Below are positions 1 to 64,000 of a stretch of 64,000 nt of DNA, piece by piece (position 1 is the first letter of the stretch; the number at the start of each line of letters is the position of its first letter). A model generated the notes under the pieces. The model had not been told where the DNA came from. It was given only the letters and a program-made list of their open reading frames with translations, and did not search any database. Origin of the DNA: Berberis thunbergii (lineage: Eukaryota; Streptophyta; Magnoliopsida; Ranunculales; Berberidaceae); contig QNQO01002090.1 of the NCBI GenBank assembly GCA_003290165.1, positions 97,257 to 161,256 on the forward strand. Reading direction: 5' to 3'. A program made the translations under genes and the position numbers.

Positions 1-1200
1 AAGCATGAACCTAGATCTGGTGGGAAAAACTGAAAAATTGGCCCATTCAGCGGCTCTATCACGCTGTGCTTTCCTAGCCAGCTTTCGATCCCTGCGAGCC
101 TGCATAGACATCTTGGTCAAAAGGGGGTCCAAGTTGAAGACATCTTCTTCCACCGCTTCTAAAACCTGCCAATAATTGCCAGATGTCTGTTGATCATTAG
201 ACTTGGCCAAATTATGTTCTGAAAGAGACTTGGGCCCTTTTCCAGGTGAAGGCCCAACAATACATTTTCCTTTATCCTGCTAAGATGGACGAGCTGAGTC
301 AGACATCGAGTTACCAAGTTTACCCACTGAAACGACACTAGAAGCAAGGGAATGGGGAAGCGTTGGGTATTGCTGGGGAGACTGATCATTCAATGTCGGT
401 AACCTAGGAGGCGGGTCGTATGCTTCGCATGAGGTCACGTGTGGAGAGTTAGCGAAGACCAAGAAAGTTGTGTGTCCAAACAGAAGAGCAACAGGTGTCC
501 ACTGAATCACTGACTCAGGAAACTCTATCAACGACCTTGCAAGATTATTTCTTGCAACGAGATCTGGAGGAAGATGATTGCCCCATACTTGGGACAAGAA
601 ATCAATGGGAGAGTCTCAATGAATAGAGGTTGCTGCAATGGGGCCCTTACTGGCAATAGAGGTAGGGCTCACACTGGAGGGATTAGTGGCCACTACTTCC
701 ACAAAGGTTCTGTTGCGCAAGGGTGGGACAACACTAATATCTGGCAGTGTTGAGACCCCATCTCTTCTAAATTGCTGCTTAGGATAAGGTTGAGGCACCT
801 TATTTAAAACCATCTCCTTCATAGCTTGGGCGAGTTGTTTTCAGCCTGTCCCTTCCACGCCAGCTGGCACCCTAAGAGTTTTGGACCCTAAACCCCAACC
901 CACCAAAATAGAAAGGAAGATTCCTTTTTTATTGACCTCTTTCACCATCATAACTCATCTATTGTTGATTTTCCAACTGGCTGAGAAAGCATTAGAGCCT
1001 GGTTCCACAGCTTACTTAAGCTGAAACTCAATCCATTCTCCCATCTGCAATTCAACAAAAACTTTGATTCTAGCCCTCAAGCTCGATTCAAGTAACAACA
1101 AATCTCCTCTTGACTTTCGAATCCCAAATTATTTCCCATCAATTTTCAACAAACGGAGATTTTCTTCTTTGAACTCCATCTCTCCCAAGATTTAGCACAA
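1..1200 (-). pseudogene. Decayed retroelement ORF1-like coding region
   Basis: Read on the minus strand from about 1185 down to the window edge, this stretch gives long protein-like pieces separated by stops and frame changes. One piece reads like a plant retroelement accessory protein, with the string WGLGSKTLRVPAG and a Pro/Ser-rich C-terminal half. The open pieces at 616-822, 280-597 and 159-389 belong to this one decayed reading. I see no reverse transcriptase, and the element's 3' end lies outside the window. The best guess is the ORF1/gag-like protein of a LINE-type element, by analogy with the ORF1 at 4561-6657. The family is not certain, and it could also be a fragment of another retroelement. 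It is clearly not intact. Confidence 0.4.
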
Positions 1201-1329
1201 AATTACAAACATACAAGCACAATTTCACCAGCATACAAGCATCATAGCAATACGAAGATTAGAAATAACTGAAAGATCTTAATTTTTGGCAAAAAAATTG
1301 CCAAATTTGTTCCAAAGTCTAAGAAAGAG

Positions 1330-1910
1330 CTCACCGTCATCACAAGCCCTCGGTCACCACCGTCAAGCCCTCGGTCACCACTGTCAAGCCCCGGTGATGG
1401 CAGATCGAGAAGAAGGATGAGGCTCACCAGCCTGTCGAAAACCACTTCACCTTCGAAAACCACTCACCCCACCTCACCTCACCTTCAAAAACCACCTCAC
1501 CTGCGAGATCCCCCTCACCGTCGAAAACCACCTCAACTTCGAAAACCACTGACGAAAACCACCTCAACACTGTTGAAAACCACCTCGCCTTCGAAAACCA
1601 CCTCCCCTTTGAAAACCACTGTCGAAAACACCAACTCACATTCGAAAACCCCCTCACCACTGCAAGATCCCACTGTCGAAAACCCCTTGTGAGATCCCAC
1701 TGTCAAAAACCCCCTGTCGAAAACCCCCAGCGAGATCCCACTGTCGAAAACCCCCTCCCCACTGCGAGATCCCCCTCACCTTCGAAAACCACTGTCGAAA
1801 ACCACCCTCACTGTGCAAGAAACTGACTGTCGAAAACCGCCCTCACTGTGCAAAGAGACTCATTGTCGAAAACCACCCTCCCTGTCGAAAACCAACCTTG
1901 GTGGATAGTT
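1330..1910 (-). repeat. Degenerate minisatellite (TCGAAAACCACCTCAC-type units)
   Basis: A run of irregular 12-20 bp units built on CGAAAACCACC and CGAAAACCCCC, mixed with CTCACC and GCGAGATCCC. The open frames across it (1417-1692 plus, 1424-1660 minus) are low-complexity by-products. It lies directly upstream of the minus-strand ORF1-like region, so it may be the monomer-type 5' leader of that retroelement. That role is inference. Confidence 0.6.
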
Positions 1911-2470
1911 CTTTAAAAAAATTACACGAAATTGTTTATCGACATTAATCTAGATTTAAAAATCAATTGTGATCATAACTATTTTTCTTGCACCAAGATT
2001 CTCTAAATCATCACAAACCAAAAATTTGATAAAGATAATTATCATTCATTGAATCATGCATGGAGTGTTTCGAAAAGGATTGGGAGTATCATCCTTGGCA
2101 GGAGGTTCATGTGGCTAAGAATCCAACATGAAACAGAGCATTGGTTCAAAACGATCGGAGGTTCGATCTCGCTCAGTACAATTTTGAGGTATTTTTCATT
2201 ATGCCAACTAGAGGTATTGAGACTAGAAGTCCATTCTATCCATTCCATATAGACTCCGACTGCGATATATGCTAGATATACCTCCTCTATCAACTTAAAT
2301 TTTTAGAGAAGTTGGCAATTTAACACTTACCGTTAAAATAAATGAAAACGAGAAAAAAAAAAGTGATATTATTGAATTGATGATAAGAATAAATAATAAG
2401 TGTTTTTCTCGTGATATCCAATAACTTACCAACCACCTTCTCAGTTTTTTTTTTCCTAGCTAGCTAGTTC
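1911..2470. other. AT-rich intergenic DNA, no gene seen
   Basis: No convincing coding, RNA or transposon structure was found. The overlapping short open frames near 2050-2290 on both strands match nothing I recognise. Confidence 0.5.
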
Positions 2471-3275
2471 ACATGATGAGACAAGTTTGCCTTCTCATCA
2501 AACATATCTCATCATCGAGTAAGTCTAGGCAGCAAGAAGTATCAATCATTCTTTGATCAGGATTGGATTTTATGTTTTGCCCATTTTCTTTCAAACACAA
2601 CCACAGACATCTAAAACACTTCCACTGTTTACATCTTTAAAACACTTCCTCTGTTTGTTTGTTTTATTTTTTATTTAATTTTTTTTCCTAGACAGCTGGT
2701 TCACATGTTGAGACAAGTTTGCCTCCACATCAAACATATCTCATCTTCTCTGTCTTTTTCCAAGTTGGTAGTCATCTATCTCTTCATGGCTTGAACAGAG
2801 AAAAGTGAACTTACCATGTACACTCCCATTCAATGTAGTATGCTGAAATGAATTTGCATTATCTGTCTCATATGTGAATGAATGAAGTATCAGCAATTTC
2901 ATCAAACAACTCTTAGTGGGACTTGCCCATACGGATCTAGGTGGTCAAATAGGGACACTTGCCCTCACTGATTTTTGAGTTTTTTGATTTTTGTTTTTTG
3001 TTTTTTTTTTCGATTTGTTAATCATGCAACACTAAACAGAGAAAAGTGAACTTACCATGTACACTCCCATTCAATGTATTATGCTGAAATGAATTTGCTT
3101 ATCTGTCTCATGTGTGACTGAATGAAGTATCAGCAATTTCATCAAACAACTCTTAGTGGGACTTGCCCATACGGATCTAGGTGGTCGACTGGGAAACTTT
3201 TGACTTTTGAGTTTTTTGTTTTGTTTTTTTTTTTTTTTTTTTTTGATTTGTCAATCATGCAACACTAACAATGAC
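2471..3275. repeat. Tandem duplication, about 241-bp period, plus a 45-bp repeat
   Basis: The segment beginning AACAGAGAAAAGTGAACTTA at 2794 is repeated at 3035 and runs nearly unchanged through CAGCAATTTCATCAAACAAC to ATCATGCAACACTA. This gives two head-to-tail copies (2794-3034 and 3035-about 3270). A separate repeat, GAGACAAGTTTGCCT followed by CATCAAACATATCTCATC, occurs at about 2478 and again at about 2708. The unit is non-coding. The T-rich tract inside each copy differs in length. Confidence 0.8.
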
Positions 3276-3291
3276 ATTTCATTCCACCCCT

Positions 3292-3501
3292 TTCTCTCTC
3301 TCTCTCTCTCTCTCTATGTTTTGTGCGACGCTGACCACTCCATTTTTCTTGTACGCTCCCTTTATTTGTTTACTGTGAAATAGACAATTGTCCCACCTCC
3401 TTTTCTCTTTGTCAATTTTAATAAAAATTATGTTAATGTAATTAATTATTATATTATCATTAATTAACTATACTTATCACTCTCCCCTCCCCCCCCCCCC
3501 T
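3292..3501. repeat. Simple repeats: (CT)n and a poly-C tract
   Basis: A CT dinucleotide run sits at about 3292-3315 and a C homopolymer at about 3489-3500, in otherwise AT-rich DNA. Confidence 0.85.
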
Positions 3502-4218
3502 CACTACTTTGACGATGAAGCTGTTAAAATTATTGTTTTGATATGGAATATCAAGCCCTTGTTGATTTGTTATTAAAACCTCTATAAAAGATTTTCATAT
3601 TCTTTTTAAAGAGACAACCTCTTACTTACACACCAATTTTGAGAAATGTTCTTATTTTTTTTTATACCACCACTTTTGGTAAAGCACACGACCACCATCT
3701 GTTTTACGTGTATTTTGTGTATAATGTAGAAATTCAAGTATTAATCATCAAATATGCACAAAATGACACAATAAAGCTAAGTTCAACAACAAAGTCTATT
3801 GGAAGATAACACATTCATTACCAATGATTTTCAAACCCAAGGTCTATAAAGTCAAGCCCACAAAGCACCATCATCTATGGATCTCGAAAATATTATTTGA
3901 ATATTTGAACACCCACATGGCAACTTCATCTAGCCAAAATGAATCTCTACATATTTCACCATCCATTCTCCAACATATTCCCTTATTTTTATTTTTATTT
4001 ATTCTTATTTTATTCTACCATATTCTTTTATATATATATTTTTTTTAATCCACCATATTTTTTCCTTATTTTATTTCACCACCCATTCTAGCATCTCACA
4101 CTTCTTCACCTATAAATACCCCATGCTTGAAGTATACTTGAAGAAAGGAAGAAAACCAAAGAGTTTTATTGAGAGTAGTTGTGATATAGAGTTTAGAAAG
4201 AAATAAGTAGAAGGAAAG

Positions 4219-6810
4219 CGACGGCAGCGAGAGAGGGGTTTCACGAGAGAGGGAGACGGGTTTCGAGTGTCGAGCGCAGATAGGGCTTTCGGGTGTCGAG
4301 TGCAGAGAAGGGTTTCGCGATTCGCGAAAGAGGGAGAGGGGTTTCGCGAGAGAAGGAGCAGGGTTCGACCGCTAGGGAGGGGTTTCGCGAGATAGGGCTT
4401 ACAGAGAAGGTCAAGTTTCGCGCAGAGAGCGCCAGCGCCGCCGTCTGTCGCGTGGGGTTGACGCTCGACTCGCCGCCTTCACCGCCGCCGACTCGCCTCC
4501 ACCGTTTGTCGCGTGTAGCAGGCTGACAGCTGGACTGGATTGGGCTGTGTTCTTGATGTGATGTCGGCTTCTCCAGCCGCTATCCCTTTTCCCGGGGGAC
4601 CGGTGGAAGGGGCGGTCAAGCCATCCTTCACCCAAATCTTGGGTAAAATTCTGGTTGACGAAGTTGCGGATATACATGTAGAAGGTACTCGATTCCGCAA
4701 AGATGGACCCCCAACAATCGGCATCACGGCTTTGGATGAAGTACGTGGAGAGGCGTTCATGGAACAGCACGTGATTGTTTTAAAATTCTCTAGCTATAGA
4801 CCAACATTGGCAGATATTCGAGATTCGATACACAGGACATGGGGAATTCTAGGCGATTTTTTCGCTTGGTTTGCTTGATCAACGTCACGTGTTAGTCCGC
4901 CTTCAATCTGAGGTGGAAGCAAAGAAAGTTTTGTCAAGGGATTCTTTTTGATTGGTGGAGTTCGTTTCAAAGCCTTCCTTTGGCATGCTGGATTCAGTTT
5001 GAAGGAGGACCCGATCTCGGTGCCTTTGTGGGTAGAGTTGTCTAACCTACCTTTGCATTTATTTCATCATCCTTTCTTGAAAGCAATTGTGAATTCTTTT
5101 GGTGGTTTTTTGCGAATGAATGATCATACTAGATGCCTATCACGCCCGAGTTTTGCCCGTGTTTGCGTGGAGATGACTTTGGCAGAACCTTTACCAAATA
5201 GAGTTTGGATTGATAGGGCTAATAATAGGGGTTTCTGGCAGAAGATTGAATATCCAGGCTTCAAATACTGTGCATTTTGTTCATTGATAGGGCATCAGGA
5301 GGAGTTTTCTAGGAAAAAGTTAGGTCTTAAGGGTGGTTGGAGAGCCCCTGACCTAGCTCAAGCAGAGAAGGGCAATGCCAAACCCAAGGTCGAAACCAAA
5401 ATTATAAAGCAACAGTATGTTCCTATTGCCAAAAAAGAGAAATTGCCCACTCTAGAAGTGGGTACGAGTGGTGTAAAGAATAGGCAAGGTGTGGAGATTA
5501 AGGAGTAATTTGGTGTTCAGAGACAAGTGGCCAATGATCTGGTTAAATTGGTGCTGTCAAATAATTTTGCGCCACTAACGGAGGATGTTGAGGAAGTGGT
5601 GTGTGATCAAGCGGATAAGCAATTGGTTGGGAAGGAAACGGCTCATGATATTGCCGAGGTTGTTCCAGAAACTACGGAGGAATGCTTACTTGAGGCAGGG
5701 TATACAGCTTCGGAGATTGAAAATGTATGTGGAAAACAAGCAATGACATTAAATCAGGAGGATGCGGTCAATTCAGGGGCACTGAGTAGTCGTTTGGACG
5801 ACACGAACATATACAATAATAACAGTCCTATAGTTCTTCAACTGTCAACGTCACAAGGAGCGGCCAGTGTTTCGACTGGAGTTGTTTCGATTGGGAAGGA
5901 TGCTCCAGGTCTTCAGCGAGCAAACATGATCATGTCGCCACAGCGAGAGGCTCCAGGGATGCAGCACGTTGACAATCCAAGGAGTGAAGAGATTGGTCAC
6001 TCTGGTTCTAAAACAGAGTGCATTTCGCCCAATACAGGGGACGTTGCGATAGAAACATGGTGTGTCCTCAGTTCGCCACTTTCAGAGCAGGCATCACTCA
6101 GAGCAGAAAATGCAGGGTCATTTCCAGTGCTCGCAGTTAGTAGTTCTAGGACAAATGGAGAACATCATATTGAACCCGGTGATGTTGGAATTCAGTCGGC
6201 ACAATTGGTTTCCGTTACTCATATGGGGGGGACACCTCGGTGCTACTAGCACAGAGATAGGGGATGCTATGCAGGGTCAGCAAGTGCAGGAACCCTTGGA
6301 TGATGACTTTCAGTCTTTGGTCAGGTTAAAGAGACATTTTGACAAATACGCTATCAAAACTTCCCCGGATTATAAAAGAGTTGGAGACAACTTGAATAAG
6401 GCTATATCTTTGTTCAGATAAAATAGGCTACTTCGACCGCCGAAATTGAATCTCGATTCACTCGAAAGTACTAGCAAGGATATAGTAATGAAGTTAACTC
6501 ATAATCTGAGCTAGGTCCACAAGCAGCAATCAGTGATTTGGATTTAGGGGCTATGTCAGACGGAAAGATGAATAAGAGGCGTCACACCAAAGATATCAGC
6601 ATTTGTCCACGAAAATTCAATAGAACTAGGAAAGAAAACAAAAGGTACAAAGACTGAGTTATTGTCTAGGCTTGTATTGGTGAATCATATCTTTTGTGCG
6701 AGTTTTTTTAGTTATCCCTATAGGGTCAGTCATGTAGCCTTTGGGCGTAGATTTTTAAATGAATAAAATGGGTCAACATCTCAATTTGATTAAAAAAAAA
6801 AAAAAAAAAG
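4219..6810 (+). mobile_element. LINE-type retroelement with poly-A tail and TSD, lacking ORF2
   Basis: A GC-rich, repeat-bearing leader (4219-4560, recurring GGGTTTCGCGAGAG-like units) is followed by a broken ORF1, a short 3' region with AATAAAA near 6762, and an A tail at 6792-6809. It is flanked by an 11-bp duplication with one mismatch: GTAGAAGGAAA at 4208-4218 and GTAGAGGGAAA at 6811-6821. The host LTR repeat resumes immediately after it. The related repeat C at about 9490-9560 shows the uninterrupted sequence. No endonuclease/reverse transcriptase ORF2 is present, so the copy is internally deleted or belongs to a non-autonomous subfamily. Confidence 0.85.
4561..6657 (+). pseudogene. LINE ORF1 (DUF4283 / CCHC-knuckle type), broken
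   Basis: ORF1 proteins of plant L1-type LINEs bind RNA and carry a DUF4283-like domain followed by a CCHC knuckle. Here the first ATG (4561) opens a reading that stops near 4878. The protein continues in another frame from about 4948 with the domain core (VELSNLPLHLFHHPFLKAI) and a knuckle-like YCAFCSLIGHQEEFS. The fourth metal ligand of C-x2-C-x4-H-x4-C is Ser instead of Cys. A TAA at 5506-5508 interrupts the frame; it then continues in frame from 5527 to 6249 as an acidic, low-complexity tail. It shifts again near 6240 and ends with a basic stretch (KMNKRRHTKD) before a TGA at 6655-6657. With at least two frameshifts and one stop it cannot make a full protein. Confidence 0.7.
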
Positions 6811-7565
6811 GTAGAGGGAAATCCTAGAGCTTATCTTGTTTGGCGAACATCCCACCTTAGGGTGTGGGTGAGCCCATGAGAGGATAGCTCCAAATTGGTT
6901 ATCTTTTAGCTTAGTACATTTCAAAGTTTATGTATTAGAGAAACAAGTAGTTAGATTGATCTTGTAACTTGATTATATCATAAACCAATGAGGTAAGTTA
7001 GATGTTTTGTGTTTCACAATTTGAATATTGTTCTTGTTTTTTTCTTCTACTTCTTAAGTTTAAGATTAGATAAGTTTTTATCATTGTAATTTCTCTAACA
7101 AACTCCTACTTATAATGTTTAAGTATTATTAGTCTAAGTTTCATTTTGATTTGTTAGATATTTGGTGTTTCATTGAAGTATGGATTCCTTGTATTCTTTT
7201 AAATTCACATTTGATTCTTAGATTACTCATATAATTAAAGCTTGAAATCAATTTGCTCATAAAATCATATTATTCGTCCTAAGGTAAGATAAGAATCTAC
7301 TTTAGGATGTGTTAATGAATTTAGAATGATTAATCTAAGAGTGACCTAATGGTGTCATCTAATCATAATGTTAAACCCAAAGCCCTAACTTTCACATTTA
7401 GGTTTTATTTTACATGTTTATTTTAAATACTTCAACGATCACTTGTTTTCTAACTAGGTTAAGTTTCAAAAGAGATTTGAAGATTAGTTTTTTTTTTAAC
7501 TTTATAGTTCTCCTTGTGGGATTCGACCAATAAATAACCGTGCGCTTGCGGTATGATTTGAGATT

Positions 7566-7662
7566 TATCACTTATTTGATAAGCTTATAAATAAGACATT
7601 TTATGCTCCTAAATATACAATTAAGTCCAATTATCTAATATAATTATCTCATTACATGTATT
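7566..7662. other. Linker between LTR-like copies A and B
   Basis: An AT-rich spacer containing ATTTTATGCTCCTAAATATA and CCAATTATCTAATATAATTA. The same spacer recurs between copies C and D at about 9836-9913, showing that the A-B and C-D pairs descend from one dimer. Confidence 0.7.
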
Positions 7663-8784
7663 TGTGTATTTTGTATAAATTCAAGCAATAATCTCAAATC
7701 ATACACAAAGTGACACAATAAAGTTAAGACCAACAGCTAGAAAAGTCCATTGGAAGTTCAAATATTCATTGTCAAAAATCAAAGATTTTCAAGCCCAAAT
7801 ATCCACAAAATATCCTCATCTACGGATCTCGAGAAAATCAACTTGAAAATATGGACATCCACATGGAAATTTTATCATAGCCACAAAATCTCTACAAACT
7901 TCATCATCCATTCTCTCATTTGTACTTCATCACTTTTACACTCCACCTTATTTCACTTTTACACTCTTCCATATCTTTGCTTTATTCCATCACTTTTACA
8001 CTCTACCTTATTTCACTCGAAAACTCCATCTTTCACTCCTACTTCACTTATAAATACCCCACACATAATCACACTTGAAGGAGACTAAGAAATATCTTAA
8101 GATGAGAGAAATTTGGAGTTAGAGATTGAGCATTTTGGAGTTTATTGTTGTAAGTTTTTGCAGTTTTTCTTTATATTTATGTTTATCACCATGAGTGACC
8201 AAGGGTATACCATGTGTGGCTAAACTTTACCTTAGGGCGTGGAAAAACCCCATGGGAGGATGACCTCATTTAGGTCCTCTTAGTTTGGTTGTTTTAATAT
8301 CTCACGTACTTAGAACTTGTGTAATGTTAGCTTTTAGGATTTTCAACCGAACCGATGGTTTGGTTTTTCACCTAAACCGTAAACCAAACCAACTTTGGTC
8401 GGTTTCAAAAAGTTCAAACCGAACCGACCATTAACAAAATCGAACCGAATTGAATATAATTTATGCAAATCGTAATCGAATCAAACATGCTAAAATCGGA
8501 ATAAAACCGAACCGACAGACTATTTTAAAAATATTATAATATTTTTATGTAAAATATATATTATTTATCATATATTCGGTCGATTCGGTTTTGTCAGTTA
8601 AAATCACACCGAAAACCGAATCGACTACTTCGGTTTTGAATTCTTTAAAACCAAACCGAATTTAAACCGAACCGATTGGTTCGATTTTGATCGATTCGGT
8701 CGGTTTAATCGGGTTGGTCGTCGGTTTTTTGTTCAACCCTATTAGCTTTGTTTAGTGAATTTGGTTTAATCTCTAATAGCAACA
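7663..8784 (+). mobile_element. LTR-like repeat copy B, 3'-truncated
   Basis: It begins at about 7663 with a start like that of copy D and carries a TATA motif, CTTATAAATACCCC, near 8049. It continues past a hAT-type MITE (8335-8741) and breaks off near 8784. The 3' half present in copy D is missing here. B and D resemble each other more than either resembles A or C. Confidence 0.6.
8335..8741. mobile_element. hAT-type MITE (407 bp) with 8-bp TSD
   Basis: The element starts TAGGATTTTCAACCG and ends GTTCAACCCTA, giving loosely complementary ends. It is filled with ACCGAACCG/CGGTTCGG repeats that make it nearly self-complementary. It is flanked by a perfect 8-bp duplication, TTAGCTTT (8327-8334 and 8742-8749), typical of hAT elements. 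It has no coding capacity. A sister copy sits at the matching site in repeat D (10906-11263). Confidence 0.8.
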
Positions 8785-8994
8785 AGGCCTTTTAAGATAA
8801 AGGCCTCACACCCGTGATCCGGATGGTACGTAGGCCCAAGTTGCGGTGTTTAAGTTGAGGATAATATCGTTGCTACTAATAGTGAACCTAGGTGCGCACA
8901 CACGCTCAGCGAGTACTTACAATTGGTATAAGCGCCGATGATCCGGCTGGGACTCGGTCGGCGAGGTAGAGGTGCGGCCGGCACATTATTCAGG
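8785..8994. other. GC-richer unassigned segment
   Basis: A roughly 210-bp stretch with many CG steps (CGGCTGGGACTCGGTCGGCG near 8942), inserted between LTR-like copies B and C. The motif ATTGGTATAAGCGCC at about 8931 vaguely resembles a tRNA-Met primer-binding site, so it may be a leader fragment of another retroelement. This is weak. Confidence 0.3.
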
Positions 8995-9850
8995 CGAGGT
9001 ATTTTGTGTATAATGCAGGAATTCAAGTATTAATTATCAACTATGCACAAAATGACACAATAAGTCTAAGTTCAACAACAAAGTCTATTGGAAAATAACA
9101 CATACATTACCAATGATTTTCAAGCTCAAGGTCTATAAAGTCAAGCCCACAAAGCACTATCATCTATGGATCTCGAGAAAATTATTTGAAGATTTGGACA
9201 TCCAACACTTCATCCTAGCCAAAATGGATCTCTACATATTCCACATTCTCCAACATATTCCCTTATTTTTATTTTTTATTATACAATATTCTTTTATATT
9301 TTTCTTATTCCACCATTCATTTCCCTTATATTTTTCTTATTTTATTTCACAATATTTTTTCCTTATTTTATTTCACCATCCATTATAACATCTCATACTT
9401 CTTCACCTACAAATACCCCATGCTTGGAGTATACTTGAAGAGAGAAAAAAAACCAAAGAGTTTTATTGAGAGTAGTTGTAGTATAGAGTTTTGAAAGAAA
9501 TAATTTGAGGGAAGGGCTAGAGTTTACCATGTTTGGCTAACATCCCACCTTAGTTTATTTTCAAGTTTATGTGGTAGAGAAGCAAATAGTTAGATTGATC
9601 TTGTAACTTGATTATGTGATGAACCAATGAGGTAAGTTAGATGTTTTGTGTTTCACCATTTGAATTCAATTAATGTTTTATTCTTCTACTTCTTAAGTTT
9701 AAGATTAAAGAAGTTTCTATCATTGCAATCTCTCTAACAAATTTCTACTTATAGTGTTTACATATTAAAGAAGTTTCGACCAGTATTTGTCGTTATCTAA
9801 CTCAATAGATAACTGTGTGCTTGCGGTATGATTTGAGATTGATTACTTAT
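8995..9850 (+). mobile_element. LTR-like repeat copy C (internally deleted)
   Basis: It closely matches copy A from GTATTTTGTGTATAATGCAG onward. The TATA-region CTACAAATACCCC lies at about 9408 and the leader GAGAGTAGTTGTAG near 9467. At about 9490-9560 it crosses the point where copy A is split by the LINE, and so serves as the empty site. Blocks present in A after about 6850 and about 7150 are missing here. The end is the shared terminus GTGTGCTTGCGGTATGATTT. Confidence 0.6.
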
Positions 9851-9968
9851 TTTATGCTCCTAAATATATAATTGCTAAGTCCAATTATCTAATATAATTA
9901 TCTCATTACATGTATTTTGTAGAAATTCAATCACTAATCTCAAATCATACACAAAGTGACATAATAAA

Positions 9969-10277
9969 CACTACACGAAATTGGCATATTTGTAACAACT
10001 TAAAAAACAATAACACTTTTGAGCTATTACAATTCACCAAACAATTTCAAGTGAAAACTAAATTTAGACAACAAAATGAAAAATAGCTACAAAAAAAAAA
10101 TGATACAATAAATTAGATCACCATGAATAATATCACTTGTAAGCCCATACTATTAGTGGTGATACAATTATTGAATCACTTTGTTTGTGAAAATGTGTAA
10201 AATTGTTTTATAGATTGTTATAGCTTAAAAGTGTAACTATTTTTGAATTGTTACGAAAATGGCAATTTGGTGTAGTG
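9969..10277. mobile_element. CACTA-type MITE (309 bp) with 3-bp TSD
   Basis: The left end is CACTACACGAAATTGGCAT and the right end, reverse-complemented, is CACTACACCAAATTGCCAT. Inverted similarity continues inward (GTAACAA, ACACTTTTGAGC versus ACACTTTTAAGC). It is flanked by AAA on both sides (9966-9968, 10278-10280). Repeat B at about 7718-7732 shows the site without the insertion. It has no coding capacity. Confidence 0.85.
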
Positions 10278-10905
10278 AAAGCTAAGATCAACAACTAGAA
10301 AAGTCAACTGAAAGTTCATATATGCATTGTCAAATATCTAAGATTTTCAAGCCCAAAGACCCATGAGTCAACCCACAAAGTATCATCATCTACGGATCTC
10401 GATGAAATCAACTTGAAGATATGGACATCCACATGGAAATTTTATCATAGCCACAGAATCTCTACAAACTCCACCATCAATTCTCACATTTGTACTCCAT
10501 TTTTACACTCTACCTTTTATCACTTTTACGTTCTTCCATATCTTTGCTTTACTCCATCACTTTTATACTCCACCTTATTTCACTCAAACACTCCACCTTC
10601 CACTCCTTCTTCACTTATAAATACCCCACACATAATCACACTTGGGGGAGACTAATAAATATCTTAAGATGGGAGAAATTTGGAGTTAGAGATTGAGCGC
10701 TTTTGAGTTTATTGTTGTAAGTTTTTGTAGTTTTTCTTTATATTTATGTTTATCACCATAAGTGGCCTAGGGTATACCATGTGTAGCTAAACTTTACCTT
10801 AAGGTGTGGAAAAGCCCCATGGGAGGATATGACCCCATTTAGGTCAATTTAGCTTGGTTGTTTTAATATATCATGTACATAAAACTTGTATGTTATGTTA
10901 GCTTT

Positions 10906-11263
10906 TAGGATTTTTCACCGAACCCATGGTTCGGTTTTTCACCTAAATCATAAAATTCCAAATCGACCAACCATTAATTAACAAAATTGAACCGAAACCG
11001 AATCGATTCTAATTTATGCAAACCATAACCGAATCGAACTGACTAAAACCAAACGATCGACTATTTTAAACATATTATAATATTTTTATGTAAAATATAT
11101 ATTATTTATTATATATATTTGGTCAATTCGGTTTTGTCAGTTAAAATCACACCGAAAACCGAACCGACCACTTCGGTTTTGAATTCTTTAAAACCGAACT
11201 GAATTTAAACCGAACCGATTGGTTCGAGTTTGATCGGTTCGATCGGTTTTTTGTTCAACCCTA
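10906..11263. mobile_element. hAT-type MITE (358 bp), sister of 8335-8741
   Basis: Same ends and same CGGTT/AACCG-rich body as the element at 8335-8741, at the equivalent position in repeat D. The TSD is TTAGCTTT (10898-10905) versus GTAGCTTT (11264-11271), with one mismatch. It is probably the same insertion carried through duplication of the host repeat. Confidence 0.75.
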
Positions 11264-11381
11264 GTAGCTTTGTTTAGTGACTTTAATTTTGTTTAATCTC
11301 TTTTATGAAGATGTTAGAAGTGTTGTATTTCATTAATATGGAAACATCATTTGCTTTTATTTTTATCATTAAAAAGTCTAA

Positions 11382-12747
11382 GGCAACGACCACTCCACAC
11401 CATCAAAAGCGCTTTCTCACACCACCACTTATTTTTTTTTTATTTACTCACACCACCAATAAATATGCATAACCTATTAGAGAAACCCAAGCTCAAAAAG
11501 AAAAATGCAAAGTAGGGTAACTTTCGACCAATTTAAACCCTCAATTGAGACTGAATCTCAAATTCACTACAACATGCAAATTGTAGCACTTTGAGTTATC
11601 TAATCAACACAACTTGAATTAATTGAAAATGTTTTGAAATGAGCAAGTTATGCTCAATTTACTAAAGTCGCCCAAATCTTTCTCGCAATGAAAACGGGAT
11701 ACTGACTTTCGACCAACTTATGTGCTCAATCATGAGCAATAATCAAGTTGATTAAATCACAATTATTTTATTATTCTGATTTATCTAATAAACACAACTT
11801 GAATCAGTTAAAAATGTTTTGAAATGAGAAAGTTATGGCCATTTTACTAAAGTCGCCCAAATCTGTCTAGAAATGAAAACGGGATAGTTTCCTTGACTTT
11901 CGGCCAACTTATCTGCTTGATAAAGACCGATTTTCAAGTTTATTAAAACACAAAAATTGTATTACTCTTAGTTATCTGATAAACACAACTTGAATCACTT
12001 GAAAATATTTTGAAATAAGCAAGTTATGGTCATTTTACTAAAGTCGCTAAAATTTGTCTCGAAATGAAAACGGGATAGTGTCCCTGACTTTCGGCCAATT
12101 TAGGTTCTCGATCGAGACCGATTCTCAAGTTGATCAAAACACAAAGGTTGTAGTACTATGAGTTATCTAATTAACACAAATTTAATCGCTTTAAAATATT
12201 TTGAAATGAGCAAGTTATGATCATTTTACTAAAGTCGCACAAATCTGTCCAAAAAATTTTGCTGAAATTTCTTGTTCGCTCAGAACAATGCGATTGTGAA
12301 CAGAAAATTTCAGCAAATTTTTTTACTGTTCACCCATATCAATGCGAACCTCGCATTGTCTTAGGCGAACAATTTTTTTTTGTGATTTCCGAAAATTTTT
12401 CACAAGTTTACTTTGTTTTTGTGATTGAAAATATTTATGAAGTTTCTATGAGATTATTTTGTTTTTTCTGATAATTTTGGGGAAGTTGTGATTTGGGGTT
12501 CGATTTTTAGGGAGAGGGAAGAGATTTTTGAGGGAAATGGAAGAGATTTGAATGTGAGAGAGGGAAAAAATTCGAATAGGGGAGGGAGGAATCACATTTC
12601 GATTTGAATGTGGAAGGGAAAAATGTTTGTTTTTTTTTATATATATGTGATGTGGGAAAGTATGGTGGTGTGAAAAAGAAAATAGGTGGTGTGGGAGAGT
12701 AAAATGGTGTGAAAAAACACTTATGGTGGTGTGGAGTAATCGTTGCC
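11382..12747. mobile_element. Mutator-like non-autonomous element (1366 bp), perfect 9-bp TSD
   Basis: The terminal inverted repeats are GGCAACGACCACTCCACACC on the left and, reverse-complemented, GGCAACGATTACTCCACACC on the right. The similarity runs on through CACACCAC-rich sequence. The flanks are a perfect 9-bp duplication, AAAGTCTAA (11373-11381 and 12748-12756), the length expected for Mutator-like elements. No transposase is visible. The open frame at 12217-12471 looks incidental. The interior holds a four-unit tandem repeat (see 11521-12250). Confidence 0.85.
11521..12250. repeat. Four tandem units of about 190 bp inside the Mutator-like element
   Basis: Units begin at CTTTCG(A/G)CCA at 11521, 11706, 11897 and 12088, with spacings of 185, 191 and 191 bp. 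Shared blocks in each are GTTATCTAAT..AACACAA, TTTTGAAATGAGCAAGTTAT and TTTACTAAAGTCGC. The units differ by point changes and are non-coding. Confidence 0.85.
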
Positions 12748-13300
12748 AAAGTCTAAATTATAGTCTTCATTCCATATTGTCTAACAATCTCTCTATTTAA
12801 TTATTAAGCTCTTCTTTATCTAAGACACTTAAATTACGTAACTTCTACTCTCGTGGGAGATTAGATCCTTAGTATTTCATTTCAATATGGATTCTTTAGA
12901 TGCTTTAACACCATGCTCTGATGTTTAAGTGTTCAAAGTTATATTTTTCACCCTAAGGTGCGATGAGAATCTAGCTTAGGGTGTGTTAATGAGTATATAT
13001 GTTTGAATACCAACTAGAAGTGTGGTCTAATGGGGTTATCAATCCATGGTGGTGACCCCTAAAACTTTGAGATTCCCTATCTCAAGTTTCATTTTAAGCT
13101 AGATTTACATTTTGCTCTTGTTCTTTAGAAATATTATTCAAAACTTTTTTTTTACTAGGTTAATGATTTTAAGTTGATTTTCAAAGTTAGTTTTACAAAC
13201 TTTAGCCCTCATTGTGGGATTTGACCCGTATTTGCCGTTATCTAACTCAATAGATAACTATGTGTTTGCGGTATGATTTGAGATCGATCATCATTCCATT

Positions 13301-15370
13301 ATTGTAGTTTTGAATCAATCTAATTCAATTTACAACTCGAATTTAGTTATCTAAAGAGCTGAGCGACAAAACCATTTCTTTTAATGATGACTACAATATA
13401 CTAATGACATATGCTTTGTTAAACGTGTGACTCGTGTAGATTCAGTTTGAATCGAAGAACATGACACTTCCTCGTTTGTGGGCCATGAGCGGCACCTAAA
13501 GTTCAGATTTTCGATATTAACTTTAATGTCATTAATCCAATTGAATTCACAACTCGAATTTAGTTAGATTAACAGTTAAGCAATTAAACCATTTTATTTC
13601 AACAACGATTACAATATACTGATGACATATGACTTGTTAGATGTGTCACTATTGCAGATTTAGTTTCAAACCGAAGAACATGACATTTGTTCTTTTTTGT
13701 GACACGCGCAAACAGTAACACTTCCTTTGATTGAAATTACCCGTCTTCATAAACCTCATGTGCAAGGTCACAAGCATCCATGCATGGTTATAACAATTGA
13801 AAGAATTAACACACAAGACATTGAATAACAATACTTATGGATAGTATCACGTGTGAGTCGTCTATAACATAAGCAATAAGTTATGTGACATGACCAACCA
13901 ACTGAAAATAATAATCTCTAGACTATTAAATGACAAATGAGTTATGAAAAGATATGATCGAATTGAAAATTCTAAAACACCTGCATGAACCTTACGACGT
14001 GCTTAAGAGACGACATTATACAGTTCAATTATCGATGCAAATCTTCACTGATTAATTTTGTACGATGCTCGTACATAGTTAAAAACCTAAGCGACTTACG
14101 AAATAAGCGATATAAGTATGACAAAATCTAACAAAAACGATTATAGAGGAAAAAAATTAGATCTTGATGAGTCGATAACGGTCACTAGAGATAAAATAGT
14201 TTCGTAGCTCAACTCTTGATCTAACTAAGTTCGAGAGAGAGAGAGAGAGAGAGATTTATTTCATTATTTTATTTATCAAGTTATTATTTATTCAATTCCT
14301 TAATTTATGGAATTGTCTGAATTTCGAATATAGTTTCTTTTGGGCTTAATTGAATAAATTCATAAATAGAAATAACCTTAACAAAAACAAAACCTAATAG
14401 AAAAAAACACATCTTTTAACGATTCCTCTCAAGTTCCTGCATTCCTAGCTTGGAAAAGAAAAGGATAAGAGGAAAAATAAGGAGAATCTAGCAAAGGGAT
14501 AATGTAATCGAGAAGGGAGAAAAATAGCATTCAACACAACAAATAAAAGGTGATTTTATTAAATCTCTTTTTATGTTTTGTTTAGATTCAATTTTCAAGT
14601 AGGGTTTGGTTTGATATATAGATTAAGCCTAAAATTCCATGTTAGACGGAAGTTTTCATTACATGCTTCATAGGAATTAGTTTGAACTAAAGAGTATAAC
14701 TAAATTAGGCTTTTATGTAATCCCATAATACCAAACAATTCTGCAAAGTCCTACGACTTCCCTTGATTTGAAACATTCTTGTCGTCGGATTGAGTTCAAA
14801 TTAAATTCGTAATTAAATGACTAATCAAACTTCAAGATATATAAAAATCCAGGTCAATCTAAAGGCGTGAATTACCTCGAGGCAAGGCCGAAATCAGGGT
14901 TTTTGAGTATTCATTGTTAGTAACTGCTTAAGCTTTTAGAGTAAGGGGCGATTTAGATGATCTATATTCCGAGAACCATAATTTACGTGCTAAATGAGTG
15001 TGTCGGGTGGTAGGAAGACAAATTTGTAAAGAAAATTTTTAACGCTCTTCCAAATAAAAAAGAGCTCACACCATCTAGCATACAATTCGTTACACAACAT
15101 GTCATCGGCGCCTATAAACTCCAAATGAACACAAGGAGATAGAACTCAAAAGATTCGAGTTTGTGCATGGAACACATTATCACATTGTGAACACCATCTC
15201 AAAAGGCGTTTGAAACTTTCCATCTTTTGTCACTTGTAGCCTCAATTCTATTTCACATTTTGGCTTTAGAATACCATTTAGATTACTATGAATGTCCTTT
15301 TTGACATATTAGATCTCATCCTTGCACTAGACATTATAGATAAATGCTTAGTCACAACTATTCATCCCTT
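13301..15370. other. Intergenic DNA with one diverged duplication and a (GA)n run
   Basis: A segment starting ACAACTCGAATTTAGTTA at about 13331 recurs at about 13549 (period about 218 bp) and is alike over some 140 bp, ending GAAGAACATGACA. A GA dinucleotide run lies at about 14232-14253. No gene was found; the short open frames at 13649-13831 and 15288-15473 have no recognisable features. Confidence 0.5.
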
Positions 15371-15373
15371 TAT

Positions 15374-17679
15374 CACTACAAGAAATCTATCTTTTACCAA
15401 CAAAATTAATGCTACGAAAATTGATTTCCTTGTTAATATTGTAGCATTGTTAACGAATAAAAAATTTCCTTGAAAAAGCCATAAACTTGTTACTGTTTTC
15501 TAACAAAATATATTTTGTAGGAAACATTCCTTATTAAATAGGTGGCGGGAAACATTCCCTCCAAACCCAATTTCTCGCTAAATTGATTTAACACTGAAAT
15601 TATTTTTATGGCCACAAAATACTTGTTCCTTGATAATTATGGCATCATATGGAATGAAATATTTTGTTGCTAAAGAAGACTAATTTTAACAACGTACAAA
15701 TCGCTTTCCTCGTTAACGAATATTAAATCTTATTCATCTCTCTTTAGTAAGGAAATATGTTTTCCTAGACAATATCACATTATTAGTAATGATTTGATTC
15801 GTTGATAATGATTGATAATTTTTTTCATTAGGTTTTTTCTTGTTAAAGCTCGTTTATTAATTTATAGCAACAAAGTAATAGTTCATTGAGAATTGTCACA
15901 CTATTGGCAACGTTTTTTATTTTGTTGGAAACAATATATTTTTTAATGAAATCTTTGTAGTTATGAAATAAAATTTTGTTGGTAATTATAACATTGTTCG
16001 TAACAAATTGTTTTCTAGGTAAAAACTGATAATTATTTTAATGAAAATTTGTTTCTCATTAAAGTTCACTAACTATTTTATAGAGATAAGTCATTATTTT
16101 GTTGAAAATTGGTATATGCACTACAAAAAATGTTTTATTTAGTAAGAAATTTTATTTTCTTTGTTACTATGTTACTATTTCTAACAAAACTAAATTTCAT
16201 TGAAAAAACCATAGAGTTGTCACTTTTTGTAACAAAATCTATTTTGTTGGCAACTTTTCTTTGTAAAGATGTGGCCTAAAATATTTATTCCAAAACCAAT
16301 TTCCCACCAACATTATTTAGCAACAAAATATTCTATTTCAACGAAATTTTAGTTTGTTAGTTATAATGACGTCATTTACAATAAATTATTTCATTGCTAA
16401 TAAATATTAATATTATTGACAAACATTTTCTTAGTAAATGCACTATAACACTTGTTCGTGTCTCTTCAACAATGAAACTAAATTTTCTCTAGTTAATTAC
16501 CACGTTATTGCAACGATTTATTTGGTTATTAATAATGAATTTTTTTCATGAAATTTTTTATATTTAAAGCTCCTAGCTTCTTTATAGTGGAAAAATATCA
16601 ATTCGTTGAAATTTTTTATTAGTAGCATTGATATTATTTCATCTGAAAAATCAAATAAAATTTATTTAACAATACCACATTATTTTACTGTTAATTATAA
16701 TATTAATGGTAACAATTTATTTCGTTGCTAAATATTGATAAAATTTCCATGACATTTTTTCTTATTAAGACTCATTTTCTTATTTACAACAATTTAATTT
16801 TATTTCATTGGGGATATAACCAATTTCAATAATATATAGCATTGAAATGCTATTACTATTTTGTTGCTAATTATAATGGCGTTATTGTGAAAAAAAAAAT
16901 TCATTGCTAAAAGTGGTAGATATTTAACATAAATCTTATAATCGTGAAAATATTTAGTTCTAATTTATAGTGACGAAATATTATATATTGGTCTCTATTA
17001 TAATATTTCGTCACTATAATATACGTAGCAATGATATTTTTATTACAAAAAATGAGTAATTTGATTTAATAAGCTATAAAGTTGTTTCACACAACACAAT
17101 TATTCAAATAGCTCAATTGGTAAATATTGCAACAAAGTTTACTATAGGTCAGGAATTCGATTCTCGTTTAGCCTAAAAATAAATATATTATATATGGAAT
17201 TCCATAGTGGGGTCTTATCATCAAGAGTGGTGTCCTTAGAGTTTGGGAGGTAGTGAGTGGGTGTCCTTAGAGTTTGGGACCTAGATTAGGTCGTCTCTTA
17301 GGCAACTTTAATATATCATTTTTTTTATTGAAAATAATTTCCTTGGTAATTGGTAACGATACCGTTGACAACTTTCGTTGATATTCATGCATTTTACCAA
17401 CGAAAAAGTTCTATGATAAAATAGTTATTGCAACAAACAATTTGTTGGTAACAATATTTGATTTTTACCAACGAATTTTCTTGGTAGTTGTTAATATTAC
17501 CAATAAAATATTTTCTTAACTTAGCATCCCTTTTACCAATAAAAACTGTAATTCCTTGACAAATACCTTTAGCTACGGAGATGCCTTCAGGAACTCACTA
17601 ACGAATTTTTTTCTTGTTAAAAGTAGTTTAATTTTAACAAAATTTTGAATTTTGTCAATGACACTTAATTGTTGTAGTG
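15374..17679. mobile_element. CACTA-like non-autonomous element (2306 bp) with duplicated head
   Basis: The element begins CACTACAAGAAATC and ends, reverse-complemented, CACTACAACAATTAAG. It is flanked by the 3-bp duplication TAT (15371-15373 and 17680-17682). The interior is a fabric of diverged TTGTTGGTAAC/AACAAAAT motifs with no transposase. A second terminus-like CACTACAAAAAATG lies inside at 16119. Sequence following it parallels that after 15374 (for example GAAAAAGCCATAAACTTGTT versus GAAAAAACCATAGAGTTGTC), so the head is duplicated head-to-tail with a period of about 745 bp. Confidence 0.75.
17105..17235 (+). repeat. tRNA-related SINE-like fragment
   Basis: AGCTCAATTGGTAAA resembles a pol III A box and, about 40 bp on, GGAATTCGATTCTC resembles a B box (GGTTCGANNCC). 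The sequence lies within the CACTA-like element. There is no clear A tail or TSD, so it may be a decayed SINE or chance similarity. Confidence 0.35.
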
Positions 17680-17682
17680 TAT

Positions 17683-20083
17683 GTTATACCATGCAATTCT
17701 TTCTCACATTTTTTATCACCATTTTAGCTTTCTAGCATGAATGTTGGTAAGATGCTATTAGGTTCTGATCTTTGCCATGGCTGTTTTAGATGCTTATTAG
17801 AATCCTAAAGCACACATGTGAAAGGAAGCACCAAAAGGATGGTAGGGAAGAAAGAAAATCTAACAACCAAAAGCACCACATCCAAATGACATGGAACAAC
17901 CACCTTTTCACATGGCCAAGCTAATCTCTTCCTTCCTCTTCATTAAAATACAAGTCATCAGTTATTTTTTTATGATAAAAGCTCAATGGGTCTGACACAA
18001 CACACCCAAAGATTCAAGGCTATTTGCTCAGTTCTCAACTCTGTCACCATCCTCCATCTTTTAATATCTCTCTATGTCAGCTTTTCTGGTGGGAAATTAA
18101 AGATCCCCACATCACATTTGAACACAAACATACAAGGAAAGACAAGTGAGTAGGTAGATGGGTAGGTTTGGTAGGAGGTGGCTTTTCAGTGGTTTAGGAT
18201 AGAGATCACTTGGCTTTGAAAGGTCCCACCCACACTAAGGGATAATATATATATATATATATTTGATATTTGATAGGATCCTACTTTTAGGGATTTAAGG
18301 GTGAGGGTTTTTATTGGTTCGAATTGGAATAGATTTGTGATAATTTCATTTTTTTTGAATTTAGAAAAGAAAAATGGTGAAAATATAATTTAACATTTAT
18401 TCGAGATTTTTTTGTAAAATTTTGAGTTTTTTTTCTGTAAAAATACAAAAAACAACTATTAAAAAATAAAATTTTTTGAGGGTTTTTTGAAAAAATTTTG
18501 AAATTTTTTTTTTCACATATTTCATATACCATCGAAATTCCTCAAAAATTTTACATTTTTTTTTCTTTGTACCTAAATATTTCTTAAAATCAAGATATCG
18601 AAATTAAATAGAAAAAAGATATCATGTTCGTTGCTTCTAACTTCATCTTCAAATTTACAAATTCATGTCATAACTTTATTTGTTTTTGTTTTGAAAATTA
18701 TTTTTATTTCTCGTATGCTAAGCCAACAAATGCATCAAATGATGTGTTTATTTTAGATCAACTTAATACACCTAAGTATGTAAACATGATCTCAAAAAAA
18801 ATTAAAAAATAAAAAATTCAGGAAAATTTTCAATGGAAACTACATTCTACTAGCGCATATATGCAAACATGATCATGAATTGTTTAACGGACAAACCACA
18901 CGTAATTGTGAAATAAGAATAAAGATATGTGCAATCCATGTGCAAATAGCTAGTTTTTTCGTAAACTCGATTTAATATATTTATCTTTGAAAAAAAATAA
19001 AAATAATCAACCATTTGTAGAAAAAGATACTTGAAAGCGTCAACTTAATTTTTTTTCTACTTCTAAAGCTTCAAGCAATATATTAAAATCTAGTAGCTAT
19101 TACAATCAATTTTGTCGGCGTGGTATGATGCCAAACAATCTAACTAATGTGCAAATCTCACCAAACTCACTAACTTCCCAACCGAATTCCCATATTTTTT
19201 TATTATTAGGTTTCATATATATAATTAGAAGATTCGGCTAATCTTACCTTACCACCCTTCTTCCCCAAACACCTCACATGCATGGCTTCAAGATGATTAA
19301 ATTCCAAATTTTTTTTTCTAATTAAAGAATATTATCATTTAAGCACTTATGGCACTTTTCCCTAATAGAAAATTTAAGCATTGATATTAGAGATGATAAT
19401 GCTGGAAGTGTTCCATGTCGCAAGATTGAAAGAACGATAAATGTTGTGAAATAGAGCAACTAAAACTGCAAAACTCGAGCTTTCAAAATGTCTTCGATTA
19501 GCTTTGATAACAAATGTTAGGATTATACCTCACGTGTTAAACCCTAATGTTGAGGAAAAAACGACAATTAAAATAATTGAATAGTCGCAATTTAGAGATG
19601 TTGATATACACTTAAAAAAGGAACAAGTTGACCATTGGTTGTGATTTAATTAACTAGACTTTTCATGCAAGAAATTTCTATTTCTAAAAATGCTTATTGA
19701 TCAGGCAACTTGATTAGTGAAGGATTGGGACAATAGGTTAACTTTGCAAACTCTAATCTGATATAGACATTCATGATTGAGACACAAAATTGATCACAAA
19801 AGATAATCCACATTTAATTTATGAATCCTTTCTTATCTTGTTATATAATATTACTTCCATTTTTCTTCTCCAGGTTAGCACAAATAATTGAGAATCATTA
19901 TTTTTTCTAAGTTTTGAAATGTCAAAATCGTAACATATGTCGTAACCGTACTTATCATGTTATATGTCGTAAAAATCGCAATGGTTTTATAACAAAAAAT
20001 AAAAATTGTGACTTTAGACATTCCTTGTACAAGTTTACGACACTATTGCATGCCTTCTCGAAATGGTTGTGCGAAAATAAGTA
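17683..20083. other. AT-rich intergenic DNA, no gene seen
   Basis: Contains a TA dinucleotide run at about 18246-18261 and many homopolymer A/T tracts. The open frames at 18311-18532, 18624-18812 and 19955-20146 are low-complexity Lys/Asn/Phe-rich readings with no recognised motif. Confidence 0.5.
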
Positions 20084-20100
20084 GGGTGAGTCTCTGTGTG

Positions 20101-20277
20101 TTTTTTTTTTTTTTTGAAAGTAAGCTGAGTTTTTATAGGATCCCATAATTTATCAACAAGGTGTGACCTACAGGTCAACACCATAAGAAAATAATCATGC
20201 CGCCAGCAAATCTCAAACCTAAAACGTGGGGAATAAACCTACACAGTCCTAACCACTCAACCATAACACCATTGACG
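20101..20277 (-). mobile_element. SINE (tRNA-derived), minus strand, with TSD
   Basis: Read on the minus strand it starts near 20277 with an A-box-like GGTTGAGTGGTTAGG, has internal sequence shared with the SINE at 34090-34257 (GGGATCCTATAAAAAC) and ends in an A tail (T run at about 20101-20115). It is flanked by near-identical repeats: GGTGAGTCTCTGTGTG (about 20085-20100) and GGTGAGTCTGTGT (about 20278-20290). Confidence 0.75.
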
Positions 20278-20744
20278 GTGAGTCTGTGTTTGATTGAAAA
20301 GAATTGATAAATTGATAATTCCTTAAAATGACTAAAAAATGATTAGATTCTTGTTTCATTTCACTAGTGCTAAACTTTTTCTTTGCGAGATGTCGTATTT
20401 GGCCAAGAAGGTTTTCAAGCAACTTGTTTAACTCATTGCTTATTTCACATTATCAAATTCCACCAAAATGATGAGATTTCATGGAATTAAAGGTGTGTTC
20501 GGTTACTTACAATCCTATGTCATGTGAATTCATGAGGGGACCACCTAAATTTAAGTTAATTTAATATTTACTCGCCAAATACATTAGATTTCATTAAGTA
20601 TTAAAGAACACTAGATTTCATGTAACCAAATACACACTAAGTATTAAAGAACACTAGGGCAAAATGAAAAGCAAATATCACCAAAATGAAGAATCAATAT
20701 CATAATCATAAAAATAAAAAAATAAAAAAATATGTTAAGAAAAT

Positions 20745-20900
20745 CAGGTTTTTACAATCATTTTTTGTAACCAGGATGACGAGACGTGTTCCCGAAAGAG
20801 TGATAAAACCTCCAAAGATTTTATGTGTATTTCAAGATTATAAAAACCTCATCTGACGATGTCACATCATCGTAGTTGTAAAACTTGATTCCCTATCCTC
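20745..20900. repeat. Hairpin-type small repeat, copy 1
   Basis: In inverted orientation it shares AATACACATAAA-type blocks, AACCAGGATGA and CATCTGACGATG-like ends with the repeats at 24190-24355 and 24785-24925. The ends are partly complementary (GGTTTTTACAATC / TAGTTGTAAAACTTG). It is a small dispersed non-coding family. Confidence 0.5.
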
Positions 20901-21022
20901 ACTTCATAATCATACAATCGACGCGAGACACTAAGTTTTGCTTAAACAAAATGTAATACTAATCATATGTCGAAAAATATTCCAATATATCCGTTTACTT
21001 CACATGGACAGGAAAGTAGTGA

Positions 21023-21188
21023 TTACAATTGGCATAAAGCGACATTCAGTAATCTAACGGTCTTAAATATCTTTGAGGACGACCAGAGATAATTGCCATT
21101 TGCCCTAGTTTGGCAATCACAAACTTTTTTTTTATTACGATCAAACCCCAAATTACAACAAAGACAAACTGATTGATTAGCCATTAAT
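21023..21188 (-). other. Out-of-frame remnant of the MYB C-terminal CX1-2C motif
   Basis: Immediately after the MYB stop codon (21189-21191), the +1 frame, open from 21298 down to 21023, encodes CLCCNLGFDRNKKKVCDC followed by NGNY. This resembles the C3 zinc-finger-like motif near the end of subgroup-4 MYB repressors (Cys pairs separated by roughly ten residues). A further frame (about 21045-21060) reads LDY, reminiscent of the final C4 motif. It appears to be the ancestral C-terminus now outside the main frame. Confidence 0.5.
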
Positions 21189-22062
21189 TTATAGTTGTGG
21201 CATAACACCAAAATCTCCACCATCTTGTACTCTTCTTTGATGATGATGATGATGATGTTGGTGGTGGTGATATTGTTGTTTTGATTCTGCATTATCAACT
21301 GAACCTATTTGTTTAGTCTGAATTGGTAGGCTTATTGACAGCTCCAAATTCAGGTCGGGTAACTGTGATGGTTCTCTTTGTAGCAGTTGTGTTTGGTGTT
21401 GATGTGGTGGTGGTGGTGGTGGTGAGTGATTTTCTTCTGTTGTGCCACTGCCACTGTTTGCTTGATCGACCACCACCAATTTTGGTACCCTCCAATTATT
21501 CACTTTCACTGTGTTGATTGTGGTGATGTTGTTGTTGGTATTGTTCATGGGTCGATGTGTTTGAGGATCTAATCCTTGATTCATTAACTTTCGCTTAATG
21601 TGTGTGTTCCAGTGGTTCTTGATTTCGTTATCTGTTCTTCCTGGTAGTCTTCCTGCTATTAGAGACCACCTGAAATCCAAAAACGAGGATTTTTAAAAAA
21701 AAAACATGAGAGTAACTGTTTGAATAAATTCCCCAAAGAGAAAAAAAAAATACAAGAAACAAAACTATTTGAAGAAATTCTTGAAAGAGAAAAACTTACT
21801 TGTTGCCTAACAAGCTATGGAGTTTAATAATGAGCTCATCTTCTTCTTCAGAGAAATTGCCCCTTTTGAGATCAGGACGCAGGTAATTAATCCATCTGAG
21901 TCTACAACTCTTACCACATCGAAGTAAACCTGCAGCTTTGGGGAGAGATCTCCAGCACCCTTCACCATGAGTTCTAATATAGTTGATGAGGCGTTGGTCT
22001 TCTTCTTTGGTCCAAGCACCTTTGTTTGTATGAGCTTTCTCACAGCATGGTGAACGACCCAT
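21189..22062 (-). CDS. R2R3-MYB transcription factor, subgroup-4 repressor type
   Basis: A DNA-binding transcription factor of the nucleus. Two exons, 22062-21800 and 21669-21189, are joined across a GT-AG intron of 130 bp within the Lys codon of LLGNK/W, giving 247 residues. R2 is about residues 14-61, with the regularly spaced Trp residues of [16 protein letters not shown] and RLRWINYL. R3 is about 67-115 (FSEEEDEL to NTHIKRKL; the first R3 Trp is Phe, as is usual). The bHLH-contact signature [DE]Lx2[RK]x3Lx6Lx3R is present ([20 protein letters not shown]). [10 protein letters not shown] matches the subgroup-4 C1 motif, and [13 protein letters not shown] matches the C2 motif with its EAR repression core. 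Family members such as AtMYB4 repress phenylpropanoid genes. The C-terminus is His/Gln-rich and ends early; a C3-like Cys motif lies just beyond in another frame. The DNA-binding part is intact. The exact orthologue is not assigned. Confidence 0.9.
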
Positions 22063-22400
22063 TTTTTTGAAATGTGTTTTGATAGATAGAATAGTAAGAA
22101 GAAGAGAGACTTTAAATCAAAAACAACTCAAACAAGATTGTTATATTTTAAAGTGTGGGTTTGTATGTTTAGAGAGAATGAGAAAAATGGAAGGTATGGG
22201 TTTGAAGATTGAAGATTGAAGAAGGAAGCATAATTGAATTGGATCCTTTTTAAGGGGGAGTGTTTGACCTAGTTGGTGACAAAGATGAGTGGTTACAAAT
22301 TGGATCATGGGATGTAAAGATGGAGAGATGGGATTGGTAGATTGTTTGTTTGGATCTTCTACTTCCATAAGTTATTTGGACAAGTTGCTAATTACTTCAT
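22063..22400 (-). promoter_or_regulatory. Putative MYB leader and core promoter
   Basis: Upstream of the ATG on the minus strand is a CT-rich leader (TCTCTCTTCTTCTTAC) and, at about 22141-22151, a TATA-like AAAATATAAC roughly 80-90 bases before the start codon. The motif CACCAACTAGGTCAAAC (about 22262-22278) resembles MYB-type AC elements. Placement and function are inferred. Confidence 0.4.
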
Positions 22401-22701
22401 CTTTTGGATGGATGGTTAGAATTCTAGTGAGAAATTGGACATGATTGCTTCAATTTTGGAGTGATTAGCAAATAGTTATTTGGCCATTTTTTAGGTTGAT
22501 GGTTAAGTTTGGTGAAATACAGTTGATGGTTAGTGATAAGATGATGATCACAATCCATATTGCGTAGCCACCAGCAATTTGTTCATGTGTATGATGCTCG
22601 CGTAGGGATAGCAGGCATTGACTATGTTAGTTCACGTCTTTGGTCATCTAAGTTCATTTTCATATGTCGTTTATACTTTGCGTTACACCTAATTACTTTT
22701 T

Positions 22702-22832
22702 TTTTTAAGGCGAGTTAGGTTTTCAGGATCTCATAATCTATCAAAGATCAGAATTGATCAACACATCATAAATTGATAAACATGTCACCGATTGAATTCA
22801 AACTCATGACCACATGGTACCATTCGCAAAAC
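22702..22832 (-). mobile_element. SINE, 5'-truncated, minus strand, with TSD
   Basis: Read on the minus strand it carries GTCATGAGTTTGAATTC (degenerate B box), TTGATCAATTCTGATCTTTG and GAGATCCTGAAAACCTA, matching the tail half of the SINE at 34090-34257, and then an A tail. CTAATTACTTTTT occurs on both sides (about 22689-22701 and about 22833-22845). The A-box part is missing. Confidence 0.65.
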
Positions 22833-22849
22833 TCTAATTACTTTTTGTT

Positions 22850-24185
22850 TATAATACTCAAATGCTAGTAGTTTCTTTGTCTAACAAGTGTAAAAAAAAT
22901 TATGCTCAAAACAAGTAGTTTTCAAATTGTTCTCTCAGTGACTTTCTAGGGATTATAATACACATACAAAAGCTAGTAGTTTGTCTAACATGTATAAAAA
23001 AAAAACCGTAATTATGTCAAAAGAAGTTGTTTTAACTTCATTATAACTAAATGCGACTTAATTATTAGTATAAGCCTGATTAACGCACTCAGCTGCCCTT
23101 CAAGATTAGTGTATGATATAAACCTAACCAAATAGCCACTTATAGTTTGATCTCTCCCCAAAAACTAGTGTCTTATGTTATATAACTCATCCATCCATGA
23201 TTGAAATTGCATTATTTCAAACATCGAATATGAATGATTGGAGAGTCACGCGCTAAGTATTCCATATTATATCTCAATCCAAATGTATATATCATTGATA
23301 GGTCTCAAAACGCTTCGTCTCTATCCATTTGTCCCATAGATGCCGACTATCACAATCCAACACATGACATCACATGAGTGGGCCTAATTTTCATGTTAAT
23401 TTAGGTTTACGGGTTGTATTGCTAGAATATTAGAAGGGATAAAAGAAAAAATTATTGGTTTGGTGGCCAACCAATGTGCCTTCCCTAGCGCTAGGGGTCT
23501 GGCTCTCTAGATAAGCTATTAAAAAGACAAAAACACCACACCTCATATTGTGGAAGGGCAAGTTGGTTGGCCTTTATTTTGGTCCTCCCATTTGCCAAAT
23601 CTCATATCCTTTTAGGCTTTTGTATTGGTTCATGAGTGTAGGCTTTTTTGTAGGCTTTGTTTTTTCCCTAGATTCTTTTGACTAGAATGCCAATCTCACA
23701 CATTGTTCTACCTGGAAGATTTAGATGTTGGGGATTCAAATTTTAGGGTTTAATCAATCAACAATGATAGTCAACTTTGAAGGGAACATTTGCATCTTTC
23801 ATAAAATAAGAGATACCAGACATTACACACCTTAGGATTTAGGGTTTCCTTAAGTGTTCATTGCGATACGAGATATGACATTGACAATGGTATGGAAAAT
23901 TTTGTGGTTGTGGGAGGGTTTGATCAATTATCCATTGCGGTAGGGCTAAGATATTCGTCAAGGGTTCGTGAAGTGGCATACCATGAGGCCAAGTCGACCT
24001 TTTCGCTATTAAGAGATAGAAAAATGTTATAAACACATTAACTAAATTTAATGGTTTACCGACATCTGTTGCAAATATAAATAGTTTACAGAATTAATTC
24101 CGGAATAAAAGATGTTTCAATTGTCGACATTTTACATAGTAAAATCAGTTCTATATAATATAATTTGAATGTTTTATAACCTCCA
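22850..24185. other. Intergenic DNA, no gene seen
   Basis: Contains a palindromic CCCTAGCGCTAGGG followed by GTCTGGCTCTCTAG at about 23483-23512, similar to the terminal sequence of the small TIR element at 50748-51042, so probably a fragment of that family. Nothing else was recognised. Confidence 0.45.
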
Positions 24186-24189
24186 TGTC

Positions 24190-24355
24190 AGTGAGGTTAG
24201 GGAATTATGTTTTGCAATCAGGATGATGTGGCATTATCAGAGAATTTTTTTACAACCTCAAAATACACATAAACACTTTGAAGATTTCATCATTTTTTTA
24301 AGATCCCACGTTACCTCCTGATTGCAAAACCTAGCTGTAAAAACCTAGCCTCACT
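24190..24355. mobile_element. Small hairpin MITE (about 166 bp)
   Basis: The left arm, AGTGAGGTTAG.. to TTTTGCAATCAGGA (24190-24222), is inverted at the right as TCCTGATTGCAAAAC to CTAGCCTCACT (about 24316-24355). The centre holds AAAATACACATAAACACTTT. Related copies lie at 20745-20900 and 24785-24925. The superfamily is not determined. Confidence 0.6.
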
Positions 24356-24784
24356 CTATGTAGAATTCAAGTCCAATGGAGACCGGAAATTGTGCAAAAA
24401 AGAATAATAAATGGAAATTAAGAAGAAAAAAAATCAAATCAAAATAAGATTCTGTGGTGTGTTAGGTGAGAATTAGAGATCACAAACAAGAGAGTCAAAA
24501 TCCCATTTTATTAGGGTTGAAATTTTTTTTTGGCATTGCTGTAGAAATAAGTTTTAAACATTTTGGTCCAATCACAAGTAACTTTACTCATATTCTATGG
24601 AATAATCTCAGAACATTAGAGTCTATTCAAATATCTCAAATTTTGACCTCGAGTACACCAAAAAGACTGATTTTTTTATGCATTCATCCAAAATAAATTG
24701 CGTGGATTGTGGGTCAAAGATGGCTTTTGGGGCTGTTAAAACATGGGTCTTTTGTGATCAGATGAATTTAGGTTTTGTAAGATG

Positions 24785-24925
24785 CATGTCATACAACCAG
24801 GATGGTTTAGCATCATCACAGAAGGCCTTTTTTTATAATCTTGAAATACACATAAACACTTTAAAATTTTCATTATTCCTTCAACGCGCCACCCTGACTG
24901 AAAAACCTGGTTTCCTAGTATTTTC
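24785..24925. repeat. Hairpin-type small repeat, copy 3
   Basis: Shares ACCAGGATG, TATAATCTTGAAATACACAT and CCCTGACTGAAAAACCTGG with the repeats at 20745 and 24190. Non-coding, and only 430 bp from the 24190 copy. Confidence 0.5.
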
Positions 24926-25313
24926 AGCTTATTTTGTCATTAATCCCAGATTTTCATTTGGTACATCGAAAATCCATCGTGATAGAATCAGGCACGAAAC
25001 CTTATAGCGACAACCTACCATTATTTTTATTATTTTGTAGTTGTTTTCATTTTCATATTACCAATGAGGTTTATTTTTCGTGTTGAAGTCGATCAAAGGG
25101 TTCATGATTAAAATTGAGCAGGACTTCTAATTCACAGGCAAATCCCAGACGAATAAGAGAATTCAACAAAACTGCTCTAAAACAAAGATTCAGACAATGG
25201 GGAAAATCTCAGAAACGTTGTGAACTCGTCATTCTGGAATTATATGCTTCACAAAAGTTAAAATAGGCATAGCAGAACATACTGATACTTTGTACAAGGG
25301 AGACCGTGATGCT

Positions 25314-25319
25314 TTTATT
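25314..25319 (-). terminator. Possible polyadenylation signal of the YY1-type gene
   Basis: AATAAA on the minus strand, about 35 bases after the stop codon. Its closeness to the stop makes a short 3'UTR possible, and other signals further downstream cannot be excluded. Confidence 0.4.
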
Positions 25320-25353
25320 TCCACTGTGCAATGACCGCAGCAAAAAAAAAAGT

Positions 25354-36870
<11,517 letters not shown>

Positions 36871-37090
36871 TGCTTTGAATCGAATCGAATTGAACGATTG
36901 GACTTTTAGGTTTAGGGTTTCGAGAGGTGATAGTAAAAAGAAAACAGAGAGAGGGTTTAATGGGTTATCATTGATCTTTATTTCATCCCTCTGCAGTGGA
37001 CAATGGCGGTACTCCACGGCTAATCTGGACAAGTCAGGTGGTGTTTTAAAAGCTAATTTGTAACTCAGAGTTAAAAGCTCCAGCCTTTAA
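36871..37090 (-). promoter_or_regulatory. Putative YY1 leader / promoter-proximal region
   Basis: The sequence just upstream of the chosen ATG contains CTAAACCTAAAAG and CTCTCTCTGTTTTC-like pyrimidine-rich leader sequence on the minus strand. An upstream in-frame Met (37032) exists, but nothing supports its use. The transcription start is not determined. Confidence 0.4.
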
Positions 37091-38152
37091 ACCTAACAAA
37101 GGGTATGTTTACCTTTTGAAGAAAAAGTTGTAAAATTGTGTTTAGGTAATCACTTGAACTTGTTAGACATTTATTTTCACCACGATTATTTTCACCATTC
37201 ACTACAAACCGTCAACATTAACCTCCATCTCCATTTGTTTTCTCATCCAAATATCATTTAAATCTCCTTCCACCACCACCACCAGAAATCACCCTATATC
37301 CCTTTTCATTCCTCGTACAATTTCTAATATAGAGGAGAATGAGGAAGATAAGGAAGGTGGTGGCGGTAATGCTCACATGGTAGAGAGGGTGCGGGGAAGA
37401 AGGGATGGTTGGTAAAAGATATGGATAGCAGCAGACATTATGAGGTTATTATTAGAATGGATTTTCATTAAGCACTCAGTGTTAAGAGGGTGTTTTTTTT
37501 TTGTTCTGAATAGACTAAGAAGTGTGACACTTTAAAAAAATGTTTGTTTTTAGTTATGATCAGAAATTGAATGATTGGCGTAAGCACCATAGGGGTGTTG
37601 ATCGCTTAGCACTAAGTGTTTGATGACAATTGATTCCGATAATAAATTCATAATAAATTTGTAATGATTGTTGCTACCTCTCTCTTATACGAACCATCCA
37701 CTCTTTTCTCGACCTCTTGCTTATCATGCGAGCAACACCTCCACCGTCACCATCACCCTCCTTGGCCTCCCCTCATTATCTTATTCTTTTTATTCTTCTT
37801 TCACCTTTTCATCTTCTTTATTGAAGATTATATGAGGAATGAAGAGGGATATAATGTGATTTCTGGTAGTGATGGAAAGAGATCTCAATGGTATTTGGAA
37901 GAAAGAAAATAAGTAGATAAGGGGATTAATGTTGGTGGTTTGCGATGGGAGTTGTGGTGGTGGGCAAAAATGTAAAAGAACTTAAAGTTAACACCTAAAA
38001 ACAAACACTTTTATTTTACAACTTCTAATCAGCATCCATTCATAAGCAAAACAAATAGTTTATTTAGAAGCTCGTTCAAAACTTCTAACTTCAATTACAA
38101 GTTAGCTTCTAAGCACTTAAAAATAAAATCACCTAAGTTATCAGCACCCCCG
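37091..38152. other. Intergenic region with inverted ends (possible MITE)
   Basis: AAAAGTTGTAAAATTGTGTT (about 37124) has an inverted partner in AACACTTTTATTTTACAACT (about 38005-38025), suggesting one or more foldback elements of about 1 kb. The CT/CAC-rich open frame at 37664-37912 has no recognised domain. No gene is supported. Confidence 0.35.
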
Positions 38153-39773
38153 TGGTGTGATTACCCCAAACAGTACACGCGGTCAATTGCAGTAAAGATT
38201 GGGGTGTCGATCCCACGAGGAAAAGCGATCTACAAAACAAGGTCAATGAAGAAAAACTACGCGAAACTAAATATAAGAAATTTTAGCAATTTTAAAATAT
38301 AAAATCGAATTTAGTTTAATAAAAATCAAGTTTAGAAAAATCACAAGGTTCCAAGAATCCCTCCTAGATTTCACGTGCCAACTAATGTTGATTCGCTATG
38401 ATGACTCGATTATGTTGTTACGTGTTTCACATCCCAAACAACATAATCGGAAAATTAGTCTTTAATGCATTAATATATCCTAATGTCAATGGATTTTAGA
38501 TTTCACTTTTTCTAGAAAGCACAAAGCTTGGTCATATGTGATATCTAAATTTACAATATATCCGAAGACAATAACATAATAAAAGACGATCACATATAAC
38601 TAACCTACCGGAATCAATTGATCCTTGAAAATTTCACACATAAGAAAAGCATGACTGAGCTTATATGGAGAAGAAAAAGACAACAACCGGAATAATAATC
38701 TACGAAAAAATTGATGAAATATTTGTCTCTAAAATAACATAAATTCCTATATTAAATAAAAGTGAGAATCATAAACACTATTATTCATCGTGAAAGCATA
38801 AAATGAATCAAATACTAATTAAGTGCGTTACATCTAGGAGTTCGTCTCTTCACCTTGCGTGGAGTTTAGTGACACATGGCGAAGGTGAGGACAGTAATAG
38901 CGGCGTGGAGCTTCATTGGCATGGCGGCCCGTGGTGGATCAGCGATGCGCACCCTGCTAGACAGCGTCTTCACTGTTGTCCTGGACAACGTTGTTTTTGT
39001 TGTCCTGCGGCTTCGCTACTATTGTATTGCGTTCAGGCTGCTGCATTCCCTGCTGGACAGCAACTCCTGTTGTGTTATCTTCTGTTGATGGACAGTGTCC
39101 TGCGCCCTGCCTCCTGCACTGGCCATCCTTTCTGTTCCTGCTACCTTTTTTCCTCTTGTGTTCTCTGTTGTCCTCGAGCAAAAACTCTCCCTTTGCTCCC
39201 CTATTTCTTTGTGTTAAAAAGAAAACAAAACTTCTCCTATTGGCCACCCCCCATTTAGAAGTCAAATCTCCATTGTAAACCAAAAAGGGTTGTTGTATTT
39301 GTGTTAAAAAGGAAACCAAGCTCCTCATTGGGCTCAATTGGAAACCCAATTCAAATACAAAAACAATTCCTTGGTTTCTCCTTAAAATCCTCCTATCTGT
39401 TGGTGGATATCCCCAAAATACAATTAGAAGCCCAAAAACAAAAGGGGCCCCTTTTGTTTAGATTCTGTTTTAATAAAAGGAAATGTGGGTTTGGCTATAT
39501 TCATCCGTATCACTTATTTGTTCCACCAAAATTCAAAGCTAAATTTCTTTATTTTATTTCTTTGGTTCTCTTAATCTTTGGCTTGAGCGTCTCCAGCTCC
39601 ACTTCGTCAATTTGTCTATGAATCACCATTATTCGCCACGCTAACACACGTTTGTCATTTAAATTCCAAATCCTACAAAAATACAAACATAAAATAATTA
39701 AACTAAAATACATTATTTGAAACACTAACAAATATAAATTAAGAGGTACATTACGTAATAATTATGTGGATCA
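38153..39773 (-). mobile_element. 3' LTR of an Athila-like Gypsy remnant
   Basis: On the minus strand the LTR starts TGATCCACATAATT directly after the purine-rich tract GGTTTGGGGGTAT (39774-39788) and ends GGTAATCACACCA (38153): 1621 bp with TG..CA ends. Near the end is the typical CTCGTGGGATCGACACCCC. The partner 5' LTR is not present in the window. The 151-aa open frame inside (38803-39258, plus strand) has no recognisable domain. Confidence 0.7.
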
Positions 39774-42004
39774 AATACCCCCAAACCTATATTTTACTAG
39801 TCCTCGAGCAAAACAAAATTAAGAATAAAATTCTAACTCATTTTCGTATGAATCACGGTTGCACTTACCTTAACGTGCAACAAGGCTTTAAACCTCTAGA
39901 TTACCTCAGGACGAGTTATAGTCTCGTGAGGGTTTCCAGAAATGTTACCCCCAAATATTACTGACTCAATAAAACAAAATATATTTCCTAAAAACATAAT
40001 GGAAACACATGGACATTCCCCTTTATTTTTCTCAGAGTAATTTTCTAATTGCTTAAAATTCAAGAAAAACAACAAACTAAAAATGTCACAATAATATATC
40101 AATAGAGTACAATAATTTAATAGTATCTAAAGGTTAAATAAATTTCATAATCATTCTCGGAGTGTGTGTGTGAGGGGCCTTATCAACATAACTCTTCATC
40201 TTCTAGTAAAGATGCGACGAGATGACCTTTAGAAAGTGCGTTTCGACTACAATTTTCTCATGTCATTCAGAAATAAAACACTCAGAGATTGGGCACTCAG
40301 TTTATATGTGAGGAAAAGAATATACTATGGAAAATGCAAACGTCTCACATATAATTATCATGAAAAAACGGAATTTTTCAAAGAGTGAAATGAATATGAT
40401 CTCATGGACATGAATATTGATTACTTTTGAGAATGTTTAATCAAACACCATAGTTCTTGCCTATTCAATCTCCACATCTATTAAACCAACTTTCACTTAA
40501 GATCAATTCGGTCTTTACTAGGTTGTAATGGGGCTTGGATTATAGCAAACACTAATGGACAAAAAGGATACAAAAATTTTCTGAGAATGGCTACACCCTT
40601 GAATAAACACATAGAGAATTGAAGAACAAATCAATGTTGTACACCATTAACTTTTTTTCATTATTTTCTTCTTCCACTTTTTTTTTTACATGTTTCTTTT
40701 TTTTTTTTACATGTTTTTCTCCGTTTATACAATCAAACACTTTTACTTTGAAGGATATCTATTTTCTCTTTCTATTTGCCCATTCCATAAATATATCTCA
40801 CCGTATACATTCTCAGAAATTGGGTAAGGATAAAATAATATAGGTATTACTCCTTGATTGAAGTATGTAATGAGAATGGGGTTAACAAGGAGAATATTAT
40901 TTAAAGGCTCAAAAGGGCTGCAAATGGATATTTATTATTTGGTAGGCTAAAAGGCTAAAAAATGGTTTAAAAAAAGAAATGTCTATATCACTTCATAAGT
41001 TATAGTTAGTACTAGTACATCTCAACTAAATAAAGCAATAAGTTCTATTGTAAATATTTAATTTTTATGTCATTCTTAAAGCAATCAATGAGAAAATCAA
41101 GAATAATGAGATAATCAACAAAATAATGCGGATACAAGAAAAATCAGAGTGTAATTAATAACCCTCAAGAAATAAAGAATGGCTAAAAACTCACAAGGGT
41201 TAAGTCTCCACTATTATTCTAAGGTTTTCTAGCTCAATATCTCACTAATCAACTTCAAATCGTGTTGACTTGGCTTATAGTGCATGAATAGTCAAGTTGA
41301 AAAGTCTCACGAAATACATCTAACATAAGGATAATATCAAATATAATGTTTTCTACTAATATAACTATATGACATGTGTTAGTATGTGTTTTCTCATAAT
41401 TAAAGGCAACAAAAATATTCTCTAAAATAAAAAAAAACTCAACCTTTTTTTTAATTCACCAAGAATTCAAATTTCGAATACATTTTCATAAAGATTTTGC
41501 ACAATTACCGTAATCGTCTAAGTATTCAATGGAGATTGAGTAGAACACAAAAAAATAATTAGGTTTAATTGTAAAATACGTTTTAAGCTCAAAGATTTTT
41601 GAAAATTGCACAAAAAATATCTAATAAACCACCATCACCCCCAAACCTAAATCAAACATTGTCCTCAATGTATAAAATTATAATCATGACAAATGAAGGA
41701 AAAAAATAAAAGAGGAGGGTTAGAGTGGTATTACCATTATGAAACTTTACCAATTTCAAATAGACAATGTCCTCATAGTCATCAAAATATAAAAAAATCA
41801 TACCGATGGGAGAAAGAAACACATGGGATGAGGGGCTCCGAGTGACTCCAGTAGCAACACCTATAATAACCTGAAAACACTAAAAGAAAAACATAAAAGC
41901 AAAAACCTAAACTAAACTAAAAAAAATTAAATAAATAAAAACCTAAACTAAAGATAGGGTGGAGAACATCAAATCAAGTAGACAGGGGCAACCAGAGAGA
42001 TCTC
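39774..42004 (-). mobile_element. Non-coding 3' region of the Athila-like element
   Basis: Lies between the pol remnant and the 3' LTR, as in Athila/Tat-type Gypsy elements that have a long post-pol region. A second GTTTGGGGGTGATGG purine-rich tract (about 41627-41641), preceded by CATTGAGGACAATG, resembles another polypurine site. No env-like coding was found. T-rich and C-rich homopolymers are frequent. Confidence 0.5.
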
Positions 42005-42436
42005 CTATGGCACCTCTACTCGCTCCACATAGTGCTTCAAGCGCTGCCCATTTACTCTAAATACTCTCCCATCTTTTGGATCTTCAATTTCTATGGAACC
42101 ATTGGGAAATACTTGTTTTACCATGAATGGGTCTGTCCATCTCGATCTTAGCTTGCCAGGATGAAGATGAAGTCGTGAGTCATAGAGATAGACTCGTTGA
42201 TTGGGCTCGAAATGTTTCCTCAGAATTTGCTTATCATGAGCTGCTTTCATCTTCGCCTTGTATATTCGGGAGCTGTCATAGGCATCATTCCGCAACTCCT
42301 CAATTTCAGCTAACTGAAATTTTCGCTGCATACCTGGTCCGACGAATGCATGTTTAAGTCCCTCAGGCAGTGGAGCTAGGTCAACTTTTGGAGTTTCCAC
42401 GATGGATGGTTGTGATTTCTGTCTTTCCTTTGGCAA
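42005..42436 (-). pseudogene. Athila-like pol remnant: RT start fused in frame to integrase C-terminus
   Basis: The 143-residue open frame begins with the linker that precedes Gypsy reverse transcriptase (DLAPLPEGLKHAFVG). It jumps directly to the C-terminal tail of integrase (GMQRKFQLAEIEELRNDAY ... LRSRWTDPFMVKQVFPNGS). The reverse transcriptase body, RNase H and the integrase catalytic core are missing, and the reading stays open across the join. The product could not polymerise or integrate. Confidence 0.8.
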
Positions 42437-42536
42437 CTCCTCAAAGCATGGTTGTCATTGTCGTCCTCCTTTATCCTTTAACCCTGAAACAACATAAATA
42501 TCAAAAGCATTGTCAGGATAAAGTGAATTCTCAGAA

Positions 42537-43325
42537 TTAGAAATAGAAAATGAGGTACTCTAAGGTTTCAAAATCTGCGTTCAGGAGCGCCTCCTCTAAT
42601 ATCAGTGTGTCTATCACGTAGGTATGATGACACTCATTATCATCACGTGGTTGCTTGCTAATATTGAATATGTTGACCTCCAGAATCATGTTCCCAAAAG
42701 ACAGATTCATTACACCGTTCCTGCAATTGATAAGAGCGTTAGCTGTGGCAAGAAAATGTCTACCTAAAATAATTGGAACTGTATACTCCATATTAACCAC
42801 AGAATGAGTATCTAAAATAGGAAAGTCGACGGGATAGTAAAATTTATCAATCTGCAACAAGACATCCTCGACTATTCCTCTTGGCTTCTTTACCGATCTA
42901 TCGGCCAATTGTAGTACCACAAATGTGGGTTTAATCTCTCCTAGACCTAGTTGCAAGTAAATAGAATATGACATCATATTTACACTTGCCCCTAAATCCA
43001 ACAAGGCTTGGTCGAACTCATGAGTCCCAATCTGGTAGGTGACTGTAGGACACCCTGGATCTTTGTACTTGGGTGGTGTCCTTTGCTCGATCACTGCACT
43101 TACATGTTCTGTCAAGAAGGCAGTCTTCTTGACATGATGTTTCCTCTTGATAGTGCATAGATCCTTGATGACCCTCGCATAAGTTGGTACCTGCTTAATC
43201 ACATGCAGCAAAGGTAAGTTAATTTTAACCTGTTTCAAGTGTTCTAGAATCTCACCATGCATTTTCGATTTCTTTCCAGTAGGTCGTAGTTCTTGAGGAA
43301 AAGGAGCTGGAACTAACGCTCTCAA
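42537..43325 (-). pseudogene. Athila-like aspartic protease region
   Basis: A 262-residue open frame with the retropepsin-type active site in its Athila form (ALLDLGASVNMM, residues about 108-119). It is followed by LGLGEIKPT, LQLADRSVKKPRGIVEDVL and ILGRHFLATANALI, all hallmarks of plant Gypsy (Athila/Tat) protease regions. The canonical DT/SG triad reads DLG, as is usual for this lineage. Upstream it should be continuous with gag, but gag's C-terminal zinc knuckle is missing and the frame is broken. Confidence 0.8.
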
Positions 43326-43369
43326 CGAACTGACAAACTGATGCTCTCTAGTGGTGAGCCCTCATAAAA

Positions 43370-43790
43370 ATAACTGACTATGCGCCAACTCCCATACCCA
43401 TGGTGTGGACATGTATCCAAGAGGTCCTTGAACCTCTCCTATGCTTGATATAATGTCTCACTATTCTTTTGGGTGAAGGTAGAAATTTGTCTCTTTAGAC
43501 CGTTGGTTTTGTGGTGAGGAAAATATTTATTAAAAAAATACTTGGGTCATCTCCTCCCACGAACCTATAGACCTTAGTCACAAAGAGTATACCCAACTCT
43601 TCACTTTTTCCTTAAGGGAAAAAGGAAAAAACTTTAGTCTAACCGAGTCTACAGCCTCAACTTTGTTGTGGAAAGTGGCCACAATTTCCTCGAATTCCCT
43701 AATGTGAACATAAGGATTCTCACTTTCTAGGCCATGAAAAGTGGGTAATAATTGTATCATACTCGGCTTAAAATCTAGCTTTGGTGTACT
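43370..43790 (-). pseudogene. Athila-like gag fragment
   Basis: Minus-strand reading of the gag core: PSMIQLLPTFHGLESENPY, then FEEIVATF, LKFFPFSLKEKVKSW and, after a stop, FNKYFPHHKT and QTLYQA-like sequence ending HHGYG near 43390. It is broken by a stop at about 43576 and by frame changes. It is cut at its N-terminal side by the hAT-like element and the pararetrovirus junction, so the 5' part of the Gypsy element is absent. Confidence 0.7.
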
Positions 43791-43799
43791 TGGTGCAGG

Positions 43800-45072
43800 T
43801 AGGGGTGGGCAAACGGGTCGAGGATCCGCGGGTTCAAATCGAACCGGACCGTTTTGAGCAAAACGGTCCGGATTTTAATTTTGAATTTTTTGATACGGTT
43901 CGGATCGGTCCGGATCCGTTATAAAACGGTTCGGTTCCGGTTCCTGTTTTTTAAAACGAAACGGTCCGGATCGGACCCGTTTCAAATTGCATTTAATAAA
44001 ACTTAAATATATGTTTTAACTTTTAATCAATTAATGCTCTCTGACTTTGAGATGATAGAGCAGAAGGAAAAAGAAGAGGAGGAGACTGGAGACGTATGGA
44101 ATCAGTCCAAACCCCCTGTCTCTGTCTCTGTTTCCCTCTCATCTCTCTCTCGAGTCTCTGTCTCTAACTTTATGAAATCTTAAATCTTAAATCTTAAATC
44201 TTAAATCTGTCTCTAACCCATAAAGGAGATTCATAAAGGAGTTTCTAATTTAGTCTTCTGTCTCTGTCGACGCAAGAAGCAGAAGCAGAAGCAGCAGCAG
44301 CACGAGAAGAAGAAGTAGCAGGCTAGCAGCGAGCTCCTCTCTCTCTCGAGTTTCTGTCTAGAGAAGAAGAGCAGCAGCACGCAGCACGGGAAGAAGAAGT
44401 AGCAGCGAGCTCCTCTGTCCTCTCTCTCTCTCGAGTCTCTGTCTCGAGAAGAAGAAGCAGCAACACGAGAAGAAGAAGCGACTCTGTCTCGAGAAGAAGA
44501 AGCAGCCTCCTCTCTCTCTCTGTCTCTGTCTCGAGAGGAGGCTGTTTGGATGATCTGTTTGGATTTTTTTTTTTTTTTTGAATCTGTTTGGAGTGATGAA
44601 TCATGAATCTGTTTGGATCTGTTTGGAGTGATTGATCTGTTTGGAGTGATGAATTTGTTTGGATGATCGATCAAACAGATTAGGTGAGATTAGATGATGT
44701 ATCTGTTTGGAGTGATGGATCGATGATGAATCTGTATCTGAGTTTATCGATGATGGATATTGTATGATCTGTCATCGATTTGTATGCTTTTGTATGATAT
44801 TTTGTATGATGTATGATTTGTATGATGGATAGATGATGATCTGTTTAACAAATTTTTTTTTTCTGTTTTTTTTTATAAGGCAATTATTTCTGTTCTCGAT
44901 TCAATTGGAACCGTTTGGAACCGTGAAATCGGACCGTTTCAAACGGTTCGAGTTAGGTTCGGTTTCAATGTTAAAAATCAGGGGATCCGGACCGGACCGA
45001 ATCCGTTAATTTGAAACGGTTCGAGTTAGGTTCCTCCAAATTTGGAACCGATCCGGACCGTGCCCACCCCTA
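43800..45072. mobile_element. hAT-like non-autonomous element (1273 bp), perfect 8-bp TSD
   Basis: The ends are TAGGGGTGGGCAAACGG and, reverse-complemented, TAGGGGTGGGCACGGTCC. GGTGCAGG is duplicated at 43792-43799 and 45073-45080. The sub-terminal regions are dense in CGGACCG/CGGTTCGG motifs on both sides, giving a long imperfect inverted repeat. The middle has GAAGAAGAAGCAGCA, CTCTCTCGAG and GTTTGGATGATCTG repeats. The open frames at 44231-44674 and 44323-44604 are repeat-driven; no transposase is recognisable. Confidence 0.85.
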
Positions 45073-45080
45073 GGTGCAGG

Positions 45081-45844
45081 AACACCAAGGCTTGTTGTTA
45101 ATTATAAACCCATTAATGAAGCCTTACAATGGATTAGATATCTTATTCCTAACAAACGCGACTTTATTAAACGCCTACATCAAGCCATAATTTTCTCAAA
45201 ATTTGATCTTAAATCTGGTTTCTGCCAAATCCAGATCCATCCACAAGATCGTTATAAAACGACTTTTAATGTCCCTTTTGGCCATTATGAAAGGACTGTT
45301 ATGTTATTTGGTCTAAAAAAATGCTCCATCCAAATTTCAAAACATTATGAATGATATTTTTACCCCTTTTACTCACTTTTCAACTGTGTATATCGATGAT
45401 ATACTAATCTTTTCAAAAACCTTGGATGAGCATTGGAAACACTTGTACCAATTTGATCAAATTATCAAATCAAATGGTTTGGTTCTATCTCCCACAAAAA
45501 ATGATTTATTCCAAACTAATGTTAGATTCTTAGGTCATAAAATTTATTTTGGAACCATTACACCAATTAATAAGACAATTGAATTTGCAGAAAAAATTTC
45601 AGATGAAATTAATGACAAAAATCAACTACAAAGATTTTTAGGTAGCCTAAATTATGTTTCTGAATTTTATAAAAATCTACGTATCCTGATCAAACCCTTA
45701 TATGATAGACTAAAAAAGAACCCTAAGCCTTGGATCTCTGTTCACACCCAAATTGTCAAACAAGTCAAAACTCAAGTCAATAGTCTTCATTGTCTTGGTA
45801 TTTCTTTCCTACTGCTTTCAAAATTGTTGAAATTGATGTTCTGA
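45081..45844 (+). pseudogene. Endogenous pararetrovirus reverse transcriptase fragment
   Basis: Caulimovirid-type reverse transcriptase. It opens inside the domain directly after the hAT target site, has the conserved KFDLKSGF block near 45200 and the active-site YIDD near 45389-45400, and continues into the thumb/connection region (QRFLGSLNYVSEFYKNL). The reading shifts frame at the A run near 45318 and stops at 45842-45844. Upstream viral domains (capsid, protease) are absent here. The relationship is to florendovirus/petuvirus-like sequences, judged by motif and by the downstream ORF layout. It is defective. Confidence 0.75.
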
Positions 45845-45863
45845 TGTTGGGTATGGGGGTATT

Positions 45864-46208
45864 ATGAAGCAAAAGGCCGTAGATTTTTCGTCTGTCCAGT
45901 TAGTCCGTTTTCATTTGGGTATATGGAATAATGCTCAATTAAATTATTCCACTTGCAAAAAGGAATTACTTTCAATTGTTTTATGCATTATGAAATTTCG
46001 AGATGATTTATTAAATCAACCATTTTTATTACGAACTGATTGTAAATCAGCAAAAGAAATTTTAAAAAAGGATGTTCAAAATCTAGTTTCTAAACAAATT
46101 TTTGCTCGTTGGCAGAGTTTACTTTCTGCTTTTGATTTCCAAATAGAATATATTAAAGAAGAATCCACCTTCAAAATCAGCCACGAGTTCTCAATCTTCG
46201 TCTACTAA
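45864..46208 (+). pseudogene. Endogenous pararetrovirus RNase H fragment
   Basis: Continues the pararetroviral polyprotein after a break of some 20 bases. LNYSTCKKELLSIV and LRTDCKSAKEIL are typical of caulimovirid RNase H. The C-terminal end merges, after a small deletion relative to the inverted copy near 50430-50560, into the downstream ORF. Defective. Confidence 0.7.
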
Positions 46209-47415
46209 GCCACATTTTCCTCAACCACAATCAAAAGATCATTATGCTATGAAATCTACAATTCCTCCTAAACTCAATAATCCCCTGTCCTATGTTATTT
46301 CCCTCTCAAATCATTATAATCCCCTTTCAAGCGAAAAAGAACTTACTTCATCAATGTCAATTGTAAAAAAACCCTTATAAAAAACTCCAAACCCCTTATT
46401 TCACAAAAACCAATCTTGAACCAATTTCCTTGATCGAACCATGCCTTCATTCTATAGCAGATGAACCAAATCTCCTAGCCAAACATATGTTTGACCCATT
46501 ATCCCAATTTGAAGAATCAGATGTTTTCAAAACCCGTGAATTTATGAATTCATTATTGTCGATATTGATTCAGTATTAATTACCCATCACAAAGACCCTT
46601 TCAATCCAAACAAAATCACTCACTCCAAATGTCAGATTCTCAAAATCCTCTCTGAGATTGATTGGAAACAACATCCTCGCTATCACAAAAGGTTTTCAGT
46701 CAATTACAATCCTTCTTCCTACAATTACCTTGATTACAAACAAGCTTGGTATCGAGCTTTCCTACTTCATACTCCCAAATGCTCCCATTCACGGTTTTTC
46801 TTATTTTGTAAGAAGTTCTCCTCCATATTAGTTCCATTATGGTTTCAGCATACATGGTGGAGCTTTTATGGTTTTTTCCAATACATCCTCCCCGCCCCAG
46901 TTCTTGAAGGATGGACTTTGTTCAAATCCAAATTCCATGGTCCAAATCCTCTAGCAGAGCAAGTCCCCTCTCTTTGGTTCTTCATCAAATTCAATCTTGC
47001 ATGGATCTGTTGTTGGAATTATGTCTCGACTCCTATTCCCAATCCTTGTCAATCAGCAAAATATCCTCTTTGGTTATGCCGTCGATTTAAAGTCAAATGG
47101 TGGTCACAATTTAACCATTCAGGAGTCACTAAAGATGCGTTGTACAAGTTATTTCAGAATCAAGTTCCTTCCGCCCAAGTTCCACAAATGAATATGTTTC
47201 AGCAATCTTCATCAAAGTCAAAGCTCCTCAAACAACAAATAAAAGTTCAACTCCAAGGCGAGCCTACAAAAGCTCAGTTATTGGAAACCCTCTCTCAAAT
47301 TGCTCAACAGATAACTCTGACGATGATGATCCAACAGTTCTTAACGAATATGAATGTTTTGGCATCTCTTTGCCGACAGTTTGATTCCATTTTCAAAAGT
47401 TATTATCACAAATGA
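46209..47415 (+). pseudogene. Pararetrovirus downstream ORF (function unknown), forward copy
   Basis: Downstream of RNase H in the same orientation, in several frames. The best-preserved part is the 165-residue piece at 46918-47415 with a Trp/Cys-rich patch (ICCWNYVSTPIPNPC) and a Gln/Lys-rich tail (KLLKQQIKVQLQGEP). The same protein is encoded in inverted orientation at 49236-50420. The position after RT/RNase H agrees with a florendovirus-type ORF2 of unknown role. Frameshifts near 46375 and 46545 and stops disable it. Confidence 0.6.
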
Positions 47416-47945
47416 CAAATCTTCTTTATCGTTGTCTCCCGCAAAATAAAGATTTCGCCAGCTCAACAAATCGACAAATTTCCTTTTAGCATCCACTTAT
47501 TAAAAACGAATAATATTCGCACTCAATCACTCCAATTATGCATAAGATAACAAATTATGTAATAGTAGAGAATTTCTATCTCTTTTCCTTATTGTATATA
47601 GGCTTGGTAGTTTTTCTTAGGAGGCAGGACGAATTCTAGGCTTGTATTCTCCTACTCCTTTATCTGTAAGTTTTCAATCTTTTTAATAAATCAAAGTCTT
47701 TTATCAATTCTATATTTTGTAAATTTAGATTAGCATACTTAACATTGTAGAATCTATTTTGGCGGAACTACCTGTATAACAACTCTGGTGGATCCTTAGT
47801 TGCAGCACCGTTCCCCAAAATAGACTATACAATTATCTTTTTTATTCTAGTAATTTTGCCATTCATATTAATTCCATATTTTAGTTTTAGATCTTTTGCT
47901 TAATTCTGGGTCAAATTATGGTATCAGTTTTAAGTTGACCGGTAA
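47416..47945 (+). promoter_or_regulatory. Pararetrovirus promoter / polyadenylation / leader, forward copy
   Basis: A TATA box, TATATAGG, at about 47595-47602 is followed by AATAAA at 47685-47690 and a leader that reaches TGGTATCAG at about 47920. There the primer-binding site degenerates (the AGC end is lost). This order (promoter, polyA signal close downstream, then the tRNA-Met primer site) is that of a terminally redundant pararetrovirus transcript. Confidence 0.65.
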
Positions 47946-48010
47946 AACCAACGCTTATAATCTGCTCTGCAATTCCCAATAGAGAATCTTCAAATTTGTT
48001 ATGTCAACAA

Positions 48011-48391
48011 TCACGCAGTGCTAAAAGAGCACATATGTCCAGTCCTAATTTCTACTTGGATTAAACCAATATGGATATATTTGTATTCTTGTTCTTGAAG
48101 AAATTGTAATGTTTCTTTTGAAAATAGTTGTTTGGACTCCAAATATTCATCCATTGGTATTGTTTTTTCGACAACATCAGTTAGATCTTCAGTTTTTTGA
48201 GAAAATATTGATTTTGATATTTCATATACTTGTTTAAAAAGAACTTGGGGAACATACCATTTTTTAAGGTTTTGTTCTATTTTAGGAATCCTGCATTCTA
48301 ATCTATTATGGATATCAGAATTTTTAGATCTAGAGCTTGAAGTTCGGGTAAATTTTGATAACAAAGACATGTTTTTACTAAGGAAAATCAA
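48011..48391 (-). pseudogene. Pararetrovirus movement-protein N-terminus (truncated)
   Basis: The first viral ORF after the primer-binding site and leader on the minus strand. The 126 residues run from about 48391 and include a basic Ser/Arg start and the block YIHIGLIQVEIR, characteristic of caulimovirid movement proteins, near the end. The sequence is cut off at about 48005, where the opposite-orientation copy begins, so only the N-terminal part remains. Confidence 0.6.
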
Positions 48392-48960
48392 AGATTCACA
48401 AGTAACAAGACTATCTACAAATGGACTACCTTACCCTAAAACTGCGCAACCTAGCGACTCACACATGGCTACCAACAGTTGACCAACGTTATCAACGACT
48501 TACCAATGCTACTATTTCCCCCAAAAAACCAAGCAAGAACATGGCTCTGATACCATAATTTGACCCAGGAATTAAGCAAGAGATCTAAAACTAAAATATG
48601 GAATGAATATGAATGCCAAAATTACTATAATAGAAATGATAATTGTATAGTCTATTTTGGGGAACGATGCTGCAACTAAGGATCCACCAGAGTTGTTTTA
48701 CAGGTAGTTCCAGCCAAATAGATTCTACAATGTTAAGTATGCTAAATCTAAATTTGCAAAATATAGAAATGATAAAAGACTTTGATTTATTGAAAAGATT
48801 GAAAACTTACAGATAAAGGAGTAGGACAATACAAACCTAGAATTAGTCCCGCTTCCTAAGAGAAACTACCAAGCCTATATATAATAAGGAAAACAGATAG
48901 AAATTCTCTACTATTACATAATTTGTTATCTTGTGCATGATTGGAGTGATTGAGTGCGAA
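48392..48960 (-). promoter_or_regulatory. Pararetrovirus promoter, polyA signal, intact tRNA-Met primer site and leader, inverted copy
   Basis: Minus-strand order: TATA box within CTTATTATATATAGG (about 48876-48890), AATAAA (about 48786-48791), a leader, then TGGTATCAGAGC at 48555-48544, which is complementary to the 3' end of initiator tRNA-Met. The non-coding leader follows (48543-48392). Compared with the forward copy this primer site is complete. Transcription from here would run towards the movement-protein remnant and the forward copy. Confidence 0.7.
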
Positions 48961-48975
48961 TATTATTCATTTTTG

Positions 48976-49125
48976 ATAAGTGGAGAGACTGGTAACGATG
49001 TTGAATAATTGAGGTGGTTGAGTGCTTGGAACTGTAGAAGATGCCTTTTTTTTTTATAAGTGGAGAGACTGTTGATGACATTGAATAATTGAGGTGGTTG
49101 AGTGCTTGGATAGAAGATGCATTTT
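48976..49125 (-). repeat. Tandem duplication of about 80 bp in the inverted viral arm
   Basis: AAGTGGAGAGACTG..TTGAATAATTGAGGTGGTTGAGTGCTTGGA occurs twice in a row (from about 48979 and about 49060). The forward arm lacks the second copy. Confidence 0.7.
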
Positions 49126-49235
49126 TTTTGCCAAAAGAAAATTTGTTGACTCGTTGAGCTGGCAAAATCTTTATTTTGCGGGGGACGACCATAAAGGAGA
49201 TTTGTCATTTGTGATAATATATTTTGAAAGTGGAA

Positions 49236-50590
49236 TCAAACTGTCAACAGAGAGATGCCAAAACAGTCATCTTCATTAAGAACTATTGGATCATCATCGT
49301 CAGAGCTATCTGTTGAGCATATTTGAGAGAGGGTTTCCAATAACTGAGCTTTTGTAGGCTTGCCTTGGAGTTGGGCTTTTATTTGCTGTTTGAGGAGCTT
49401 TGGCTTGGATGAAGATTGTTGAAGCAGATTCATTTGTGGAACTTGGGCGGAAGGAATTTGATTATGAAAGAACTTGTACAGTGCAGCTTTAGTGACTCCT
49501 GAATGGTCAAATTGTGACCACCATTTACCTTTAAATCGACAACATAACCAGAGAGGAAATTTTGCTGATTGACAAGGATTGGGAATAGGAGTTGAGACAT
49601 AATCCCAACAACAGATCAATGCAATATTGGATTTGATGAAGAACAAAAGAGAGGGGACCTGCCTTGCTAGAGGATTTGGACATTGGAATTTGAATTTGAA
49701 CAGAGTCCATCCTTCAAGAACTGGGGCGGAGAGGATTTCTTGGACATGACCATAAAAGATCCACCATGTATGCTGAAACCATAATGGAACTGATATGGAA
49801 GATAACTTCTTAGAGAATGAGAAAAATTGTGAATGAGAGCATTTGGGAGTAGGAAGCAGGAAAGCTCGATACCAAGCTTGTTTCTAATCAAGGTAATTGT
49901 AGGAATAAGGATTGTAATTGACTGAAAACCTTTTGTGATAGCGAGGATGTTGTTTCCAATTAATCTCAGAGAGGATTTTGAGAATCTGACATTTGGAGTG
50001 AGTGATTTTGTTTGGATTGGAAAGGTCTTTGTGATGAGTAATTAATACTGAATTAGTATCGACAAGAATGAATTCATAAAACTCACGGGTTTTGAGAATA
50101 TCTGATTCTTCAAATTGGGATAATGGGTCAAACAATTGTTTGGCTAGGAAATTTGGTTCATTTGCTATAGAATGAAGGCATGGTTCAAGATTGGTTTTTG
50201 TGAAATAAGGTTTTGTAGTTTTTGATAAGGGTTTTTTGACAATTGACATTGATGAAGCAAATTCTTCTTCGCTTGAAAAAGGGTTGTAATGATTTGAGAG
50301 GGAAAAAATATAGGACATGGAAATCTTGAGTTTAGGAGGAATTGTAGATTTCATAGCATAATGATATTTTGATTGGGGTTGAGGAGAAGGTAGCTTAGTG
50401 GACAAAGATTGAGAACTCACGACTGATTTTGAAGGAATTCTCTTGTCAGATAATCTGACAGAGAATTGGTTTCTCTTTTTATATATTCTGTTTGGAAATC
50501 AAAAGCAGAAAGTAAACCCTGCCAATGAGCAAATATTTGTTTAGAAACTAGATTTTGAACAATTTTTTTTTAAAATTTCTTTTGTTGATT
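49236..50590 (-). pseudogene. Pararetrovirus downstream ORF (function unknown) with RNase H tail, inverted copy
   Basis: Inverted counterpart of 46070-47415. The 178-residue piece at 50420-49884 and the 136-residue piece at 49646-49236, joined by a damaged stretch (49667-49891 in another frame), encode the same unknown protein (ICCWDYVSTPIPNPC, KLLKQQIKAQLQGKP). At about 50590-50430 the minus strand still reads the end of RNase H (QNLVSKQIFAHWQ). It is better preserved than the forward copy but still broken by stops and frameshifts. Confidence 0.6.
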
Positions 50591-50747
50591 TACAATCAGT
50601 TCATAATAAAAATGGTTGATTTAATAAATCATCTTGAAATTTCATGATGCATTAAAAAATTGAATATTAATATTATTTCATGATGTATAAAACAATTTAT
50701 TTTGCTGATTTACTTTCTATTTTATTCTATTTAATATTACACTAAAT

Positions 50748-51042
50748 CTAGAGAGCCAGACCCGTGCCGGATTATTAGGTTGGCCGGGCTCTCTAGAAGT
50801 GTTCTTAATATTAATATTTTTGTAATATTATTTATTTATTATTATAACTATTTTTTTTTACGTATATGTCCTCCCTGCTCGCCCTCTCTTTTCAACTTTT
50901 CCAAAGATCCAGGCCATGCCAGCAAGGCTCGCGCCAGCAAAGCCCAACACCATACTTCATCCTCAAAATGCGTATCTCTAAAATGATAGATGGTGTTGGG
51001 CCTGGCCTAGCGCGGGGTTGGCTGGGATGGCCGGCTCTCTAG
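50748..51042. mobile_element. Small TIR element (about 295 bp) just upstream of Lunapark
   Basis: The left end CTAGAGAGCCAGACCCG is inverted at the right end as GGATGGCCGGCTCTCTAG. Inside is a second inverted pair (CCAGCAAAGCCCAACACCAT / ATGGTGTTGGGCCTGGC). The first 54 bp form their own hairpin (CTAGAGAGCC .. GGGCTCTCTAG). No coding capacity, and the TSD is unclear. A fragment of the same terminus lies near 23500. Confidence 0.6.
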
Positions 51043-51114
51043 AATAACTCCTTTCCCAGATATACGAAACTTGGCCCCCTGTTCTCCCTTTACACCGAAA
51101 GGTCGAAGATACTA

Positions 51115-51330
51115 AAAACTAAACCGCGTTAAGAAAGACAGATAGAGAGAGAAGGGCACTTTGGTCTTTTAATACCGACCAAAGTTTTTGAAGAAGAAAA
51201 CCAGAGTAGTTGGAAGAATCATTTCGATTTCGAGAATCGATCAATTCATCATCATCATTAACTGCTTGCTCTGTTGACCCTTTTCTCATCTTGCTTGTTG
51301 GGTTCTCTTGGATTGTTTTTTGAGATCAAG
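51115..51330 (+). other. LNP: Probable 5'UTR exon of the Lunapark gene
   Basis: A purine-rich leader (AGACAGATAGAGAGAGAAGG) followed by TTTCGATTTCGAGAATCGAT and a CT-rich stretch ends in TTGAGATCAAG with the donor GTAACA at 51331. The next acceptor, TTTTTCATAG at 52506, precedes the start codon by 11 bases, so a 1.2-kb leader intron is inferred. The exact transcription start is unknown. Confidence 0.55.
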
Positions 51331-52517
51331 GTAACATTTTTTTTCTTCAAAATTTCAGATTTATTAGCAAATTATTTTGATTTTTCCAGTCTTGAATCAA
51401 GGGTCATCTTCAAGATCTATTATTATGGATGTCGCATCAAATCGAATGAATCTTATTTTCATCTCTTTAAGAACATTCCCAAAATGTGATTGATATAAAA
51501 AGTAGGAATGAAAATATTGTTTTTGGTGATGTCGTCTACTTCACTATGAAAAATTGGTTCTTAAATGGTGCTTCTTAAAGTTTAATCAAGGATGGGTTGG
51601 ATGTAGTTTTACTGGAAATGGAAGTTGGAGTGGTAAAAATTAGATTTTGGTGGATGGGTTGGGGTTTAAATTGTCTGTTTTGGTGGAAACAATGTTGATT
51701 TTTTTTTTTTTGGGTGGTTTGATCGAAACAAATGATGGGTCAGAAGGTTATGCTTTTTAGGACGATTGCTTAAAGTTTGGATACGTTGTTGTGATGATGG
51801 GTTGGAGACTAGCATATGGGTTCCTGAGATGAGATTCTATCATATATTATGAATAGGGATTTTGGAAATGAAAAACGAAAATTGATTGAGTTTGGTGAAG
51901 AAATGAGAGAGAAGATAAGTTGAAAGTTGGGGGAAGGAATGGGGAGGGTGTTGGATTGGTTCTGGGCGGAGATTGAGGAGAGTGAGTGAGCTAAGTTGCA
52001 CAACATGCACTGAGGGATAACATATTGTTTGACTCAGCACAACTTTGTAACTTTAGCCGACAGAGAATCCTGTATGTAGTATCTTTGTCCTAGTTGCATT
52101 AGACAGATTTGAGGGATATGAAGCAAATCCAACAGTTTCAAACTCGCTGTTGTGATGGGTTGTCCTTCAAGTGCTCCTCTTTTTCTCCCATCTGGTTGTT
52201 TTTATGAATTTCCCATGGTGTCAAAATTCACAAAACTGTGCTAAGGTTAACTCGTTTTCTTTCATACAAAGTTTAGGGTAGACCTTCATATTGACCTTCA
52301 GTCCCCCATAAGTAAAATGTTTTGTTGGAAGTCCACTGTTACTGTTTTTAGCTTTTACTTATAATGTATAGTTTTTATTATGATTATTTTTGTGCAGTGG
52401 ATTTAAGCTTGTGATGCGAGTGGTGTGACCTGCTATTAGTCTGTTGTTACTGTTTTTAGACATTTTTTTATATTCTAATTAATTTTTATTTATTCATTTT
52501 TCATAGAGGGTTATGCA

Positions 52518-55500
52518 ATGGCGGATGATTCTAATAAGGCTGTACCTTCCGGAGAAACAATAGCTGATGGGAAGAAAGACACTGGCTTGGTAAAGAAACA
52601 ACGTAAAGGATTATTTTCTCGAATTTGGAATGGCGTATTCAGAATACGTGGCAATGATTTTGAGAAAAGGTTGCAATATATTTCAAAGGAAGAAGCGATT
52701 GTTGTTGCAAGGATGAAGAAGAGATCTCAAAGCTGGCGGAGGACGGCTAGGAATCTCATTGTTTTCTCAGTTGTTCTTGAAGTGAGTCTTTCTTAACATT
52801 TCTCCATGACTATCTTTGCTACTCAGTGCTCAAATTTTTCAGGTTTTATTGTCCGGGCTTCTTTGAGTTCGATATAAATGAATATACAAACAAAAAATAG
52901 TTGTTTAGGTTTGGGAGGGCGCATTTTTAGTTTTCGCACAGGGCCTCAACAAGTTGGATATGATTAACAAGTTAGTGTCATTATCTTTTATGCGACACGG
53001 TTGTGAGTGACATGCAGGGAAATGTGTATTGGGACATAAGATTACCTACTGTAGTGGAACATAAGATTACCCTACTGTATTGGGACATAAAATTACCCTA
53101 CTGTAGTGGAATTGAGAAATAGTGGGCATGTATGCTAGTCAGAAATCTGTAATCCATGTGACATAGTTACAGCTGTTGAAACCATTGGAGTGACTGGTCA
53201 TTAGCAAGAATAAGAAAGTGATGGATTAAAATGAAAAAAATCCAAAGACGTGATTAGTTATTCAGCTGTGAATATTGGTAAATGCCTTGAAACATATTTG
53301 GTGGAATCCTATTCCATGAGAATCCACAGAACGACTTGCCTTTAGGGCAAAAGTGCATTCATGATGAACATCTAGATTGGTGTTCAATGATTGGAATGGA
53401 ACTCCCATGGCCATTGGAATAACAATCCTTACTCCCCCCTCCCCGAGAATGTGATTCTCATGTGAGTTATTTTCACCATTGATCACAAATCTAGATGTAA
53501 ATGATGAATGCAACCTCAAGTTTGCCTTAAAAGATGAATAGTCCCTCATGGATTTTCAAGGAATATGATTTATTGCAGCAAAACATATCCTAAATCTAAC
53601 AACTATTCCTTAAAATAAACATGATACATCCATGACAAAGAAGACATACCTATTGAAGCATAAAACACTAGGCCAAATTATGGCAAGGATATTTTGGGTT
53701 TTCTATTTTTTTCTTCTTTCAAACATCGCCCAATTTCTGCCTCAATTCTTACGCCTCACATGAGTGAGGTTGTAGCCTCATTAACACTCATTCAGGCTTA
53801 AGCTTCGGTTCCTAATCTATCTGCCTCATACTGAGACCTCAGAACATTTTTTTTAAAAATCATGGGTGGAAAAAATAGTATTTTGGAGGTAAAGGAGAGT
53901 GGAGTTATTTTTCTGTTTTCCTTTTCAGTTTATTGTGCTATTTGGGGTTTCTTATTCCTTTAACAAGGGCAATAAATCAAACATGCTTCAACGTACAAAC
54001 ATTTCAAAAATGGATACCGACATGTGTTGGGCGGGTCAACGTGTTTGGAATGTTTGACTAGGTTGGACGGTGTTTATTTAAAAGCTTTTGTTTACAGATT
54101 TAAAATGTGGGTGTGAATAAACATAACGTACCCCACATGTCATGAGTGGAATTCGTGTATATGCTTTTTTGTTACCTCTTTGAAAACAAAAAAGATGATC
54201 CCACAAAGAGCAAAGAATTAGTACATTTACTTTCCAACATTCGGTTTCTATTAAGGAAAACTCCTAAATAATACCTTCAACGTGAGATTAAGATGTAGGA
54301 GATTGGAGGTTATGCATTTGAAAGATTAAGCGTATGGATCAAAGTTATAAATGAACACAGTGTTTTACTCCTTAAACTCGTTTTAAGATAAAATTCAAAA
54401 AATTTCCAATGCATTTAAGAGTAAGACACAAAATGGTAAAAGACACTTTCTTATGCCTTGAGACGTTAAAATGATGATTTTATTTAGAGAAACTCCTCGA
54501 GGCGTTTAAATGTTATTTGGTAAAATGCTTTGTATTTAATTATACTATAATTTTTGCAGGATGAGCATATCAAGAGATTTTGCTTAAATTTGGTGATATA
54601 AGTATGAAACTTGCATGTTTGATGTTTGTTTTGGATGTGGAATTTATGTGTGGCCTACTATTTTTATTAGTTGTAAATAGCATTTGTACTTTTTATTTTA
54701 AAAGGGTTACGTTTTACTCTTTGAAACTTTCTCCGACAAATTTTTACGCCTTGTACTCGTTTTGTGCTAAAACTCAAAAAAATCCCATTTCATGCAAGTT
54801 TTTTTTTCCTCATCTCATGTAAGACGCAAATTAGTTAAAAGACATTTTTTTTAACGCCTTGAGATGTTAAAACGGCGATTTTATTTAGGGAAACACTCCT
54901 TGAGGTGTTTAAACGTTCATTTGGAAATGCTTTGTATTTATATGCTATACTTTTCGTAGGATGTACGAATCAAGAGATTTTTCTTAAATTTGATGATATA
55001 AGTGTGAAACTTGCAAGTTTGTGTTTGCTTTGTATGCTACTATTGTTTTGGATGTGGAATTATGAGTGGCCTATTATTTTTCTTAGTTGTAAATAGCATT
55101 TTTATTTTTTTAGTTTAAAGGCTTACGTTTTACACTTCGGAACTTTCAGCTTCGCGTTTGTCCACTAAACCGCCTCTTGTCACACTTTCTTGTTTTAAAA
55201 CCTAGGTGGATGCAAATGTTTCTCTTGATGAACTGGATATCGAAGTAGTGTTGTTCCTGGATGGTGATGATGGATTATTTTATTAGTCCCATATCTGTTT
55301 CCTACTTTGTTGAGATTCCTTGTGTCACCATATTCGTGTCCTTATCGTGTCTGCATCTGTGCTTCAAGGTTAAAGTTTTTCATTTTAGAGATGAAAACTG
55401 ACTTAATTGTGGAAAGCTTTTTAAATCAAACAATCTGATTTGGGTGGATCCATCTGAGCCAAAGGCACTTTGAGTCATGATATTAAATTTTTTTTTTTCA

Positions 55501-58500
55501 GTTTAATTTTGCAAATCACGTTATGTTTTTTTTTTTTTTTTTTTTTTTTGCGAATCAACCTTATGTCTGTTAAATTTGTGTCAACTTATTTTTTTCTAAT
55601 TTAATTTAATTTAATTTAATTTAATGTAGGAGGTATGTATGACAGTACTAGTTGAAAAAAGGATATTTCATTCTGTTGGTGCGTGAACGTGTGACTAGAT
55701 GATTTTTTAGTGCATAACGCTTGTAAAAAATACAATTCGCAACCAGTAGTCCTTAGATACTGTTGCGCCTTATTGCGGAAGCGGGTAGACACCAACAATT
55801 GCACACAAGTACCACAAGGATCCAATCAATTAAATAGAGCAACTAGCAAAGAAAGAGATTAGAGAAAATTAAGAACATACCACAAGAGACACAAGGTTTA
55901 CGTGGTTCAGCAAATTGCCTACGTCCACGGTGAGGTGATTCCACTATATTCAAGAACAAGGTACAAGAAGATGACAATTCTCACACAATCTCTCAACAAG
56001 AGATGAAACAATTCAAGAAATTATCTTCACACAATCTCTCAACAAGAGATGAAACAATTTCAGCAATTGTCTTTCTCTATTCCCTGTGCTTCACAGTTTT
56101 TCTACATGGAATCATCTTTATAAAAACACCTATAGTTCCTAGTATATATAGGGACAACAATTTTCTGTTTGGCAGCAGTTTCCTGTTTCACAGTAGTTTC
56201 CTGTTTCACAACAGTTTCCTGTTTCCTAGAATTTATTTTCTGTTCAAAAAACAATTTCCAGAAGTCCAAACAGTTTCCTGTTTCAAATAGGAGTCCAAAC
56301 ACTTTCCCTGTTTCAAACATGTTTCCTATTTCACAATTCTCCACCTCGGCGAATTTTTATAAGGAAAAAATGAGCCGAAACAAGGCATGAGAATAAACTG
56401 ATCAACACTCCATCATAGCTTTGTCACCTCACGAAACCGCCCCGAAGGGCAACGCCCCAAAGGGCCCTCAATCAACATGAGTCAATGTGGAGTAAGTCCA
56501 AACAATGTTGGAACTTAACTCCAGGAACAATCTTTGTCAACATATCAGCAGGGTTGTCTTTTGTGTGTACTTTCACCAAAGACACATCACCATCCTCAAT
56601 TACATCTCGAACAAAGTGATATCGGACGTCAATATGCTTAGTCCTTGCGTGATGAACCTGATTTTTAGCCAAGTGGATGGCACTCTGACTGTCGCAGAGA
56701 ACCTCAACACTATCTTGTTCCACACCCAAGTCATTTACAAGACCTTGAAGCCACAATGCTTCTTTTACACCTTCTGTCAATGCCATATACTCTGCCTCTG
56801 TAGTAGAGAGAGTCACTGTATCCTGAAGCATAGATCTCCAACTAACCGGAGCACCGTATATCTGAAATACGTAACCAGTAGTAGATCTTCGTCTATCTAG
56901 ATCACCAGCATAATCAGAATCAACAAACCCACGAACCTGACATGAATCTCCACCGAAGTCCAAACCCACATCTAAGGTACCTTTTAAGTACCTAAGCATC
57001 CATTTCACTGCCTCCCAATGTTTCTTCCCAGGGTTTTCCATATACCAGCTCACAACACTAACAGCCTGTGAAATGTCAGAGCGTGTACACACCATAGCAT
57101 ACATTAAAATGCCAACTGCACTAGCATAAGGAACATGCGACATGTATTCCTTTTCTTCCACTGTGACTGGAGATAACTTTCGAGAAAGTCTAAAATGTGA
57201 AGCCAAAGGAGTAATAACCGGCTTTGCGTTTTCCATGCCAAACCGTGATATAACCTTCTCAAGGTACCCCTTCTGTGAAAGAAATAATTTTTTATTCTCC
57301 CTTTCTCTTCTTATCTCCATACCAAGTATCTTCCTTGCAGCACCCATATCCTTCATCTCAAACTCAGAAGCAAGTTGAGACTTCAATTTATTTATCTCCA
57401 CCATACTCTTACAGGCAATGAGCATATCGTCAACATAGAGCAAAAGATAAATAAAATCGCCACTACGAAGTTTTTTCAAGTAAACACAACGATCATACTT
57501 ACTTCGTGTGAACCCATGTTTCAACATAAAAGTGTCAAACCGTTTGTACCACTGCCTAGGTGACTGCTTTAACCCATAAAGTGATTTCCTCAAACGACAA
57601 ACATGGTCTTCTTTTCCAACAACCTTAAAACCTTCCGGCTGATGCATATAAATTTCCTCCTCTAATTCTCCATGCAAGAAAGCTGTTTTCACATCAAGTT
57701 GTTCAAGCTCAAGGTCACCATGAGCTACCAAGCTCAACAACACACGAATAGAAGTGTGTTTTACCACAGGCGAAAATATCTCATTGTAGTCAACGCCTTC
57801 CCTCTGAGCAAAACCTTTAGCTACTAATCTTGCCTTGAACTGAGTACCAAACTCTAGAGTAGTCTGTTTCTTCTTAAACACCCACTTGCAGCCAATTGCT
57901 TTCCTTCCATTAGGCAACGACACTAGATCCCAAGTATGGTTCTTTTGGAGAGACTCCATCTCACCCTGCATAGCTACTAACCAACTCTGACTATCTGAAT
58001 GACGCGCAGCCTGCTTGTAAGTAGTTGGCTCATCATCTTCCACAGAGAGTGCATATGCAACCAAATCAACTGTATTCAACTGACCATAGTGCTTCAACGG
58101 TTCTTCAAAGCCAAATTTTTGAATTTGCTTAACCGATCATTTTGACCTAGTTAAGGCCAAAGGTTGTTGCTGGGATTGATTATCTTCAACTGGTTGTTGT
58201 TCCTCATGGTCTTCAGGCTCATAATTCAGATCATGTGTGCCTGCTTCAACCACTTGTTCATCTGCTGCATCCACAGACGCTTCAACTTCCACTTTCTGAG
58301 TGTTACTAGATTCACCACTACTATCAACCAACTCCTTAGCTTTAGTACAAGCTAACAAGGAATTCTCATCAAATGTAACATCTCGACTGATCACAAAGTT
58401 ATTATCCTCTAAACACCATAGACGATAACCCTTGACGCCTTTTGCATACCCCAAGAAAATGACCTTCTTAGCTCTAGCATCAAGCTTATTTTCTTTCACA

Positions 58501-61500
58501 TGGTAGTAGGCAATACAACCGAAAACTTTCAGTACACTGTAATCAGCATGTTCACCTGACCACACCTCATAAGGTGTTTTGCAGTCTAATGTAGAATGCG
58601 GCGATCTATTAATCAAGAAACACGCGGTGGCTATTGATTCAGCCCACCATTCTCTGCCAAGACAAGCATTGGAGCGCATACACCTAGCTCTTTCAAGCAT
58701 AGTACGGTTCAATCTCTCAGCAACTCCATTTTGTTGTGGCGTGTTTCTAACAGTCCAATATCGAACAATCCCTTCCTGATCACAAAACTGTTTAAAAGTA
58801 CCCTCAGCATACTCAGTTCCATTATCAGACCTCAAAGTCTTCACCTTTCTTCCAGTTCTATTCTCAACCATTGCTCTCCACCTTTTAAATGTCTCAAATA
58901 CTTCATTCTTGGACTTAAAAAAATATACCCATGTGTAACGGGAATAATCATCAATGAAGGAGACAAAGTACCTGGAACCTCCCTTAGAGACGACCTTCGC
59001 TGGTCCCCACACATCTGTATGCACATAGTCTAGAATACCTCTGCTCCTGTGCTTGCTTGTACTGAATTTTACCCTGCATTGTTTTCCATATACACAATGC
59101 TCGCAAAACTCCATAGTTGGTTTCTGCATACCCTTCAGTAACCCTTGCTTGCTCAGTAGAGACAATCCTTTTTCTGTCATATGCCCAAGTCGCATGTGCC
59201 ATAACTTAGTGTTTTCCGATGAAAAAGTTCCCACTGCCACATTTCCTGTTACCGTGTTACCCATCAAAGTGTACAAGTTACCTTGTTTGATCCCTTTCAT
59301 GACAACCAAAGACCCACGGACAACCTTTAAAACTCCACCTATCGCTGTAAACTCACAACCATTGGAGTCTAAAACACCAAGTGAGATAAGGTTCTTTTTC
59401 AAGGCTGGGACATGCCTCACATCAGTTAAGGTTCTCAAAACACCATCATACATCTTAATCCTCATTGTTCCAATTCCAACTGTCTTACAAGCGTAATCAT
59501 TACCCATTAGAACAGTACCACCATCAATGTGCTCATAGGTAGTGAACCACTCCCTGTTTGGGCACATATGGTAAGAACACCCAGAGTCAAGGAGCCATCT
59601 CCCAGAGATTTTTGTGTTTTCACCCGCAACTGAATAACATTCTTCATCCTTTTCCATACTAGATGCATAACTTGCTTCACTAGTATCACCCTTATCTTGC
59701 TTTTTCTTGCCCTTCCAACTGTTATCATGATTACTCTTACCTTGATTTGGACAATTTTTCCTAATATGCCTCCACTCTCTACATTTGTGACATTGTGGAC
59801 CTCTAGACTTTGATCTAGATTTTCCACTATTTGAAGATGATTTCACTTGAGACCTTCCTCTAACAACCAACCCTTCAGCTTGATCTTTCCCATTACCATT
59901 TGATGAAGTTTTCTTCCGAATCTCATTGGACAAGAGTGCACCGGTAGTTTCATCAAATGTAAGTTTATCTTTCCCAAACAAAATTGTTTGTACAAGATTT
60001 TCATATGACTGCGGTAAGGAGTAAAGCAATATAATTGCTTGGTCTTCATCCTCAATCTTCACATCCACATCTCTCAAATTTGAGATAATCCGTGTAAACT
60101 TGGCGATATGATCACCAATTGGAGTGCCCTTATCCATTGCTAGTCTGTACAATTGGGTTTTCAAGTATAACCTGTTTGATAATGTCTTAGTCATAAACTG
60201 TGACTAAAGCTTCAACCAAACATCAGCTGCCGTAGTCTCTTCATTAACTAAAAAAACTGTCTCTATCCAGACACAAGCAAATAGCAGCACGCGCCTCCAA
60301 ATCCAATTCTTCCCATTCATCATCTGACATGGTTTCAGCCTTTTTATCCTTCCCTAGTAATGCCTTGTGTAATTTCTGAGAAATAAGCAAATTCCTCATT
60401 TGTATTCTCCAATATCCGAAATCGTTCTTACCATTAAATTTCTCGATTTCATATTTCCCCACATGTGCCTTGCTCACCTTGGATGCCATTGCAAACAAAA
60501 CCTGTGACTTTCTAGACAAGAAGCTTCACTACGATTTTTTTTTTTTTTTTCAAACAACTTGTGCACAAACAAATTCTAGCACTTTTGAATATTCACAATC
60601 TTGAGTAGAACAATTCAAGATCAATTTCCCTTAGTGCTCTGATACCAGATACATACAGTATTTACTTATACGTTTTCAGATTCTTTCCTTTATATTTTCA
60701 TTGCTAAGTCCTGCCCTTAATGATGTCACATGGGGTTGCAACAATATTGTGACTACAAATTCTTCTACAATTTTTCTAGCTGTTTCAGGTTACTTAGATT
60801 TATATTTTCAGGCTATTGCAGTGGGCTATGCCATCATGACAACGAGATCATTGGATTTAGACTGGCAAATGAGGGCACTCCGAGTTCTACCCATGTTTCT
60901 TTTGCCTGCTCTATCTGCTATTATTTATTCAACACTTATGAGCTACACAAGGATGCGTAATTATTCAAACCCTATTCCTCAGTTTCTTGCTTTTGGCTAT
61001 ATTTGATATACTTCAGAAATATATATATATATATATATATATTTCATTTTATTGGTTCTTGTCATATTTGGTATTTGATTAATATTCAATGATCATGACA
61101 ATTCTTGTGATGATTGTTACTAAATATGTGGTTAAGTTGTCTGATATGACTGATGATCTTTGCCAACTGCCTAATTAAACGTTGAGTTATTTTTTGCTTG
61201 GCATTTGTATGCCTATTTATAACTTTTGATTTTGAAACTTGGTATTTGATTTAAATATTTTAAATTGATTTTCTTGCATTATGAAAATTTTCTGTTGGTC
61301 ATATAACTGTTTTTGCTTTGTAATAATAATTATTATTAAAAATGTAATTGTTACTACTAATCAGTACTGGGGAGAGTTTCATCTTTCTTCTTTTCAACCT
61401 TTTTTAATAGTGATACCCAAAATCAATTTTAACGATCACACATTTTTAAATGTTCTTTTACCTTGATAGTCCTTCAGTTGATATGAATCGTACACGCTAT

Positions 61501-62673
61501 ACTGTGGGACTCTGCAGGTGATCGCAAGGACCAGAAACACCTCGAGAGTTTGCGTGCTGAGAGGCAGGCGAAAATTGATGAACTTAAAGAGAGTACCAAC
61601 TACTACACTACACAACAGCTTATTCAGGTATTAGAAATTTAGAATGCTCTGTCAAACTACAAAATGGCAAAAATATACAATCAAACTACAAAATGGCAAA
61701 GGTTGCTAACACATCCAAGTGTGTAATACTTTTGATATGGATTATGCCAAATCTGTGGATTGCTCCTGCCTTCCTACCACCATTGATGGAGTCTGTATTA
61801 AGTCCATTAACATGTATAGCTGCCCAAATTACAGTCATTTGTTTATGTTGCAGAGGTATGACCCTGATCCAGCTGCAAAGGCAGCTGCAGCAAGTGTATT
61901 GGCGTCAAAGCTGGGTGCAGATTCGGGATTGAAAGTGTACGTGGGGGAGGAATCTAAGGCGAACCCTTCATCAGGCAAAAGCAATGACATTGAGTATGTG
62001 CAATCTAAAGGGCTACGGAATCGCAAGCAATCAAATCTCACCAGATCCACCAGCGCGGGAAGTCTTGCCCTTCTTCAGGCTAATGAGGAAATGTCTGGCA
62101 ACTTTGGGCATGATAATACTGAGATTCAGCAGAATCAGACAGTTGTTGAACACCATCCAAGATCAACAGTGCAGGACGGGGGCTGGATTGCTCGTATTGC
62201 AGCCTTGCTAGTAGGAGAGGATCCAACACAATCTTATGCACTAATATGTGGTAACTGCCATATGCACAACGGTAACTACACATAACGATCACATTCTTCC
62301 ACTGTTAGACTTAAAAAAAACTGATCTACTTACTTTGATGATGAGATGCAATGCCTAGTCCTTAGGTTGTCTCATTTAGGAATAGAGAAGATCTATAGTC
62401 ATCACATACCTCTTTTGTGCAGGGTTGGCCAGAAAAGAAGACTTCCCCTACATTACTTATTACTGCCCGCACTGCAATGCTTTGAACAAGTCGCGACAAA
62501 TGGAAGAGCATGATCCTTCTGCTATCTCCACCAGCTTGAGCTGTCCAGTAACTCCAAGTGCTAATGATGCAGATGCCTCTATAACTGATGAAAAACTCCC
62601 AATTGAAAGCTCAACAGCTGCAGAAGAAACAGCAGGGGTTAGTGATAAAGTCCCCGAGGAACCAGTTAATTAG
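52518..62673 (+). CDS. LNP: Lunapark-type ER three-way-junction protein, five coding exons
   Basis: Lunapark proteins stabilise or remodel three-way junctions of the tubular endoplasmic reticulum. Coding exons are 52518-52781, 60812-60956, 61518-61627, 61854-62271 and 62423-62673, all GT-AG and in frame: 1188 nt, 395 residues. The N-terminal block GLFSRIWNGVFRIRGNDFEK is typical of plant members. Two membrane segments lie at about residues 78-98 (LIVFSVVLEAIAVGYAIM) and 109-132 (LPMFLLPALSAIIYSTLM). A charged coiled-coil (DRKDQKHLESLRAERQAKID) at about 137-157 leads into NYYTTQQLIQRYDPDP. The lunapark zinc ribbon has Cys305, Cys308, Cys327 and Cys330 (CGNC..CPHC) with LARKEDFPYITYY between them. 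The tail is Ser/Glu-rich. The first coding intron is 8 kb because of an antisense Copia insertion ending 164 bp before the exon 3 side acceptor. No coding lesion was seen. Confidence 0.93.
53027..53112. repeat. About three tandem 30-bp units
   Basis: GGGACATAAGATTACC..CTACTGTAGTGGA is repeated about three times with small changes, in the first coding intron of Lunapark. Confidence 0.7.
53270..53592. mobile_element. Foldback MITE in the Lunapark intron
   Basis: The two halves are imperfect inverted copies over some 130 bp. For example, TGCATTCATGATGAACATCT on the left matches the reverse complement of AGATGTAAATGATGAATGCA on the right, and TGGAATCCTATTCCATGAG matches the reverse complement of a block near 53550. 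The hinge is C-rich (CTCCCCCCTCCCCGAG). The 95-aa open frame on the minus strand is incidental. Confidence 0.6.
54366..55165. repeat. Tandem duplication, about 400-bp period
   Basis: GATATAAGTATGAAACTTGC at 54595 recurs as GATATAAGTGTGAAACTTGC at 54995. Flanking blocks GCCTTGAGA.GTTAAAA, ATTTTATTTAG.GAAAC and AATGCTTTGTATTTA also recur with the same spacing. Diverged and non-coding; in the Lunapark intron. Confidence 0.75.
55761..56335 (-). repeat. 3' LTR of the Copia element
   Basis: Minus strand: starts TGTGAAATAGGAAAC and ends GGCGCAACA. The U3 part carries several direct repeats of (GT)GAAACAGGAAACTG (about 56168-56330), upstream of a TATA box CTATATATAC (about 56143-56152). A 36-bp duplication containing TTGAGAGATTGTGTGA lies in the leader (about 55977-56050). 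This is the only LTR of the element. Confidence 0.8.
56472..60489 (-). pseudogene. Copia gag-pol polyprotein, broken by one frameshift and two stops
   Basis: Order on the minus strand as in Ty1/Copia: gag from MASKVSKAHVGKYEIEKF (60489); zinc knuckle CHKCREWRHIRKNC; protease DSGCSYHM; integrase HHCC zinc region (LWHMRLGHM .. FCEHCVYGKQ) and DDE core (HTDVWGPA, LRSDNGTEY); reverse transcriptase with YVDDMLI; RNase H (VDSDYAGDLDRRRSTTG) to the stop at 56472. The likeness is to Tnt1/Tork elements. Lesions: a frameshift at a T run near 60255, an in-frame TAG at 60206-60204, and an in-frame TGA at 58139-58137 followed by 13 sense codons before the next Met. Otherwise long frames (685 and 541 codons) are open, so the copy is fairly young. 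Confidence 0.9.
60636..60647 (-). other. tRNA-Met primer-binding site at the element terminus
   Basis: TGGTATCAGAGC on the minus strand, complementary to the 3' end of initiator tRNA-Met. In ordinary Copia copies it follows the 5' LTR; here it directly abuts the target-site duplication GATAC. Confidence 0.9.
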
Positions 62674-63480
62674 AGGCAGATGGTTACAGAGTTGCATGTA
62701 TTTTCATTCGAGGGAAGAGCATAGAGCCTGCAATGAAGTGACGTGTTTTGCTGTTTATGTGATTGTGTAACAGTTGCTCAGCTTTCTTGTGATTTACAAC
62801 ATGGAGTTGGCTTTGGCCTAGTGCAAAAATTCGACTACAACGCTGCTGATTGACTGTTGGGCACTCAAGATGGTAAGAGAACTTTATAATATTGCGAGTC
62901 TCTGTATGTACACTCGCATACCCCTATTCGAGTGTGCTTAAGGAGACTAAAAAAAGTTCCGATATTTGAATTTGTGTACATTTTACAAAATTGCAAGCAT
63001 CTGATTGTACTGTACTGTACACTCACACGTTTTTAGTTGAAATTGTTCAATGAGATTCAAAAATTATTCAAATATCATGATTGTACACTATATAAAACAT
63101 GAATGACTTTTTTTTACTGTGTTATGTATTTCCTCTAAACTTTTTTGTATGCATATAAAACGAATTAGGTTTTGAACGTGTAAAAGATAACAATGTTCGA
63201 AGGCATTGTGTTTTCTATGTCTTTTGATAATTATAGTGTGCATCGTAGTCGTAATGTTGAAATGTAGAGACGATTCGATATAGTTTTTTTATTAGTACCA
63301 ACAATAATTCGAGTGACTGGTTGAAGGGAATGTGAGTAATTTTAAAACTATAGAAAACAAATACAAGCTCAAGGATGTTCTTCTTCCAGAAAGGGAAGTT
63401 TTCATAGTTATATATCTATATACATTAAACTTTCTAGGCAGCAATTTTCAAAGTTGAACTAATTTGACGACAATGTGCCT
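62674..63480 (+). other. Lunapark 3' flank, no further gene seen
   Basis: Contains the presumed 3'UTR. No perfect AATAAA was found close to the stop; TTATAATATTG at about 62883 is a weak candidate for a near-upstream element. The rest is AT-rich intergenic DNA. Confidence 0.4.
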
Positions 63481-63489
63481 CGTATCTGT

Positions 63490-63935
63490 AAGACAACATC
63501 ATCTTGTCGATGCAACGACATCGAAAGCAAAATCTTTGGTGGCATGTATCAACACTACCTGCTCTTGGGAAGTCATGTGTTTGGCCTGCATGAATGCAGG
63601 TTGGAATGTGATCTTTAATCCCGATCCAACCACCTCTTGACTCACTTTCATGATCTGAGTTGAATCGAAATTGGTGAAAGGAACTGAGTCAACTCACTGT
63701 ATTTTCACATGGAGCCACTACTCTTATCACCCAAAAATATTCTTAGTGACAACTTCTTAAAACTTGATATATCAATATTAGCATCCACTTCATGTGTTAT
63801 GCACCTTATGGTAGTCACCCTAGTCGTGGCGTACTTTTGTGTCATCGATATTGTCCGAAACATGCTTTTCCAACTGCAGAATCGAACCACTTGCGCATTG
63901 ACACAAGTTTCCACCTCCGTAACGATTTCTCCCAT
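63490..63935 (-). pseudogene. Unrecognised minus-strand coding-like fragment
   Basis: Two protein-like readings in sequence. The first, 63935-63705 (76 residues, from MGEIVTEVETCVNAQ), stops at 63705. A second open stretch, about 63655-63510 in another register, reads SQEVVGSGLKITFQPAF and SQEQVVLIHATKDFAFDVV before a stop. Composition is less repetitive than the neighbouring intergenic DNA. I do not recognise the family. It may be a decayed gene piece or the start of a gene extending past the window edge. Confidence 0.3.
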
Positions 63936-64000
63936 GGTCGGACGCCCAAAGAAGAAGAAAAAGCAAAGAAAGAATGGAGAAAATAAGATTTTGGTTTATA

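What the first reader, a model, noticed from the sequence alone, without database searches (positions are those of the whole stretch)
46069..50590. Endogenous pararetrovirus rearranged into a large inverted repeat with facing promoters
46069-47935 and 50575-48553 are inverted copies of the same viral region (end of RNase H, downstream ORF, promoter, polyA signal, primer site), about 1.9 kb each by eye. They are separated by about 600 bp that holds the movement-protein start. The two TATA/polyA units (about 47595 and about 48885) point at each other. A transcript from either would copy its own leader, then the complement of the partner leader, and so could fold into a hairpin of roughly 350 bp or longer. 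Such a locus could feed small-RNA silencing against related viruses; the structure is seen, the role is inferred.
Basis: partly seen in the sequence, partly recalled or inferred. Interest (0 to 1): 0.75.

Follow-up and report, generated by a model that had tools for sequence, protein, structure and literature searches.

The report
Inverted pair of fossil plant-virus fragments
Two decayed pieces of the same kind of ancient plant DNA virus sit tail to tail in a plant chromosome; if transcribed, they would fold into double-stranded RNA, an arrangement already reported from tomato and soybean as a source of virus-silencing small RNAs.

Summary
The inverted repeat is real. Left arm 45971-47927 (+) and right arm 50664-48547 (-) align over 1938 columns with 159 differences (91.8%). 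The arms are decayed caulimovirid sequence, best matched to florendoviruses: RT and RNase H, an ORF2 with relatives in legume genomes, TATA and AATAAA, a tRNA-Met primer site, and a probable movement-protein start. Each copy holds viral sequence that the other lacks (RT left, leader and movement protein right), so two near-identical viral molecules were probably joined tail to tail. Differences ignore codon position, and C-to-T changes are enriched at CG and CHG sites, as expected of methylated DNA. Arms differing at 159 sites are very unlikely to be an assembly palindrome. A transcript from either viral promoter is predicted to form 290 arm-to-arm pairs, fewer than claimed; read-through of both arms would give about 1.9 kb. 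The siRNA role is untested: no RNA data, one TATA box is off consensus, and both promoters have early poly(A) signals. Inverted-repeat endogenous caulimovirids making 22-nt siRNAs are already in print (Valli 2023, seen through review PMC10377300). Verdict: a genuine new example of a known kind.

The parts
45081..46205 (+). Left copy: decayed reverse transcriptase and RNase H of a caulimovirid, lying in more than one reading frame
   Evidence: PF00078 E 2e-9 and 3.1e-15, PF17917 E 4.6e-16; RNase H best of three PDB sequences is 8r0s_A 'Enzymatic polyprotein', E 2.2e-6 (that this is cauliflower mosaic virus is recalled); RT relatives up to 71% identical among the 120 listed of 366
45971..47927 (+). 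Left arm of the inverted repeat (RNase H end, ORF2, promoter, leader, 9 bases of primer site)
46205..47415 (+). Left ORF2 (start not determined), open only in pieces in different frames
47595..47690 (+). Left promoter/poly(A) unit: TATATAG at 47595-47601, AATAAA at 47685
   Evidence: TATA read by eye, it misses the strict TATAWAW pattern by one base; AATAAA
47919..47927 (+). Truncated tRNA-Met primer site; the left copy ends here
   Evidence: alignment; that this sequence is the tRNA-Met site is recalled
47928..48546 (-). Loop between the arms: leader after the primer site (48546 to about 48370) and probable 5' part of the movement-protein gene (about 48369 to 47928), both of the right copy
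   Evidence: frames read with stops left in; no Pfam match for 48014-48430, so the label rests on position and recalled motifs
48547..50664 (-). Right arm of the inverted repeat, with 144 bp of tandem units upstream of the promoter that the left arm lacks
48786..48883 (-). Right promoter/poly(A) unit: TATA at 48883, AATAAA at 48791
49239..50425 (-). Right ORF2 (start not determined), open but for one stop codon, ending in a C-terminal motif shared with the six legume-type relatives aligned
43800..45072 (.). hAT-type transposon (name recalled) with 12-bp terminal inverted repeats and 8-bp target duplication GGTGCAGG, abutting the left copy
61710..62670 (+). Lunapark-family zinc ribbon of a host gene; its likely first coding exon starts at 52518, about 1.85 kb from the right end of the repeat
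   Evidence: PF10058 E 4.9e-11, and E 4.7e-5 at 23.5 bits, below the cut-off of 24.2. That 52518 belongs to this gene is by eye and recall: 52479-52793 and 60635-61003 had no Pfam match; position

Best explanation
Two near-identical DNA molecules of a florendovirus-like caulimovirid were captured at one chromosomal site and joined tail to tail: the left from RT to the first 9 bases of the primer site, the right from RNase H through the primer site into the movement protein. They then decayed, with a mutation pattern of methylated DNA. The result is an inverted repeat with two viral promoters facing each other. If either promoter, or a neighbouring one, is active, the RNA would fold into a hairpin (about 290 bp from the viral promoters, up to about 1.9 kb for read-through of both arms), and opposing transcripts would also overlap by about 1.2 kb. 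Dicer-like enzymes would be expected to cut this into siRNAs that keep the locus and its relatives silent. Shown: structure, viral identity, mutation pattern, predicted fold. Inferred: joining of two molecules, transcription, dicing, silencing.
For: Inverted arms. Viral identity. Each copy holds viral sequence the other lacks: about 0.9 kb of RT on the left, about 0.6 kb of leader and movement protein on the right. ORF2 differences by codon position 39/31/34 (p 0.61), dN/dS 0.68. C-to-T differences 20 of 93 at CG and 18 of 158 at CHG against 64 of 1076 at CHH, Fisher p 2.4e-6 and 0.016. Folded 1236-nt transcripts, one per direction: -549.4 and -564.7 kcal/mol, 290 arm-to-arm pairs each; ten mononucleotide shuffles each average -237.0 and -254.3. 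Seven perfect stretches of 21 bases or more downstream of the assumed left start. Precedent in tomato and soybean.
Against: No RNA or methylation data. Left TATA is off the strict pattern. Each TATA is followed within about 100 bases by an AATAAA, and a minus-strand transcript meets another at 47846, so many transcripts could be short. Taking CG as ancestral, CG losses are 16 on the right and 4 on the left, p 0.012; amino-acid changes are 11 right and 5 left, 25 of 41 undetermined, p 0.21. The right copy may thus be older or more methylated, and capture at one time is not proven. A weak excess of silent over amino-acid change (p 0.08) leaves room for some divergence before integration.
Confidence: 0.72

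Rival explanations
1. An inert fossil: two viral fragments lie inverted, the locus is methylated and silent, and it makes no hairpin RNA of consequence.
For: Broken reading frames in both copies, mutation pattern of methylated DNA, left TATA off consensus and early poly(A) signals.
Against: Promoter and leader are the best-kept part (26 differences in 436 against 133 in 1502, p 0.059), a hint only; inverted repeats of this kind are reported active elsewhere.
Confidence: 0.5
2. Two integrations at different times: the right copy first, the left copy of the same virus lineage later beside it.
For: CG losses 16 right against 4 left if CG is ancestral; amino-acid changes 11 right against 5 left where outgroups decide, 25 of 41 undecided (not significant).
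Against: The left ORF2 is the more broken one; the codon-position pattern is neutral.
Confidence: 0.25
3. Inverted duplication of one integrated copy after integration.
For: Neutral divergence between the arms.
Against: Each arm runs on into viral sequence that the other copy lacks, so at least one extra deletion would be needed.
Confidence: 0.12
4. Assembly artefact (false palindrome).
For: Inverted repeats are a known cause of misassembly (general knowledge).
Against: 159 substitutions, 9 gap openings and different viral sequence beyond each arm.
Confidence: 0.02

Closest known systems
Rearranged inverted-repeat endogenous pararetroviruses of tomato ('TSAs', Valli et al. 2023, Mol Biol Evol msac240; known here only through PMC10377300 section 16 and passages of PMC12904150)
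   Same: Caulimovirid sequence in inverted-repeat form that could give hairpin RNA
   Different: siRNA output and silencing of matching transcripts are reported there and unknown here
Caulimovirid- and TE-derived inverted repeats of soybean giving DCL2-dependent 22-nt sRNAs (cited in PMC10377300 section 16)
   Same: Inverted repeat with caulimovirid content
   Different: sRNAs shown there; not testable here
Endogenous florendoviruses (Geering et al. 2014, PMC4241990; abstract, first of two parts of Results, section 11 and passages seen)
   Same: ORF2 without a Pfam match after RNase H, tRNA-Met site, presence in flowering-plant genomes
   Different: No RT tree with named florendoviruses could be made here; the locus holds two fragments, not a full genome
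Rearranged endogenous banana streak viruses (PMC10377300, passages)
   Same: Viral fragments in the same or opposite direction at one locus
   Different: Those are replication-competent and thought recent; both copies here are broken

Membership tests
Caulimoviridae (endogenous) | RT and RNase H of the caulimovirid type | tested here: met
   viral structure search with the RT piece has caulimovirids at the top, 18 of 33 matches with E <= 0.001 by my recognition of names (5 rows had no name, 10 were other viruses), on a low-confidence model, pLDDT 67.7
Caulimoviridae (endogenous) | tRNA-Met primer site upstream of the first ORF | tested here: met
   TGGTATCAG at 48555 (-), where the longer site is kept, and at 47919 (+), truncated; the motif is recalled
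Florendovirus | ORF2 after RNase H without similarity to reference proteins or domains | tested here: met
   No Pfam match for three ORF2 pieces; 15 of 6065 candidates are relatives, 12 of the 15 name an organism, all 12 legumes. That these are florendoviral is inferred: PMC4241990 names a Glycine max virus in the group
Florendovirus | ORF2 protein of 45-58 kDa | tested here: inconclusive
   About 395 codons from an assumed start at 50425 to 49239, with one stop inside; start not determined. Listed relatives are 114 to 494 aa long
Florendovirus | RT-RNase H falls in the florendovirus clade | not tested
   no named florendovirus sequence at hand
Florendovirus | MP, CP, protease, RT and RNase H in ORF1 | tested here: inconclusive
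   RT/RNase H (left copy) and a probable MP start (right copy) only; no CP or protease seen in the viral fragments
Inverted-repeat EPRV small-RNA locus (TSA type) | inverted-repeat caulimovirid sequence able to give hairpin RNA | tested here: met
   (predicted fold)
Inverted-repeat EPRV small-RNA locus (TSA type) | dense 22-nt siRNAs and transcription | not testable with these tools
   no RNA data; host not named
Inverted-repeat EPRV small-RNA locus (TSA type) | silencing of complementary transcripts in trans | not testable with these tools
   needs an experiment

The most novel reading that the evidence does not exclude
A florendovirus-type locus in which two viral promoters face each other across a leader hairpin works as a self-contained dsRNA generator: hairpin RNA from each promoter plus 1.2 kb of overlapping opposing transcripts. 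It would silence its relatives in trans and set the methylation state upstream of the neighbouring lunapark-type gene.
Probability: 0.2. Interest if true: 0.55.

Novelty: new member of a known kind. Interest (0 to 1): 0.33.

Why it matters
If it makes siRNAs, it adds a florendovirus-type case to the inverted-repeat viral fossils that review PMC10377300 names in tomato and soybean, with an anatomy (promoters, loop, arms) that can be assayed part by part. If silent, it is an example of tail-to-tail capture of pararetroviral DNA that can be roughly dated: at an arm distance of 0.0875 and substitution rates recalled from general knowledge (2.5e-9 to 1.3e-8 per site per year) the arms parted about 3 to 18 million years ago, on the assumption that they were identical at the start.

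Tried and rejected
Simple inverted duplication of one copy: unlikely, because each copy continues into viral sequence the other lacks. Templated filler DNA at the right end (50665-50735): best local score against the viral sequence 36 (31 on the other strand); at least 5 of 200 two-base-block shuffles reached 36 to 38, so not claimed. Gradient of divergence from centre to ends (gene conversion): no clear trend in 13 bins. RT relatives in viral contigs: 5 stretches matched a pattern, none confirmed. Movement-protein piece in the plasmid collection: no match, a collection unlikely to hold plant sequence. Left ORF2 piece alone: none of 164 candidates significant; the three pieces as an alignment gave 15 of 6065. 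Structure of the RT piece: low confidence (pLDDT 67.7; TMq at best 0.51 in the rows shown), used only as support. Paper search on facing promoters and endogenous pararetroviruses: of 1,297 papers with three of five terms, none of the ten listed holds the pararetrovirus term. Searches were used to find the literature cited; most papers there were seen as listings only. Host species not determined.
Full report
Observation. Repeat finding and self-blastn agree on one large inverted repeat. The arms are 45971-47927 on the plus strand and 50664-48547 on the minus strand. Aligned, they give 1938 columns without gaps, 159 differences (102 transitions, 57 transversions), 91.8% identity, K2P distance 0.0875, nine gap openings and 199 gap columns. 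The gap between them is 619 bp.

What it is. The left copy runs RT, RNase H, ORF2, promoter, poly(A) signal, primer site on the plus strand. The right copy runs RNase H end, ORF2, promoter, poly(A) signal, primer site, leader and a probable movement-protein start on the minus strand. RT pieces match PF00078 and RNase H matches PF17917. The best of three PDB sequences for RNase H is 8r0s_A, 'Enzymatic polyprotein' (that it is from cauliflower mosaic virus is recalled). RT relatives: 366 of 410 candidates pass, 120 are listed, the most similar 71% identical; the four listed rows that name an organism are flowering plants. A fold search with a low-confidence model of one RT piece puts caulimovirids at the top. 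ORF2 has no Pfam match. Its three pieces, searched as an alignment, find 15 of 6065 candidates; 12 name an organism, all legumes (Arachis, Glycine, Stylosanthes), and the 15 are 114 to 494 aa long. The six aligned relatives share its C-terminal motif. Geering et al. describe an ORF2 of 45-58 kDa without similarity to reference proteins as apparently specific to florendoviruses (PMC4241990, first part of Results). Florendovirus-like is therefore the best label, though no tree with named florendoviruses could be made. The movement-protein label rests on position and recalled motifs; the piece had no Pfam match.

How it arose. The copies face tail to tail and meet at 47927/47928, where the left primer site stops after nine bases and the right copy's movement-protein side begins. 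The left copy has about 0.9 kb of RT that the right lacks, and the right has about 0.6 kb of leader and movement protein that the left lacks. Neither can be a plain copy of the other without a further deletion, so two molecules were probably joined. Differences in ORF2 fall on codon positions 39, 31 and 34 (p 0.61), with dN/dS 0.68 and a weak excess of silent change (p 0.08). They look mostly like neutral decay after integration. C-to-T differences are 20 of 93 at CG, 18 of 158 at CHG and 64 of 1076 at CHH (p 2.4e-6 and 0.016 against CHH), as expected of methylated DNA.

Against a single event. Taking CG as ancestral, CG losses are 16 on the right and 4 on the left (p 0.012). Where the six outgroup proteins decide, amino-acid changes are 11 right and 5 left, with 25 of 41 undecided (p 0.21). 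On the other hand the left ORF2 is the more broken one. The right copy may be older or more methylated. This is open.

Hairpin. With starts assumed some 23 to 30 bases after the TATA boxes, 1236-nt transcripts in the two directions fold at -549.4 and -564.7 kcal/mol, each with 290 pairs between the arms; ten mononucleotide shuffles each average -237.0 and -254.3. Seven perfect stretches of 21 or more bases lie downstream of the assumed left start, 27 over the whole arm. The hairpin reaches only from the start site to the primer site, because the rest of each arm lies upstream of its own promoter. A transcript entering from outside could give about 1.9 kb. Limits: the left TATA is one base off the strict pattern; both promoters have an AATAAA within about 100 bases; the plus strand then has no further AATAAA until 50605, whereas the minus strand meets one at 47846. 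The start sites are assumed, not shown.

Known or new. The review PMC10377300 (section 16 read) describes inverted-repeat endogenous caulimovirids of tomato that make 22-nt siRNAs and silence matching transcripts (Valli et al. 2023, not held here) and caulimovirid- and TE-derived inverted repeats in soybean. PMC12904150 (passages) repeats the idea, and PMC9124383 (passages) ties EPRV 22-nt sRNAs to DCL2 in tomato. Florendovirus-derived sRNAs in general are reported in PMC4241990 (section 11). The concept is thus in print; this locus is a new example in an unnamed host, with no RNA evidence.

Surroundings. A hAT-type element (name recalled) with an 8-bp target duplication abuts the left copy. 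A lunapark-family zinc ribbon (PF10058) lies at 61710-62670. A likely first coding exon of the same gene starts at 52518, about 1.85 kb from the right end of the repeat; that link is by eye and recall, since two upstream exon candidates had no Pfam match. The whole host genome could not be searched because the tool was unreachable in all nine tries.

Noticed in passing
43800-45072: hAT-type element (name recalled) with 12-bp terminal inverted repeats and a perfect 8-bp target duplication; its left flank reads as Ty3-like gag (label recalled) and its right flank as viral RT, so it sits at or within a few bases of the junction of the two.
   Followed up: partly
43395-43501: Plant snoRNA R71 (RF00097, 51.3 bits, E 1.5e-7) lying between what look like fragments of a retrotransposon.
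   Followed up: no
56475-60525: Nearly open Ty1/copia-type element (PF07727 E 3.9e-78) on the minus strand between the presumed exons of the lunapark-type gene. Self-blastn of 52800-62000 gave one repeat of 80 bp or more, 54421-54731 / 54819-55147, which does not flank the element.
   Followed up: partly
48970-49129: Two tandem units of about 80 bp upstream of the right viral promoter, 87% alike over 84 bp, missing in the left copy; could be a viral enhancer repeat.
   Followed up: partly
28450-28684: Perfect (AAT)n microsatellite of 78 units.
   Followed up: no
50899-51044: Imperfect palindrome, 148 columns at 70%, between the viral repeat and the presumed host gene; MITE-like by eye.
   Followed up: no
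27974: Another hAT-like end; no partner end found in the window with the patterns tried.
   Followed up: no
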